From an uncultured Trueperaceae bacterium (lineage in GTDB: Bacteria > Deinococcota > Deinococci > Deinococcales > Trueperaceae), in assembly GCA_937873495.1 (NCBI GenBank), contig CALMXZ010000003.1:62001-126000 (forward strand): DNA of 64,000 nt, read 5' to 3'. Positions 1 through 64,000 of the stretch are shown piece by piece; positions within the stretch are counted from its first letter, which is position 1; the number at the start of each line of letters is the position of its first letter. The position numbers were made by a program, and so were the translations under genes. The notes beneath the pieces were generated by a model, which worked only from the letters and a program-made list of their open reading frames with translations, was not told the DNA's origin and ran no database searches.

Positions 1-122
1 TCATCGGGCATACGCTGCAACCCTTGCGGTTGCAGTATGTCGAGTTCTTCACCAAGTTCGGCTTCTACGACGAAAGCGGCCGACCGTACAGACCGTTCAA
101 ACTCCTAGGAGGAAAGTCATGA
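1..122 (+). CDS. atpI: V-type ATPase subunit I, C-terminal end (partial)
   Basis: Only the last 39 codons of a gene entering from the left edge are present; the first complete codon is at position 3 and the TGA stop at 120-122 overlaps the ATG of the next gene (ATGA). The peptide contains LQPLRLQYVEFFTKFGFY, which matches the conserved C-terminus of the large membrane subunit I (a-subunit) of rotary V/A-ATPases, where subunit I supplies the stator half-channels for ions. The identity is strongly supported by its place directly ahead of the proteolipid subunit, as in Thermus. Confidence 0.85.
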   Translation, partial: IGHTLQPLRLQYVEFFTKFGFYDESGRPYRPFKLLGGKS

Positions 123-430
123 ATAAGGCAGTTCGGGTTCTCTCCACCATCTCCCTCTTCACCATCTTCGGCGCCGTCGCCTTCGCCCAGGCGGCCGGCG
201 GCCCCAGCGTCGGTGCCGGTCTCATCGCCCTCGGTGCCGGCCTCGCCATCGGCCTCGCCGCCATCGCCGTAGGTATCGCCCAGGCCGCCATCGGTAGCGC
301 CGGTGCCGGGCTCCTCGCCGAGCGCCCCGAGGCCTTCGGTCAGGTCCTGATCTACCTCGTCATCCCCGAGACGCTCATCATCTTCGGCTTCGTCATCGCG
401 TTCTTCCTCAACAACCAGATCGGCGGGTAA
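119..430 (+). CDS. atpK: V-type ATPase proteolipid subunit K (c-ring)
   Basis: This 103-residue protein forms the ion-translocating rotor ring of the V/A-ATPase. Residues 1-23 look like a cleavable signal sequence ending AFA, followed by two transmembrane helices (about 32-60 and 74-98) in one hairpin, as in Thermus rather than the four-helix eukaryotic type. The second helix carries the conserved ion-binding glutamate E84 in VIPETLIIFG. No second coordinating Gln/Glu typical of Na+ rings is obvious, so protons are the likely ion (inference). The start overlaps the subunit I stop by 4 nt; AGGAGG lies 8 nt upstream. Confidence 0.95.
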   Translation: MNKAVRVLSTISLFTIFGAVAFAQAAGGPSVGAGLIALGAGLAIGLAAIAVGIAQAAIGSAGAGLLAERPEAFGQVLIYLVIPETLIIFGFVIAFFLNNQIGG

Positions 431-432
431 GC

Positions 433-1023
433 GTGGCTGATCTTTCGGCTCTGCTCGAGAAAGAGGCGAGCACCGAGATCGAGGCCATCCGCTCCGAGGC
501 GCGCGACCGCGCCTCGGAGATCGTTGCGGGTGCGCGCGCGGAGGCCGAGAGCATCGAGGCCGCCCGCGCCCGCGCCAGCAAGGCGCAGGGTGAGGCGATG
601 TTGGTGCGCGCCAAGTCGGCGGCGCAGCTCGAAGCTGCATCGTTGCGCCTCAAGGCGCAGTACGAGGGCGTCGAGAGCGTCTTCGCGGCCGCCAAGGCCA
701 AGCTCGACACGCTGTCGGCCGACGAGGGGGCGTACGCCCCCGTCTTCGCCAAGCTGCTCGCCGAGGCGCTCGCCGGTGCGGGCGGCCAGGCCGTCAAGTC
801 CGTCGTCGTGGCGGCCCGCGACCGCGGCCTGGCTGAGAAGGCCGTCGCAGAAGCGGGCCTCAAGGCCCCCGTCGAGACCGCCGAGGACGTCAAGGGCGGC
901 GTCCGCCTGCGCACGGTCGACAACAGCATCATCGAGAACACGCTCCACGGCCGCCTGGACGCGCTGCGTGGCGAGCTCGCGTCGGAGGTCTCGGCGGCGC
1001 TCTTCGGCGCCAAGGCGGGTTGA
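433..1023 (+). CDS. atpE: V-type ATPase subunit E (peripheral stalk)
   Basis: This 196-residue protein is the peripheral-stalk subunit E, which pairs with subunit G to brace the catalytic head against subunit I. The first 90 or so residues are Ala/Glu/Arg-rich and helical with long heptad-like runs, as expected for the stalk coiled coil; the remainder is the compact C-terminal domain that binds the A/B head. The start is a GTG two bases after the subunit K stop, so translation is probably coupled. The gene sits between K and C, the standard position. Confidence 0.9.
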   Translation: MADLSALLEKEASTEIEAIRSEARDRASEIVAGARAEAESIEAARARASKAQGEAMLVRAKSAAQLEAASLRLKAQYEGVESVFAAAKAKLDTLSADEGAYAPVFAKLLAEALAGAGGQAVKSVVVAARDRGLAEKAVAEAGLKAPVETAEDVKGGVRLRTVDNSIIENTLHGRLDALRGELASEVSAALFGAKAG

Positions 1024-1029
1024 CGAAGC

Positions 1030-2055
1030 ATGTCTAGCGATTACGGCTACATCAACGCGCGCGTCAAGGGCATGAAGGCCAAGCTCCTCGGGCAGGCGTT
1101 CTACCAGTCCGCTCTCGACGCGAGCGACTTCAAGACCTTCACGGCCGGCCTCATGCAGACCCCGTACATGCGGGAGCTGGAGGAGGCGCAGGCGCGCGCG
1201 AGCGGCCTCGGCGCCGTGGATCAGGCCGTGGCGCGCAACGTCTATCACACCGCTCACGGCCTGCTGACCTTCTCGGACGGTCAGGCGCGCGAGCTCATCG
1301 GCATGCTGCTCATGCGCTTCGACCTCGCGAACGTCAAGGCCATCGCCAGGGGCAAGCACGCCGGCAAGGGTCTCGAGGAGATCCAGGGGTCGCTCTTCCC
1401 GGCCGGTGAGCTCAAGCCGAGCCTGCTCGAGCAGGCGGCGGTGGCTTCCGACATGGCCGCGGCCGCCCAAGTGCTCGCCTTGGCGAGGACCGAGGTCACG
1501 TCGGCCTTCCTAAGGGCCGCGCGGCGCTACCAGAACGAGCCCGACCTCTACACCCTCGAGGTCGCGCTCGACCAGGCGTACTACGCCGGCATGCTGGAGC
1601 GGGCCGAGGCGGCCAAGGCCCCTGCCGCCCTGAAGCGGCATCTGCAGCTCGAGATCGACGCGGCCAACCTGCGCACCGCCCTGAAGGTCAGGGGCATGGG
1701 CGCCGGCGCGGCGCGCGACCTGTTCATCCGTGGCGGTCGCGAGATCAGACGCGACACGTTCGAGGCCCTGATCGGCGACCAGGACAGCGCGCTGTCGACC
1801 TTGGCGGGCGGCACGTTCGCCGCCGTCGCCACGGCCGTCCAGGGCGACGGCGGCCTCGGTGCCGCCGAGGCCGAGATTCGCAAGGTCCTGGACGATGACG
1901 CGAAGCGTATCTCCTACGATCCCCTCGAGATCGGCGTGGTCGTCGACTACCTGCGGCGCAAGGAGGCGGAGGCGGCGCAGCTCAGGCTGCTCGCCCGCGG
2001 CAAGTTCTACGGTGTGCCGCGCGCCGCCCTCGAACGGGAGCTGACCCATGCCTAA
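1030..2055 (+). CDS. atpC: V-type ATPase subunit C (rotor-ring adaptor)
   Basis: This 341-residue protein is the funnel-shaped subunit C (AC39/subunit d family) that couples the central stalk to the proteolipid ring. The N-terminus SSDYGYINARVKGMKAKLL is typical of the family, the body is all-helical, and the length matches Thermus subunit C (about 320). It starts 6 nt after subunit E and runs 8 nt into subunit F. Confidence 0.93.
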   Translation: MSSDYGYINARVKGMKAKLLGQAFYQSALDASDFKTFTAGLMQTPYMRELEEAQARASGLGAVDQAVARNVYHTAHGLLTFSDGQARELIGMLLMRFDLANVKAIARGKHAGKGLEEIQGSLFPAGELKPSLLEQAAVASDMAAAAQVLALARTEVTSAFLRAARRYQNEPDLYTLEVALDQAYYAGMLERAEAAKAPAALKRHLQLEIDAANLRTALKVRGMGAGAARDLFIRGGREIRRDTFEALIGDQDSALSTLAGGTFAAVATAVQGDGGLGAAEAEIRKVLDDDAKRISYDPLEIGVVVDYLRRKEAEAAQLRLLARGKFYGVPRAALERELTHA

Positions 2056-2374
2056 GCTGCTCGTCCTCACGGACGCGGAGACGGCCATCGGCTATCGCCT
2101 GGCGGGCGTCGAGGTGCGCGAGAGCGTACCCGGCGAAGCCGTCCATGCGCTCGAAGAGATCATCCACTCCGACGAGTACGGGCTCGTGGTCGTCGACGAG
2201 GGACTCATCCACGACCCGGCCAAGGCTGGCGAGCGCGCCATGCGCGGCCGCGACCTTCCCGTGTTGCTAAGCGTCCCGAGCCTCGGGGCTGCGTTCGGCG
2301 AAGGCGACGACGCCGTCACCTACATGAAGGACTTGGTGCGAAGCGCCATCGGCTTCGACATCAAGTTGGAATAG
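2048..2374 (+). CDS. atpF: V-type ATPase subunit F
   Basis: This 108-residue Rossmann-like protein is the central-stalk subunit F, which binds subunit D and modulates ATPase activity. It has the family pattern of a short N-terminal beta strand (KLLVLTDAETAIGYRLAGV), a central VVVDEGLI strand, and a C-terminal helix that ends in the region known to contact D. The ATG lies inside the end of subunit C (8-nt overlap), which supports translational coupling. Confidence 0.92.
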   Translation: MPKLLVLTDAETAIGYRLAGVEVRESVPGEAVHALEEIIHSDEYGLVVVDEGLIHDPAKAGERAMRGRDLPVLLSVPSLGAAFGEGDDAVTYMKDLVRSAIGFDIKLE

Positions 2375-2389
2375 CGGGAGATACTGACA

Positions 2390-4129
<1,740 letters not shown>

Positions 4130-4142
4130 GGCTAGGAGAGAG

Positions 4143-5567
4143 ATGAGCAGCAACCTACTCAAGAAGGTCTACAGCGAGGTCAGCTACGTTTCCGGGCCGC
4201 TCCTGTTCCTCCAGAACGCGCCGGACCTCTCCTACAACGCCATCGTCCAGATCAAGGACGGCGCGGGGCGCGTTCGCGGCGGGCAGGTCATCGAGGTGTC
4301 GAAGGAGTACACGGTCCTCCAGGTCTTCGAAGAGACCTCGGGCATCGACCTCTCCACCACCACGGTCAGCCTCGTCGACAACGTGGCCCGCCTCGGCGTG
4401 GCGCGCGAGATGATCGGCCGCCGTTTCAACGGCGCCGGCGAGCCCATCGACGGCCTGCCGCCCGTCGTGGCCGACAAGCGCCTCCCCATCGGGGGCGCGC
4501 CCATCAACCCGGTGGCCCGTCAGAAGCCGGAGGAGTTCATCCAGACCGGCATCTCGACGATCGACACGCTCATCAGCCTCGTCAGAGGCCAGAAGCTGCC
4601 GATCTTCTCCGGCTCGGGCCTCCCCGCCAACGAGCTGGCCGCGCAGATCGCGCGCCAGGCGACGGTCATCGGCGAGGACACGGAGTTCGCCGTCGTGTTC
4701 GCGGCCATGGGCGTCACGCAGCGCGAGCTGACGTTCTTCACGCAGGAGTTCGAACGCACCGGCGCCCTCGCGCGCTCCGTGCTCTTCCTCAACAAGGCCG
4801 ACGACCCGGCGGTCGAGCGTCTGCTCACGCCGAAGATGGCCCTCACGGCGGCCGAGTACCTCGCGTTCGAGCTCGGTTACCACGTGCTCGTCATTCTCAC
4901 GGACATGACGAACTACTGCGAGGCCCTGCGCGAGATCGGCGGCGCCCGCGAAGAGATCCCGGGCCGCCGCGGCTACCCCGGCTACATGTACACCGACCTC
5001 GCGTCCATCTACGAGCGCGCGGGCGTGGTGGAGGGGCTCAAGGGCTCCATCACCCAGCTCCCGATCCTCACCATGCCGGACGACGACGTCACGCACCCGA
5101 TCCCCGACCTGACGGGTTACATCACCGAGGGCCAGATCTACCTGGCGCGCGCCCTGCACAACAAGGGCGTCTACCCGCCGATCAACCCGGGCCCGTCGCT
5201 CTCGCGCCTCATGAACAACGGCATCGGCCAGGGCAAGACGCGCAAGGACCACAAGAACGTGGCCGACCAGCTCCAGGCCGCTTACGCCAACGGCCTCGAC
5301 CTCAGGCGCCTCGTGGCCATCACGGGCGAGGACGCGCTGTCCGAGAACGACAAGCTCTACCTCAAGTTCGCGGACGAGTTCGAGCGTCACTTCGTGAACC
5401 AGGGCAGCGCCGACCGCTCCATCGAGGACTCCCTGTCGATCGCCTGGGCCATCCTGTCGCAGCTGCCGAGGAGCGAACTCACCAGGCTCGCCAACGACCA
5501 GATCGACAAGTACTACGGCGCGAAGATGGACGAGCTCTGGGGCGCCATCCGCCAGGACCGGCTGTAG
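4143..5567 (+). CDS. atpB: V-type ATPase regulatory subunit B
   Basis: This 474-residue protein is the non-catalytic B subunit that alternates with A in the head. The position of the P-loop is occupied by SGSGLPANE, which lacks the Walker lysine, as is normal for B subunits. Conserved B-type segments are visible ([43 protein letters not shown]). It begins 13 nt after subunit A behind GGAGAG and is followed by subunit D. Confidence 0.98.
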
Positions 5568-5584
5568 AGCCCGGGAGGTAGGCC

Positions 5585-6217
5585 ATGGCAGAGAACATCG
5601 CCCCGACCAGATCGAACCTCCTGCAGAGGCGCGACCAGGTCAAGCTCGCCATCCGCGGCGCCGACCTGCTCAAGCGCAAGCGGGACGCGCTGGTCGGCGA
5701 GTTCTTCGCGCTCGTCAAGTCGTCGCTCGAGGCACGCCGCCAACTGTCGCAGGCGAGCCGCGACGCGTACTTCGCCCTCTTCCTCGCGAACGCCTGGGAC
5801 GGCCCCGAGGCCGTCGGCAGCCTCGCGCTCGCCCAAGACCGGACCCTCGAGATTGGGCTGAAGATGGAGAACATCTTCGGCGTCAAGGTCCCGCAAGTGC
5901 AGCCGCCGACCTTCGACGACGCCCTGCCGTTCTCGCCCGTCGGCGCAGGCGCCTCGACGCTCGAGGCCGCCAGGCAGTTCCGCAAGCTCGTCGAGGCCAT
6001 CACCAAGGTGGCGGCGACCGAGACGCGCCTGCGGCGCATCGGCGAGGAGATCAAGAAGACGAACCGGCGCGTGAACGCCCTCGAGCAGCTCGTGATCCCT
6101 GGCATCAACTACGAGATCAGGAGCATCCGCAGCGTCCTCGACCAGCGGGCGCTGGAGGAAGTGACCACGCTCAAGCGCATCAAGGCCAAACTGGAGGCGC
6201 GCGAGAAGGCGGGCTGA
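5585..6217 (+). CDS. atpD: V-type ATPase subunit D (central shaft)
   Basis: This 210-residue protein is the rotating central shaft. N- and C-terminal stretches form the long antiparallel coiled coil (NLLQRRDQVKLAIRGADLLKRKRDALV at the start and RRVNALEQLVIPGINYEI near the end), as in all family members. It follows subunit B by 17 nt with a strong GGGAGGT ribosome-binding site. It is the last gene of the operon, ahead of a hairpin terminator. Confidence 0.95.
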   Translation: MAENIAPTRSNLLQRRDQVKLAIRGADLLKRKRDALVGEFFALVKSSLEARRQLSQASRDAYFALFLANAWDGPEAVGSLALAQDRTLEIGLKMENIFGVKVPQVQPPTFDDALPFSPVGAGASTLEAARQFRKLVEAITKVAATETRLRRIGEEIKKTNRRVNALEQLVIPGINYEIRSIRSVLDQRALEEVTTLKRIKAKLEAREKAG

Positions 6218-6262
6218 TAAGCTCGCGGCTCCGGCCGCCCCCACGAAGCTCCAGCACTCCTA

Positions 6263-6286
6263 AAGGCGCCCCAACCGGGGCGCCTT
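6263..6286 (+). terminator. Hairpin terminator after the V-ATPase operon
   Basis: A perfect 10-bp inverted repeat (AAGGCGCCCC / GGGGCGCCTT) with loop AACC lies 46 nt after the atpD stop. The upstream arm is flanked by AA and the downstream arm ends TT, followed by CGCTT rather than a long T run, so it is a strong stem with a weak U-tract. Confidence 0.75.
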
Positions 6287-6545
6287 CGCTTGGCTCGGGC
6301 GCTGCTCGGTCCCGGTCGGCTCGCGACGACCGGCTCCGCCTTTCCTCCGCCGTTCGGCCTCCGGTGCGCCGGACGCCGAAGGCGCCGTCCTGGACGCCGC
6401 GATCGACCCGAGGATGCGTTGGCGTGTGTGACGCGCGCTTTGACAGGGTGGCGAGCTACCGGATAAAGTCCCGTAGACCCCTTTCTTGCTCCCTTGGAGG
6501 GGAGTCGACAATCCAACTCTGCGCGTCACGCAGGAAGGTGAACCA
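6287..6545. other. Intergenic region before the amino-acid transporter
   Basis: No gene is supported here. The first half is unremarkable GC-rich sequence. The second half holds a recognisable promoter (6440-6467) and a leader of roughly 70 nt ending in AGGAAGG ahead of aapJ. No riboswitch or tRNA-like fold was recognised by eye. Confidence 0.5.
6440..6467 (+). promoter_or_regulatory. Sigma-A type promoter for the aap operon
   Basis: A consensus -35 TTGACA (6440-6445) is followed after 16 nt by GATAAA (6462-6467, four of six matches to TATAAT). It is the only consensus -35/-10 pair in this region and gives a leader of about 70 nt with an SD sequence, unlike the leaderless arrangement common elsewhere in the window. 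Confidence 0.6.
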
Positions 6546-7571
6546 ATGACCCGATACTTCCGGTTCCTCGTAGCGCTGGCTCTAGTCGTTAGTGCCGGCA
6601 CGGTATTCGCTCAAGGTCGACTCCAGGCCATCAAGGACCGCGGCGAGCTGCGCTGCGGTGTGAACGCCAACCTGCCGGGGTTCGGCGTGCCGGACGCCTC
6701 CGGCGCCTACACCGGCTTCGACATCGACTTCTGCAAGGCGATCGCGGCCGCCGTCTTCGGCGACGCCTCCAAGGTCGTCTACCGTCCCCTGACGGCCGGC
6801 GAGCGCCCGACGGCCCTCCAGTCCGGCGAGATCGACGTGCTCATCCGCAACACCACGCGCACGAGCATCCGCGAGACCGACTGGGGCGCCAACTTCGCTC
6901 CCACGACGTACTACGACGGCCAGGGCTTCATGGTGCGCAAGGACTCCGGCATCAACAGTCTGCGCGACTTCGAAGGCCGCTCCATCTGCGTGCAGTCCGG
7001 CACCACGACCGAGACGAACCTCGGCACCACGCTGGCCGGGCTCGGCGTGCAGTTCACGCCGGTCATCTTCGAGACGGCCCCCGTGCTGATCGCCGCCTAC
7101 GACGACGGCCAGTGCGACGGTTGGACGACGGACGGCTCCGGCCTCGTCTCCTACCAGACCCAGCTCCGCGTCCCAAGCGACCACAAGATCCTGCCGGTCA
7201 TCATCTCCAAGGAGCCGCTCGGGCCCGCCGTCCTGCACGGTGACGACCAGTGGTACGACGTCGTCTCCTGGACCATCTACGCCCTGTTCGACGCCGAAGA
7301 GTACGGCGTGACGCAGGCGAACGTCGACGACATGCTCTTCAACGCCGCCGACCCGCAGGTCAAGCGCCTCCTCGGCGCCCCCGGCTCCGAGTCGTACGTC
7401 CAGGCCTTCGGCCTCCGCGCCGACGCCTTCTACCAGGCCATCAAGGCGGTAGGCAACTACGGCGAGATCTTCGATCGCAACCTCGGCTCCGGCTCCGTGT
7501 TCGGACTCGAGCGTGGCATCAACGCCCAGTACTACGACGGCGGCCTGATCTACGGGTTCCCGTTCAACTGA
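6546..7571 (+). CDS. aapJ: Amino-acid ABC transporter substrate-binding protein
   Basis: This 341-residue secreted protein captures L-amino acids for the permease-ATPase encoded downstream. Residues 1-22 are a signal peptide (Arg/Phe start, hydrophobic core, VFA end). The mature part matches the AapJ branch of family 3 binding proteins: GVNANLPGFGVPD, the ERPTALQSGEIDVLIRNTT ligand strand, TTYYDGQGFMVRKD and CVQSGTTTETNL. The chosen ATG has AGGAAGG 8 nt upstream; an in-frame start 60 nt earlier lacks one and would precede the signal peptide. First gene of a J-Q-M-P operon. Confidence 0.93.
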   Translation: MTRYFRFLVALALVVSAGTVFAQGRLQAIKDRGELRCGVNANLPGFGVPDASGAYTGFDIDFCKAIAAAVFGDASKVVYRPLTAGERPTALQSGEIDVLIRNTTRTSIRETDWGANFAPTTYYDGQGFMVRKDSGINSLRDFEGRSICVQSGTTTETNLGTTLAGLGVQFTPVIFETAPVLIAAYDDGQCDGWTTDGSGLVSYQTQLRVPSDHKILPVIISKEPLGPAVLHGDDQWYDVVSWTIYALFDAEEYGVTQANVDDMLFNAADPQVKRLLGAPGSESYVQAFGLRADAFYQAIKAVGNYGEIFDRNLGSGSVFGLERGINAQYYDGGLIYGFPFN

Positions 7572-7591
7572 GCTCGGCCTGAGTCGAGCGT

Positions 7592-7649
7592 GGCGGCGCA
7601 CTTCGGATGCGGAGTGCGCCGCCCTCTACCTCCCGCCCGCCGGGGCGGG
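7592..7649 (+). other. Tandem hairpins between aapJ and aapQ
   Basis: Two adjacent stems lie in the 153-nt gap: an 11-bp stem GGCGGCGCACT/AGTGCGCCGCC (7592-7602 with 7613-7623, loop 10 nt) and a 7-bp stem CCCGCCC/GGGCGGG (7632-7638 with 7643-7649, loop 4 nt). Neither has a U-tract. In binding-protein-dependent transporters such structures commonly stabilise the binding-protein mRNA and reduce read-through to the permease genes. Confidence 0.55.
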
Positions 7650-7724
7650 TCCACCCGACTCCACCTATTCCCAAGCGAGCTGACCATGACGAACACCTGC
7701 CACAGAACGGGACCCTGAGGACGG

Positions 7725-9536
7725 ATGCAGCCAGGTAAGTCGAGCGTCAGCCCGTCGACGGCCGTCGTGCCGTTCTGGCGCAACGTCAAGATCATCGGCG
7801 TCATCGCCCAGTTCGTGTTCGTCATCGCGCTCGTCGCGGGCATCGGCATCCTCGTCAACAACGTCGTCACGGCCCTGGCGAAGGCCAACTTGCCCGCCGA
7901 CTTCTCTTTCCTCGGCAAGCCCGCCGGCATCCCCATCGCCGAGCGGGCCATTCCGTACCAGGTGACCGACACCTACGCGCGCGCCCTGGTCATCGGGTTC
8001 CTCAACACGCTCAAGATCGCCGTGGTCGGCGTGGTCCTCGCCACCGTCATAGGCGTCTTCATGGGCGTCATGCGCCTATCTAGCAACTGGCTCGTCAGGA
8101 CCATGGCGAGCGTCTATGTCGAAGTCCTGCGCAACATCCCGCTGGCGGTGCAGATCGTCTTCTGGTACTCGGCGGTGCTGCTCCCGTTCCCGCCGCGCAT
8201 CAGCGACCCCATCGCGCTGCCCGGCGGCTTGATCATGTCCAACGTCGGCCTGGCCTTCCCGTTCCTGTACCCCACCTATCGGTTCGGAGTGTGGGTGCCG
8301 TACCTGATCGCCGCCGCGGTGCTTGCCTGCGTCGCGTGGTGGTGGCGTAGGCGCGCGCTCGCCAAGGCCGACAGGGTCGGCAGCGTCTGGCCGTTCCCCG
8401 TCGTCACGTTCCTGGTGGTCGCCGGCCTGGGCCTGGGCCTGTCGTACCTCGGCCGCTCGGTGCCTAGCGACCTAACGTTCACGTTCGAGGCCGACCGCGG
8501 CAGGGGCACGACGGCGTTCGTGGTCGACGGCAAGTCGCGGCCCGCGGCCTTCGTGCCCGTCGCCATCGAGATCGAGAAGGCCAGCCTCACCGTCAGCAGC
8601 CAGAACCTGGTCGAGTCCCGCCAGGACGTCAGGGGCAGCGTCCGGTTCCCGCTCATGAGCGAGCGTGAGGCGGACGCCTTCGAGTTCACCTTCGCGGACG
8701 CCGCGGCCGCCGAGGAACGCGGCTTGCAACTGAGCTTCGACAAGTACCCGTCCGTCGCGACCATCTACGTCGACCGCAACGGCAACGGCAAGCTCGATGC
8801 CGGAGAGGATGTCGACCCGGCGACGAACCGCGGCTACGGCGGCGTGGACGTCGTCATGACGGTCACTAACTTCCGCCGGACCCTGGTGTCCGACCGCGAC
8901 GGCCAGGTCCGCACGCCCACCTTCAAGCACATCGACGAGGCCGCGGCGGCGGTCGAGGAGAGCGCGGCGCCGCGGGCCGGCACGCGCTTTTCCGCCTTCG
9001 GTCAGGCGGCGACGGCCACGGTCTCCGAGTCGGCGCTGACGGCCAAGACCGAGATCCAGCCCGTCGGCGCCCTGGTCCTCAGCCGCGCGTACGTCCCGGT
9101 CTCCAACTACGAGGGCGGTATGCGCCTGACCGTCAACTACCTGGCGCTGCTGCTCGCGCTCGTGGTCTACACGTCCTCGTTCATAGCCGAGATAGTGCGC
9201 GGCGGTATCCTGGCCGTTCCCAAGGGTCAGCGGGAGGCGGCGCGGGCCATCGGCCTGTCCGGGGTGCAGACGTTCTCGCTCATCATCTTCCCGCAGGCCA
9301 TGCGCATCGTCCTGCCGCCGATGATCAGCCAGTACCTCAACCTCACGAAGAACTCGTCGCTCGCCTCGCTGGCCGGTTACGCGGAACTGTTCGTCATCGC
9401 CAGCGTGGTCAGCAACCAGACGGGCGCCGCCATCCCCATCGCGCTGCTGCTCATCGGTGCGTACCTCGCCATCAGCCTCGCGTTCTCCGTCGTCCTCAAC
9501 CAGGTGAACGCCCGGTTGGCGCTAGTGGAGCGTTGA
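7725..9536 (+). CDS. aapQ: Amino-acid ABC transporter permease with EF-hand-bearing insertion
   Basis: This 603-residue inner-membrane permease is the AapQ-type partner of AapM. Hydrophobic helices occur near the N-terminus and at about 85-170 and 185-245, and the C-terminal core holds the EAA loop that docks the ATPase (FIAEIVRGGILAVPKGQREAARAIGLS region). AapQ proteins are normally near 400 residues; the excess is a roughly 205-residue, strand-rich insertion (about 247-453) between membrane segments. Within it, D350-R-N-G-N-G-K-L-D-A-G-E361 is a full 12-position EF-hand loop. The gene starts at an ATG with TGAGGA upstream and is followed 1 nt after its stop by aapM. Confidence 0.9.
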   Translation: MQPGKSSVSPSTAVVPFWRNVKIIGVIAQFVFVIALVAGIGILVNNVVTALAKANLPADFSFLGKPAGIPIAERAIPYQVTDTYARALVIGFLNTLKIAVVGVVLATVIGVFMGVMRLSSNWLVRTMASVYVEVLRNIPLAVQIVFWYSAVLLPFPPRISDPIALPGGLIMSNVGLAFPFLYPTYRFGVWVPYLIAAAVLACVAWWWRRRALAKADRVGSVWPFPVVTFLVVAGLGLGLSYLGRSVPSDLTFTFEADRGRGTTAFVVDGKSRPAAFVPVAIEIEKASLTVSSQNLVESRQDVRGSVRFPLMSEREADAFEFTFADAAAAEERGLQLSFDKYPSVATIYVDRNGNGKLDAGEDVDPATNRGYGGVDVVMTVTNFRRTLVSDRDGQVRTPTFKHIDEAAAAVEESAAPRAGTRFSAFGQAATATVSESALTAKTEIQPVGALVLSRAYVPVSNYEGGMRLTVNYLALLLALVVYTSSFIAEIVRGGILAVPKGQREAARAIGLSGVQTFSLIIFPQAMRIVLPPMISQYLNLTKNSSLASLAGYAELFVIASVVSNQTGAAIPIALLLIGAYLAISLAFSVVLNQVNARLALVER

Positions 9537-9537
9537 C

Positions 9538-10743
9538 ATGATCCCGCCGCGCCCCGCACCCGTCAAAGCGCACGGCTTCAGGTTCTGGTTGCGCAAGAAC
9601 CTGTTCAACGGGCCGTTCAACTCCGCGCTGACCCTCGTCGCCGCGGTCGTCGCCGCCTGGTCGCTCTACAACCTCGGCAACTTCATCTTCGTCGAGGGGT
9701 CGTGGGGCCAGGTGTGGCGCAACATGCGGCTGTTCGGCGTCTACCGCTACCCCGTCGAGCACCTGTGGCGCCCCCTGCTCGCGCTCGGCATGATGCTCGG
9801 CCTGATGGGGGTCATGGCGGGCGCCGCCGGCCGGAAGTCGATCGTGGCGGGCGCCTTCCTGCCCATCCAGGGCTTCGTGGCCGTCGTCTCGGCGGTCGCC
9901 GTGATCTTCTGGCCTTCGGTCCGCTTCCTGTGGCCCGCCGCGTTGGCGCTCGGCTTCATCGGGTACTTCGTCGGGCGGCGTTGGCCCCGCGCCGTCAAGT
10001 ACCTGTCGTGGGGTTGGGGCGCCTGGCTGGTCGTCGGCTACCTCCTCCTGAGCGGCTTCACGGCAGGCGGTGCGCTCGGGAGGGTGCCGGTGCGCGACTG
10101 GGGCGGCTTCCTCCTTACCCTGATCCTGTTCACGGGCATCATCCCGAGCTTCCCGATCGGCATCGCGCTGGCGCTCGGCCGCAACAGCAAGCTACCCGCC
10201 ATCAAGTACTTCTGCATCGGCTTCATCGAGGTGGTGCGCGGGGCCCCGCTCATCATGTGGCTCTTCATCGCCTCGCTGCTCCTGCCCCTCATCCTCAACG
10301 TCGACGCCAACTCCTTGCCAGCCATCATGCGCGCCTACGTCGCCATCACGCTCTTCTCCGCCGCGTACATGGCGGAGAACGTCCGTGGCGGTCTCCAGGC
10401 CGTCCCGCGCGGCCAGGGCGAGGCGGCCCGCGCCCTCGGTCTCTCCGCCTGGCAGACCACCCTGCTCATCGTGCTGCCGCAAGCGCTGCGAGCCGTCATC
10501 CCCGCCATCGTCGGGCAGGCCATCGGCCTGTTCAAGGACACCTCGCTGGTCTTCATCGTCGGCCTGGTCGACTTCTTCAAGGTCGGCGACATCGTGTCGG
10601 TGCAGCCGGAGGCCCTGCTCGTCACGGGGGGCGTCAAGCTCGAGGTCTTCCTCTTCATCGCCGTCATCTACTTCTTCTTCGCCTACCGGATGTCCATCGC
10701 CAGTCGCCAACTGGAGAAGCGCCTCGGGGTGGGGGAGAGATGA
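9538..10743 (+). CDS. aapM: Amino-acid ABC transporter permease AapM
   Basis: This 401-residue membrane protein is the second permease of the transporter. Several hydrophobic helices fill residues 25-200, followed by the binding-protein-dependent permease core with the EAA motif (YMAENVRGGLQAVPRGQGEAARALGLS region, about 277-303) and the conserved FKDTSLVFIVGL segment. The size is normal for AapM, in contrast to the enlarged AapQ. It starts one base after the aapQ stop. Confidence 0.93.
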   Translation: MIPPRPAPVKAHGFRFWLRKNLFNGPFNSALTLVAAVVAAWSLYNLGNFIFVEGSWGQVWRNMRLFGVYRYPVEHLWRPLLALGMMLGLMGVMAGAAGRKSIVAGAFLPIQGFVAVVSAVAVIFWPSVRFLWPAALALGFIGYFVGRRWPRAVKYLSWGWGAWLVVGYLLLSGFTAGGALGRVPVRDWGGFLLTLILFTGIIPSFPIGIALALGRNSKLPAIKYFCIGFIEVVRGAPLIMWLFIASLLLPLILNVDANSLPAIMRAYVAITLFSAAYMAENVRGGLQAVPRGQGEAARALGLSAWQTTLLIVLPQALRAVIPAIVGQAIGLFKDTSLVFIVGLVDFFKVGDIVSVQPEALLVTGGVKLEVFLFIAVIYFFFAYRMSIASRQLEKRLGVGER

Positions 10744-10777
10744 GCTGCACCGCCAGCTCCAGCTACGGAGGTAACAC

Positions 10778-11563
10778 GTGAGTGACGCGGCCAGCGCGCC
10801 CGCCCCGGTCAGGGCCGATGCCCCGCCGACGGGCCAGAGGATCATCGAGATCGAGGGCCTCAACAAGTGGTACGGGGAGTTCCACGTCTTGCGCGACATC
10901 CACCTGTCCGTCAACCGCGGCGAGGTCGTCGTGGTCATCGGGCCGTCGGGTTCGGGCAAATCCACGCTCATCCGGTGCATCAACCGCCTCGAGGAGCACC
11001 AGCAAGGCAAGATCGTCGTGGACGGCGTCGAACTGACCGACGACGTGCGCGCCATCGACCAGATCAGGCGCGAGACCGGCATGGTGTTCCAGTCGTTCAA
11101 CCTCTTCCCGCACCTCACGGTGCTCGACAACATCACGCTCGCCCCGACGCGCGTGCGCAGGTGGAAGAAGTCGAAGGCCGAGGAGCGCGCCCGGTTCTTC
11201 CTCGAGAAGGTCGGCATCCCCGAGCAGGCGCACAAGTACCCCGGCCAGCTGTCTGGCGGGCAGCAGCAGCGCGTGGCCATCGCGCGCTCGCTCACGATGG
11301 AGCCCAAGGTCATGCTCTTCGACGAGCCGACGAGCGCCCTCGACCCCGAGGTCATCGGCGAGGTGCTGCAAGTGATGGTCAACCTCGCCAAGGAGGGCAT
11401 GACCATGGTCGTGGTCACCCACGAGATGGGGTTCGCCCGCGAGGTCGGCGACAGGGTCGTGTTCATGGACGCCGGTCAGATCGTGGAGGTCGGCAGCCCC
11501 GAACATTTCTTCACGAACCCCAAGGAGGCGCGCACGCGCTCCTTCCTCTCGAAGATCCTGTGA
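10778..11563 (+). CDS. aapP: Amino-acid ABC transporter ATP-binding protein
   Basis: This 261-residue protein is the ATPase that drives the AapQ/AapM pair. It has Walker [10 protein letters not shown] (55-63), the Q-loop [13 protein letters not shown], signature [15 protein letters not shown], Walker [15 protein letters not shown] and the switch histidine ([11 protein letters not shown]). About 22 residues of Ala/Pro-rich extension precede the nucleotide-binding domain. The start is GTG, fixed by a perfect GGAGGT at 10767-10772, 5 nt upstream. Last gene of the operon. Confidence 0.95.
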
Positions 11564-11676
11564 GGGCTGCGGCGCCGGGCAGCGCGCCGCGTGTCGGCGT
11601 CGCGTCGCAAGCTTTACGCCCCTCGCGCTCGACCGGGCCCGCGCGGAATGTCACATGAGCGCCTCGCTGGTGAGCC

Positions 11677-11682
11677 TAGACT
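11677..11682 (+). promoter_or_regulatory. -10 element TAGACT of the pilT mini-ORF
   Basis: TAGACT lies 6 nt before the ATG at 11689, so transcription should begin at or next to that ATG. No TTGACA-like -35 was seen at the matching distance. The same -10 to start-codon distance is repeated before many genes in this window. Confidence 0.55.
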
Positions 11683-11688
11683 AGCCGC

Positions 11689-11720
11689 ATGAGCGAGGGC
11701 TCCTCCGAGAGGGAAGGCAT

Positions 11721-11724
<4 letters not shown>
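11689..11724 (+). CDS. Leaderless 11-codon mini-ORF ahead of pilT
   Basis: The frame encodes MSEGSSEREGI and ends in TGA at 11722-11724, overlapping the pilT ATG (11721-11723) in an ATGA junction. The ATG is placed at the expected transcription start (TAGACT 6 nt upstream). The mini-ORF contains GAGAGGGAAGG, which serves as SD for pilT, so ribosomes that translate it would finish exactly at the pilT start. The peptide resembles nothing known and is probably not functional as a protein. Translation is inferred, not shown. Confidence 0.45.
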
Positions 11725-12887
<1,163 letters not shown>

Positions 12888-12893
12888 GTTCGC

Positions 12894-12927
12894 CGCCGGT
12901 TCGCCGGCGACCGCCTGCGATCAGGCG
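12894..12927. terminator. Hairpin pair between convergent pilT and rimO
   Basis: Two short perfect stems occupy the gap: CGCCGG-TTCG-CCGGCG (12894-12909) and CGCCTG-CGAT-CAGGCG (12912-12927). They start 7 nt after the pilT stop and lie 23 nt from the rimO stop. No U-tract follows on either strand, so they may act as a bidirectional transcript end or simply as 3'-end structures. Confidence 0.4.
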
Positions 12928-12949
12928 CGGTCCGCTCGCGGTCGGCGGT

Positions 12950-14434
12950 TCACGGGCGTTCGGCCGCCGCGTGGCCGTGGCCGGCGGGGGTCCAGGAACG
13001 GCCTCCCAGCACGGCCGGGCGCCACGCCAACTGCTCGACCACCGTGCCCCGTAGGTCGTAGGCGTCCGCCTCCGTCACCCTCACCCTGACGAGGTCGCCG
13101 ATCTTGACGGTGCCGTCGGAGTCGGCGAAGACGTTGCCGTCGATGCCAGGCGCGTCGCCCTTGGAGCGGCAGACGAGCTCGCCCGGGGCGCTGCCGTAGT
13201 CGTCGACGATGGCGTCGAGCACCGTGCCGACCTTTGAGCGCAGCTTCTCCGCCGAGATGGCCTGCTGCAGCTCCATGAGGCGTGCGTAGCGCTCCTGCTT
13301 GACCTCTTCCGGCACGGCGTCCGGCAGGCCGTTGGCGTCGGCCTCCGGCACGTCGCTGTAGGTGAACGCGCCGACGCGGTCGAGGCGCGCTTGGGTGAGG
13401 AAGTCGAGGAGCTCCTGGAACTCGCCCTCCGTCTCGCCGGGGAAGCCGACGATGAAGGTCGAGCGTAGCGTGAGGTCCGGGCAGACGGCGCGCCAAGCCT
13501 CGATGGTCTCCAGGTGGCTGCGCGCGCCGCCTGGGCGGCGCATGGCGCGCAGGATGCGCGGGCTCGCGTGCTGTAGCGGGACGTCGAGGTAGGGCAGGAG
13601 CCCGCCCTCCGCCATCAGGGGGATCAGGTCGCGCACGTGCGGATATGGGTAGACGTAGTGGAGCCTGACCCACGCGCCAAGCGCGCCGAGCTCCTTGACG
13701 AGGTCGACCAGGTGGGCGCGCACGGCCCGCCCCTGGTAGTCGCTCGTACGGTGACGCAGGTCGTTGCCGTAGGCGCTGGAGTCCTGGGCGATGACCATGA
13801 GCTCCTTGGTGCCGGTGGCGACGAGGCGCGTAGCCTCGTACAGGACGTCGGCGGCCTCGCGCGACGCGAGGTTGCCGCGGAGCTTCGGGATGATGCAGAA
13901 GCTGCAGCGGTGGTCGCACCCTTCGGCGATCTTCAGGTACGAGTAGTGGCGCGGCGTGAGCTTGACGAAGGCAGGGTCGGCGCCGACGCCACGCATGCCC
14001 GCCACGGGCAGGAGCGAGGTGAAGGGGTCGTGGGCCTTCGGTAAGGCCTCGTGTACCGCGCTCATCACGCCGCCGACGTCCGCCTGGCCGGTGATGGCAA
14101 GGACCTTGGGGTGGCGCTCGCGGATCTTCTCGGGGCGCTCACCCAGGCAGCCCGTGACGATGACCTTGCCGTTCTCCCTGAGCGCCTCGCCGATCGCGTC
14201 GAGCGACTCCTCGACGGCCGGCGTTATGAAGCCGCACGTGTTGACGACGACGACGTCAGCCTCGTCGTAGCCGGGCACGACCGCGTAGCCCTCCACCCGG
14301 AGCTGGCTGAGGATGCGCTCCGAGTCGACGAGCGCCTTGGGGCAGCCGAGGCTGACGAAGCCGACGCGGCCCGGCCCGGTGGCGGCGTTCGCCGCTATGC
14401 GAGGTGTAGCTTCGAGGTCATGGATGGTCGCCAT
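12950..14434 (-). CDS. rimO: Ribosomal protein S12 methylthiotransferase RimO
   Basis: This 494-residue radical-SAM enzyme adds a methylthio group to the conserved Asp of ribosomal protein S12. The N-terminal UPF0004 domain contributes cluster cysteines C31, C67 and C96; the radical-SAM motif CDHRCSFC gives C173, C177 and C180; a TRAM domain follows (about 390-465). The segment [16 protein letters not shown] is diagnostic of RimO rather than MiaB. The ATG at 14434 is chosen because the -10 TACACT is 10 nt upstream; a GTG three codons earlier lies almost on that element. The short His/Ala-rich C-terminal tail is not conserved as far as I can tell. Confidence 0.93.
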
Positions 14435-14444
14435 ACCGCCCACG

Positions 14445-14450
14445 AGTGTA
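14445..14450 (-). promoter_or_regulatory. -10 element TACACT of rimO
   Basis: TACACT on the minus strand ends 10 nt before the rimO ATG, predicting a 5' leader of only about 3 nt. Confidence 0.5.
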
Positions 14451-14465
14451 ACAGTAGGCCCGCCG

Positions 14466-15827
14466 TCAGCTGCTGGTCACCTCGGCTCGTTCCCATGGGT
14501 CGGGCAGGCGCGTGCCCCGCTGCGTCAGCAGCGGCCGCACGAGGCCTGCGAGGTAGAGCGAACCGGCCACGAGCAGGAGCGGGGCGCTCGTGGCGCCGGC
14601 GGCGGCCGTGGCGGCGTCGAGCGCGGCGGCCGTGTCAGCCACCACGGTCGCACCGGGCCACACCGCCGTCGGTGGCTCGCCGGGCGCCGCCTCCGTCACG
14701 ATCACGGTGGCCGCGCGCGGGGCGAGCGTGTCGAGCACCCGCTGGCCCTGTTTGCGTGCGAGGGCGCCGAAGAGGAGGGTGTAACCGGGGGTCACCTCGG
14801 CCGCCAACCGGGCCGCGGCGGCAGGGTCGTGGGCGCCGTCCAGGACCACGAGCAGCGCGGCGCCGCGTTCGTCACGGACGATGAAACGTTCGAAGCGCGC
14901 GGGGAGGGCCGGCGCGCGGAGGCCGGCCACGACGGCCGACTCGGGGGCGCCGAGGAGGCGGAGGGCGGCCGCCGCCAGGCGCGAGTTGGCCCGCCGGTTG
15001 GCGTTGGCACCGGCGAGCGCCCCGGAAGGCGCGCCCGCCGGCCGCGCGGCGAGGTCGCCAGCTACAGCGCCGGGAAGCTCGAACAGGCCTACTTCGCCAC
15101 CCGACCTTCCGGCGCCGCGCGGTGCGTCCGCGACGAAGGGGTCGAGGTGGAAAGGCGCGCCGAGCTCGGCGGCGCGAGCGGCGGCGACCGCGACGACCTC
15201 GGGCTGCGAGGCGCCGCAGACGACGGGAACGCCTTCCCGGAAGGCGCCGGCCTTGTCTGAGGCGATGGCGGTGAGCGTGGTGCCGAGCGTGTCCATGTGG
15301 TCGAGATCGACGTTGGTCAGCACGACGAGGTCGACGGGCTCGACGGCGCGCGTGGCGTCGTGCAGCCCGCCGACGCCGGCCTCGAGCACGCAGGCGTCGG
15401 CGCTCGCCGCGAACCGTTCGAGGGCGAAGGCGAGCGTCCACTCGAAGAACGCGGGCCGCAGACCCGCGCCGTGAGGCCAGTCGTCGTCGAGGCGCCTGGC
15501 GCGCTCGACGAACGCCACGAGCGCCGCCTCCGAGACGGGAACGCCGTCGATGGCGACGCGCTCGCGGAACTCCTCCACGTGGGGCGAGAGGAACCGTCCG
15601 GCGCGGGCGCCGGAGGCGCTCAGGCCGCGCGCCACCATCGTCGAGACGGTGCCTTTGCCGTTGGTGCCCACCACCACGGCCGTCAGGGCCGGCGGCGTCA
15701 GGCCGAGCTCGCGCAGGAGGGTGGCCGCCCTGGCGCTCGTGCGCTCGCCGCCGGAGCGCGTCCTGGCGTACAGCCACTCGAGCGCCTCGCTGTAAGCGGT
15801 GGTAGCCACGGCGGGGCCGGGCGTCAT
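14466..15827 (-). CDS. folC: Folylpolyglutamate synthase / dihydrofolate synthase
   Basis: This 453-residue Mur-ligase-family enzyme joins glutamate to dihydropteroate or folates using ATP. The N-terminus has the typical [31 protein letters not shown], then the P-loop [14 protein letters not shown], the folate/Mg region ([33 protein letters not shown]) and the C-terminal domain with [13 protein letters not shown]. The ATG at 15827 sits 10 nt after the neighbouring upstream gene's stop; longer in-frame starts run through that gene and are rejected. Likely cotranscribed with the unknown gene at 15838-16581. Confidence 0.93.
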
Positions 15828-15837
15828 GCCGCGGCGG

Positions 15838-16581
15838 TCAAGCGCGCCGGCGGCGGCGCGGTCTGCGGCGTGGGCCGCGCTGTTCGCCCTTGTCCTGGCC
15901 CTTGCCGCCCCCGTTGCCGCCGCCACCGCCTCCACCGCGCCTGCGGCCGCCGCGGGCCGGCGCCTCGCCGAACGGCTCGAGCGCCCCCTCACTGGCGACC
16001 TTGACGAGGAGGGCATCCAGGTGCCCGTCCGCCAGGCGTTGCGTGAGCTTGAGGATGTGATGGGGCGCCTGGGCATCGACGTAGACGACGCTCTGCCCCG
16101 GATGGAGGACGTACGCCCGCGCGCGGCGTAGACCGAGCGGGCCGTCGAGCTCGGCCTCACCGCCGTACTGGACGCTGACCGTCTTGCCGAGGAGGGGGAT
16201 GACCACCGGCTCGGTGCGCTCACCGATGGTCCTGAGCTCGTGCAGCAAGGAGAGGGGGTCGCGGTAGGAGACGAGGTACGGGATGCTCGCCTGGTCCTTC
16301 TGGCCTTTGACGGCGGAGACGAGCCCCGTCTGCGGGTCGAAGGTCACGTCGAAGCTGCGCGATTCGTTTCGCTCCTGCGTCTCCTCGAGGTAACGCAGCG
16401 AGAAGAACCGCTCGGCGCTGCAGCGGCTACGTTGCACGACGGTGGCGTTGCCGAGCGCGCCCTGGAACTGCGCCTTGCCTTCCATCTGCGTGTGGCGACC
16501 CTTGAGCTCAGTCTTGATGACCTGCGTGCCGGCGGGCTTGCCGCGGTAGGTGTACCGGAAGCTCATGACCTCGACCGCCAT
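15838..16581 (-). CDS. Unknown protein with Gly-rich and Arg-rich tail
   Basis: I do not recognise this 247-residue protein with confidence. Residues 1-200 are strand-rich (MSFRYTYRGKPAGTQVIKTELKGRH; FDVTFDPQTGLVSAVKG; ALLGKTVSVQYGGEAELDGPLG-like region), weakly reminiscent of DUF3108-type beta-sheet proteins, but no signal peptide is present. The last 45 residues are low-complexity: a run of glycines followed by a dense Arg tract (RGPRRRPRRRRRA), which suggests nucleic-acid binding. The start is supported by TACGCT 7 nt upstream (leaderless). It precedes folC by 10 nt, probably as one transcript. Confidence 0.75.
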   Translation of the reverse strand: MAVEVMSFRYTYRGKPAGTQVIKTELKGRHTQMEGKAQFQGALGNATVVQRSRCSAERFFSLRYLEETQERNESRSFDVTFDPQTGLVSAVKGQKDQASIPYLVSYRDPLSLLHELRTIGERTEPVVIPLLGKTVSVQYGGEAELDGPLGLRRARAYVLHPGQSVVYVDAQAPHHILKLTQRLADGHLDALLVKVASEGALEPFGEAPARGGRRRGGGGGGGNGGGKGQDKGEQRGPRRRPRRRRRA

Positions 16582-16588
16582 GGGTCGA

Positions 16589-16594
16589 AGCGTA
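16589..16594 (-). promoter_or_regulatory. -10 element TACGCT (leaderless) of the 15838-16581 gene
   Basis: TACGCT on the minus strand ends 7 nt before the ATG at 16581, so the transcript should begin at the start codon. Confidence 0.55.
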
Positions 16595-16631
16595 CCACCC
16601 CGTCAGGCGCGGCGCGGCGCCCGGAGCGCGC

Positions 16632-17726
16632 TCAGAACGGCAGGTCGCCGTCGCTCAGTTGGCTGAGCTCCTGGGTGCTCCTGCCTTGCCGCAACACGTT
16701 CATCAGGAGCGCCACCACGGCCGGGTCGAGCGTCTTGCCGGCCTTGGCGTCGAGCGCCTTCTCGACGTCGCGCATCGGCAGGGCTTCGCCGCGCTCGCTG
16801 CTCAGGAGGTCGAACGTGTCCGCGACAGCGACGATGCGCGCCAGGAGCGGGATGTCCTCCTTGCGCAGCCCGTCGGGGAAGCCGGAGCCGTCCCACGCCT
16901 CGTGATGGTGGCGGATGCCCTCGGCGGCCGGGGCGAGGAGGTCGCTGGCCGCGACCATGTTGGCGCCGCGTTGCGGGTGGTCCAGGTCCTCGATCCTCTG
17001 GTCCAGCCCGTTGCCGAGCTTCCCGATGTCGTGCAGCATGGCCGCGAAGTAGAGGTCCGCCAGCTGCGCCCGCGTCGAGCCCATGGCGCGGCCGAGGGCG
17101 AGGGCGTAGGCCGTCACGCGTTCGGCGTGACCGAGCTGGGCGAAGTCGACGGCCTCGAACGCCTGCACGAAGGCGCGCGTGAACTGCACGAGGCTCAGCT
17201 TGGCCATGCGGAGCTCGGTCGCGCGGTCGTGTGCTTCGCCCAGGACGACACCCCAGCGCGCCGCCAGCTTGACGTCCTCGTCCGCGAAGCCGGGTTGGCC
17301 GTGCTTGTGCAGCACGATGGTCCCGTGGCGCTCGTAGCGGCCGGCCACGGGCACCACGAGGGCGCTGGTGGCCTCGCGCAGACCAAGGTTGCCGTAGTCG
17401 GAACGGATGCCGGCCTCGTTGCTCGTGAAGAGCTCGGCGACCAGGTTCGGCACCAGACGCGGGCCGACGCTGCGCCACGGGCCGTTCAGGGCAGGTAGGC
17501 GGAGCAAGGCGTCGTCGTAGCCGAGTTGGGCCTCGAACGTGTAGCCGCGGCCGGCGTCCTCGGCGACCACGTAGCCGCGCACGTCGCCGGGCAGGTAGCC
17601 CGTGAGGGCCTTCAGCACCTCGGTGCCACGCTCCTTGGCGCTCCTGGCATGCAGGAGCCCCTCGCACGTGGCTACGGCCTCCGGCGCGCGGGTAGTGGTG
17701 TCGTTCGCGAAGATGCGTCTGAACAC
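16632..17726 (-). CDS. GAF-like sensor with HD-GYP phosphodiesterase domain
   Basis: This 364-residue soluble protein probably degrades cyclic di-GMP or a related nucleotide. Residues about 25-190 resemble a GAF ligand-binding domain. The C-terminal part has the HD signature (LHDIGKLGNGLD) and the HD-GYP loop HHHEAWDGSGFPDGL, with F in place of the usual Y, followed by IVAVADTFDLL. The start is placed at GTG 17726 because AAGGTGG lies 7 nt upstream; the longer ATG at 17777 falls inside the presumed -10 element. It is transcribed alone and divergently from serS. Confidence 0.82.
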   Translation of the reverse strand: MFRRIFANDTTTRAPEAVATCEGLLHARSAKERGTEVLKALTGYLPGDVRGYVVAEDAGRGYTFEAQLGYDDALLRLPALNGPWRSVGPRLVPNLVAELFTSNEAGIRSDYGNLGLREATSALVVPVAGRYERHGTIVLHKHGQPGFADEDVKLAARWGVVLGEAHDRATELRMAKLSLVQFTRAFVQAFEAVDFAQLGHAERVTAYALALGRAMGSTRAQLADLYFAAMLHDIGKLGNGLDQRIEDLDHPQRGANMVAASDLLAPAAEGIRHHHEAWDGSGFPDGLRKEDIPLLARIVAVADTFDLLSSERGEALPMRDVEKALDAKAGKTLDPAVVALLMNVLRQGRSTQELSQLSDGDLPF

Positions 17727-17772
17727 GTCAAAGCCACCTTGGCCCGGGCTCGTGGACGACCGGGTCAGGGGG

Positions 17773-17778
17773 AGCATA
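17773..17778 (-). promoter_or_regulatory. -10 element TATGCT of the HD-GYP gene
   Basis: TATGCT on the minus strand would give a leader of about 40 nt that contains the AAGGTGG ribosome-binding site of the GTG start at 17726. It overlaps the alternative ATG at 17777, which argues against that start. Confidence 0.45.
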
Positions 17779-17916
17779 CCCGCTGACCCCGAAGGCCCGC
17801 TGCGAGGAACTGGGCATCTGACCTCGGGACGGCGACCGCGGGCGGCGCGTCCGGGCGCGGGGCCCCGGAGCCGGTCGGCGGGCGCCGGGTAGGCCCGGGC
17901 CGGTGCGCGGCGTCGT

Positions 17917-17922
17917 TATGAT
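17917..17922 (+). promoter_or_regulatory. -10 element TATGAT (leaderless) of serS
   Basis: TATGAT ends 7 nt before the serS ATG at 17930; the expected transcription start coincides with the ATG. Confidence 0.65.
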
Positions 17923-17929
17923 GGCCGCC

Positions 17930-19210
17930 ATGCTCGACCTGCGCTTCATCCGCGAGAACACTGCCGCCGTCAGGCGCGCTATCTCAGACAAACAGATGCC
18001 GGACGCCCTCGAGAAGCTCGATCAGCTGCTGCTGGTCGACGAGGAGCACCGGCTCCTCAAGCGCGACCTCGAGGAGAAGCAAGCCGAGCGCAACGCCAAC
18101 GCTCGCCTCGTCGGGCAGTTGAAGCGCGAGGGGGCGGACGCCGGCGAGCTCATGGCCGCCATGGCCGCCCTGTCGGACGAGGTCAAGCGGTTGGAGGACC
18201 GTGAGCGTTCACTTCAGACGCAGTTGGACGCGCTCCTCCTCGAGGTGCCCAACCTGCCGCACGCGAGCGTGCCTTACGGCGAGAGCGAGCACGACAACGT
18301 GGTGGCCAAGGAGTGGGGCGCGAAGCCTACCTTCGCGTTCGAGCCCCGCCCCCACTGGGAGCTCATGACGGCGCGCGGCTGGGTGGACTTCGAGGTGGGC
18401 GTCAAGGTCACCGGCGCCGGGTTCCCCGTCTTCAAGGGCACGGGCTCGCGGCTCGTGCGCGCCATGCGCAACTACTTCCTCGACCGGCTGGCCGCGGCGG
18501 GCTACCTGGAGGTCGTCCCGCCGCTGATGGTCAACGCGGCCTCGGCGACCGCCACCGGCCAACTGCCCGACAAGGAAGGGCAGATGTACGAGGTCACGGA
18601 CGGCTTCTTCCTGATCCCGACCTCGGAGGTGCCCGTGACGAACGTGCATAGGGACGAGATCCTCGCGGTCGAGGAGCTGCCCATCAAGTATACGGCGTTC
18701 ACGCCGTGCTTCCGCCGCGAGGCCGGCAGCCACGGCAAGGACGTGCGCGGGCTCAACCGCGTCCATCAGTTCGACAAGGTCGAGATGGTGCAGTTCTGCG
18801 CCCCGGAGCGCTCGTACGAGGCCCTCGAGGAGATGACGCGCATCGCGGAGGGCTTCCTGGAGGAGCTGGGGCTGGCCTACCGGCGGCTCCTGATGTGCAC
18901 GGGCGACCTCGGCTTCACCCAGGCGAAGAAGTACGACCTCGAGGTCTGGAGCCCGGGTCAGGCGCGCTGGTTGGAGGTCTCGAGCGTCAGCAACATGGAG
19001 GCGTTCCAGGCGAGCCGCCTGAGGACGCGCGCGCGGCCGGGCGGCGTGACCGGGAAAGGGAAAACGGAGCCGGTTCACACATTGAACGGCAGCGCCCTGG
19101 CCTTCCCGCGCACGATCGCCGCGCTCGTGGAGACGTATCAGGACGCCGACGGCGCGGTGCGCGTGCCGGAGGCGTTGCGCGAGTACTTGGGTGTGGCAAG
19201 GCTCGAGTGA
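17930..19210 (+). CDS. serS: Seryl-tRNA synthetase
   Basis: This 426-residue class II synthetase charges tRNA-Ser. The N-terminal coiled-coil arm that reads the tRNA variable loop spans about 30-105 (LLVDEEHRLLKRDLEEKQAERN onward). The catalytic domain shows motif 2 (FTPCFRREAGSHGKDVRGLNRVHQFDKVE region) and motif 3 (NGSALAFPRTIAALVE). The start MLDLRFIREN is the family's usual N-terminus and is supported by the leaderless -10 element; the upstream in-frame GTG at 17903 lies before the promoter. Confidence 0.97.
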   Translation: MLDLRFIRENTAAVRRAISDKQMPDALEKLDQLLLVDEEHRLLKRDLEEKQAERNANARLVGQLKREGADAGELMAAMAALSDEVKRLEDRERSLQTQLDALLLEVPNLPHASVPYGESEHDNVVAKEWGAKPTFAFEPRPHWELMTARGWVDFEVGVKVTGAGFPVFKGTGSRLVRAMRNYFLDRLAAAGYLEVVPPLMVNAASATATGQLPDKEGQMYEVTDGFFLIPTSEVPVTNVHRDEILAVEELPIKYTAFTPCFRREAGSHGKDVRGLNRVHQFDKVEMVQFCAPERSYEALEEMTRIAEGFLEELGLAYRRLLMCTGDLGFTQAKKYDLEVWSPGQARWLEVSSVSNMEAFQASRLRTRARPGGVTGKGKTEPVHTLNGSALAFPRTIAALVETYQDADGAVRVPEALREYLGVARLE

Positions 19211-19252
19211 CGGGGCGCGTGCCGGTCGCCTAGCCGGGGGCGGTCGGCGCCC

Positions 19253-19546
19253 TCAGGCGTCCTCGAGCGTGCGCGGCACCTCGAAGAAGCCGTCCTTGGC
19301 CGCCGGAGCGAGCGCCAGCGCCAAGGCGGTAGGGAGCGACGGGGCCAGGACGTCGGCTCGCATGGCCGCGGCCGGCGCCAGCGGCGGCCGCCACTCGTCC
19401 TCACCCTCGACGTCGGCGGCCTGCAGTCGCGCCAGGTAGTCGAGGAGCGTCACAAGATCGGCCGCGACCTCGGCGGCCTCCTCGGGCGCGAGGTCCAGCC
19501 GGGCAAGGCGTTGAAGGTGCTCCAGACGGTCGTCTGCCTGCGTCAT
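19253..19546 (-). CDS. gatC: Glutamyl-tRNA(Gln)/aspartyl-tRNA(Asn) amidotransferase subunit C
   Basis: This 97-residue protein is the small GatC subunit that clamps GatA to GatB in transamidation of misacylated tRNA. It has the family pattern LEHLQRLARLDLAPEEAAEVAADLVTLLDYLARLQAADVEG and a Pro-containing extended C-terminus. GatA and GatB are not in the window. The start ATG at 19546 (not the one 9 nt earlier) is set by TAGCAT 7 nt upstream. Convergent with serS. Confidence 0.88.
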   Translation of the reverse strand: MTQADDRLEHLQRLARLDLAPEEAAEVAADLVTLLDYLARLQAADVEGEDEWRPPLAPAAAMRADVLAPSLPTALALALAPAAKDGFFEVPRTLEDA

Positions 19547-19553
19547 CCGCGGC

Positions 19554-19559
19554 ATGCTA
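19554..19559 (-). promoter_or_regulatory. -10 element TAGCAT (leaderless) of gatC
   Basis: TAGCAT on the minus strand ends 7 nt before the gatC ATG, placing the mRNA 5' end at the start codon. Confidence 0.6.
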
Positions 19560-19635
19560 GCACGCGCCCCAGCGGGCTGCGCCGGCCGCCTGCTGACCCC
19601 GCTTAAGGCGCCTGCGCCGCCGCGTTGAACCGGGC

Positions 19636-20373
19636 TCAGCGCCCCCAGACGAGCCCGGCGACCCAGTAGAACAGCACCACCAGGGGCAGCGCGGGCAGCA
19701 TCGACGCGACCCTGAGCCGTTTGATGTCGAGTAGACCGAGCCCGAGCGCGACGATCATGAGCCCGCCGACGCCGTTGACGAGCAGCACGCGCGGGTCGGC
19801 GGCCGGGTCGGGTATGAGGCTCGAGAACGCTCCGGCCGCCAGCGACAGGCCGCCTTGGTAGACGAGCACGACGATGGCAGAGGCGAGCACGCCGAAGCCG
19901 AAGCTGGCGGCCAGCGCGAGCGCCGAGAAGCCGTCGAGCGCCGACTTGAGGACAAGGAAACCGGCCTCTCCAGATAGACCGTTCTGGATACTTCCGAGGA
20001 GCGTCAACGGACCAACGCAGAAGAGAAGCGAGGCCGCGACGAACCCTTCCGTGAACCGGCCCCGGCCCTTCAGGCGCGCTTTGAGCAGCGTGCCGAGCCG
20101 CTCCAGCCCGGCCTCAATGCGCCACCACTCGCCGATGGCGGCCCCGATGGCGAGGGCCATGAGCCCGACGATGACGCCGGGCGGCTCACCGACCTTGGCC
20201 AGGTCGAAGGCGTTCGCGATCCCGATGTACACCGTCACGAGGCCGATGGCCTGCATGACGGCCTCGGTGATCCTCGACGGCAGCTTGCCGCTCACCGCCA
20301 GACCGACGGCGGCTCCACCTACGACCGTGGCCACGTTCAGCCACGTGCCCCATGTCTGGTCGAAGAAGCTCAC
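19636..20373 (-). CDS. DUF554 family membrane protein
   Basis: This 245-residue integral membrane protein belongs to DUF554 (YdfK/YqgA-like), a family of unknown function. Six or seven hydrophobic helices are visible; the hallmark segments are GTWLNVATVVGGAAVGL at the N-terminus, FVAASLLFCVGPLTLLGSIQNGLSG in the middle and LLVNGVGGLMIVALGLGLL near the end. The start is GTG at 20373 in a 4-nt GTGA overlap with the upstream gene's stop. It is the last gene of a tightly overlapping minus-strand group. Confidence 0.85.
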   Translation of the reverse strand: MSFFDQTWGTWLNVATVVGGAAVGLAVSGKLPSRITEAVMQAIGLVTVYIGIANAFDLAKVGEPPGVIVGLMALAIGAAIGEWWRIEAGLERLGTLLKARLKGRGRFTEGFVAASLLFCVGPLTLLGSIQNGLSGEAGFLVLKSALDGFSALALAASFGFGVLASAIVVLVYQGGLSLAAGAFSSLIPDPAADPRVLLVNGVGGLMIVALGLGLLDIKRLRVASMLPALPLVVLFYWVAGLVWGR

Positions 20374-21011
20374 GCGGCCTCGCCCTCGGGCGGGGTGCGC
20401 CGCAACACGAGCACCGTGACGCCGATACCAACGACGAGGGGGATCCCCACCAGCCAGATCAGCCAGGTCGACAGCGAGCGGGGGGCGACGGGCGTCGGCG
20501 GCAACACGAACGGGACCACGCCGTTGGCCGCTCCGCCGACCTCGAGCGGCACGTTCGCGATCGCCTCCTCGTTCATGAACGTGGTGTCGCGCACGCTGAG
20601 CGTGTACCTGCCGGTGGCCGGGGCCCTGAGTGTGCCGCGGTAGCTCCCCTCGTCGGCGCCCTCGGCGAACTGACCGGAAGCCTCGTCCGGAAGGGTGGCG
20701 AGGAACTCGCTCGCCTCCGCGCCGACCACGCTCTCGGGCACCGTGGGGCCGCCGCCGTCGAGCGCGCGCAGTTCGACCCTCACCCTGGCCTTCTCCACGG
20801 GGGTGAGGAGCGTGTCCTCGAGGGATAGATCGATCTGCAGCGGCTCGCCTGCCACGGGCGGGTCGGGTGTGACGCTGAGCTTCCCGATGACGAGCGTGGC
20901 GTGGGCGTCGGCCGGTTGCCACATGAGGAGCGCGCCGCAGGCCAGGGCCGCCAGGCGCGCGGCGGCACGGCCGCGCTTGGGTGCGGCGCGCACCCAGTGC
21001 TCAGCGCGCAT
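20370..21011 (-). CDS. Secreted, membrane-anchored YtkA/FixH-like protein
   Basis: This 213-residue protein has a Sec-type signal (hydrophobic stretch ending PADAHA, about residues 21-38), an extracellular beta-sandwich region (LVIGKLSVTPDPPVAGEPLQIDLSLED; GSYRGTLRAPATGRYTLSVRD), and a single C-terminal transmembrane helix (about 184-205) with a short basic tail. The pattern of beta repeats resembles YtkA-like/FixH domains, known for association with copper and respiratory-oxidase assembly; the assignment is tentative. It overlaps the vanY stop by 11 nt and the DUF554 start by 4 nt. Confidence 0.7.
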   Translation of the reverse strand: MRAEHWVRAAPKRGRAAARLAALACGALLMWQPADAHATLVIGKLSVTPDPPVAGEPLQIDLSLEDTLLTPVEKARVRVELRALDGGGPTVPESVVGAEASEFLATLPDEASGQFAEGADEGSYRGTLRAPATGRYTLSVRDTTFMNEEAIANVPLEVGGAANGVVPFVLPPTPVAPRSLSTWLIWLVGIPLVVGIGVTVLVLRRTPPEGEAA

Positions 21012-21984
21012 CGGCGGCCAACCGGTCTAGCAGGTACTCGCGCAGGGTGAGGCCGGACGCACGGACGTCAGCGGCCACCTCGCGCCCGACGTAGCGGTAG
21101 TGCCAAGGCTCGTACATGTAGCAGGTGATGCCTTCCTTGCCAAGCGGGTAGCTCATGACGAAGCCGTAGCGCCAGGCGTTCTCGGCGGCCCAGGTGCCCT
21201 CCGGCGTGGTCGCCCAGTCGTCGAGGTCCCAGGCTTCCGGCCCGTCGAGGCTGCGCAGGTCGATGGCGGTGCCGAGTTGGTGTTCCGAATGGCCGGCCCT
21301 GGCGCTCGAACGCAGCGCCTGGTCGTAACCGTCCTCCTTCACCCAGTAGGCGAAGGTGGACTCCTGGTAGGCGAAGGAGCGGTAAGCCGATTGGATGGCG
21401 AGCTCCACGCCGGCCGCGGCCGCCGCGCTCAGGAGCGCGCGCAGGTCGGGCAGGACCACGGCCCTGAGCTGCATACCCCCCGGCGCCGCACCGGGCGCGA
21501 CGTCCGCCAAGGCCGCGGCCAGCTCCACCAGGTCGTCCGGCGCGTAGTCACTCGCCAGCCTGAAGCGCGTGTCGAGGATCGTGTACGGCCACTGGTCGCT
21601 GGTACCGAGCGGAGCGGGGTCGTCGGCGTAGGTGCAGGCTGCCTGCTCCTGCGAGACGGCGTGCTGCGCGCCGACCGGCGCGGCGGCGGACCCGGCGGTC
21701 GGCTCCTCCGGCTCGGACGAGCCGAGGTCGACAGGCGCTCCCGACAGGTCGGAGTCGGGCTCCCGCGCGCCGGCGCCGCTAGCGCCGGCCGGCGGCGCTG
21801 CGGTGCTCGCGGCGCCGGCCGGTCGGCCGTCCGCTGCGCCGGAGGCCACCGCCGTCCAGACGACGATGAGGGCGAGTGCCGCCAGCGCACCGAGCGCGCG
21901 CAAGGCGCGGCGGCGGTTGGACGCTCGGTGCGCCGCCACGCTCTTGGCAGTCGCGCCGCGGTGCCTGTCCCTCGGCGCGTTCAC
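21001..21984 (-). CDS. vanY: D-alanyl-D-alanine carboxypeptidase, VanY/M15B family
   Basis: This 327-residue zinc peptidase trims the terminal D-Ala of peptidoglycan stem peptides. After a basic N-terminus and one transmembrane or signal helix (about 33-50) comes a Ala/Pro/Gly-rich linker, then the M15B catalytic domain with SAYRSF, the zinc site SEHQLGTAIDL and EPWHYRYVG. The start is GTG at 21984, in a GTGA overlap with the stop of the polyferredoxin gene. Presence inside a redox-protein operon is odd. Confidence 0.88.
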   Translation of the reverse strand: MNAPRDRHRGATAKSVAAHRASNRRRALRALGALAALALIVVWTAVASGAADGRPAGAASTAAPPAGASGAGAREPDSDLSGAPVDLGSSEPEEPTAGSAAAPVGAQHAVSQEQAACTYADDPAPLGTSDQWPYTILDTRFRLASDYAPDDLVELAAALADVAPGAAPGGMQLRAVVLPDLRALLSAAAAAGVELAIQSAYRSFAYQESTFAYWVKEDGYDQALRSSARAGHSEHQLGTAIDLRSLDGPEAWDLDDWATTPEGTWAAENAWRYGFVMSYPLGKEGITCYMYEPWHYRYVGREVAADVRASGLTLREYLLDRLAADAR

Positions 21985-23561
21985 GGCAACGGTCCTGCGA
22001 GGGTGCCACGCATCTCCATCGGCTGCGCCAGGATGACGAGCTGCAGGGCCAGGAAGCCGAGGACGTAGACGGTCAGCGGCCACATGGCGAGCACGCCTCG
22101 CCGCAGGCCGAAGTCGCGGACGCCGATGCGCACGGCCGTCGCCAGGCCGAGGCCGGCGTAGACGGCGCCGAGCACTGCCTGGATGGGGAAGAGCCATCTG
22201 GTGGGAACGACCTGCGCGAGGCGCCAGTGGGGGTCGAGCGGGAAGCCGCGGTACTCGAAGAAGTGCTCGAACACAGGCACCACGCTAAGCGCGCCGGTCA
22301 AGAAATGGAAGACGTAGTGCGCCCCCCAGAAGCCGAAGCCGAGCGCGACCGTGACGTAGCCCCAACGCCGGAACGCCGCGAGGGGCGAGGAACGCTTCCC
22401 GCCCAAGCGGTCCGCCGACCAGGCCACCGCGACCGTGGCGAGCAGGCCGACGGTCGTCACGGCAAGGTAGGCGAGGGCGAGGATGAGCACCTCGCTGCGC
22501 GTGCCGAGCAGTTCGGAGAGCCGCCCGGTGAAGGCGAAGAAGGGGGAGGTCATGGCCAGCGCGTTCACCACGCCCCAGAACGTGAGCAGCACGCCGAGCG
22601 CCAAGGCGCTCGCGCCGAACCGCCTGCGCCACGGGTCCTTGCTCAACTCGCGCCCCGGCGCCCTGACGCTCAACGCCACGTTGTCGTACGGGCACGCGCG
22701 CACGCAGTTGAAGCACAGGGTGCAGTCGAGATTGGAGGTGATGGCGGGCACGAGGAGATCGCTCTCGCAGCCGGGGAAGTAGCCGCTGCCGTTCGGGTTC
22801 ACGATCTCGCTCATAGGGATGAACGCCGTGCGCTCGGGCGCCGCCCTGACGGCGGACGTGTCGGCGGTGGCAGGCGCCACCATACCAGGGCCGCTGACGC
22901 GGCCGTGCAGGCACGGCTTGTGGACACACCGACGGCAGACGTCCGGATCGACCGCCACGATCTGCGTGGGCGACGCGGCGCTGAGCGCGAAGTTGAAGTT
23001 GCCCAACGGGCAGACGTAGCGGCAGAACGTGCCGGCGGGGAAGAGCGTGTCGACGACGAGCGCCGACCCGAAGTAGCCGACGACCAGCCAGGCCGTGAGC
23101 CACGGGCTCGCCCACAGGTCGAACGCTTCGTAGGCGATGAAGTAGGCCAGCGTGATGCCGAGCACCAGCCACTTGTTGCGCAGGCTGCGGGGGAACCGGA
23201 GGTCGGCCCGAAGGAGCCTCTTCAAGCGGCGCGACGCCCCGCGCGTGAGCATGAGCGGGCAGGCCGCGCAGAAGGCGTTGCCGAAGAGCGCGAGCGCGAG
23301 GACGACGAGGCCCCGGTAGTGCAGCCACGTCGCGGTGGTGGCCACGTTGCGGGGCGCCAACTGGCGCCCGGTCAGCCCGTCGACGATCACGAACAGGGCC
23401 AGGACCAGGAGGGGGAGCTGCAGCGCTAACCTGGCGTACTTCCAGCGGACGAACCGGCGTACCAAGGGCAGCCTGAAGAGGTCGAAGCCACGCGGCTGGT
23501 CGACGTACGGCCCGCCGGCGCGCGGCAGCTCGACGGCGCCGGACCGGCGCGCGGGCGTCAT
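21981..23561 (-). CDS. Membrane polyferredoxin (NosR/NapH/CcoG-like)
   Basis: This 526-residue integral membrane protein carries several Cys motifs typical of NosR/NapH/CcoG proteins: C98-x-x-C101-P and C180-x-x-x-C184-P at membrane edges, C209/C212/C217, and a ferredoxin-type cluster C280-x2-C283-x2-C286-x3-C290-P. About ten helices flank them, including five after the ferredoxin domain. Such proteins pass electrons across or along the membrane, for example to nitrous-oxide reductase maturation or copper handling; the partner here is unknown. Its 5' end overlaps the FixH-like gene (ATGA) and its 3' end overlaps vanY (GTGA). Confidence 0.85.
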   Translation of the reverse strand: MTPARRSGAVELPRAGGPYVDQPRGFDLFRLPLVRRFVRWKYARLALQLPLLVLALFVIVDGLTGRQLAPRNVATTATWLHYRGLVVLALALFGNAFCAACPLMLTRGASRRLKRLLRADLRFPRSLRNKWLVLGITLAYFIAYEAFDLWASPWLTAWLVVGYFGSALVVDTLFPAGTFCRYVCPLGNFNFALSAASPTQIVAVDPDVCRRCVHKPCLHGRVSGPGMVAPATADTSAVRAAPERTAFIPMSEIVNPNGSGYFPGCESDLLVPAITSNLDCTLCFNCVRACPYDNVALSVRAPGRELSKDPWRRRFGASALALGVLLTFWGVVNALAMTSPFFAFTGRLSELLGTRSEVLILALAYLAVTTVGLLATVAVAWSADRLGGKRSSPLAAFRRWGYVTVALGFGFWGAHYVFHFLTGALSVVPVFEHFFEYRGFPLDPHWRLAQVVPTRWLFPIQAVLGAVYAGLGLATAVRIGVRDFGLRRGVLAMWPLTVYVLGFLALQLVILAQPMEMRGTLAGPLP

Positions 23562-24004
23562 CGCGCCCGGACGGTGGTGAGGAGCTCGCCTGCGGCCCGC
23601 TGGCCGCTCGTGGTGGTCACCTTCACGCTCAAGATCCAGTCGCCCGCCATGCCAAGGACCAGGTCGTCGACCCGGTACGTGCCGCCGCCGACCTCCGTCG
23701 CCGTCGCCGTGGCCGGCGCCATGCCGGCGTGCGTCATGTCGCCCTCCACCTCGACCTTCGCGCCAAGCACCGGGGCGCCGCCCTCCGACACCTCGATCAC
23801 GACGGGCACGAGGCCGGCGCGCGCCTCGTCGGCAAGCCGGGCCGTGACCGTGATGGCGTTACTCGCGGCTCCGTCGCCGGACGGCTTGCAGGCTGCCAGC
23901 GCCAGCACCGCGCCGAGCAGCACCAGCGCCGCGGCCAGCCGGGGCGGGGTGCGAACGGTGCGGCTGGGCGGGGCTGCCTGACTAACGGAGCGCGCGGCGA
24001 TCAT
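23558..24004 (-). CDS. FixH/YtkA-like lipoprotein
   Basis: This 148-residue protein has a hydrophobic segment ending in the lipobox LAAC (about residues 34-39), so it should be a lipoprotein. The mature part is one beta-sandwich domain with the FixH/YtkA pattern (LVPVVIEVSEGGAPVLGAKVEVEGDMTHAGM, then YRVDDLVLGMAGDWILSVKV). The HAGM segment after GDMT resembles the Met/His-containing turn of copper-related members, so a metal role is possible but unproven. It is the first overlapping gene of the redox group and follows the amidase stop by 13 nt. Confidence 0.75.
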   Translation of the reverse strand: MIAARSVSQAAPPSRTVRTPPRLAAALVLLGAVLALAACKPSGDGAASNAITVTARLADEARAGLVPVVIEVSEGGAPVLGAKVEVEGDMTHAGMAPATATATEVGGGTYRVDDLVLGMAGDWILSVKVTTTSGQRAAGELLTTVRAR

Positions 24005-24017
24005 CTACGCCGGCAGG

Positions 24018-24941
24018 CTACCACTTGTCAGGGACGCGCCCCACGCTGGCCAGATACCTAGCGATACCGTCTTCAAGGGCGGCAGCCAGCGCGTCAGGCG
24101 TCTCCAGGAGCCGGCGGTCGGCGGGGTTGGAGAGGTAGCCGAGCTCGACGAGCAGGGCGGGCGTGCCGCGGTCGACGGCGTGCTCGAAGCGGCGGTCGTT
24201 GAAGGCGTAGTACTCGAACATGTTGCCTGACACGTTGGCGTCGTCATCGCTCATGCGTGTGGCCTTGAGGACCGCCCGGTCGATCTGCAGCTTCAGCTGC
24301 ACCTCGCGCGGGCTGCGCGCCGGCCAGAAGTGGGCGCTCTTGTAGCCGGAGCGGGAAGTGTCTGGATTGGAGTCGATGTGCACGGAGATCACGAGATCGG
24401 CCCGGTAGCGGGGCGGGACGGTGGCCGGCAGCACGTCGACGACGGCGCCGCGGGCGCGAAGCCTGGCGGCAAGTGCGTCGACGATGGCCGCGTTGACGCT
24501 AACCTCGTCGAGGCCGGCGTAGTGGCCGCCAGTGCTGTAGCGCAAGGAGGCGAGCTCCTCCGGCTGGGAGCCCGCGTCGAGGTGGCCTACCTGGAGGCCC
24601 ACCCTGACCGGGCCGGCGATGCGGTTGGCCAGCCACCGCACGGGTCCGGCGCGGTAGACGCGCACCTCTCCCGCTCCCGGCAACGCCTGGGCTACGCGCC
24701 GGAGGCCGTCCGTCACGATGCCGAAGGTGGCGGCGGCGAACTCGCCGCCGCGCTCGCGCACCGCCGTAGCCACGTTGACCGTGAGGAGGAGGGCCATGGC
24801 CACCAGGAAACCGCGGCCGAGCAGCTTGCGCCTACGGAGCAGCCCGGGAGGCCGCTCGGCGGCCTCCGGCGGCTCGTCGACCGGCCGCGCCGTGCGCGGC
24901 GGTCGGGAAGCCAGTGGGTCGCGCCGCTCCTCGCCGGTCAC
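24018..24941 (-). CDS. N-acetylmuramoyl-L-alanine amidase (Amidase_3)
   Basis: This 307-residue cell-wall hydrolase cleaves the amide between muramic acid and the stem peptide. A basic/proline-rich cytoplasmic start is followed by one membrane anchor (about 43-62). The zinc enzyme core shows VGLQVGHLDAG (His), VSVHIDSNPDTS (His) and ALLVELGYLSNPADRRLL (catalytic Glu). The start is GTG at 24941, with TAGCAT 6 nt upstream (leaderless). It may head the minus-strand operon that runs to DUF554. Confidence 0.88.
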   Translation of the reverse strand: MTGEERRDPLASRPPRTARPVDEPPEAAERPPGLLRRRKLLGRGFLVAMALLLTVNVATAVRERGGEFAAATFGIVTDGLRRVAQALPGAGEVRVYRAGPVRWLANRIAGPVRVGLQVGHLDAGSQPEELASLRYSTGGHYAGLDEVSVNAAIVDALAARLRARGAVVDVLPATVPPRYRADLVISVHIDSNPDTSRSGYKSAHFWPARSPREVQLKLQIDRAVLKATRMSDDDANVSGNMFEYYAFNDRRFEHAVDRGTPALLVELGYLSNPADRRLLETPDALAAALEDGIARYLASVGRVPDKW

Positions 24942-24947
24942 GACCAG

Positions 24948-24953
24948 ATGCTA
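24948..24953 (-). promoter_or_regulatory. -10 element TAGCAT (leaderless) of the amidase gene
   Basis: TAGCAT on the minus strand ends 6 nt before the GTG at 24941, inside the 36-nt gap after phoU, giving the amidase its own start. Confidence 0.55.
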
Positions 24954-24977
24954 CAGGAGCCGGCCGAAGGCCGCGAT

Positions 24978-25631
24978 TCATAACCGCACTGCCTCGAGCC
25001 AGTAGATGATGTGCTCGTTGACGTTCTCGAGGTGGTCGCCGAGGCGCTCGAGGTACCGGGCGATCGCGGACAGTTCGGTCGCGCGTCCGATGGTACCCGT
25101 GTCGGCGAGCATGTAGGTCAGGAGCTCGCGCTGGATCTGGTCGTACAGGTCGTCGATCTCGGAGTCGAGGGCGTGGGCGCGCCGCGCCGCCTCCGCGTCG
25201 GCTTCCGCCACCGCCTTGGTCGTCGTGTCGAGCATGACGAACAGGACCTCGAAGATGCGCTGCATGTCGAGGTACTTCTTGATGGGCGGCTGCTTGGCGA
25301 GCTGGTGGCCGGCCTCCGCGACGTGCTCGGCGTAGTCGCCCGCGCGTTCGATGTCGGCCAGCATCTGCAGGGCTGCGCCGAGGAAGCGCAGGTCGCGCGC
25401 GGCGGGCTGCCGGCGGGCGATCACGGTGAGGATCCGCACCTCGAGGTCGGACTGGATGGCGTCCACCAGGTCGTCGAGCTCCGCACAGCGCTGCGCGCCG
25501 TCCGGGTCGGCGTCGATGAGCGAGCGCCGTGCCCACTCGCAGCTCTCCCTCACGAGGCTGAGCATGCGGACGAGGTCGCCCGTGATGGTCTGCAGGTCCG
25601 ACTCGAGCGGTGTCAACGACGAGGTCGCCAT
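24978..25631 (-). CDS. phoU: Phosphate signalling protein PhoU
   Basis: This 217-residue helical protein has the two-repeat PhoU architecture, each repeat a three-helix bundle with metal-ligand patterns (repeat 1 VDAIQSDLEVRILTVIARRQPAARDLRFL; repeat 2 EIDDLYDQIQRELLTYM and LERLGDHLENVNEHIIYW). PhoU links the Pst phosphate transporter to the PhoR kinase; the pst genes are not in the window, but a PhoB/PhoR-like pair is encoded divergently 138 nt away. TACGCT lies 9 nt before the ATG. Confidence 0.93.
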   Translation of the reverse strand: MATSSLTPLESDLQTITGDLVRMLSLVRESCEWARRSLIDADPDGAQRCAELDDLVDAIQSDLEVRILTVIARRQPAARDLRFLGAALQMLADIERAGDYAEHVAEAGHQLAKQPPIKKYLDMQRIFEVLFVMLDTTTKAVAEADAEAARRAHALDSEIDDLYDQIQRELLTYMLADTGTIGRATELSAIARYLERLGDHLENVNEHIIYWLEAVRL

Positions 25632-25640
25632 GTGGCCAGT

Positions 25641-25646
25641 AGCGTA
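25641..25646 (-). promoter_or_regulatory. -10 element TACGCT of phoU
   Basis: TACGCT on the minus strand ends 9 nt before the phoU ATG, predicting an almost leaderless transcript. The response-regulator promoter lies about 110 nt away on the other strand. Confidence 0.5.
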
Positions 25647-25756
25647 GCGCGACCGGGTCAGGGCGATGTCAGGGCGGCCGCCGGCAGACGAGTTCCGTGG
25701 GTGCGGCCGGCGCCGTCCGGGCGCCCCCGGGAGACGAGACCATGACAGAGCGCCCG

Positions 25757-25762
25757 TAGAAT
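25757..25762 (+). promoter_or_regulatory. -10 element TAGAAT (leaderless) of the response regulator
   Basis: TAGAAT, five of six matches to TATAAT, ends 6 nt before the ATG at 25769. Confidence 0.65.
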
Positions 25763-25768
25763 GACCGC

Positions 25769-26461
25769 ATGGCCGCGCATACGGTCCTGGTGGTCGAAGA
25801 CGACGACGCGGTGCGTGAGGTGGTCGCGTTCCATCTCGGTCGGGCCGGCTTCGCCGTTCGCGAGGCGTCCGACGCCGCTCAGGCGCTGGCCGCCGCGCCG
25901 GACGCCTCCCTGGTCGTGCTCGACTGGATGCTGCCGGACGAGAGCGGGCTCACCGTCCTGAAACGGCTACGCGACTCGCCGGCCCGCGAACTCCCCGTGC
26001 TCATGCTCACCGCCCGCGCCCGCGAGGCCGAGCGCATCGAGGGGCTCGAGTCGGGCGCCGACGACTACCTGACCAAGCCGTTCTCCGCCGCGGAGCTGGT
26101 GGCGCGCGTGCGCGCACTGCTGCGTCGCGCCGTTCCCCGCAAGCAGGTGAGCGTCGGCCGGCTGACCGTCGACGCCGACGCGGGCGAAGCGACGTGGCGC
26201 GGCGAACCGTGTAGGCTCACGCCGCGCGAGTTCAGCCTGCTCGCCTTCCTGGCCGCCAACCCCGGACGCGTGTACTCGCGCTTCGAGCTCCTCGACAAGG
26301 TCTGGGGCGAAGGGTTCGTCGGCACGGAGCGGACCGTCGACCAGCACGTCGCCCAGCTCCGCGCCGCCGTGACCGGCGACGTCGTCGCCACGGTGCGAGG
26401 TCGGGGCTATCGCCTCGGCGAGTGCCGAGGCGAGCAGCTACCCGACCAAGCGGAGCGGTAG
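25769..26461 (+). CDS. OmpR/PhoB-family response regulator
   Basis: This 230-residue DNA-binding regulator has a receiver domain with acidic pocket E10-D11-D12, phospho-acceptor D52 in LDWMLPDESG, and the conserved Lys in YLTKPFSAAELVARV. A winged-helix domain follows (LTPREFSLLAFLAANPGRVYSRFELLDKVWG; TVDQHVAQLRAAV; VRGRGYRL), typical of PhoB. The stop codon is immediately followed by the kinase start, and phoU lies divergently upstream, so a role in phosphate response is the best guess. Confidence 0.93.
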   Translation: MAAHTVLVVEDDDAVREVVAFHLGRAGFAVREASDAAQALAAAPDASLVVLDWMLPDESGLTVLKRLRDSPARELPVLMLTARAREAERIEGLESGADDYLTKPFSAAELVARVRALLRRAVPRKQVSVGRLTVDADAGEATWRGEPCRLTPREFSLLAFLAANPGRVYSRFELLDKVWGEGFVGTERTVDQHVAQLRAAVTGDVVATVRGRGYRLGECRGEQLPDQAER

Positions 26462-27484
26462 GTGGACCATGACGTTCCGGTGCCGCAGGCGCCGCCGTGG
26501 TGGGACGTCCTGAAGGAAGGCGTCGTCCTGCTCGGCGGTGAGAGCGTGCTCGACCTCAACCTGGCGGCGGCCCGGCTCCTCGACGTCGACCAGGACCGCG
26601 CGCGCGGAGCGGCCGCCATCGGCGTGCTCCGCGATCACCGCCTGGAGGCCATGTGGCGCTCGGGGGTGGGCGGCGAGATCGAACTGCGTTCCAGGTCCGT
26701 CAGGGTGACCGTGTTCCCCGGCGGGCTGGTCTTCGAGGACGTGAGCGAGCTCCGCCTCGGGCGGCGCGACGCGTCGGAGCTGCTCTCCGTGCTCTCGCAC
26801 GAGCTGCGTACCCCCGTGACGACCATCCGCGGGGCGCTCGAGGCGCTCGATCCAACGGCCGCGGACGGCGGCGACCCGGGCGCGGCGCGCTTCCGCGAGC
26901 GCTTCCTCGCGCTCGCCCTCGCGGAGGCCGAGCGCCTCTCGCGCCTGCTCGACGACCTGACCGTCCAGTCGCGCCCACCCAGGGAGAGGAGCGTCGAGCT
27001 CGGGGTCGTCGTCGACAAGGCCGCGGCGTTGCTGCGGGAGCGGGCGGACGCCGCCGGCGTGCGGTTCACCGTCGACCTCGAGGACCTCGTCGTCTGGGCG
27101 GACGAGGACAAGCTCCTCCAGGTGATCCTGAACCTCATGGAGAACGCGGTCGTGCATGGTCCGGTGGGCGGAACGGTCGCGGTCGCGGCATGGCGCGCGG
27201 ACGGCGCGGCCCGGCTCGAGGTGCGCGACGCCGGCGCGCCGCTCGATCCCAGCGGGGTACCGGCGCTGTTCGCGCCGCACACGCAGGGCCGGCACCGCGG
27301 CCAGGGCGCCGGCCTGGGGCTCTACATCGTCAGGTCGATCGTGCAGCGCTGGGGCGGCGCCGTCTGGGGTGGACCGCGCGGCGCCGGATCGGGCGGCACC
27401 GAGCAGCCAGAAGGCGCCGTGCCAGGCGGCGCCGCGTCAGGCAACGCGTTCGGGTTCAGTGTGCCGCTCGCCAACCGCGCCTGA
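26462..27484 (+). CDS. Soluble sensor histidine kinase (PhoR-like)
   Basis: This 340-residue kinase has no transmembrane segment. Residues 10-95 resemble a small PAS-like domain; the HisKA helix carries the phospho-acceptor H113 in LSVLSHELRTPVTTIRG; the ATPase domain has the N box (NLMENAVVHG), a degenerate G1 box (VRDAGAPLDP instead of DNGxG) and the G2 box (GQGAGLGLYIV). A Gly/Ala-rich loop interrupts the end of the domain before GFSVPLA. The start is GTG, directly abutting the regulator stop, so the pair is translated together. Confidence 0.88.
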   Translation: MDHDVPVPQAPPWWDVLKEGVVLLGGESVLDLNLAAARLLDVDQDRARGAAAIGVLRDHRLEAMWRSGVGGEIELRSRSVRVTVFPGGLVFEDVSELRLGRRDASELLSVLSHELRTPVTTIRGALEALDPTAADGGDPGAARFRERFLALALAEAERLSRLLDDLTVQSRPPRERSVELGVVVDKAAALLRERADAAGVRFTVDLEDLVVWADEDKLLQVILNLMENAVVHGPVGGTVAVAAWRADGAARLEVRDAGAPLDPSGVPALFAPHTQGRHRGQGAGLGLYIVRSIVQRWGGAVWGGPRGAGSGGTEQPEGAVPGGAASGNAFGFSVPLANRA

Positions 27485-27589
27485 CGGGTACCGCCGCGGT
27501 CCCGGCGCGCCGGCCAAGCGCCGCCGGACCGCCGCGGCGCAGCCGGTTACCGAGCGTAGGTAGGCGCGCGCCCGCACTCTCCGACCGCG

Positions 27590-28405
27590 TCAGGCGTTCG
27601 GATCGTCCGCCGCAGCCGCCGGCGCGACGAGCTCGGCCCGCTGGCGGGGCGGCGGTGCCCACTCGGCGGTCGCCAGCGTGTCCCAAGGCTCCGCGTGCCT
27701 CGTCTGGTCGGGTGGCCGGGACGCCTCGTGCGCTGGCGCGGTTGGAGCGATGCGCGACCCGGGGAACAGGCGCGCGTAAGCCGCCGGGCCAACGGCGAAG
27801 AGCAGGGCGACGGTCGCTACCGTCTCGGCGGACACCGAGCCGCTCATCGCCAGCAGGTCTTGAAGTTGGATGGCCTGACCGCTGAAGGCGAGCAACGCGG
27901 TGCCGGCCGTCCCCCACGTGAGCGCGCCGGCGACGAGCGCGTTCAGGGGTCCGGCCCAGCGCGCCGTCCTCGGTGACGGGTAGATGGCGAGCCAGCCCAG
28001 GATGACGAGCTCCAAGGTCAGGAACGCCTCGTGGAGGCCGGGGAAGGCGCCGCGCGCGACGGCGGCGGCGAAGAGGGCCCCGGTCAGTAGGCCGATGCTC
28101 GGACCGTAGGCGAGGGTGACGACCAGAACGGGCACCGCGGCGACTCCGTTGGCCGCCGCCGCCACCCAGAGCGGCGAGGCGCCGGCCAACCGCTGCGCGA
28201 GCGCCTGGAGCAGGAAGCCGAGGGCGACGGCCCCGAGGACCCGCAGCGCCACCTTGGGCTTGGCGAGCACCAGAACATCGCCGCGCGCCACGCCGGTCCC
28301 CAACGACACGAGCACGAGGATCAGCGCGGCGCAGGCGGAGTAGAACAGGACGGGGTCGGAGCCGAAGCGCTGCCACGCCTCGGACCACGTGAGCGCCTCG
28401 GTCAC
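27590..28405 (-). CDS. Unknown polytopic membrane protein
   Basis: I do not recognise a family for this 271-residue protein. It has about seven hydrophobic helices (for example 19-37, 53-72, 78-98, 101-118, 124-140, 150-172, 190-210) with repeated small-residue runs, then a 55-residue proline/alanine-rich cytoplasmic tail. The layout is like a substrate-binding S-component of an energy-coupling-factor transporter, but no motif confirms that. The GTG start overlaps the stop of the glycosyltransferase gene (GTGA), so the two are one translational unit. Confidence 0.75.
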   Translation of the reverse strand: MTEALTWSEAWQRFGSDPVLFYSACAALILVLVSLGTGVARGDVLVLAKPKVALRVLGAVALGFLLQALAQRLAGASPLWVAAAANGVAAVPVLVVTLAYGPSIGLLTGALFAAAVARGAFPGLHEAFLTLELVILGWLAIYPSPRTARWAGPLNALVAGALTWGTAGTALLAFSGQAIQLQDLLAMSGSVSAETVATVALLFAVGPAAYARLFPGSRIAPTAPAHEASRPPDQTRHAEPWDTLATAEWAPPPRQRAELVAPAAAADDPNA

Positions 28406-29340
28406 CAGTCCGGCCTCTCGTCGAGCGTGGCTCCGAAGGGCGTCGCGTCCACGTCGCCCGCGCGCAGCATCCGTAACAGCTCGGCGCTCGCGGCGCGCCG
28501 GCCCGGCGTGCGCCCCAGCACGCTGCCCAGCGCGGCTTCGCTCGCCACGAACGCGGTCTGCGCCGCCCGCAGCCAGCCCGGGTAGTGGCGCCTACCCACC
28601 AGGAGCCCGCCGCGCCGCCCTTCGAGACCGAACGCCGGATGCGACGGGGTCGAGGTGCCGCCCAAGTGCACGACCGGCGTCGCCACCAGGAGGTTCGCGC
28701 GGCCGGCCTCCGAGACCCGCAGTCCGAAGTCGAGGTCCTCGTTGTAGAAGCGGAACGCCTCGTCGTAGCCGCCGAGCCCCCGCCAGTCGCGCAGCCGCAC
28801 CACCAGCAGGCAGCCGGAGAGCCACGGCACGTCGGCGGTGGCGGGCCCGTCGCCTACCGGAGCGGAGCGGCGCAACCGGCGGTAATGCCTGGCGTACGAC
28901 GGTCCCAGCCTCTGGAGCTTGCCGTCGCCCCCGCTGACCAGCGGGCCGGCCGCCACGGCCTGCGGCCGGGAGTCGAGGGCGGCCAGGAGCTCCGCGAAAG
29001 TGCTGTCCGTCACGATGACGTCGGCGTTCATGAAGGCGACGTACTCGGTCGTGGCGCCCGCGAGGCCCGCGTTCACGGCGTGGGCGTAGGAGCGGTTAGG
29101 GACGCCGAGGTAGTCGACGTCCGGGTGGCTGCCAAGGAGCGCGGCGGCGAAGTCGGGGTCGGGGTCGGCGTCCACGAGCCGCAGGTCGGCGCCGGGGGCC
29201 GAGCGACGCACGAGCGTCAGGCAGGAGAGGGCGAGTTCGGGCGTGCGGAAGTTCACCACGGCCACGGTGAGGCGCGCGTCGCCCGTGGCGCGCGCGACGC
29301 TCGCCGTTCCCGCCGCCCCCTGGCGCGGCGCGGCGCTCAC
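28402..29340 (-). CDS. Family 2 glycosyltransferase
   Basis: This 312-residue GT-A enzyme transfers a sugar from a nucleotide donor, probably to a surface polysaccharide. It shows VAVVNFRTPELALSCL, the donor region YAHAVNAGLAGATTEYVAFMNADVIV (MNAD in place of the usual DxD), and the acceptor-site block FRFYNEDLDFGLRVSEAG typical of rhamnosyltransferase-like members. No membrane helix is seen. The start is GTG at 29340, 1 nt after the stop of a leaderless mini-ORF. It overlaps the membrane-protein gene by 4 nt. Confidence 0.87.
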   Translation of the reverse strand: MSAAPRQGAAGTASVARATGDARLTVAVVNFRTPELALSCLTLVRRSAPGADLRLVDADPDPDFAAALLGSHPDVDYLGVPNRSYAHAVNAGLAGATTEYVAFMNADVIVTDSTFAELLAALDSRPQAVAAGPLVSGGDGKLQRLGPSYARHYRRLRRSAPVGDGPATADVPWLSGCLLVVRLRDWRGLGGYDEAFRFYNEDLDFGLRVSEAGRANLLVATPVVHLGGTSTPSHPAFGLEGRRGGLLVGRRHYPGWLRAAQTAFVASEAALGSVLGRTPGRRAASAELLRMLRAGDVDATPFGATLDERPDW

Positions 29341-29341
29341 C

Positions 29342-29368
29342 TCAACGACCCTTCCTGCGGCAGGTCAC
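29342..29368 (-). CDS. Leaderless 8-codon mini-ORF ahead of the glycosyltransferase
   Basis: The frame GTG...TGA encodes MTCRRKGR and ends 1 nt before the glycosyltransferase GTG. TACCAT lies 6 nt upstream, so the GTG should be the mRNA 5' end. The mini-ORF contains AGGAAGG, the only SD-like sequence for the downstream start. It repeats the design seen ahead of pilT and zwf. Translation is inferred. Confidence 0.4.
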   Translation of the reverse strand: MTCRRKGR

Positions 29369-29374
29369 GAGCGC

Positions 29375-29380
29375 ATGGTA
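29375..29380 (-). promoter_or_regulatory. -10 element TACCAT upstream of the glycosyltransferase
   Basis: TACCAT on the minus strand ends 6 nt before the GTG of the mini-ORF at 29368. It is divergent from the patatin promoter about 50 nt away. Confidence 0.5.
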
Positions 29381-29424
29381 CTCAAGTGAGACCCGGGACC
29401 ACACGTGTCTCACTTCACCTGGCT

Positions 29425-29430
29425 TAGCAT
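29425..29430 (+). promoter_or_regulatory. -10 element TAGCAT (leaderless) of the patatin gene
   Basis: TAGCAT ends 7 nt before the GTG at 29438 and decides that start over the in-frame GTG at 29405, which would lie upstream of the promoter. Confidence 0.55.
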
Positions 29431-29437
29431 GCTGCTC

Positions 29438-30352
29438 GTGCAGTCATACGACCGACATGAACACCATGGCGAGCTGCGGCTCGGGGTCGCCCTCGGCGGC
29501 GGCAGCGCCCGCGGCTACGCCCACCTCGGCGCCCTGGCGAGCCTCGAGCGCAACGGCCTGGCGCCCGACGTCATCGCCGGCACGAGCTTCGGCGCCGTCG
29601 TCGGCGCCCTCTACGCCACCGGCAGGCCCATGTCGGAGCTCCTCGCACAGGCCGAGGCCATGCGCAGACGCGACGTGTTCCCCTACGTGGCCGACTTCGG
29701 TCTGCACCGGGCGGCGTTGTTCCGCGGCACGCGCCTGGAGGCGTACTTCGACCGGTTGCTCGAAGGCCGCCACTTCTCCGACCTGGTCAAGCGCCTCGTG
29801 GTGGTGACGACCGACATCGACAGCGGCGAGCGCGTGCTGCTCGAGCAGGGTTCCTTGGCCGAGGCGCTGAGGGCGAGCACCGCCATCCCCGGGGTGTTCG
29901 CCCCCGCTCTGGTCGGTGGCCGCAGGCTGATCGACGGCGGGATCGGCTCGCCAGTGCCCCTCTCGACGCTCGACGAGTTCGATCTCGACGTGGCCATCGG
30001 CATAGGCGCCGGCATGGAGGCGTCCGACTCCGGCACGATCCGCTTCGCCCGCAAGCTCATGCGCTCCAGCGGCGCCAGGCGTTTCCAGACGCGTCTCGCC
30101 GCCACCAGGCCGCGCGGGGCCGTCGGGCGGTTGGGAAGGGCGCTCGCGTTCGCCGCCGAGGGCTGGGCGGCCGACGAGGGAGACGGGCGCGAAAGCACCG
30201 AGCCGGACGGCTGCCGGCGGTTCGAGGTGCATACCCGTCCTCCCATCAGCTGGCTCGACTTCCGCGGCGCCGGCGCGGCGATACGCGCCGGCGACGCCGC
30301 GCTCAGCCTACTGATGCCTGCGCTCAAGAGCGCCATGCAAGCCGCCGGCTAG
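29438..30352 (+). CDS. Patatin-like phospholipase (RssA-like)
   Basis: This 304-residue lipid acyl hydrolase uses a Ser-Asp dyad. The oxyanion motif GGGSARGYAHLGAL precedes the nucleophile elbow GTSFG (Ser50), and the catalytic Asp is in LIDGGIGSPVPLS. No signal peptide is seen, so it is probably cytoplasmic. The GTG at 29438 is favoured by the leaderless -10. Its TAG stop shares a CTAG palindrome with the stop of the convergent arginase gene. Confidence 0.87.
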   Translation: MQSYDRHEHHGELRLGVALGGGSARGYAHLGALASLERNGLAPDVIAGTSFGAVVGALYATGRPMSELLAQAEAMRRRDVFPYVADFGLHRAALFRGTRLEAYFDRLLEGRHFSDLVKRLVVVTTDIDSGERVLLEQGSLAEALRASTAIPGVFAPALVGGRRLIDGGIGSPVPLSTLDEFDLDVAIGIGAGMEASDSGTIRFARKLMRSSGARRFQTRLAATRPRGAVGRLGRALAFAAEGWAADEGDGRESTEPDGCRRFEVHTRPPISWLDFRGAGAAIRAGDAALSLLMPALKSAMQAAG

Positions 30353-31242
30353 AGGATCCGCTTACCCAGCAGGCTGGCCGTCAACTCGACGAGGGTGCCA
30401 GCAGTCTCGTTGCCACGGTCGAGGATCGGGTTGACCTCCACGAGGTCGAGGCTCGTGACGCGCTTCGAGTCCGCCAGCAACTCCATCAGGAGGTGCGCCT
30501 CGCGGTAGGTCAGCCCGCCGGGCACCGGGGTGCCGACGCCAGGGGCGACGCTCGGGTCGAGCACGTCCGCGTCGAAGGACACGTGCACGCGTTCCAGCCC
30601 CGCCAGCCGCTCGAGCGCGGCCGCGACCACGTAAGCTACGCCCCGTTGATCGACCTCCTTCATGGAGAAGGCCAACGCCCCCGACTCGCGTATCAGCTCG
30701 CGCTCCGCCGGGTCGACGCTGCGCAGGCCGATGTAGACGATGTGCTCAGGTGCCACGACGCGGCCGCCGCCCCAGATCGCCGTGAGGCGCTCGTCCCCCG
30801 ACCCGACGAGGTGGGCGACGGGCATGCCGTGCACGTTGCCTGACGGACTGGTGGCCGGCGTGTTGATGTCGGCGTGGGCGTCGACCCAGACGAGGCCGAG
30901 CGCGCGCCCGAGGTTGAGGCCGGGCACCGTGCCCATGCTCACGGAGTGATCGCCGCCGAGCGCGATGACGAACTCCTCCGGCGGCAGCTCGCGCAGGCGC
31001 GCGAACGTGGCGCGGCACGTCGCGGCGATGGCGTCGGCGTGGTGCGGACCGGCGGCGCTGGGCAGGTGCTCGCTCGCCTCGGCCAACGGGACGTCGACGT
31101 TACCGAGGTCGACCACCTCGTGCCCCAGCTCCCTCAGGGCGGGTGCGAGGCGAGACAAGCGGAGGGCGCTCGGGCCCATGTCGACGCCGCGTCTGCCGGC
31201 ACCGAGGTCCATGGGCACGCCTAGGATGCGGATGCGCTGCAT
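30349..31242 (-). CDS. Arginase (ureohydrolase family)
   Basis: This 297-residue Mn2+ enzyme hydrolyses arginine to ornithine and urea. The metal-site motifs are present in order: ALGGDHSVSMG, WVDAHADINTPATSPSGNVHGMPVA and HVSFDADVLDPSVAPGVGTPVPGG. The PATSPSGN block favours arginase over agmatinase. The ATG at 31242 has TAGCTT 6 nt upstream (leaderless). No urease or ornithine genes lie nearby. Confidence 0.93.
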   Translation of the reverse strand: MQRIRILGVPMDLGAGRRGVDMGPSALRLSRLAPALRELGHEVVDLGNVDVPLAEASEHLPSAAGPHHADAIAATCRATFARLRELPPEEFVIALGGDHSVSMGTVPGLNLGRALGLVWVDAHADINTPATSPSGNVHGMPVAHLVGSGDERLTAIWGGGRVVAPEHIVYIGLRSVDPAERELIRESGALAFSMKEVDQRGVAYVVAAALERLAGLERVHVSFDADVLDPSVAPGVGTPVPGGLTYREAHLLMELLADSKRVTSLDLVEVNPILDRGNETAGTLVELTASLLGKRIL

Positions 31243-31248
31243 GCGTTC

Positions 31249-31254
31249 AAGCTA
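31249..31254 (-). promoter_or_regulatory. -10 element TAGCTT (leaderless) of arginase
   Basis: TAGCTT on the minus strand ends 6 nt before the arginase ATG, in the 22-nt gap after zwf. Confidence 0.55.
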
Positions 31255-31264
31255 GCACGCGTCC

Positions 31265-34197
<2,933 letters not shown>

Positions 34198-34208
34198 CGC
34201 CCTAAGGA

Positions 34209-35177
34209 CTAGACGGCGAGCACCTGCGCGATCTCCAGCAACTCCCTGTCGATGGGCTTGGGGTGGTCGGCCAGCTCGGAGAGCGGGATCCTCACGACCT
34301 GGCGCCACTTCGTGCCGATCATCACCCCGGTCTTGCCGGCGGCGAGCGTGCGCACGGCATGGAAGCCGAGGCGCGAGGCCAGGACCCTGTCGCGCGAGCA
34401 CGGGCTGCCGCCCCGCTGGGTGTGGCCGAGGATGACCGTGCGCAGTTCGAAGCCCGTGGCCGCCTCGACGGCCTCCTGAAGCTTACGGGCGCCGCCTTCG
34501 TAAGCCCCCTCCGCTACCACGACGATGCTCGACGTCTTGCCGCGCTCCTCGGCCTTGAGGAGCAGGTCGACGACGTCGTCGGCCGTCTGCGGCACTTCGG
34601 GCACCATGATGACCTCGGCTCCCCCGGCCACGCCGACGTGCAGGGCGATGTGACCGGCGCGCCTGCCCATGACCTCGATGAGGAAGTGCCGGTCGTGACT
34701 CGCGGCCGTGTCGCGCAGGCGGTCGACTGCCTCCAGCGCCACGTCGAGCGCGGTACTGAAGCCGATGGACACGTCGGTGCCGTTGATGTCGTTGTCGATG
34801 GTGGCGGGGATGCCGACGACGTTGATGCCGTGCTCTTCCTCGAGCAGCTGAGCGCCGCGGAAGCTGCCGTCGCCGCCGATCACCACCAGCCCGTCGATGC
34901 CATGGCGGGCAAGCGTGGCCGCCGCGACGGCGCGCCCCTCGGCTTGGTAGAAGCGCTCGCAGCGAGCCGTGCGAAGGACCGTGCCGCCGCGCTGGAGGAT
35001 GTTCGCAACGCTGCGGGGCCCCAGCTCGGCCAGGTCGTCGTCAAGGAGGCCCTGGTAGCCACGGTACACGCCGGAGATGCGGATGCCGTCGTGGACGGCC
35101 GTGCGGACGACGGCGCGGATGGCCGCGTTCATGCCAGGCGCGTCGCCGCCGCTTGTCAGTACGCCTATGTGCTTCAC
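34209..35177 (-). CDS. pfkA: ATP-dependent 6-phosphofructokinase
   Basis: This 322-residue enzyme phosphorylates fructose 6-phosphate in glycolysis. It has the N-terminal KHIGVLTSGGDAPGMNAAIRAVVR, the nucleotide site GGDGSFRGA (GGDGS marks the ATP-type rather than the PPi-type), the catalytic PATIDNDINGTD, and MGRRAGHIAL. Length matches bacterial PfkA. The start is GTG at 35177, with TATACT 8 nt upstream; a longer reading would begin before the promoter. Confidence 0.95.
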   Translation of the reverse strand: MKHIGVLTSGGDAPGMNAAIRAVVRTAVHDGIRISGVYRGYQGLLDDDLAELGPRSVANILQRGGTVLRTARCERFYQAEGRAVAAATLARHGIDGLVVIGGDGSFRGAQLLEEEHGINVVGIPATIDNDINGTDVSIGFSTALDVALEAVDRLRDTAASHDRHFLIEVMGRRAGHIALHVGVAGGAEVIMVPEVPQTADDVVDLLLKAEERGKTSSIVVVAEGAYEGGARKLQEAVEAATGFELRTVILGHTQRGGSPCSRDRVLASRLGFHAVRTLAAGKTGVMIGTKWRQVVRIPLSELADHPKPIDRELLEIAQVLAV

Positions 35178-35185
35178 GAATGAGG

Positions 35186-35191
35186 AGTATA
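35186..35191 (-). promoter_or_regulatory. -10 element TATACT (leaderless) of pfkA
   Basis: TATACT on the minus strand (five of six matches to consensus) ends 8 nt before the pfkA GTG. Confidence 0.65.
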
Positions 35192-35269
35192 GCGTTGCTT
35201 CCCGGCGTTTCCTGGAGGGACTGACGCCCCCTGACCGGCGCTGTGATCGCATGCCAAGATGAGGCCACC

Positions 35270-36415
35270 ATGAACATCGTCGCTCTCAACGAATCCGTCG
35301 CGGGCGAGAGGCGTTGCGCTCTCACCCCTCTGGTGGTGGAGAAGCTCTTGCGCCTAGGCGCGGGTGTCTCCGTCGAGTCAGGTCTTGGCGTCCGCGCCGG
35401 TCATGGGGACGAGGAGTACGTCAAGGCCGGCGCGAAGGTGGAGCTTGAGCGCGAGCACCTGCTCCGCGAGGCCGACCTGTTGCTCACGGTTCGGCCGCCG
35501 GGGGTTCCGCTGACGGCCTCGCTGCGTGAGAGCGCCGTCGTCGCCGGTTTCCTGGACCCGTTCTTCAACCCCGAGCTCGTCGGTGCCCTGGTGAGCCGCG
35601 GGCTCAGTTCGCTCTGTATGGAGCTGATCCCTCGCACTACCTATGCACAGAAGATGGACGCGCTCTCCAGCCAGGCCAGCCTGGCCGGCTACGCGGCCGT
35701 GCTCCTCGCGGCGGAGCGCTCGGCCAAGGCGTTCCCGATGATGAGTACGCCGGCCGGCACGATCCCGCCGGCGCGGGCGTTCGTGATAGGCGCCGGGGTG
35801 GCGGGCCTGCAGGCTATCGCGACGGCCAAGCGCCTCGGCGCCAGGGTCGAGGCGTACGACACGCGCCCCGTCGTGAAGGAGCAAGTGCAGTCGCTTGGCG
35901 CCAAGTTCGTCGAGATCGACGTGGGGGAGACGGGGCAGACGGAGCAAGGCTACGCGAAGGAGCTCACGGCCGAGCAGCTGGAGTCGCAGCGTAGGCAGAT
36001 GGCCAAGATCTGCGCCAACTCCGACGTCATCGTCTCGACGGCGCAGGTCTTCGGACGCAGGGCGCCTCGCATCATCGACGAGTCGATGGTGGCCGGCATG
36101 CGTCGGGGCAGCGTGATCGTCGACATGGCGGCGGCCACCGGAGGGAACGTCGCCGGCTCGAAGCCGGGCGAGGAAGTCCTGACCGAGAACGGCGTACTGA
36201 TCATCGGCGCGGACGACCTACCGGCCAGGGTGGCCAAGGACGCTAGTCACGTCTACGCCAACAACCTCTACCTACTCATCGAGCACGCCTGGGACAAGGA
36301 GGCGAGCGCGTTGCGCCTCGACCCGCAGGACGCCGTCGTGGGCGCCTGCCTGCTCACCGTGGGTGGCGAGATCAGGGACGAGCGGGTCAAGGCCGCTCTG
36401 GGAGTGAACCGATGA
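35270..36415 (+). CDS. pntA: NAD(P) transhydrogenase subunit alpha part 1
   Basis: This 381-residue soluble subunit binds NAD(H) and is homologous to alanine dehydrogenase. The fold shows the N-terminal NIVALNESVAGERRCALTP, the Rossmann motif VIGAGVAGLQAIATAKRLGARVEAYDTRP, and the RQD-loop region VSTAQVFGRRAPRIIDESMVAGMRRGSVIVDMAA. The split alpha (PntA1 plus PntA2) is common in this phylum. ATG at 35270 has GAGG 6 nt upstream and CAAGAT 9 nt upstream, so a short leader is possible. Its stop overlaps pntA2 by 4 nt. Confidence 0.95.
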   Translation: MNIVALNESVAGERRCALTPLVVEKLLRLGAGVSVESGLGVRAGHGDEEYVKAGAKVELEREHLLREADLLLTVRPPGVPLTASLRESAVVAGFLDPFFNPELVGALVSRGLSSLCMELIPRTTYAQKMDALSSQASLAGYAAVLLAAERSAKAFPMMSTPAGTIPPARAFVIGAGVAGLQAIATAKRLGARVEAYDTRPVVKEQVQSLGAKFVEIDVGETGQTEQGYAKELTAEQLESQRRQMAKICANSDVIVSTAQVFGRRAPRIIDESMVAGMRRGSVIVDMAAATGGNVAGSKPGEEVLTENGVLIIGADDLPARVAKDASHVYANNLYLLIEHAWDKEASALRLDPQDAVVGACLLTVGGEIRDERVKAALGVNR

Positions 36416-36696
36416 CCGTGCTGCTGCTGTTCATGACCTTCGTGTTGGCCATCTTCCTCGGCTTCGAGCTGATCAACAAGGTGCCTTCGCAGCTTCACAC
36501 GCCGCTGATGTCCGGTAGCAACGCCATCTCCGGCATCACCATCGTCGGGGCCATCCTCGCCACCCAGGTGGGCGGGACCTTCGGACAGGTCCTGGCGCTG
36601 CTTGCCATCATCGCGGCGACGGTGAACGTCGTGGGCGGCTACCTGGTCACCGACCGGATGCTCGGCATGTTCCGCGCCGGCAAGAAAGGTGAGTGA
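36412..36696 (+). CDS. NAD(P) transhydrogenase subunit alpha part 2
   Basis: This 94-residue membrane protein is the small alpha-2 subunit. It has three or four hydrophobic helices and the family-specific stretch EFELINKVPSQLHTPLMSGSNAISGI (seen here as FLGFELINKVPSQLHTPLMSG), forming part of the proton path with PntB. It begins in an ATGA overlap with pntA1 and precedes pntB by 6 nt. Confidence 0.95.
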   Translation: MTVLLLFMTFVLAIFLGFELINKVPSQLHTPLMSGSNAISGITIVGAILATQVGGTFGQVLALLAIIAATVNVVGGYLVTDRMLGMFRAGKKGE

Positions 36697-36702
36697 GGTC
36701 GG

Positions 36703-38070
36703 GTGACTACCGTCGTTCAGCTCCTCTATATGGTCGCCGCCGTGCTGTTCATCCTCGGCCTGAAGATGCTCGGCCGCGCGGCGAGTGCGCGGCGCGGCAA
36801 CTTCGTCTCCGGGGCCGGCATGCTCCTGGCCGTCGTGGCGACTCTGCTCGCTTCCGGGCTCAACTTCGGCATCATCGTCGCCGGGATAGTGGTCGGTACG
36901 GCCGTGGGTGTCTACGTGGCGCGCACGGTGAAGATGACGTCGATGCCAGAGATGGTCGCGCTCCTGAACGGCACGGGCGGCGCCGCTTCGATGCTCGTCG
37001 GTTGGAACGAGTACGTCCAGCGGCCGGACTCGGGGGCCGTCGCCGCCGTCTCGATCTTCGCCGCGGTTGTCGTCGGCGCCATGACCACCACTGGGTCCGT
37101 GCTCGCGTGGGCCAAGCTCTCCGAGAAGATCGACGGCAAACCGATCATGTTCGCCTCGCAGCAGCTCGTCAATGCCGTCATCCTCGGCGCCACGCTGGTG
37201 CTCGGCCTCCTGTTCGTGATCAACCCCGCCGGCACCTACGCCCTCTTGATCGGCTACCTGATCCTTGGGCTCGCGCTCGGCGTGCTGGTCGTCCTGCCCA
37301 TCGGCGGGGCGGACATGCCCATCGTGATCTCGCTCCTGAACAGCTACTCGGGCGTGGCGGCGGCGGCGGCGGGCTTCGCCATCGGCAACACCGTGCTCGT
37401 CGTAGCCGGCTCCCTGGTCGGGGCGTCCGGCCTGATCCTGACCCAGATCATGTGCAAGGCCATGAACCGCTCCCTCACGAACGTGCTCTTCAGCGGTTTC
37501 GGCTCGGGCACCACGGCGAGCTCCACCGCGGTCACGGGTGAGATCAAACCCGTGAGCGTCGAGGACGCGTACTACATCCTCGAGGCGGCGAGCAACGTCA
37601 TCTTCGTGCCGGGTTACGGCATGGCGGTCGCCCAGGCCCAACACGTGGTGAAGGAGCTCGCGGACCTGCTGGAGAAGAACGGCGCTGAGGTCAGGTACGT
37701 CATCCACCCGGTGGCGGGGCGCATGCCGGGTCACATGAACGTCCTCCTGGCGGAAGCCAACGTCCCCTACGAGCAGCTCGTCGAGCCGGGCGACGTGAAC
37801 CCGAGCATGGAGCTGGTCGACGTGGCCGTGGTGATCGGCGCCAACGACGTCGTCAACCCCGCGGCCCGCGAGGACGAGGCCAGCCCGCTCTACGGCATGC
37901 CCATCATCGACGTCGACAAGGCGCGCACGTGCTTCGTGCTCAAGCGCTCCATGAAGCCGGGCTTCTCGGGGGTGGAGAACCCGCTCTTCTACAAGCCCAA
38001 CTCCCGCATGCTCTTCGGGGACGCCAAGGCTTCCCTCGGCGCGCTGGTGGCCGAGTTCAAGGACGCCTAG
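36703..38070 (+). CDS. pntB: NAD(P) transhydrogenase subunit beta
   Basis: This 455-residue subunit has eight or nine transmembrane helices, including the conserved LNGTGGAASMLVGWNEY and ISLLNSYSGVAAAAAGFAIGN segments, then the soluble NADP(H)-binding domain with GYGMAVAQAQHVVKEL, GRMPGHMNVLLAEA and VVIGANDVVNPAA. The enzyme uses the proton gradient to make NADPH. The start is GTG, 6 nt after pntA2. A strong hairpin follows the stop. Confidence 0.96.
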   Translation: MTTVVQLLYMVAAVLFILGLKMLGRAASARRGNFVSGAGMLLAVVATLLASGLNFGIIVAGIVVGTAVGVYVARTVKMTSMPEMVALLNGTGGAASMLVGWNEYVQRPDSGAVAAVSIFAAVVVGAMTTTGSVLAWAKLSEKIDGKPIMFASQQLVNAVILGATLVLGLLFVINPAGTYALLIGYLILGLALGVLVVLPIGGADMPIVISLLNSYSGVAAAAAGFAIGNTVLVVAGSLVGASGLILTQIMCKAMNRSLTNVLFSGFGSGTTASSTAVTGEIKPVSVEDAYYILEAASNVIFVPGYGMAVAQAQHVVKELADLLEKNGAEVRYVIHPVAGRMPGHMNVLLAEANVPYEQLVEPGDVNPSMELVDVAVVIGANDVVNPAAREDEASPLYGMPIIDVDKARTCFVLKRSMKPGFSGVENPLFYKPNSRMLFGDAKASLGALVAEFKDA

Positions 38071-38099
38071 GTTCAGGCGCGTCGCGCGAGGTCTTGGCA

Positions 38100-38130
38100 G
38101 GTGGCGCCGACCAAGCCGGTCGGCGCCACC
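38100..38130 (+). terminator. Hairpin terminator after pntB
   Basis: A perfect 13-bp inverted repeat GGTGGCGCCGACC/GGTCGGCGCCACC with loop AAGCC starts 29 nt after the pntB stop; the sequence after it, TCGTCGTCTT, is T-rich for this genome. It separates pntB from the clpB promoter. Confidence 0.8.
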
Positions 38131-38191
38131 TCGTCGTCTTGGGCGACGGTGCTGATGGCGAGCCGAGCCCGCTCGGTCGACTATGCTAAGG

Positions 38192-38225
38192 AAAGTTGAC
38201 ATGGATGGACTCAACTTTATATCAT
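38192..38225 (+). promoter_or_regulatory. clpB promoter with embedded HAIR-like operator
   Basis: The -35 TTGACA (38196-38201) and -10 TATCAT (38220-38225) are separated by 18 nt, and the -10 ends 7 nt before the ATG. An 8-bp perfect inverted repeat AAAGTTGA/TCAACTTT (38192-38199 and 38211-38218) covers the -35 and spacer. Read as GTTGACA-N7-ACTCAAC it matches 10 of 14 positions of the HspR operator HAIR (CTTGAGT-N7-ACTCAAG) with identical spacing. A repressor bound here would block RNA polymerase directly. HspR controls clpB in Deinococcus and other bacteria. Confidence 0.65.
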
Positions 38226-38232
38226 CGTCGGT

Positions 38233-40839
<2,607 letters not shown>

Positions 40840-40874
40840 CCGCGCCCACCTCGAGGTAGCCCGGAACCGCCCCT

Positions 40875-42596
40875 TCAGTTGGCCGACGCCTGACCCCCGG
40901 CGTCGGCCAACTTCTTGGCCGCCACCTCGAGCGCCAGGTCGGTGGTGACGAAATCCGCCTCGCCGTCCCGCGTGATCTCCTCGTACACCCCCATGCGCCT
41001 GAGCAACGCCTTGGGCTGCGGCTGCAGGCCTGAGACGAGCAGCGCGATCCCGCGCCGCGCCAGGCGGTCGTGGATGGAGCGTAGGGCCGTCACGCCCGTC
41101 GCGTCCATGACTGGAACGCGCTTGAGGCGGAGCACGACGACCTTGATGCTGTCGTCGACCTTGACGAGCTGGTCGATGAAGCGCTCGGCGGCCCCGAAGA
41201 ACACGGGCCCGTCGACGCGGTAAGCGACGACGTGCTTCGACAACAGGCTCCGCGCCGCCTCGACGTCCTCGTCCGTGTCGTGCCACGGTTCGCCGCCCGA
41301 GAGCGTGATGGGGTCGACGGTGAACATGTTGCTCATGCGCACGATGAAGAGGATGGCCGCGGAGACGAGCCCGACCTCGATCGCGAGGATCAGGTCGAAA
41401 AAGATGGTCACGACCATCGTGAGGAGGAGCACGAAGGCGTCCGACTTCGTGCTGCGCAAGATCAGCGAAGACGACTCGCGCTCCACCATCCGCACCGCCA
41501 CGACCATGAGGATGCCGCCGAGTACGGCGAGCGGGATGCGCGACGCGAGCGGCGCAAGGAACAGGATGACGACGAGCAGCGTGAGCCCGTGGACGATGGC
41601 CGCCAACCGCGTCCTTGCCCCGGCGCGCACGTTGACGGCGGTGCGCGCGAGGGCGGCGGTGGAGGGGATGCCCCCGAAGAGGCCGGCCGCGATGTTGCCG
41701 AGTCCCTGGCCGACCAGCTCGCGGTCCGGGTCGTGCTTCTCCCCGACCGTCATCCCGTCCGCCACGACCGCGCAGAGCAGGCTCTCGAGCGCCGATAGCA
41801 CCGCGATGGCCAGCGCAGCGCGGCTGAGCTCCACCCAGGCGCCGCCGATGTTGAGCTGCGGCAGGGCCGGCAAGGGCAGGGAGCGCGGTATCTCGCCGAT
41901 GCGCGCCACGTCTGCGAACGGCCCGAGCAGCGAGACGAGCGACACGACGATCAGCGCCGCCATGCTGGCCGGCAGGAAGCCGAGGCGCTTGACCCGGCCC
42001 CAGCCGACCATGACGACCACGGTCAGGAGCGCGAGGACGACCGGGGCCGCACCAGGCGCGGCGAGGTACTCCCTGACGGTGCGGACGGCGATCAGGACGA
42101 TGCTCTCGCCGTGCGGTTGGGCCACGCCGAGCACGTTCGGGAGCTGCTGCAGGAAGATGATGACGGCGATGCCCGTGGTGAAGCCGCTGATGACCGGCCA
42201 CGGGATGAAGCGCACGTAGCGACCCACGCCGGCGATGCCCATGGCGATGAGGATGAGCCCGGCGCCGATCCCGAGGATGGGCAGGGCGCCCGGTCCGTAG
42301 TGGGCGACGATGGGGAGCAGGACGGCCGTCATGGCGCCCGTCGGGCCGGTCACCTGGAACGCAGAGCCGCCGAAGAACGCCGCCACCACGCCGGCGACGA
42401 TGGCCGTGACGATGCCGGCCGTAGCACCGGCGCCGGCCGTTACGCCGAAGCCGAGCGCGAGCGGCAGCGCCACGAAAGCGACGGTGACGCCCGCCAGCAC
42501 GTCGACGCGCCAGTACTTCGGCTTGTAGTCGGTGGCCTTGGGCAAGAAACGCGTGAGTTTGGTCAGGGGGCTGTTCGACTCGCTACTGGTGAGCAC
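40875..42596 (-). CDS. SulP-family anion transporter with STAS domain
   Basis: This 573-residue membrane protein belongs to the SLC26/SulP family (sulfate, bicarbonate and other anions). The N-terminal signature KYWRVDVLAGVTVAFVALPLALGFG is followed by about 12-14 helices and the conserved GLFGGIPSTAALARTAVNVRAGARTR segment; a STAS domain with SIKVVVLRLKRVPVMDATGVTAL occupies roughly the last 140 residues. The substrate cannot be told. The start is GTG at 42596 behind AAGGAAGGTG, so it is SD-led. Divergent from the deacetylase gene. Confidence 0.92.
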   Translation of the reverse strand: MLTSSESNSPLTKLTRFLPKATDYKPKYWRVDVLAGVTVAFVALPLALGFGVTAGAGATAGIVTAIVAGVVAAFFGGSAFQVTGPTGAMTAVLLPIVAHYGPGALPILGIGAGLILIAMGIAGVGRYVRFIPWPVISGFTTGIAVIIFLQQLPNVLGVAQPHGESIVLIAVRTVREYLAAPGAAPVVLALLTVVVMVGWGRVKRLGFLPASMAALIVVSLVSLLGPFADVARIGEIPRSLPLPALPQLNIGGAWVELSRAALAIAVLSALESLLCAVVADGMTVGEKHDPDRELVGQGLGNIAAGLFGGIPSTAALARTAVNVRAGARTRLAAIVHGLTLLVVILFLAPLASRIPLAVLGGILMVVAVRMVERESSSLILRSTKSDAFVLLLTMVVTIFFDLILAIEVGLVSAAILFIVRMSNMFTVDPITLSGGEPWHDTDEDVEAARSLLSKHVVAYRVDGPVFFGAAERFIDQLVKVDDSIKVVVLRLKRVPVMDATGVTALRSIHDRLARRGIALLVSGLQPQPKALLRRMGVYEEITRDGEADFVTTDLALEVAAKKLADAGGQASAN

Positions 42597-42724
42597 CGGT
42601 GGTGCACCTTCCTTTGGGACGGGCGCGGCTTGGCGCACCCCGAGCCAGATGATGAGCCACTTCCGGCCGCTCGACAAGCCCCGGGCGCCGCGCGTTTTAC
42701 AACGCGGTCCGGCACGCGCGGGGT

Positions 42725-42730
42725 TACGCT
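42725..42730 (+). promoter_or_regulatory. -10 element TACGCT (leaderless) of the deacetylase gene
   Basis: TACGCT ends 7 nt before the ATG at 42738, deciding this start over longer in-frame readings that extend into the SulP gene. Confidence 0.6.
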
Positions 42731-42737
42731 GGCCCGC

Positions 42738-43493
42738 ATGAGCCCGGACTACCTCACCGACCTCCTGCTCGTCGTGCCGCACCCTGATGACGAGGTCTTC
42801 GGCCTGGGCGCCATGCTGGCGCGCATGGCCGCCGCAGGGCGCGTAGCGACCCTCACCCTCACGCGCGGGGCGGCGGGCAAGACCCTCGGCCTCGCAACCC
42901 GCGCCGAGCTGCCGAACGTGCGCGAGCGCGAGCTCCGCGCCTCGCTCGCCGCCCTCGGTGTCCAGGACGTCACGATCCTGGACCACCAGGACTACGTGCC
43001 GGACGACGACCGCGGCATGCCGCGGCATCCGGGGCTTGCCGGAGCCGACCGCGCCGCGCTCCTCGCCGAGATCGAGGCCGTGCTCGCCAGGACGCGTCCA
43101 AGGGTCGTGTTCACGTTCGCACCGAACGGCTCCAACGGGCACCCCGATCACTGCCTCACGAGCGAGTTGACCTTCCAGGCGTTCGACCGCGCCGCCGTGC
43201 GCCCCGAAGCGCTCTACTGCTTCGCGAGCTCACAGCCGTTCCGCGGACCCCAGCGCGAGGGCTTCCTGCCGGAGGACGAGATGGTGAGGCGCGCCGTAAG
43301 CGTGACGCACGTCGCCGACGCCGGCTCGGAGCTGCCGAGGAAGCTGGCGGCGATGGCCTGCCACGAGACGCAGGCGCTCTCGGTCCTCGGCTTCATGCGC
43401 TCCAACCCCGAGAGGCTGATAACGGAGACCTTCCACCGGGTGTACCCGCCCGTGCCGCGAAGCGCCGCCGTGCAGCGGGTGGAGACGCTCTGA
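42738..43493 (+). CDS. PIG-L/LmbE-family deacetylase
   Basis: This 251-residue zinc enzyme removes an N-acetyl group from an amino-sugar conjugate. The zinc motif VVPHPDDEVFGLGAMLARM and the distal NGHPDHCLTS are intact, as is the GAAGKT segment after the second strand. Members include BshB, which deacetylates GlcNAc-malate in bacillithiol synthesis, a thiol made by Deinococcus; that role here is a guess because bshA and bshC are not in the window. Confidence 0.88.
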   Translation: MSPDYLTDLLLVVPHPDDEVFGLGAMLARMAAAGRVATLTLTRGAAGKTLGLATRAELPNVRERELRASLAALGVQDVTILDHQDYVPDDDRGMPRHPGLAGADRAALLAEIEAVLARTRPRVVFTFAPNGSNGHPDHCLTSELTFQAFDRAAVRPEALYCFASSQPFRGPQREGFLPEDEMVRRAVSVTHVADAGSELPRKLAAMACHETQALSVLGFMRSNPERLITETFHRVYPPVPRSAAVQRVETL

Positions 43494-43617
43494 CGCAGGG
43501 GAGGGCGGAGCTGAGCGGCGTGCGGCACGCGCCGGGGGCCGGTGTCGTTCGACCGCCGTCCCCTTCGGCCGCCGTGCACGGCCGATGTGGCAGAATTCGT
43601 GTCCCTGACGGACGTGC

Positions 43618-45081
43618 ATGGTAGCGTTACGCATGTTGTTCAGGCGTCAACGTGCGCCGGCCCCCGGAGCGGCGAAAGCCTCCGCGCAGGAAGCTCTCGC
43701 GCGCGGCCAGTACGACGTGGCGTTCGCCGTCCTCGAGAGCGCCGTACGCCGGGGCGGCGGTGGCAACCGGGCCGAGCAGGGCCAGACGTGGCTGCAGCTC
43801 GCCGCGGTGTACGCCCTCTACGGCGACGAGGGGTTGGAGAACGGTCAACCGGCGCTCAGGAGCGCCGTGACCGCCGATCCCAAGCTCGCCGCCCACCCGC
43901 TCTACCGTGCCCTGTTCTGGGAGTTCTCCGCCTACCGCGGGGCGCCCCTCGCCGACGTCAAGCGCGGCCTGCGCGAGGTCCCCGAACACGCCGTCGAGGG
44001 CGCCCCGGAGTCGTTCGATGCGGTGGCCGCCTACCACGCGGCCGCCGCGCTCTTCGCCGTCGACGCCGCCAAGAGCGCCAGGCGGAGGCTGCGGGCGGTC
44101 CCGGAGGACGGTCTGCCGGCCTACCTGGAATGGCGCCGGTGGTCCTTGCTCGGTCAGTGCTGCGAGACACTCGGCGAATGGGAGGAGGCGGCCGAGGCGT
44201 TCGCCATGGCCGTCGCTCAGGCTCCAGAGCCGGAGCGCGACGCCGAGCGCCTCAGCCTCGCCGGAGCCCAGGTGGAGCTGTTCCGGACGGAGCAGGCCCT
44301 CGAACAGCTCGCCTGCGTCGACGCCGACAGGTTGCCGCCCCCCGAACGCGCCGTCCACCGCTACCTCCAAGGGCGGGCACACCTCGACCTGGACAACCCG
44401 AACCTGGCCATCGAGTGCCTGCGCGAGGCCGCCATGCTAGACGACTCGACCGCTGAGGCCTCGTACAGCGTCGCGTTCGCCACGGCGCAGGCTCTCGCGG
44501 CGGCGGGCCGCACCGAGGAGGCCGTCGACGCCTACCACCAGGCACTCGCCGTCGTGCCTGCCGAGCACCGCGCGTACACGCAGCACGAGGCGGCCTACGC
44601 CCTCATCGAGTGCGATCGCCTCTCCGAGGCCGAGGCGCTGCTGAGCGAGGTCATAACCGATCCGTCGTACACCCAGCGCGGTGACGCGCTCTCCGACCTG
44701 GCCGACGTCCGCCTTAGACGCGGCGAGCTCGACTCCGCCCACGCCCTCGCCGAGGAGGCCCTCGAGCTCGGCGCCACCGCGCCGGCGTGCATCACGCTCG
44801 GCAGCGTCGCGTTCGAGTACTACCGGCTCGAGGAGGCGGCCTCGTGGTACGAGCAGGCGTTGAGCGCCAGCCAGACGGGCGACCCGTTCTGGGTGGCCGC
44901 TCAGCAGATGCTCGCCGACGTCTACGCCCAGATGGGCGACGAGTACGCTGCCAGGGTCCTCCTGCACGCCAAGGCCGCCCTCGAGCACACGGAGGCGGGC
45001 AGCGAGTGGTACCTGCCTCTCAGGCAGTACCTGGACGAAGCCAAGGGCCGCTTGGGCGGCTTCGAGCGCGTCCTCAACTGA
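43618..45081 (+). CDS. Tetratricopeptide-repeat protein
   Basis: This 487-residue protein consists of helical TPR-like repeats: at least eight 34-residue units are visible (for example AEQGQTWLQLAAVYALYGDEG; RYLQGRAHLDLDNPNLAIECL; TAQALAAAGRTEEAVDAYHQAL; AQQMLADVYAQMGDEYAA). No catalytic domain, signal peptide or membrane segment is seen, so it is a cytoplasmic scaffold. The start is either ATG 43618 or ATG 43633 (the latter 5 nt after TAGCGT). It ends 20 nt before rqcH on the same strand. Confidence 0.82.
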   Translation: MVALRMLFRRQRAPAPGAAKASAQEALARGQYDVAFAVLESAVRRGGGGNRAEQGQTWLQLAAVYALYGDEGLENGQPALRSAVTADPKLAAHPLYRALFWEFSAYRGAPLADVKRGLREVPEHAVEGAPESFDAVAAYHAAAALFAVDAAKSARRRLRAVPEDGLPAYLEWRRWSLLGQCCETLGEWEEAAEAFAMAVAQAPEPERDAERLSLAGAQVELFRTEQALEQLACVDADRLPPPERAVHRYLQGRAHLDLDNPNLAIECLREAAMLDDSTAEASYSVAFATAQALAAAGRTEEAVDAYHQALAVVPAEHRAYTQHEAAYALIECDRLSEAEALLSEVITDPSYTQRGDALSDLADVRLRRGELDSAHALAEEALELGATAPACITLGSVAFEYYRLEEAASWYEQALSASQTGDPFWVAAQQMLADVYAQMGDEYAARVLLHAKAALEHTEAGSEWYLPLRQYLDEAKGRLGGFERVLN

Positions 45082-45101
45082 CGTAAAGCCGAGGCGCTGA
45101 C

Positions 45102-46757
45102 ATGGAAGGCCTTCTCATCGCCGAGCTGTTGCGGCTCCTCGAGGCGCTCCTGCCGACGCAACGCCTCGCGTGGGCGTTCCCTGACGACCGCACGGCCGTG
45201 CTGCCGCTGGCGGGCGGCGCTTCACTGTGGCTCTGCAGCCGGCCGCCCCGACCGTACCTGGCGCTGCGCCCCGCCGCGCCGGAGCCGGCCAGGGCGCGAA
45301 CACCCTTCCAGCAGCAGTTGGCAGCGCGCGCCGTCGGCCCGCTCGTCGCGGCCTCGCAGCCGGGCAAGGACCGCGTCGTACGCCTCACGTTCGGACCGTC
45401 GGACGGCTTCGTGCCGGTGCGGGGCGTCGAGGTCGTCGCGGAGCTGACCGGCCGTAACGCGAACGTCGTCCTCGTGGACGACGGGCTCGTCATCGGGGTC
45501 GAACGGCAGGTGCTCGCCGAACGGAACCGCTACCGCGAGCTGCGTGTCGGCCTTGGCTACCGGCCGCCGCCCCCATACTCGAAGCTCGACCCCGTCGGAG
45601 CGACCGCGGCGGACATCGAGCGCGTGCTGGCTGGGCGCCGGATCGGCGAGGCCGGCGCCGTGCTGGACGGGATCGGTCCGGAGTTGCTCGCCGCGCTGCG
45701 CTCGGCGTTCGAAGCCGACTGCCCGGCTGCTGCCGTTGACGGAACCGCTTCTACCGACGGTAGCCACCGGTCCGACGGCTCCCGCGGCGGAACCCTGCTG
45801 GCGGGGGAGACTCTGCGCCGCGCCGTCGGCCTGGTGGTGGAGCTGGCCGCGGCGCCTGGCGCGTTCCTGGAACGGTGGGCGGGCGAGGCCGACCCCATGC
45901 TCGCGGCGACGGCCGAGCGGCAGGCCCGGGCCGCGGAGCGGCTGCAGCGCCTGCTCGAGAAGGAGCTGGAGCCCGCCCGCCGCAAGCTGGGCGACGCCCG
46001 TTCGGCGGTCGCGGCCGGCGGGGCGGCGGCCGAGCTGCGAGCCGAAGGCGATCTCCTCCTCGCCAGGGCGGCCGAGGTGCCCGTCGGCGCCAAGACGGTG
46101 CGGGTGACCGGTTACGACGGCAGCGAGGTCGAGCTGACCCTAGACCCACGCCTCGACGCCGCCGCGAACGCGCGCCTACGCTACGACAAGGCTCGCAGGC
46201 GCGCGGCGCGCGCCAAGCGCGCCTCCGAGCAACTGGGCGGGCTGGAGGCGGGCGTCGCGGCGGCGGAGGCCGAGGTGCTGGCACTCGCACACCTGGCCCC
46301 CGCCGCGGTCGCCGCGCGCCTCAGGGCGGCCGAACGCGGCGCGTCCGCCGCGGCCAGGCCCGCCGGGCCGGGCATCCGCTTCAAGGGTCCGCACGGCTTC
46401 GAGGTCGTGGTGGGCCGTAACTCGAGGGACAACGACGAGGTCACCTTCGCGCTCGCCAAGAGCCGTGACCTGTGGCTGCATGCGCAGGGCTACCGAGGCT
46501 CACACGTCCTGGTCAGGAGCGGCGGCAAGGAGGTGCCGTTCGACACCGTGCTCTTCGCGGCGCGGCTGGCGGCAGGCCACTCGGAAGCGAAGCGCGAGGA
46601 CCGGGTCGCGGTGGACTACACGGAGCGCAAGAACGTGTGGCGCCAAAAGGGCGGACCGCCTGGCGCCGTCAACTTCAGCCAGCATCGCACGGTCGTGGTG
46701 GCGCCGGCACGCGACGACGCGGCGGCCTCGGCGACCGAGCGGGGGGAGAGCCCCTAG
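45102..46757 (+). CDS. rqcH: NFACT-family ribosome quality-control protein RqcH
   Basis: This 551-residue protein is the bacterial relative of NEMF/Rqc2, which binds obstructed 50S subunits and directs alanine tailing of stalled chains. It has an NFACT-N domain (1-170, with the conserved Asp-Arg in GKDRVVRLTF), a helical and coiled-coil middle (LQRLLEKELEPARRKLGDARSA; RYDKARRRAARAKRASEQLGGLEAGVAAAEAEV) and the NFACT-R domain (FEVVVGRNSRDNDEVTF; RDLWLHAQGYRGSHVLVR). SD GAGG is 7 nt upstream. Its TAG stop shares CTAG with the convergent fba stop. Confidence 0.92.
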   Translation: MEGLLIAELLRLLEALLPTQRLAWAFPDDRTAVLPLAGGASLWLCSRPPRPYLALRPAAPEPARARTPFQQQLAARAVGPLVAASQPGKDRVVRLTFGPSDGFVPVRGVEVVAELTGRNANVVLVDDGLVIGVERQVLAERNRYRELRVGLGYRPPPPYSKLDPVGATAADIERVLAGRRIGEAGAVLDGIGPELLAALRSAFEADCPAAAVDGTASTDGSHRSDGSRGGTLLAGETLRRAVGLVVELAAAPGAFLERWAGEADPMLAATAERQARAAERLQRLLEKELEPARRKLGDARSAVAAGGAAAELRAEGDLLLARAAEVPVGAKTVRVTGYDGSEVELTLDPRLDAAANARLRYDKARRRAARAKRASEQLGGLEAGVAAAEAEVLALAHLAPAAVAARLRAAERGASAAARPAGPGIRFKGPHGFEVVVGRNSRDNDEVTFALAKSRDLWLHAQGYRGSHVLVRSGGKEVPFDTVLFAARLAAGHSEAKREDRVAVDYTERKNVWRQKGGPPGAVNFSQHRTVVVAPARDDAAASATERGESP

Positions 46758-47674
46758 GCCTTGCCCGCCGACCCGAAGACGCGCATGCGCTCGGCCACCA
46801 CGCGCTTCATCTCGTCGCGCGCCGGGCCGAGGATCTTCCGCGGGTCGAACTCCTCAGGCTTGCCGGCCAGCACCTCGCGCACGCGCGTGGTGAACGCCAG
46901 CCTCAGGTCCGTGTCGGTGTTGATCTTGGCGATCCCCTCGGTGACGGCCTTGCGCACGTCGTCCTCATGGATGCCTATGGCGTCGCCCATGACCCCGCCG
47001 GCCGCGCGGAACCGTTCGACGAGCGTGGCCGGGACCCCGGACGCCCCGTGCATGACGAGCGGCTGGGGCAGCACAGCGGCGATGGCCCGCAGGCGCGCAT
47101 GGTCGATGAACGGCCGCCCCTTGCCCTTGAAGGCGCCGTGCGAGGTGCCGATGGCGACCGCCAGGTAGTCGGCGCCCGACTCGGCCATGAAGCGCTCGGC
47201 CTCCACCGGGTTAGTGAGGGTGGCGTCCTCGGCGCTGACGTTGACGTGCTCCTCGATGCCGCCCAGGCGGCCGATCTCGGCCTCCACGGTGACGCCCGCC
47301 GCGTGGGCGGCCTCGACGACCCGCTTCGTTTCCATGACGTTGGTGGCCTCGTCGGCGTGCGACATGTCGATCATCACGGAGGTGAAGCCCAGCCGGATGG
47401 CGCGCATGCACGAGGCGAAGCTGGAGCCGTGGTCGAGGTGGATCGCGACCGGCACCTTCGCTCCGTCGCCGAGGTACTTGCAGACCTCGACGAGCGCGGG
47501 CCCGCCGAACTTCAACGCGCCTTCCGAGAGCGCGAGCATGACGGGGCTGCGCGCCTCCTCGGCTGCCTCGACGATCGCCTGCGTGATCTCGAGGTCGTTC
47601 GTGTTGAAGGCGCCTACGCCGTAACCGCCGGCGCGGGCTGCCGCGAGGATCTCTAGGCCCGTGACTAGTCCCAT
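46754..47674 (-). CDS. fba: Class II fructose-bisphosphate aldolase
   Basis: This 306-residue zinc enzyme cleaves fructose 1,6-bisphosphate. It has the active-site Zn histidines in HLDHGSSFASCMRAI and GTSHGAFKGKGRP, the glutamate block TVEAEIGRLGG, and the phosphate-binding MHGASGVPATLV. Length is that of the short (type B, Gat/Kba-like) subgroup. The ATG has a perfect TATAAT 6 nt upstream. No other glycolytic gene adjoins it. Confidence 0.95.
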   Translation of the reverse strand: MGLVTGLEILAAARAGGYGVGAFNTNDLEITQAIVEAAEEARSPVMLALSEGALKFGGPALVEVCKYLGDGAKVPVAIHLDHGSSFASCMRAIRLGFTSVMIDMSHADEATNVMETKRVVEAAHAAGVTVEAEIGRLGGIEEHVNVSAEDATLTNPVEAERFMAESGADYLAVAIGTSHGAFKGKGRPFIDHARLRAIAAVLPQPLVMHGASGVPATLVERFRAAGGVMGDAIGIHEDDVRKAVTEGIAKINTDTDLRLAFTTRVREVLAGKPEEFDPRKILGPARDEMKRVVAERMRVFGSAGKA

Positions 47675-47680
47675 GCCGGG

Positions 47681-47686
47681 ATTATA
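47681..47686 (-). promoter_or_regulatory. -10 element TATAAT (leaderless) of fba
   Basis: A perfect consensus TATAAT on the minus strand ends 6 nt before the fba ATG, the clearest leaderless promoter in the window. Confidence 0.75.
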
Positions 47687-47734
47687 CGGCCGCCCCCGGG
47701 CCCCCCGGACCGCGCTGGGCGCGAGTACTGGGAA

Positions 47735-48040
47735 TCAGGCGTCCTTCTCCTCGGGCTCGGAGCCGGCCGGCTTGGCGACCTTCGGCGGCGGCGTCGAGCG
47801 CCCGCTGAGGAAGCCGCCGAGGCCGGAGAGGAGCAGTGCGACGAGCAGCGTCGCCGGCTCCTCCCGGTTGAAGGTGATGAGCGCGAGGAGGAGCAGGAGC
47901 GAGGCCCCGATGCGCATCGCGAACGCGGCGCGGCCGCGCGGGCCGCGCGCCGGGTCGAACGTCAGCACGTGCGTCGCCATGTAAGTGACGAGCAGGACGA
48001 TGAAGTAGACCCATACCGGGATCGTGCTCAGTAGACCCAT
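47735..48040 (-). CDS. Small membrane protein of unknown function
   Basis: This 101-residue protein has about three hydrophobic helices (8-27, 42-58, 64-80) and a basic/acidic tail rich in Pro, Lys and Glu (PPPKVAKPAGSEPEEKDA). The segment VTYMATHVLTFDPARGPRGRAAFA has no match I know. It begins in a TGATG overlap with the mqnB stop, so it belongs to the gltX-ftsY-mqnB transcript. Function unknown. Confidence 0.75.
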   Translation of the reverse strand: MGLLSTIPVWVYFIVLLVTYMATHVLTFDPARGPRGRAAFAMRIGASLLLLLALITFNREEPATLLVALLLSGLGGFLSGRSTPPPKVAKPAGSEPEEKDA

Positions 48041-48810
48041 CAGACAGCCACCTTCCTAGACTCGCGCCCGCCGGACGCCGCCAGTACGCTCACGACGAGC
48101 GCGGCCGCCGTGCAGGCGTTCGCGACGGCCTCGGCGATGCGCCAGTCGGCCTTGTAGCGCACGCCTACGACGTTGCTGACCCCGCGCAGCTCCACGAACG
48201 GCACGCCGTACGCGACGGCGACCTGGGCGACGGCGGCGCCCTCCATCGACTCGACGGCCGCGCCATGCCGCCGCTCGAGCATGCGCGCCAGCTCCAGGCT
48301 CTCGGTGACGGCTTCGCCCGTGGCGAACGGCAGCGCCTTGGCCAGCGCGGCGGTCGCGGCGCTCGTCGTGAGACCGTGGTCGAGCTCGATCCGGTTGTAG
48401 GTGGGCGGCTCGGTGGCGAGGAGGGGGAAGCCGATGGCCTCGAGACCCTGCCAAGTAGAGCCGTGGCCCACCCCGCTGTCCAGGTGCGTCTCGCTGGTCG
48501 CCACCGCCACCTCGCCGAGCGCGAGGCCCGCGGCCGGGTAGGCTCCGCCTATCCCGACGAGCACGACGTGGCTGGGCCGCACGCTCGCCAGCGCGATCGC
48601 CGTCCCTGCCGCGGCGTTCACCTTGCCGATGCCCGTACAGGCCAGTGCGACGTCGACGCCGGCCAGGCGGCCGTACGTCACGTCCCACCACGGGGTCAGG
48701 GCGCGCTCGCGAACGCCCGCCCCGCCGCTCGGCTCGGCCAGGAGCGCTCGCAGCGGGGCGAGTTCGCCCGCCGTGGCGCTGAGCACCAGCACGGGGCCCG
48801 AGGCGCCCAC
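48040..48810 (-). CDS. mqnB: Futalosine hydrolase
   Basis: This 256-residue nucleoside hydrolase releases hypoxanthine from futalosine in the alternative menaquinone pathway used by Deinococcota. It shares the MTA/SAH-nucleosidase fold with LACTGIGKVNAAAGTAIAL, VGIGGAYPAAGLALGEV and the ribose/catalytic block AVESMEGAAVAQVA; the TSETHLDSGVG segment is as in MqnB. The start GTG 48810 lies 10 nt after the ftsY stop with GAGG upstream. MTA phosphorylase-like alternatives are less likely because of the last motif set. Confidence 0.87.
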   Translation of the reverse strand: MGASGPVLVLSATAGELAPLRALLAEPSGGAGVRERALTPWWDVTYGRLAGVDVALACTGIGKVNAAAGTAIALASVRPSHVVLVGIGGAYPAAGLALGEVAVATSETHLDSGVGHGSTWQGLEAIGFPLLATEPPTYNRIELDHGLTTSAATAALAKALPFATGEAVTESLELARMLERRHGAAVESMEGAAVAQVAVAYGVPFVELRGVSNVVGVRYKADWRIAEAVANACTAAALVVSVLAASGGRESRKVAV

Positions 48811-48820
48811 CCTGGGAGCC

Positions 48821-49756
48821 TCAGGCCGCCACGGGCGGCATGTCGAGGAGGGCGCGCACGAACGCGGCCGCGTCGTACGGCTGGAGGTCGTCCTTGCCTT
48901 CGCCAACGCCGATGAACTTGATCGGGATCCCGAGCTCGCGCGTGATGGGGAGGAGGATGCCGCCCTTGGCCGTGCCGTCGAGCTTCGTGACGACGACGCC
49001 CGTGAGGGTGACGGCCTCGTGGAACTTCCTGGCCTGCTCCAGCCCGTTCTGGCCCGTGACGGCGTCGAGCACGAGCCAGACGTCGCGCGGTTCGCGCTCG
49101 TCCGCCTTGGCGATGACCCGCTTGACCTTCTTGAGCTCCTCCATCAGGTTGTGCTTCGTGTGCAACCGGCCGGCGGTGTCGACTATCAGCAGGTCGGTGC
49201 CACGGGCCTTGCGCTGGCTGGCGCCGTCGAAGGCGACGGCGCCCGGGTCGGCCCCGCTCTCGCCCGTTACCGTCGGGATGCCGAGGCGCTCGCCCCACAC
49301 GGCGAGCTGGGCGCTGCCTGCCGCGCGGAACGTGTCGCCGGCCGCGAACATGACGCTCTTCCCGTGCTCCAGGTAGTAGTGGCCGAGCTTCGCGATGGTC
49401 GTCGTCTTGCCGACGCCGTTGACCCCGACGACCATCACGACGTGGCCGGCCGGCTCGATGACGTTGCGCGAGACGTCGAGGTTGAACCCTACGCGCCGCA
49501 GCTTCTGACGCATGCGATCGGGCTCGAGCTGGTCCAACAACGCCTTCTCGAGCGCCTCGCGAAAGGGCGTGCCGCGCTGGCGCTCCTCCTTCGCCTCGGC
49601 CACGACCGTGGCGGCCAGCTTGGCGCCGACATCGGCCCCGATGAGGGCGAACTCGAGGTCCTCCCAGTCCATCTCCCACGCCGCGCCGCGCCCGCCGCCG
49701 AACGTCGCCGCGCGCGTGCGGTTCAGTCCGTCCCTCAGCCTGTCGAACCAGCTCAT
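48821..49756 (-). CDS. ftsY: Signal recognition particle receptor FtsY
   Basis: This 311-residue SRP-family GTPase docks the ribosome-SRP complex at the membrane. It has the NG core only: an N domain of four helices (1-95), the G1 motif GVNGVGKTTT (111-120), G2/G3 (MFAAGDTFRAAGSAQL; LLIVDTAGRLHTKHNLM) and G4 (VVVTKLDGTAKGG). The acidic A domain of E. coli FtsY is absent, as usual in this phylum. ATG 49756 overlaps the gltX stop in ATGA. Confidence 0.96.
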   Translation of the reverse strand: MSWFDRLRDGLNRTRAATFGGGRGAAWEMDWEDLEFALIGADVGAKLAATVVAEAKEERQRGTPFREALEKALLDQLEPDRMRQKLRRVGFNLDVSRNVIEPAGHVVMVVGVNGVGKTTTIAKLGHYYLEHGKSVMFAAGDTFRAAGSAQLAVWGERLGIPTVTGESGADPGAVAFDGASQRKARGTDLLIVDTAGRLHTKHNLMEELKKVKRVIAKADEREPRDVWLVLDAVTGQNGLEQARKFHEAVTLTGVVVTKLDGTAKGGILLPITRELGIPIKFIGVGEGKDDLQPYDAAAFVRALLDMPPVAA

Positions 49757-51333
49757 CTGCTGCCTTTGCCCCCCGTCGCTGGTGCCGCGGGTGGGGCGCC
49801 GACGCTCTTGACCCGGCTCTTGCGCGCCTCCTCGGCGGCCGCCTTGCGCGCCTTCTCCTCCTCGAGCAGGCGGTGCGGGTCGTCGTCGGGCAGGCCGGCG
49901 TCGATGAACGTGAGCGCCTTGCCGATGCGCGCGAGGGACTCGCGCTTCCCGAGGATGACGATTAGGTCCGTGACGCCGGGGGCGTTGGTCGTGCCGGTGA
50001 GGGCGGCGCGCAGGGGCATGAGCACCTTGCCCATCGGGACGGCCTGCTCTTGCACGTAGTCCCTCAACATGTCGTCCACACCGTCGTAATCGAAGAACTC
50101 CAGCATCGACAGCTCGCGTTCTATGTCCTGCAGGAACGTCTGACCCGAGGCGAGCTGCTTGCGCGCGGACTCGTCGTAGCGCAGCGTCTCCCTGAAGAAG
50201 TAGCCGGCCTGGTCGACGAGCTCGACGAGCGTCTCGGCCCGTGGCCGCAGTACGTCGACGACGTCGAGGAGGTAGTCCTCGTCGGAGCAGTCGTACCCCT
50301 CGTCCTCGAGGAGCGGCTTGACGCGGCCGGCCACCTCCTCTAGCGGCAGGATGTCGCGTAAGTACTTGGCGTTGAAGCTGCGCAGCTTCTTGAGGTCGAA
50401 GACCGGCCCGCCGAGCGAGACCCGGTCGATGTCGAACTCCGCGGTCATGTCCTTCATCCCGAAGTACTCGCGCCCGTCCGGCATGCTCCAACCCATGTTG
50501 GCCAGGAAGTTGAGGAGCGCCTCGGGCAGGAAGCCCTGCTGCCGGTAGGAGTCGACGGACGTGTCGAGCTTGCGTTTGCTGACCTTGCTGCGATCGGGGT
50601 TGCGGAGGAGCGGCATGTGGATGAACTCGGGCAGGTCCCAGTCGAACGCCCGGTAGAGCAGGACGTGGATGGGGGTGCTCGTGACCCACTCCTCAGCGCG
50701 GATCACGTGGGTGACGCCCATCAGGTGGTCGTCGACGACGTTGGCGAGGTGGTAGGTGGGGTAACCGTCGCTCTTCATGAGGACCGGGTCGCGGATCTCG
50801 CTGTTCGGGATCGTGACGTCGCCGCGCAGGCGGTCGCGGAAGGTGGTCGAGCCCTCGTCCGTCGTGATCAGCCTCACGACGTTCGGCTCGCCCGCGGCGT
50901 GGCGGCGGGCCTGCTCGGCGGGGGGCAGGTCGCGGCCGCGGCCGTCGTAGCCGATCGGCTTGTTGAGACGCTTCTGCTCCAGGCGCATGGCCTCGATCTC
51001 CTCCGCGGTCTCGAAGGCGCGGTACGCGCGGCCCGAAGCCAGCAGCTCCTCGACGTGGGCGTGGTAGACGGCGAGGCGCTCGCTCTGGCGGTACGGGCCG
51101 TTCGGCCCGCCCGCCTCGGGGCTCTCGTCCGGCCGGAGCCCGAGCCAGGCGAACATCTCCAGGATGCGGGCCTCGGCGCCCGCCTGGTAACGCTGGCGGT
51201 CGGTGTCCTCGAGGCGGAAGATGAAGCGCCCACCGTGCCGCCGCGCGAACACGTAGTTGAACAGTCCTATGTAGGCCGTGCCGACGTGAGGGTCTCCGGT
51301 CGGCGACGGTGCGATCCTGGTGACGACTTCCAT
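49753..51333 (-). CDS. gltX: Glutamyl-tRNA synthetase
   Basis: This 526-residue class I synthetase charges tRNA-Glu. The HIGH-type motif is IAPSPTGDPHVGTAYIGLFNY and the KMSKS-type motif is KVSKR in DRSKVSKRKLD. The C-terminal anticodon-binding region is followed by a 35-residue Lys/Arg/Ala-rich tail not expected from shorter homologues. The ATG at 51333 is fixed by AGGAGG 7 nt upstream. It heads a four-gene overlapping operon with ftsY, mqnB and the small membrane protein. Confidence 0.95.
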   Translation of the reverse strand: MEVVTRIAPSPTGDPHVGTAYIGLFNYVFARRHGGRFIFRLEDTDRQRYQAGAEARILEMFAWLGLRPDESPEAGGPNGPYRQSERLAVYHAHVEELLASGRAYRAFETAEEIEAMRLEQKRLNKPIGYDGRGRDLPPAEQARRHAAGEPNVVRLITTDEGSTTFRDRLRGDVTIPNSEIRDPVLMKSDGYPTYHLANVVDDHLMGVTHVIRAEEWVTSTPIHVLLYRAFDWDLPEFIHMPLLRNPDRSKVSKRKLDTSVDSYRQQGFLPEALLNFLANMGWSMPDGREYFGMKDMTAEFDIDRVSLGGPVFDLKKLRSFNAKYLRDILPLEEVAGRVKPLLEDEGYDCSDEDYLLDVVDVLRPRAETLVELVDQAGYFFRETLRYDESARKQLASGQTFLQDIERELSMLEFFDYDGVDDMLRDYVQEQAVPMGKVLMPLRAALTGTTNAPGVTDLIVILGKRESLARIGKALTFIDAGLPDDDPHRLLEEEKARKAAAEEARKSRVKSVGAPPAAPATGGKGSR

Positions 51334-51354
51334 GGAGGCGCCTCCTATCCGGGC

Positions 51355-51360
51355 ATCATA
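51355..51360 (-). promoter_or_regulatory. -10 element TATGAT of the gltX operon
   Basis: TATGAT on the minus strand lies 21 nt before the gltX ATG; the predicted leader of about 14 nt contains the AGGAGG ribosome-binding site. This is a leadered promoter in contrast to the leaderless ones. Confidence 0.55.
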
Positions 51361-51490
51361 GCCCAGTGCGCGCGCAGCGCTTGCGTTGCTCATGCGCGTC
51401 CCCGGCGGGGTTTAACGCGCGTCGGCTCGACGGCCGGACCGGGCGTACGCCGCCGTGGCCGGCCGGCTGGCGGCAGCGCGGGTGCGGGCG

Positions 51491-52294
51491 CTAGCGCACG
51501 AAGGCCAGGTAGGCGAGCGTGAGGGCGGAGACGCCCCAGAGGTAAGGGGAGAAGACCCTGAACCGCCCGCGCTTGAGCACGGTGAAGACGAGGAGCAGGG
51601 CTCCGTAGCCGACTGCGAAGGACGCCGCCAGCATCGTGAGCAGCGGGGCCAGTTCCACGTCGGCGTTCAGGACGTCCTTGGCGCCGAGGACCGCCACGCC
51701 GAGCGAGACGACCAGGTACATGAGGAAGGAGAGGCGCGGTGCCAGCGCCTTGTCGACGCCGCGCCACAGGAGCGCCGCGATGGTGGAGCCGCTGCGCGAG
51801 ATGCCAGGGACGACGGCCAGCCCCTGGACGATGCCGGCGACGAGCGCGTCGAGGAACGTGACCTGCCGCACCTCGTGCTTCGGGCCGGAGCGGGGTGCGA
51901 ACCACAGGACGAACCCGGTGACGGCGAGGGCGATCGCGACGGGCAGCGGGCTGTTGAGCCGTTCGAACACGGGCTTGACGAGCAGCGCGATCGTCGCCGT
52001 CGGAATCGACCCGACGATGATGAGCAAGGCGAGGCGCCACCCCGGCTCCCGCCGCGCCGCGGCCGAGCCGAGGCCGCGGAGGAAGCCGCCGAGCGCCGTC
52101 CTGACGTCGCGCCACAAGAAGACCAGCACGGCGAGAAGCGTGCCCGTGTTCGTGGCGATGTCGACGTAGAGGGGGAGCGAGTCGCCCCAGCCGAGGAAGT
52201 AGTGCGCCAGCACCAGGTGCCCGGAGCTGGAGACGGGCAGGAACTCCGTCAGGCCCTGCACGATTCCGAGGACGAGCGCTTGCAGGACGGTCAT
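51491..52294 (-). CDS. uppP: Undecaprenyl-diphosphatase UppP (BacA)
   Basis: This 267-residue membrane enzyme recycles the lipid carrier undecaprenyl phosphate. It carries both family motifs: the glutamate-rich GIVQGLTEFLPVSSSGHLVLAHYF at the N-terminus and PGISRSGSTIAALLWRGV in the middle, with about eight helices. The ATG has GAGGTG 5 nt upstream. It lies downstream of the rpsI terminator. Confidence 0.96.
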   Translation of the reverse strand: MTVLQALVLGIVQGLTEFLPVSSSGHLVLAHYFLGWGDSLPLYVDIATNTGTLLAVLVFLWRDVRTALGGFLRGLGSAAARREPGWRLALLIIVGSIPTATIALLVKPVFERLNSPLPVAIALAVTGFVLWFAPRSGPKHEVRQVTFLDALVAGIVQGLAVVPGISRSGSTIAALLWRGVDKALAPRLSFLMYLVVSLGVAVLGAKDVLNADVELAPLLTMLAASFAVGYGALLLVFTVLKRGRFRVFSPYLWGVSALTLAYLAFVR

Positions 52295-52365
52295 CCGAAC
52301 ACCTCGCTTGTCTCCCTGTCAGTGGCCGGCGTCGGCCGGCGGCGGGAGCGATGGACCAAGCAGAA

Positions 52366-52388
52366 GCGAGGCGCACATGGCGCCTCGC
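52366..52388 (-). terminator. Terminator after rpsI
   Basis: A 9-bp perfect stem GCGAGGCGC/GCGCCTCGC with a 5-nt loop is followed on the minus strand by TTCTGCTTGG. It lies 60 nt after the rpsI stop and ends the rplM-rpsI transcript. Confidence 0.65.
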
Positions 52389-52448
52389 GGTCGTTCCGGA
52401 ACGGTGGCCGAGCGCTCGCCCGAACGGGAGCCGGTCGGCCTCGTAGGC

Positions 52449-52835
52449 TCAGCGCTTGCTGTACTGGGGCGCGCGCCTGGACTTCTTGAGACCGTAGAGC
52501 TTGCGCTCGACGATACGCGCGTCGCGGGTGAGGTGACCCTTGTCCTTGAGGACCGGGCGGTAGTTGGGGTCGACCTTGAGCAGTGCGCGCGCGACGCCGA
52601 GCTTGATGGCATCGGCCTGCCCGCTCGGGCCGCCGCCCTTCACCGTGATGTAGGCGTCGTAGCGGCCGGCGGTGTTCGTGTCCTTGAGCGGCTCGAGGGC
52701 CTGGACCCCGACGAGGATGCCGCGGAAGTACTCCTGGAACTCACGGCCGTTGACGGAGATGCGGCCGTTGCCAGGACGAAGGAAGACGCGTGCGACGGCT
52801 TCCTTGCGGCGCCCGGTACCGTAGAACTGTTCCAT
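52449..52835 (-). CDS. rpsI: 30S ribosomal protein S9
   Basis: This 128-residue protein binds 16S rRNA and its C-terminal tail reaches the P-site tRNA. It has the family core [21 protein letters not shown] and the conserved basic C-terminus ending QYSKR. The ATG at 52835 overlaps the rplM stop by one base (TGATG). Confidence 0.98.
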
Positions 52836-53260
52836 CAAGCCAACTCCAACTTCTTGGGCTGCTGAGCGTCGTGCGGGTGGGCCTCGCCGGCGTAGACCTT
52901 AAGGCGGCGGATCAGACGCCGTCCCATCCGGGTCTTGGGGAGCATGCCCCATACGGCGTGCTCGAGCACGCGCACCGGATGCTTGTCGAGCATCTCGCGC
53001 GCCGTGTTCTCCTTGAGACCGCCCTGGTAGCCCGTGTAGCGGCGGTACACCTTCTGATCCAGCTTGCGGCCGGTGAACTCCACCTTGTCCGCGTTGATCA
53101 CGATGACGAAGTCGCCGCCCGGCTGGTTGGGCGTGTAGCTGGGCTTGTGCTTGCCCTTCAACACGGAGGCGATCTGGGTAGCGAGCCTGCCCACGCGCTG
53201 ACCGGCCGCGTCTATCACGACCCAGTCGTGGTTGAGCTCGTTGGGGAAGTACGTCTTCAC
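52835..53260 (-). CDS. rplM: 50S ribosomal protein L13
   Basis: This 141-residue 23S rRNA-binding protein has the family sequence [40 protein letters not shown] and [22 protein letters not shown]. The N-terminus [14 protein letters not shown] matches Thermus L13 from its first residues, so GTG 53260 is chosen over GTG 53269. The rplM-rpsI pair is the usual bacterial arrangement. Confidence 0.97.
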
Positions 53261-53327
53261 GTTGGTCACGTCCTTGCTAAGGGCTTTGCCGGTACGATCG
53301 GGGCGGCAAAACTTGAAGCCAAAAGTG

Positions 53328-53333
53328 AGCCTA
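53328..53333 (-). promoter_or_regulatory. Candidate -10 element TAGGCT of rplM-rpsI
   Basis: TAGGCT on the minus strand would give a leader of roughly 60 nt before the rplM GTG. No clear -35 was seen at the proper distance, so confidence is low. Confidence 0.35.
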
Positions 53334-53404
53334 GCACGTCGGCGCAGCCGTTGTATAGGCCACCGGCGGGCGGTGCTCGCGGGGAGTTCGCCGCGCCCAA
53401 GGGC

Positions 53405-53410
53405 TAAGAT
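53405..53410 (+). promoter_or_regulatory. -10 element TAAGAT of the acylase-nurA-herA operon
   Basis: TAAGAT is 67 nt before the acylase ATG. The predicted transcript would start around an ATGTGA (53419-53424), a start codon directly followed by a stop. SD CGGGAG lies 6 nt before the real ATG at 53477. Confidence 0.4.
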
Positions 53411-53476
53411 GCCGTGAGATGTGAGTTCGAGGTCGTCGAGCCGCGCGAGACCCGCGTGGCGTAACGGGAGTCGTCG

Positions 53477-55870
53477 ATGAAAGTACTGGGTCGGATAGTT
53501 GGCATCGTGCTGCTGCTGGTGGTCGTCGCCGCCGGCGTCGGTTTCGTCTACCTCCGCTCCTCGCTGCCGCGCGTGAAGGGCGAGGTGCAGGTCGCAGGGC
53601 CGGGCGGGCCGATCGACATCGTGAGGGACGCTGACGCCGTTCCACACATCTATGCTGGCAGCCAGGCCGACGCCGTCTTCGGCCTCGGCTTCGTCCACGC
53701 GCAGGACCGCCTCTGGCAGATGGAGTTCCAGCGGCGCGTCGGCAGCGGCAGGCTCTCCGAGGTCATCGGACCGGCCACGCTCGGGACCGACCGCTTCATC
53801 CGCACGCTCGGCATCCGTCAGGCCGCTGCCAGCGCGGTCGAGGCGATGTCGCCGGAGGCTCGCGCACTACTTGACGCCTACGTGGCGGGCGTGAACGCCT
53901 ACCTCGCGCAGCGGCGCGGGGCGTTGCCCGTCGAGTTCCTCCTCCTCGGCTTCGAGCCCGAACCTTTCGACGTGATCGACGTCGCGAGCTGGGCGAAGAT
54001 GATGGCCTGGGACCTGGGCGACAACTGGGGCGACGAGCTCCTACGGGCCCAGCTGGTGGCGCGGCTCGCGCCGGAGGACGCCGGGCGGATGATCGCGCAG
54101 CTGTGGCCGAGCATGGACGACGCCGGCACCGTCGTCGTTCCGGCAGGCGCCGCGCAGTACCTGCAGGAGATCGACACCGAGGGGCTCCTCGCGCTGGCCG
54201 GGCCTCCCAAGCCCGACGGCTACGGTTCGAACAACTGGGTGCTCGCCGGCGACGTCACGGCGACGGGGAAGCCGATCCTCGCCAACGATCCGCACCTCGG
54301 GCTGCAGGCGCCGTCGCTCTGGTACTTCGCGCACCTCGTCGCCCCCGGTCTGAACGTGATCGGCGCGAGCCTGCCCGGCACGCCGGCCGTGCTGCTCGGG
54401 CGCACCGATCACCACGCCTGGGGCTTCACCAACAACGGGGCCGACGTCCAGGACCTGTTCCTCGAACGCGTCGACCCCGACGACGGCGGTCGCTACCTGA
54501 CCCCCGGGGGTAGCGAGGCGTTCGCCGTGCGCCAGGAGACCATCAAGGTCAAGGGGCGCTCAGACGAGGTCCTCGTGGTGCGCTCCACACGCCACGGTCC
54601 CGTCATCTCGGACGTCGACGCCCGCTCGCGCGAAGCGGCGGCCGGGCCGCTCGGCGGGCAGGGGACCGTAGTGGCGTTCGCCTGGACGGCGCTGGAGCCG
54701 GGCGACCGGACCCTCGAGGCCGTCCTCGGCATGAACGTCGCGACCAGCTGGGACGAGTTCGAGGACGCCCTCAGGCTGTTCGTCGCCCCGATGCAGAACA
54801 TCGTCTACGCCGACGTCGACGGCGTCATCGCGTACTACGCGCCGGCGCGCGTCCCGGTGAGGGCGAGCGGCATCGGCGCGCTCCCCGTGCCGGGCTGGAC
54901 CGGTGAGGGCGACTGGCTGGGCTACGTGCCGTTCGAGGAGCTCCCGCACTCCGTGCAGCCGGCGTCCGGCCGCATCGTCACGGCCAACCAGCGCGTCGTA
55001 CCGGACGACTACGCGTACTACCTGACGCGCGACTGGGCCGACCCCTACCGCGCCGAGCGCATCGACGAGCTCCTGGGCGCGCAAGCGCGCGCCACGGTCG
55101 ACGCCTCCGTCGTGGCGCAGCTCGATCAGGTCTCGCTCATGGCGCGCGAGTTCGCGCCCCTGGCCCAGAACGCCGTGCCCACGACCGACGGCGGGCGGCG
55201 CCTCCAGGCGCTCCTCGTCGGTTTCGACGGCACCATGCTCGCCGAGTCGCGCGCGCCGCTCGCGTTCGCGGCCTGGTACAGGCAGTTCGCCTTCTCCCTC
55301 TACCGGGACGACCTCGGCGACGTGGCGTCGAGCTTCTTCGGTCTGCGCCCCGCCCTCACGCGCGCCATCCTGGCCGGCGAGCCGGACTGGTGCGACGACA
55401 TCACCACTCCGGGCATCGAGACGTGCCAGCAGCAAGCCGGCCTCGCGCTCGACGCCGCCTGGCTCGAGCTCGTGGGCGCCTTCGGCGACGACACGAGCAA
55501 GTGGAGCTGGGGCAAGGCTCACGAGGCCGTCTACGAGCACGCCGTCCTCGGCGCCACGCCGCTGGCGCCGGTCGCCAACTTGCGCATCGGGAACGGCGGT
55601 GACGGCTTCAGCGTCGACGCGGCCGGCTACGGCCTCGAGTTCGGCTCCTTCACCCAGACGCACGGCCCCGGCTACCGCGGGGTGTACGACCTCGCGGGCG
55701 GCGGCGGTTGGTTCATCCACGGCACCGGTCAGTCCGGCAACCTGGTGTCTGGCCACTACCGCGACTACCTGGCGCGGTGGCAGAGCGGAACGATGGTCCC
55801 CATGCGCATGACCCGCGCGGCGGCGGAAGCCGGGGCCATGGGCACGTTGCGGCTCGTGCCGCGGCCGTGA
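53477..55870 (+). CDS. Penicillin acylase family Ntn hydrolase
   Basis: This 797-residue protein is an Ntn hydrolase of the penicillin G acylase/acyl-homoserine-lactone acylase family. A signal anchor (about 6-25) leads to the alpha subunit; cleavage before the nucleophile S251 in [11 protein letters not shown] creates the beta subunit. Downstream are [32 protein letters not shown] and [11 protein letters not shown], all typical. The natural substrate is unknown. Its TGA overlaps the GTG of nurA (GTGA), so the two are translationally linked. Confidence 0.93.
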
Positions 55871-57066
55871 GCGGCCGCGACGCCCAGGACGGCGCCTCGG
55901 AGCCGGGCGGGAGTATCCCCGCGGCCCAGGCCGCGCCCCGCCGCGGTAGCGCCGCGCCGCGCCGCCTGCTGCTCGAGCCGTGGGGCGTCGGCTACGCCGG
56001 CTCCGCGCAGGACGTTGGGGGAACGGCCTTCGGCGACGCAGACGACGACCCGCTTGGTGGACCAGGCGACGAGCGCCGGCTCTTGGGAGCCGAGGCGCTC
56101 TCGGTGGAAGTGCCCCTGGCCGACTGGCGCGCGTTGCGCCCGGCGGCCCCGCTGGCCGTTGCGCAACTGCTCTTCCTCGACGGCGTGCGCAGGGTCGAGG
56201 CGCGCGCCGTGCTGGAGGGCGCCGCCCCGGCGTTCGGGGCGCTCGGCAGCTGCGCGGTCGGCGCGGTGGCGTGCGACCTGGCGGGGGGTGGCCGCGCGGC
56301 GATCGTGGAGGACGTCGTCGTGGAGCGCTGGTGCGCCATCGCCATCGATGCGCTGACGGACGAGACCGACGTGCTCGTGCCGACCGGGCCGACCGGGCCA
56401 GCCGGCTCCGGCGCCGAGGCCGCGCCGCGCCTGCGCTTCCGCGTCACCCAGGCGAAGGGCACCGACTGGCAGGCGCCGGTCGAGCAACTCCAGGTCGTGA
56501 TGCGCGACGCCGAACGGCGCCTGGCGGCTCGCCTGCGGGGGCGCCTGGCCGGGGCCGGGGAAGCGGGCAGCCGTGCCCTCCTCGTGTGCGACGGGCCCCG
56601 CCCGCTGTTCGGCGCCGACGAGAACGTCATCGGCTACCTCAAGACGATCAAGGAGCAGCGGCTGCCAGCCGCCGCGCTGGCGGTGGTGCGGCGGCTGGAG
56701 GAGGGCGAGCGCTCGCCCGTCTACCTAGTAGGCGAGGGCGAACATGCCCGGTTCGAGTGGTACCTCCGCCTCCGCGACCCGCGCCCGTGGCTCCACACCC
56801 TGGCGGGCAGCGTGCGCGTCCAGGCGCATGCCGGCCCGGCCCCGCACGCCTTGCTCGACGCGGCCACGGCCATAGCCGATTGGAGCGCCGCCCAGCTCCC
56901 GCGCTTCGCAACGAAGGCGCATCAGGACCCGCGTGCGCCCCAACAGCTCCTGCCGGTGCGCTTCCTCGAAGCCGCGCTGCGCAGGCGGCTCGGGAGCGCG
57001 CCGCTCGTGCGCAGGCGCATCGAGGTCGCGCTGGCTGACACCGGGAAGGTGGTGGCGGCCGCGTGA
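55867..57066 (+). CDS. nurA: NurA-family 5'-3' nuclease
   Basis: This 399-residue protein is a divergent NurA nuclease that resects DNA ends with HerA. The two Asp-Gly motifs of the Deinococcus-type NurA are visible: LLFLDGVRRVEAR (about 100) and LLVCDGPRPLFGADENVIGYLKTI (about 240). An extended Ala/Pro-rich N-terminus of about 40 residues precedes LLLEPWGVGYAG. The GTG start at 55867 overlaps the acylase stop, and the gene's stop overlaps herA by 4 nt. Longer in-frame starts fall inside the acylase gene. Confidence 0.82.
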   Translation: MSGRDAQDGASEPGGSIPAAQAAPRRGSAAPRRLLLEPWGVGYAGSAQDVGGTAFGDADDDPLGGPGDERRLLGAEALSVEVPLADWRALRPAAPLAVAQLLFLDGVRRVEARAVLEGAAPAFGALGSCAVGAVACDLAGGGRAAIVEDVVVERWCAIAIDALTDETDVLVPTGPTGPAGSGAEAAPRLRFRVTQAKGTDWQAPVEQLQVVMRDAERRLAARLRGRLAGAGEAGSRALLVCDGPRPLFGADENVIGYLKTIKEQRLPAAALAVVRRLEEGERSPVYLVGEGEHARFEWYLRLRDPRPWLHTLAGSVRVQAHAGPAPHALLDAATAIADWSAAQLPRFATKAHQDPRAPQQLLPVRFLEAALRRRLGSAPLVRRRIEVALADTGKVVAAA

Positions 57067-58961
57067 GCGAGCTCGCTGCCAACGGGTCGTCGCCGATCGG
57101 CCGCGTCCTCGGCACGGAGGACTCGACCCCCGTCGCCTACTGGTTCCTCGTCCTCCCGGGTTGCAAGGCGCGCCTCGACGACGTGGTTATGGTGCGGACC
57201 GCCGACCCGACGGGGCGTGGCGCAGGCGTCACGTTCTACGGCGTCGTCGACCAGGTCAGGCGCAGGCTCGAGGGCGTGCAGTTCGACCTCGATACGGAGC
57301 TGATGGCCCAAGGGCTCATCCCGGCCGAGGAGAGTTACGCCGCTCACGTTCTCGTCACGCGCCTCGGCCCCGAGGAGTTCCTGCCGCCGGCCCCGGGCGA
57401 CGCGGTCAGCCTCGCGACCGGTGCGGAGCTGGAGCGCGCCCTCTACGTCGACGGGATGAAGGCGCGCCTTGGCGCCGGCATCCTGCGGAGCGGCGACCCC
57501 GCTTACCTGAACCTCGACTTCGTCGACGGTACCCGCGGCGCGCACGTGAACATCTCCGGTATCTCCGGGGTGGCCACCAAGACGAGCTACGCGCTCTTCC
57601 TGCTCTACTCGCTGTTCCACGACCGCCACGGTCGCGGCGGCGCGCCCCTCCTGGCCGACCCCGGCTCGGCCCGGGCCGTCGTCTTCAACGTCAAGGGCGA
57701 GGACCTCCTCTTCATCGACCAGCCGAACGGGCGCTTGGCGGAGGAGGAGCGGGCTTGGATGCAGCGCAACGGGGCGCAGGACGACCGCTACACGACCCTC
57801 GGGCTGCACGCCGGGCCGTTCGAGAGCTGCGCCCTACACGCCCCGCCCCAGGCGACGCCAGGGGGAAGGCTCGTGGCCGACGCCCAGCAGAGGGACGGCG
57901 TCGCGCCGTACGTCTGGACGCTCAGGGAGTTCTGCGAGGGGCGCATGCTGCCGTTCGCGTTCGCCGACGTCGGGAGCATGTCGCAGCTCGAGTTCCTGCT
58001 CCAGGGCGTCGAGGAGCGGCTCTACCAGCTCGCCAAGGACCTGCCGAGCACCGACGTCACGGTGGCCGTCGATTGGGAGCCTCCCGAGGCGGCCACCTCC
58101 ATTGGTGCCAAGGCCGCCGCCACGGCCCGGCGTATCGACGAGGCCGAAGGGCTGCCGTTCGACGCGCTCGCCGGCGGACGCAAGTACCGGTTGCGTACGT
58201 TCGCTGAACTGGTCGACTTCCTCGAGTACAAGCTCCTGAGCGAGGGCGCGCCCGAGGACGGCGCCCCGGGCGAGGCCGACAAGGGCGGCGACCCGCGCTG
58301 GACGGCCAGGCAGCCGAAGGGGACGCGCGAAGCGTTCATCCGCCGGCTCAGGGGCGCCCAGAAGCACCTGGGGCGCCTCGTGCGCGGCGACCTAGACGAG
58401 CGGACGGCCAGGGAGGCGCGCCTCGACGTCCTCTCCTCCCAACGGCAGGTCCACGTGGTCGATATCCACCAGCTCGCGCCACTCGCCCAGATGTTCGTCG
58501 TCGGCGTCACGCTCCGCGGGCTGTTCGCCGCCAAGGAGAGAGGGCACAGGGGCAAGGTGTTCGTCGTCCTCGACGAGCTGAACAAGTACGCGCCCTCGGA
58601 AGGTGACAGCCCGATCAAGGAAGTGCTGCTCGACATCGCCGAGCGCGGCCGCAGCCTTGGCGTCATCCTGATCGGCGCGCAGCAGACGGCCAGCGAGGTC
58701 GAGAGGCGCGTGGTCGGCAACGCCGCCATCCGGGTGGCCGGACGCCTCGACGCCGCCGAGTCCGAACGGCCGGAGTACCGCTACATGCCGGCGAGCACCC
58801 GCTCGCGCACGACCATCCTCGCGCCGGGCACGATGATCCTGCACCAGCCCGACGTGCCGACGCCGGTCCTCGTTACCTTCCCGTTCCCCGCCTGGGCGAC
58901 GCGGGCCGAGGAGCGTGACACGGCGGTGAGCGACGAAGAGGCGGGTGCGCTGCTGCGCTGA
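57063..58961 (+). CDS. herA: HerA-family DNA translocase
   Basis: This 632-residue FtsK/HerA-type ATPase works with NurA in DNA end resection. The N-terminal HAS-barrel (IGRVLGTEDSTPVAYWFLV...) precedes a P-loop region that reads SGISGVATKTS (165-175), where the Walker lysine K173 is preceded by T instead of G. Walker B is KVFVVLDELNKYAP, with the conserved block RGRSLGVILIGAQQTASEVERRVVGNAAIRVAG after it. A charged segment at about 395-420 is a probable linker. The GTG start overlaps nurA (GTGA). Confidence 0.87.
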   Translation: MSELAANGSSPIGRVLGTEDSTPVAYWFLVLPGCKARLDDVVMVRTADPTGRGAGVTFYGVVDQVRRRLEGVQFDLDTELMAQGLIPAEESYAAHVLVTRLGPEEFLPPAPGDAVSLATGAELERALYVDGMKARLGAGILRSGDPAYLNLDFVDGTRGAHVNISGISGVATKTSYALFLLYSLFHDRHGRGGAPLLADPGSARAVVFNVKGEDLLFIDQPNGRLAEEERAWMQRNGAQDDRYTTLGLHAGPFESCALHAPPQATPGGRLVADAQQRDGVAPYVWTLREFCEGRMLPFAFADVGSMSQLEFLLQGVEERLYQLAKDLPSTDVTVAVDWEPPEAATSIGAKAAATARRIDEAEGLPFDALAGGRKYRLRTFAELVDFLEYKLLSEGAPEDGAPGEADKGGDPRWTARQPKGTREAFIRRLRGAQKHLGRLVRGDLDERTAREARLDVLSSQRQVHVVDIHQLAPLAQMFVVGVTLRGLFAAKERGHRGKVFVVLDELNKYAPSEGDSPIKEVLLDIAERGRSLGVILIGAQQTASEVERRVVGNAAIRVAGRLDAAESERPEYRYMPASTRSRTTILAPGTMILHQPDVPTPVLVTFPFPAWATRAEERDTAVSDEEAGALLR

Positions 58962-59009
58962 TCCGGCGCGCCGTTACGCGCGCTGCGCCCGACCTCGTTG
59001 CCGCGCCCT

Positions 59010-59015
59010 TACACT
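59010..59015 (+). promoter_or_regulatory. -10 element TACACT (leaderless) of sbcD
   Basis: TACACT ends 7 nt before the sbcD ATG at 59023, after the herA stop. sbcDC can therefore be transcribed independently of nurA-herA. Confidence 0.55.
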
Positions 59016-59022
59016 GGCGCGG

Positions 59023-60186
59023 ATGAAGGTGCTGCACACCGCCGACTGGCATGCCGGCCGGAGCCTGCACGGGGTCGACCGAACCGGTGAGGTCAGGGAG
59101 GCGCTCGAGGAGCTCGCCGAGCTCGTGAAGAGCGAGCAGGTCGACCTGGTCGTCGTCGCCGGCGACCTGTACGACAACCGCAACCCCAGCGCCGCCGCCG
59201 AGGAGGCGGTCTACCGCTTCTTCCTCGACGTGAGCAGCGCGGGGGCGCAGAGCGTGATCATCGCAGGCAACCACGACTCGCCCCAGCGCCTCGACGCGGC
59301 AGCGAACCTGCTTGGGCTCGTCGGCGTGCGCGCCGTGGGGGCCTTCCGGCCCGCCGGCGAAGGCGGCGCGTTCGAACTGAACGTGAGGGGCGAGCGCGTG
59401 CGAGTGGCGGCGCTGCCGTTCCTCTCCGAGCGGCGGATGATCGGCGCCGCCGACCTGATCGAGGGCGACCAAGCCGCCCAGCAGGGCAGCTACCGCGAGA
59501 AGATGCGCAAGCTCGTCGGCAACCTGACCGCCGGCATGGACGGCAACGCCGTGAACCTCCTCCTCATGCACACGACCTTCGAGGGCGCCAGCCTCGCCAA
59601 CTCCGAGTACGTGTTCCACAGCACGAACAGCTACACGGTGCCGGCGTCGATCGTGCCGGACGCCGTCACCTACGCCGCCCTCGGGCACATCCACAAGCCG
59701 CAGGGCGTCCAGGGGCTCTCCGAAGGCAAGGCGCGCTACCCGGGCAGCCTGCTGCAGCTCGACTTCGGCGAGGCGGGCAGCGAGCGCGGCGTGGTCGTCG
59801 CCGAGTTGCGCGCGGGTCGGGCGCCCGAGTACGCCATCAAGCCCATCACGGCAGGCAAACGCCTCAAGCGCGCTGTCGTGACGGAGGAGGAGCTCGACAG
59901 GCGCGCGCTCGAGCTCGCCGAGTTCCCCGGCTGGCTCAAGCTCGTCGTCAAGCTCGAGCGCCCGCGGCCGGGCCTCAAGGAGCGGCTCCAACGCGACCTG
60001 CCCAACCTCCTCGCCGTCGAGCAGCAGCTGCCGGGCGAGGGGAGCGGCGACGAGCCTGGCTTCGACCTCGCCGCGCTCGACCTCGTCGCCTCTTACCGCG
60101 ACTACCTGCGGGCGGAACGGGGCGATGACGGCCAGGACGAGCTGGTCGGCGCCTTTACCGGCCTGCTCGAGGAAGCGACGACGTGA
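59023..60186 (+). CDS. sbcD: Exonuclease subunit SbcD (Mre11-like)
   Basis: This 387-residue metallo-phosphoesterase is the nuclease half of SbcCD. The five phosphodiesterase motifs are in order: LHTADWHAG, VVAGDLYDNRNP, IAGNHDSPQRL, LLMHTTFEG and ALGHIHKPQG. The capping domain and C-terminal SbcC-binding helices follow (GLKERLQRDLPNLLAVEQQL). The leaderless ATG is preferred over a start 78 nt earlier. It lies 61 nt after herA and 34 nt before sbcC. Confidence 0.96.
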   Translation: MKVLHTADWHAGRSLHGVDRTGEVREALEELAELVKSEQVDLVVVAGDLYDNRNPSAAAEEAVYRFFLDVSSAGAQSVIIAGNHDSPQRLDAAANLLGLVGVRAVGAFRPAGEGGAFELNVRGERVRVAALPFLSERRMIGAADLIEGDQAAQQGSYREKMRKLVGNLTAGMDGNAVNLLLMHTTFEGASLANSEYVFHSTNSYTVPASIVPDAVTYAALGHIHKPQGVQGLSEGKARYPGSLLQLDFGEAGSERGVVVAELRAGRAPEYAIKPITAGKRLKRAVVTEEELDRRALELAEFPGWLKLVVKLERPRPGLKERLQRDLPNLLAVEQQLPGEGSGDEPGFDLAALDLVASYRDYLRAERGDDGQDELVGAFTGLLEEATT

Positions 60187-60220
60187 CGCGGCCGGCGCCC
60201 GGTCCGGTGGGGCCGCGGGC

Positions 60221-63115
60221 ATGACCCCGCTCGAGCTGCGCCTCGAGGGGTTCACGTGCTACCGCGACCAGGCCGTCATCGACTTCACCGGACCGGGCGC
60301 CGGCCTGTTCGCGGTGACCGGCCCGACAGGGGCCGGCAAGTCGACGCTCCTCGACGCCTTGACGTACGCGCTGTACGGCCAGACGCCCCGGCTCGGCGGT
60401 AGGGGCCTCGAAGCCCTCGTGAGCCCCGGCGCGCCGAGCATGTTCGTGCAGCTCACGTTCAGGGCGGCGACCGGCGTCTACCGCGTGACGCGCGCCGCTC
60501 AGCGCAAGCCCGGCGGCGTCGCGAGCGAGGTGCGCGTCGAGCAGGCCGACGCGGCGGCGCAGCACGGTGGCTGGCGCCAGCTTCCCGCCAGCGAGCGCGT
60601 GCGTGACGCCAACAAGGCCATCGAGGAGATCGTGGGGTTGGACTACGGCGGCTTCACGCGCGCCGTCCTGCTGCCCCAGGGCGCCTTCGACGAGTTCCTG
60701 CGCGGTGATGTCGGCGAGCGGCGCAGGCTGCTCGTCAGCCTCCTCGGGCTCGACAGGGTCGAGGAGGTGCGGGGGCTCGCCAGCCGCATCGGGCGCGATG
60801 CCGAGACCGTCGCGAAGGGCCTGACGAGCCGGCTCGAGGAGGACTACGCGGGCGTCGGGGCGGGCGCCGTCCGCGAGCTGGAGGAGCGGCAGACCGAGCT
60901 GCAGGCGCGGGCGACCGGCCTCGATACCCTCCTGGCCGAGGCGGAGGCCAGCCTGGCCGCCGCTGAGGAGCGCGCGCGGCTCCAGGCGGCGCTGGCGACC
61001 CACCAGGGGCGCCGCGCCGCGCTGCTCCAGGACGCCGAGCGGGTGGCGGGTGTCGAGGCCGAGATCGGCGCCGCACGGCGGGCCGCCGAGGTGGCGCCGC
61101 TCCTCGACCTGGCCGAGCGGGCCGCCGAGCGGCTCGCCGAGCTCGCCGACCGGAGGGTGAGCGCCGAGGCGCGGGCGAACGAGCGGCGGGCGGCCGCCGG
61201 CGCAGCGGCCGACGCCCTCACGGCCGTGCAGGACACGGTCGCGGCCCGCCTGCCACAGGCAGAGGCCGAGCTGGCGGCGCTCGCAGCGGCCGCGCCCGCG
61301 CTGACCACCCTCGAGCGCCTCGGCGGCGAGGTGGCCGACCTCCTCGCTCCGAGCGGGGCGGACCCCGGTGGCAGGCTCATCGACGAGACGGCGTGGGGCA
61401 GGCTGCAGTTGGCCGACGGCCTGCTCGACGGCCTGGCGCGGGCGGAGACGGCGCGCGCGCGAGCCGGCGAGCGCCTGGGCGACGCCGAGGTGGAGGCGGC
61501 GAACGCCAGGGCGGTGGCGGAGCGCCTGGGCGGGGAGCTGGAGGCGAGGACCGAGGCTGGCAAGGAGCTGCGGAGCGAGGCCGACCGCCGCGAAGCGGCC
61601 CTCCGGGCCGCCCACCTGGCCCACGCCGCGGCGGCCGTGCGGGCCCACGTCCACGTCGGTGACGACTGCCCCGTGTGCGGCAACGTCGTCGAGGCGTTGA
61701 CCGACGGGGGAGGCGACGCGGAGGTCGGCGACGCCGAGGCCGCAGCCGCCGCGGCCAAACTGGCGCTGGAGCGCGCGCGCGGCGAGTTCGCCGAGTTCAA
61801 GGGGCGCCTTGGGGCGGCGCAGACACGGGCGGCCGGTGCGGCGCAGGTCGTGGCGGAGGCGCGTGCCAGGGCCGACGAGGCGGCACGGGAGCTTGCGACA
61901 GCCCTGGCCCGCGTCCAGGAGCTGCTCCCCGTCGCCGCGGAGGCGCGCGCGGACGCCGCCGGGCTGAGGGCGACGCTCGAGACGGCCAGGCGGGCGGCGC
62001 TGGCCGCCCACGCCCGGGCGGTGGCCGCGGACCTGACGGCGGCCGGCGCCGACCTCGACGCGCTCGCGCGGGTCGGGGCCGAAGCGCGCATGGGGCGGCT
62101 GGAACGTGAGGTGTCCCAGCACCGGTCCCGGCTCGCCTCCGCCTCCGCCGCCCATGAGACGGCCGAACGCGAGGCCGCCGCCGCGGCCGGCGAGTTGGCG
62201 ACGGCGGCGGACCGCGCGGCCGACGCGGAAGCGGCGAGCACCGCAGCCGGCGAGCGACTGCTCACCGCCGCGGCGGCGCGGGGGTTCGCCGACGTGGCGA
62301 CCGTGCGCGGAGCCATGCGGGCTCCGGCAGCGGTGGAGGAGCTGGCGGCGGTCGTCGACGAGCACCGCCGGGAGCTGGGGAGCGTCGGAGCCCGGATCGC
62401 CGAGGTGGAGACGGCGCTGCTCGGCCTCGCCGCGCTCGACGACCCGCGCGGCCTCGGGGCCGCGGGCGTGGCGGACGGGTTGCGGTCACGCCTAAAGGCC
62501 TTGCGTGACGAGCGCACTGCCGTCGCCGCGGCGCTCGGCACGACGACGGGCGAGCTGGCGCGCGCCAAGGACGCGCTGGAGCGCAAGCGCGCCCTCACCT
62601 CGCAACTGACCGAGGCCAACGCGCGCGCCGAGCTCCACAAGCAGCTGGCCACCGACCTGCGGAGCGACCGGTTCCAGGAGTACTTGATGACCCACGTCCA
62701 GCAGCGCCTGGCGCGCCGGGCGTCTGCGACGCTGCGCAACGTCACCGACGGACGCTTCGACCTTCACCTGGTGGACGGCGACTACCTGGTTGCCGACCAG
62801 TGGACGGGCGGCGAGCTCCGCAGCGCGCGTACGCTCTCGGGTGGCGAGAGCTTCGTGGCGAGCCTCGCGCTCGCACTGGCGCTCTCGGACACCCTGGCGG
62901 GCAACGCGGCCCTCGGGGCGCTGTTCCTAGACGAGGGCTTCGGCACCCTCGACGCCGGGACCTTGGAGGCCGTCACCGCCGTGCTGGAGTCGTTGACGGA
63001 CGAGGGGCGCATGGTCGGGGTCATCACCCACGTCTCCGAGCTGAGCGAACGACTTCCGGCCAGGCTGCTGGTGACCAAGGGGCAGACGGGCTCCACCGTC
63101 GCGTGGGACACCTGA
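60221..63115 (+). CDS. sbcC: Exonuclease subunit SbcC (Rad50-like ATPase)
   Basis: This 964-residue SMC-like ATPase holds DNA ends for SbcD. The N-terminal half-domain has Walker A GPTGAGKST (34-42) and the Q-loop (AVLLPQGAFDEFLRG); two long Ala/Arg/Glu-rich coiled coils follow, interrupted by the zinc hook C483-P-V-C486; the C-terminal half-domain has the signature LSGGESFVASLALALAL and Walker B LFLDEGFGTLDAGTLEAV. The coiled coil is extremely alanine-rich. Convergent with nrdR, stops 12 nt apart. Confidence 0.96.
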   Translation: MTPLELRLEGFTCYRDQAVIDFTGPGAGLFAVTGPTGAGKSTLLDALTYALYGQTPRLGGRGLEALVSPGAPSMFVQLTFRAATGVYRVTRAAQRKPGGVASEVRVEQADAAAQHGGWRQLPASERVRDANKAIEEIVGLDYGGFTRAVLLPQGAFDEFLRGDVGERRRLLVSLLGLDRVEEVRGLASRIGRDAETVAKGLTSRLEEDYAGVGAGAVRELEERQTELQARATGLDTLLAEAEASLAAAEERARLQAALATHQGRRAALLQDAERVAGVEAEIGAARRAAEVAPLLDLAERAAERLAELADRRVSAEARANERRAAAGAAADALTAVQDTVAARLPQAEAELAALAAAAPALTTLERLGGEVADLLAPSGADPGGRLIDETAWGRLQLADGLLDGLARAETARARAGERLGDAEVEAANARAVAERLGGELEARTEAGKELRSEADRREAALRAAHLAHAAAAVRAHVHVGDDCPVCGNVVEALTDGGGDAEVGDAEAAAAAAKLALERARGEFAEFKGRLGAAQTRAAGAAQVVAEARARADEAARELATALARVQELLPVAAEARADAAGLRATLETARRAALAAHARAVAADLTAAGADLDALARVGAEARMGRLEREVSQHRSRLASASAAHETAEREAAAAAGELATAADRAADAEAASTAAGERLLTAAAARGFADVATVRGAMRAPAAVEELAAVVDEHRRELGSVGARIAEVETALLGLAALDDPRGLGAAGVADGLRSRLKALRDERTAVAAALGTTTGELARAKDALERKRALTSQLTEANARAELHKQLATDLRSDRFQEYLMTHVQQRLARRASATLRNVTDGRFDLHLVDGDYLVADQWTGGELRSARTLSGGESFVASLALALALSDTLAGNAALGALFLDEGFGTLDAGTLEAVTAVLESLTDEGRMVGVITHVSELSERLPARLLVTKGQTGSTVAWDT

Positions 63116-63127
63116 CGGGCTTGAACG

Positions 63128-63586
63128 TCAGCCCTTGGTCTCGCCCTTGTCCTCCAGCTGCTTGATCTCCTCGATGAAGCGCCCGACCGATTCGAAGTCG
63201 CCGTAGACGCTCAGGAACCGGATGTACGACACGCTGTCCGTGTCCTGCAGGAACTGGAGCACCCGCCTGCCGATCTCCTCGCTGGCTATCTCGGGCGTGC
63301 CCGTCTCGTCCTCGAACGAGTAGGCGAACTCCCGCAACTGCTTCTCGCCCACGGGGCGCTTGTTGCAGGCGATGCGCAGCTTGTCGAGCAGCTTGTCGGG
63401 GTTGAACGCTTCCAGGCGCCCGGAACGCTTGCGGACCAGTAGGGCCTCGAACTGGGCGCGCTCGTAGGTGGTGAAGCGCCGCGAGCACGCGACGCACTCG
63501 CGCCGGCGCCGGATGGCAGCGCCCTCGTCGGAAGGGCGCGAGTTGATCACGCGCGTGTCCTCAGCCGAGCAGTACGGGCACCTCAC
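63128..63586 (-). CDS. nrdR: Transcriptional repressor NrdR
   Basis: This 152-residue regulator represses ribonucleotide-reductase genes in response to dATP/ATP. It has the N-terminal zinc ribbon (MRCPYCSAEDTRVINSR, with the second pair in RECVACSRRFTTYE) and the ATP-cone domain (KRSGRLEAFNPDKLLDKLRIAC). Length is standard. The GTG start lies 6 nt after the upstream gene's stop. It could act on NrdR boxes elsewhere; none was found in this window. Confidence 0.97.
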   Translation of the reverse strand: MRCPYCSAEDTRVINSRPSDEGAAIRRRRECVACSRRFTTYERAQFEALLVRKRSGRLEAFNPDKLLDKLRIACNKRPVGEKQLREFAYSFEDETGTPEIASEEIGRRVLQFLQDTDSVSYIRFLSVYGDFESVGRFIEEIKQLEDKGETKG

Positions 63587-63592
63587 GGCCGC

Positions 63593-64000
63593 TCAGGAAC
63601 GCCGGCGCGCGAGCGGCCACGGCTCGCCAAGGTCGTCGTCATCGATCAGGTCGTCGTGACCCACCCCCTGGAGGTTGCGCAGGTCGCCGTAGAGGTCGTT
63701 AGCGGACTCGAGGCCCGACAACGTGGTGGTGCCGTCCTCCGCCACCAGGTGGCGCAGGGCCGGGCCGTCCGGCAACCCGAGATCGGCGGCCCAGTCGTCG
63801 AAGTAGTCGAGCGCGCCGTCTTCCAGGTCGTCCTCGGCGCCGGCGTCGTCCGCCTCGGCGCCCAGCCGCCTGAGGCCGGGGGCGGCCTGCAGCGTCTCGG
63901 CGTCCAGGTCGTCGGGCGCCAGCTCGTCCGACTCGAGGTCGTCCGACTCCAGGTCGGCGGACCCGAGGTCGTCCAGCCCGCCGTCGGCGGCAACGTGGCC
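63593..64000 (-). CDS. Acidic protein of unknown function (C-terminal part)
   Basis: The frame is open to the right edge and supplies 135 residues of a longer protein that ends 6 nt before nrdR. The sequence is very Asp/Glu-rich in an LESDDLESDELAPDDLD-like repeat, then LDYFDDWAADLGLPDGPALRHLV and an acidic stretch DDLIDDDDLGEPW before a basic end LARRRS. No family is recognised. It probably shares a transcript with nrdR. Confidence 0.6.
   Translation of the reverse strand, partial: GHVAADGGLDDLGSADLESDDLESDELAPDDLDAETLQAAPGLRRLGAEADDAGAEDDLEDGALDYFDDWAADLGLPDGPALRHLVAEDGTTTLSGLESANDLYGDLRNLQGVGHDDLIDDDDLGEPWPLARRRS

Follow-up and report, generated by a model that had tools for sequence, protein, structure and literature searches.

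The lipoprotein YtkA1, the membrane polyferredoxin polyFd and the membrane-anchored protein FixH2 probably make up a module that assembles the copper sites of respiratory cuproenzymes (caa3/ba3-type oxidases, and cbb3 oxidase or NosZ where present), within which polyFd would reduce Cu(II), or else the thiols of Sco and CuA, filling the role that CcoG has elsewhere. Assignment to an assembly module is backed by gene structure, by the co-distribution of the three genes, by linkage to SCO1, CopC, CopD and cox genes, by invariant candidate ligands and by homology to CrdA and CtaK. We infer the copper binding, the reductase activity, the direction of electron flow and the membrane topology of the module. 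The three-gene set is conserved and apparently undescribed so far; no mention of it was found in the literature searched.

The gene run in the window

The window, i.e. the whole stretch of 64,000 nucleotides that was analysed, contains five overlapping minus-strand genes, all of which had been recognized in the first-pass annotation and are confirmed here, with overlaps of 4, 4, 11 and 4 nt. The run opens with YtkA1 (24004-23558), a YtkA/CtaK-family lipoprotein (Pfam YtkA, E=9e-14; lipobox LAAC), followed by polyFd (23561-21981; 526 aa), a VanY D,D-carboxypeptidase with a GTG start (21984-21001; Pfam VanY, E=3e-36), the membrane-anchored Ig-like protein FixH2 (21011-20370), which accounts for the 11-nt overlap, and a DUF554 membrane protein, also with a GTG start (20373-19636; Pfam DUF554, E=6e-69). 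The VanY domain (PF02557) scored 124.7 bits against a cut-off of 25, with the SxHxxGxAxD and WH motifs present as SEHQLGTAID and EPWH. The order of these five genes is kept in relatives, and therefore the arrangement is not due to chance.

Two further minus-strand genes, whose positions are also kept in relatives, precede YtkA1: an Amidase_3 N-acetylmuramoyl-L-alanine amidase (24941-24018; Pfam Amidase_3, 1e-11), which is separated from the lipoprotein gene by 13 nt, and phoU (25631-24978; TIGR02135, above cut-off), first in the conserved gene run, which ends 36 nt before the amidase. The phoB/phoR-like genes at 25769-27484 are divergent from phoU. The start of the transcription unit probably lies further upstream than YtkA1, and the amidase is likely co-transcribed with the five-gene run as a family-specific neighbour.

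Candidate copper sites and a possible route for copper

From the helices of its AF2 model, in which the cluster domain is at low confidence, polyFd appears to consist of about four transmembrane helices, a cytosolic 8-Cys dicluster domain, about five further helices carrying H415xxxH419, and a C-terminal QPM(E/Q)xRG motif. Twelve cysteines, H415, H419, M515, R518 and G519 are invariant in 23 Deinococcota sequences and also in the Gemmatimonadota orthologues; a search for PDB matches, by sequence or by model, gave none that was usable. The protein had previously been called a CcoG/NapH/NosR-type polyferredoxin. Membership of any of these families was rejected on curated cut-offs: the window protein gave no match to CcoG (TIGR02745) and only one of the 23 members a weak one (E=0.0075), while the scores were 39.9 bits for NapH/MauN (TIGR02163, cut-off 213) and 14.5 bits for NosR (NF046105, cut-off 1000), and no cbb3 genes adjoin. 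'CcoG-like' is retained for the probable role only. Like polyFd, CcoG/RdxA/FixG sits in the membrane, has two tetranuclear iron-sulfur clusters and is encoded among oxidase-assembly genes; it has been proposed to supply Cu(I) (CcoG, PMC7558416). However, polyFd has an extra C-terminal membrane part, with the HxxxH and QPM(E/Q)xRG motifs, where CcoG has a C-terminal Ig domain, and it is encoded with YtkA and SCO1 whereas CcoG is encoded with ccoHIS. Similarity to NapH/MauN covers about 130 residues (CxxCP, CxxxCP and the first ferredoxin cysteines) in 23/23 members, but this match is only partial, polyFd is twice as long, and no nap genes were seen nearby.

YtkA1 (PF13115; 52.3 bits, gathering score 25.9) has an invariant lipobox cysteine, Cys39, and two invariant motifs, M90-T-H92-x-G-M95 and M119-x-G-D-W, among 24 sequences; these motifs constitute a candidate Cu(I) site. 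When its profile was compared with the PDB, the sole credible sequence match was to the copper/silver-binding CrdA structures (E=9e-8), with the Met motifs aligned, although CrdA of Helicobacter pylori has no His, whereas YtkA1 is lipid-anchored and carries MTHxGM and MxGDW. In Bacillus subtilis, CtaK (YtkA) is likewise an envelope lipoprotein with a YtkA domain, and takes part, together with Sco, in assembling CuA of the caa3 oxidase (PMC13344008); YtkA1 differs from it in being operonic with a polyferredoxin. The same source describes YcnJ, which unites CopC, CopD and YtkA, the same partners as those found around the polyFd module, and remarks that Firmicutes have no homologue of CcoG (PMC13344008).

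FixH2 has a signal peptide, an Ig-like beta-sandwich and one C-terminal transmembrane helix (AF2, pLDDT 84). Its likely mature N-terminus is His37, with A/G-H at the predicted cleavage point, and H37, Y124, D142 and E148 are invariant in 34 Deinococcota sequences, with no second conserved His; 14 of these 34 match Pfam YtkA, and Foldseek matches to CrdA and PmoD were weak. These features recall the monohistidine brace of YcnI (DUF1775), where an N-terminal His, exposed once the signal peptide is removed, is combined with a conserved acidic residue, a beta-sandwich and a C-terminal membrane anchor (PMC8424229). The second ligand of the histidine brace is His in CopC and Glu plus Trp in YcnI; in FixH2 the invariant Asp142 and Glu148 are candidates for this place. 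On the other hand, FixH2 is of the YtkA/FixH and not the DUF1775 type, it has no conserved Trp, and its copper binding is a prediction; the His is not kept in the Gemmatimonadota counterpart. The third gene of the set in that phylum encodes a protein starting with Asn/Asp, so that Cu(II) binding through His cannot hold for all members.

Oxidases need their copper supplied as Cu(I). In the proposed route FixH2, held at the membrane by its C-terminal helix, would bind Cu(II) through its N-terminal His and the invariant Asp142 and Glu148. Drawing electrons from the cytosolic side or from quinol via two [4Fe-4S] clusters, polyFd would carry them through the membrane as far as an HxxxH/Met site on its outer face, where Cu(II) would be reduced to Cu(I), or else the thiols of Sco/CuA. 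The Met-His-Met-Met site of YtkA1 could then accept Cu(I), which YtkA1 would hand on to the oxidase, with Sco where present. More tentatively, polyFd may be the founding member of a family of transmembrane cupric reductases separate from that of CcoG. Together with a Cu(I) lipoprotein of CtaK type and a Cu(II) protein with an N-terminal His, it would then form a complete route in Deinococcota and Gemmatimonadota by which copper is reduced and delivered to respiratory sites. If true, this would explain how copper is reduced for oxidase assembly in some bacteria that have no CcoG. The module is in any case a concrete, testable candidate for the Cu(I) supply step in two phyla, with precise residues to mutate and a natural case of loss in the complete relative G099, where polyFd and FixH2 have disappeared and YtkA1 is without its Met/His ligand motifs.

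Occurrence and gene neighbourhoods of the three-gene core

Among 111 Deinococcota genomes, polyFd was found in 52, accompanied by FixH2 in 52/52 and by the lipoprotein in 49/52, and this co-distribution holds also where the genes are unlinked. CcoG (TIGR02745) was above its cut-off in 0/111. The three-gene core is conserved across the phylum, whose gene order had been proposed earlier as a check, but VanY and DUF554 adjoin it only in the window's own family (f1); outside f1 the core stands by itself, and neither gene accompanies polyFd in the 17 genomes there. Copies of YtkA1 searched for away from polyFd lie mostly beside unrelated housekeeping genes, so linkage is not universal. Most Deinococcota that lack it nonetheless have haem-copper oxidases, and therefore copper can be inserted without the module.

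The lack of an oxidase or nos gene reported for the window is correct for that stretch but does not extend to the genome, where other contigs encode a caa3-type oxidase, a ba3-like oxidase, a NorB-like protein, nosZ and three SCO1-family proteins; the cbb3 subunit FixO was not found in this genome. The module is here unlinked to oxidase genes. A scan of genome contigs with polyFd gave high identity only in Deinococcota, besides distant delta-proteobacterial polyferredoxins whose neighbourhoods are unrelated, and the Gemmatimonadota orthologues surfaced only by profile search. In these strong orthologues polyFd lies directly downstream of SCO1 in 13/13 cases, with YtkA1 in between, operonic with SCO1, in 12/13. 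Two more distant Gemmatimonadota relatives (L233 and L234), without HxxxH, were set aside. Other neighbours of the module are CopC, CopD, MbnP/MbnH, DsbA/DsbB or a cox operon (CopC, CopD, MbnP and CCP_MauG being confirmed by Pfam). CopD is at most about 4 kb from polyFd in six genomes of five genera, and in one genome (G001) cox genes and SCO1 adjoin polyFd. Additional copies of FixH2 lie by DsbA and SCO1. Four f3 genomes in which the sole COX1 match pairs with FixO (cbb3), and in which SCO1 is scarce or absent, still have polyFd and FixH2.

Other roles for the polyferredoxin and its neighbours

A different reading of the same neighbourhoods, unlikely but the best placed of the alternatives, would make polyFd a thiol reductant instead of a copper reductase, keeping the cysteines of Sco and CuA reduced during CuA assembly, in a role like that of TlpA/CcdA with iron-sulfur clusters as the electron source. 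The position of SCO1 directly upstream in Gemmatimonadota agrees with it, as do the location of FixH2 next to DsbA/DsbB or DsbA/SCO1 and the invariant membrane cysteines of polyFd (CxxCP, CxxxCP), which could be redox thiols. However, a metal is suggested by HxxxH and by the Met motif at the C-terminus, both invariant, and three f3 genomes (G005, G006 and G008) have polyFd but no SCO1 match and a cbb3-type oxidase only. The cbb3-type oxidase has no CuA.

It is less probable still that the module serves copper resistance or envelope buffering and not delivery to enzymes. CopC, CopD and CrdA-type proteins are known in copper resistance too, and H. pylori CrdA has been described as a resistance determinant (PMC9182242), but the neighbours of the module (SCO1, DsbA and a cox operon) have to do with assembly, YtkA/CtaK acts as an assembly factor in B. 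subtilis (PMC13344008), and G013, the only genome without COX1, also lacks all three core genes.

We consider it very improbable that polyFd donates electrons to nitrous oxide reductase or serves its maturation, or that it partners cbb3 oxidase alone in the manner of CcoG. It does occur in 13/14 nosZ genomes, that of the window included, and in 10/12 cbb3 genomes. Yet both are missing from 33 of the 52 genomes with polyFd, nosZ is found in only 13/52 of them and on another contig in the window's genome, and G099 has nosZ without polyFd, besides the family comparisons described above. The distribution contradicts nos or cbb3, whose correlation with the module the first-pass annotation had suggested examining, as a general explanation; a role for polyFd in copper loading of NosZ, among other targets, is possible.

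The initial proposal of an uncharacterised envelope redox system with VanY and DUF554 as working parts fits the overlaps and the order conserved in f1, and the pairs VanY-FixH2 in G096 and FixH2-DUF554 in G108, but is most unlikely given that none of VanY, DUF554, amidase or phoU is near polyFd in the 17 genomes outside f1, that several g15 genomes have no VanY in the cluster, and that G099 has retained both VanY and DUF554 after the loss of polyFd and FixH2. What survives of that proposal, and is well supported, is an envelope redox system tied to copper-oxidase assembly, without the peptidoglycan peptidase as an integral part: the core unit is YtkA1, polyFd and FixH2 only, and VanY and DUF554 are mere neighbours.

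Gene order at the locus and across Deinococcota

The five overlapping minus-strand genes described in the first-pass annotation are present. Read on the minus strand, the gene of the YtkA/CtaK-type lipoprotein (YtkA1) overlaps that of the membrane polyferredoxin (polyFd) by 4 nt (ATGA), polyFd overlaps VanY (start at 21984) by 4 nt (GTGA), VanY and the membrane-anchored Ig-like protein FixH2 share 11 nt, and FixH2 and DUF554 share 4 nt (GTGA). Pfam assignments were clear for YtkA, VanY and DUF554, while polyFd gave sub-threshold ferredoxin matches only and FixH2 of the window no match. Upstream, 13 nt separate an amidase gene from YtkA1, and 36 nt separate phoU from the amidase gene.

Across Deinococcota, conservation was found for three of these genes, but not for the set of five. 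PolyFd is present in 52 of 111 genomes. A profile search identified FixH2 in every one of these and in two further genomes (54 in all), one of them incomplete and the other with a marginal match. YtkA1, also found in 54 genomes, covers 49 of the 52, and co-occurrence of the three persists despite the genes being unlinked in several genomes. In 41 of 51 polyFd loci, FixH2 is found no more than 1.2 kb away in the same orientation, and in 33 YtkA1 lies upstream within 2.5 kb. VanY, DUF554, amidase and phoU were not found near polyFd in any of the 17 genomes outside f1, the family of the window, where the order is YtkA1-polyFd-FixH2 or, in family f3, FixH2-YtkA1-polyFd. Thus, phoU, amidase, VanY, DUF554 and gatC constitute a setting specific to the family, in which the named relatives are Trueperaceae, and the three-gene core that they surround is conserved more widely.

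The complete (100%) genome G099 retains phoU, amidase, YtkA1, VanY, DUF554 and gatC in order (L194), with polyFd and FixH2 absent from the locus and from the whole genome. In its YtkA1, GDMTHAGM is replaced by GRLAASNT and MAGDW by QAGDW; both ligand motifs are therefore gone, and the copper-like site of the lipoprotein was thus lost jointly with polyFd and FixH2. VanY and DUF554 are unaffected, which, along with the absence of VanY near polyFd outside f1, argues against the peptidoglycan peptidase being an integral part of the system. G099 still carries nosZ along with three copies of COX1, so neither depends on polyFd.

The gene run begins at phoU, divergent from phoB/phoR-like genes (window 24978-27484), a connection to the phosphate regulon that is kept throughout the family; phosphate control of the genes downstream of phoU is possible. 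Between YtkA1 and polyFd, several relatives (L043:9307-9621, L046:8445-8750, L047:11063-11389) encode a small secreted protein, possibly metal-binding and of no assigned family, whose His motif resembles GHxHPEGTPPHxH. In G084, a second YtkA1-like lipoprotein adjoins a CopC-like protein and a His-rich secreted protein, away from polyFd (L195:6089-7964).

Features of the three proteins

The lipobox Cys, M90, H92, M95 and M119 of YtkA1 are invariant. The only credible PDB match of the YtkA1 profile was to structures of CrdA, including a silver complex, with the Met motifs aligned. The YtkA lipoprotein of Bacillus subtilis, now CtaK, has been implicated with Sco in CuA assembly (PMC13344008). FixH2 has a His at the predicted mature N-terminus, assigned by eye in a few sequence rows, and invariant D142 and E148. 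Its AF2 model (pLDDT 84), a beta-sandwich with one C-terminal helix, gave weak PDB matches, CrdA and PmoD among them, and its overall plan is similar to that of YcnI, where Cu(II) is bound by a monohistidine brace (PMC8424229). PolyFd, previously annotated as of NosR/NapH/CcoG type, does not belong to any of the three families by their curated cut-offs. The helices of its AF2 model and the positive-inside rule would place the N-terminus and cluster domain on the cytosolic side and the QPM(E/Q)xRG end outside, with H415/H419 in a membrane helix, within its outer half.

Orthologues in Gemmatimonadota

The polyFd profile was run against 298 genomes of the phylum to which a Gemmatimonas record belongs and yielded full-length or near full-length orthologues in 13 (37-41% identity). 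SCO1/SenC lies directly upstream in the same orientation in all 13, with YtkA1 in between in 12, and an Ig-like protein is usually downstream; Pfam confirmed SCO1-SenC and YtkA in the scanned loci, and in L222 4-nt overlaps join SCO1, YtkA1 and polyFd. Across both phyla, polyFd retains all 12 cysteines and H415/H419 without exception; the same holds for P514, M515, R518 and G519 wherever the C-terminal end is present. The mature downstream protein starts with Asn or Asp after the signal peptide, which makes the N-terminal His of FixH2 a trait of Deinococcota.

In L221, L222, L224, L226 and L228, a three-gene ABC importer, whose substrate-binding protein is of Zn/Mn type, is oriented divergently from the SCO1-YtkA-polyFd run, and the control region common to both may hold a metal-responsive operator. 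More distant polyferredoxins lie beside a PCYCGC-motif lipoprotein (L207:6206-9387, L233:5210-7666, L234:6740-9913) and, in L207 and L234, also a DUF411-like protein. HxxxH is missing in those checked (L233, L234); these polyferredoxins could represent a third related copper system.

Copper-related neighbours and possible function

Additional Pfam-confirmed neighbours of polyFd in relatives are CopC, CopD, MbnP, CCP_MauG (MbnH-like) and DUF2946, with CopD within about 4 kb in six genomes of five genera. In G001, polyFd-FixH2 continue into ctaA-, ctaB- and coxB-like genes, COX1 and SCO1; in G083, DsbA- and DsbB-like genes follow FixH2; and genus g1 has second FixH2 copies that form a run together with SCO1 and a gene for a DsbA-like protein.

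A probable role in copper-site assembly is the reading that accommodates all of the linkages. A purely thiol-reducing polyFd is less favoured, because three f3 genomes (G005, G006, G008) carry polyFd and FixH2 yet have no SCO1 match, and their single COX1 match, together with FixO, corresponds to a cbb3 oxidase, a type without CuA. A candidate cupric reductase is therefore the favoured reading of polyFd from its genomic distribution. CcoG was not found above the cut-off in any of the 111 Deinococcota genomes, so that polyFd may fill its place. The window's genome encodes three CuA-motif proteins (a caa3-type subunit II, a ba3-like subunit II and NosZ). Other copper routes exist, since Deinococcota without the module still possess oxidases.

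The separate ingredients are of known kinds (NapH-like membrane ferredoxin, CtaK, Sco, CopC/D); the papers searched contained no description of their combination, nor of polyferredoxins that share an invariant HxxxH and C-terminal Met motif as a family and are tied to SCO1 and CtaK.

One FixH2-DsbA-SCO1 run with a second FixH2 copy adjoins a heavy-metal P-type ATPase (L176:6403-8514); this type of copy occurs in four relatives of the genus and was not found in the window's genome. In G108, a pair of MbnP and MbnH-like (CCP_MauG) genes, plus CopC/CopD, directly adjoins polyFd (L043:2788-5118); MbnP and MbnH are copper-related proteins, known mainly from methanobactin operons.
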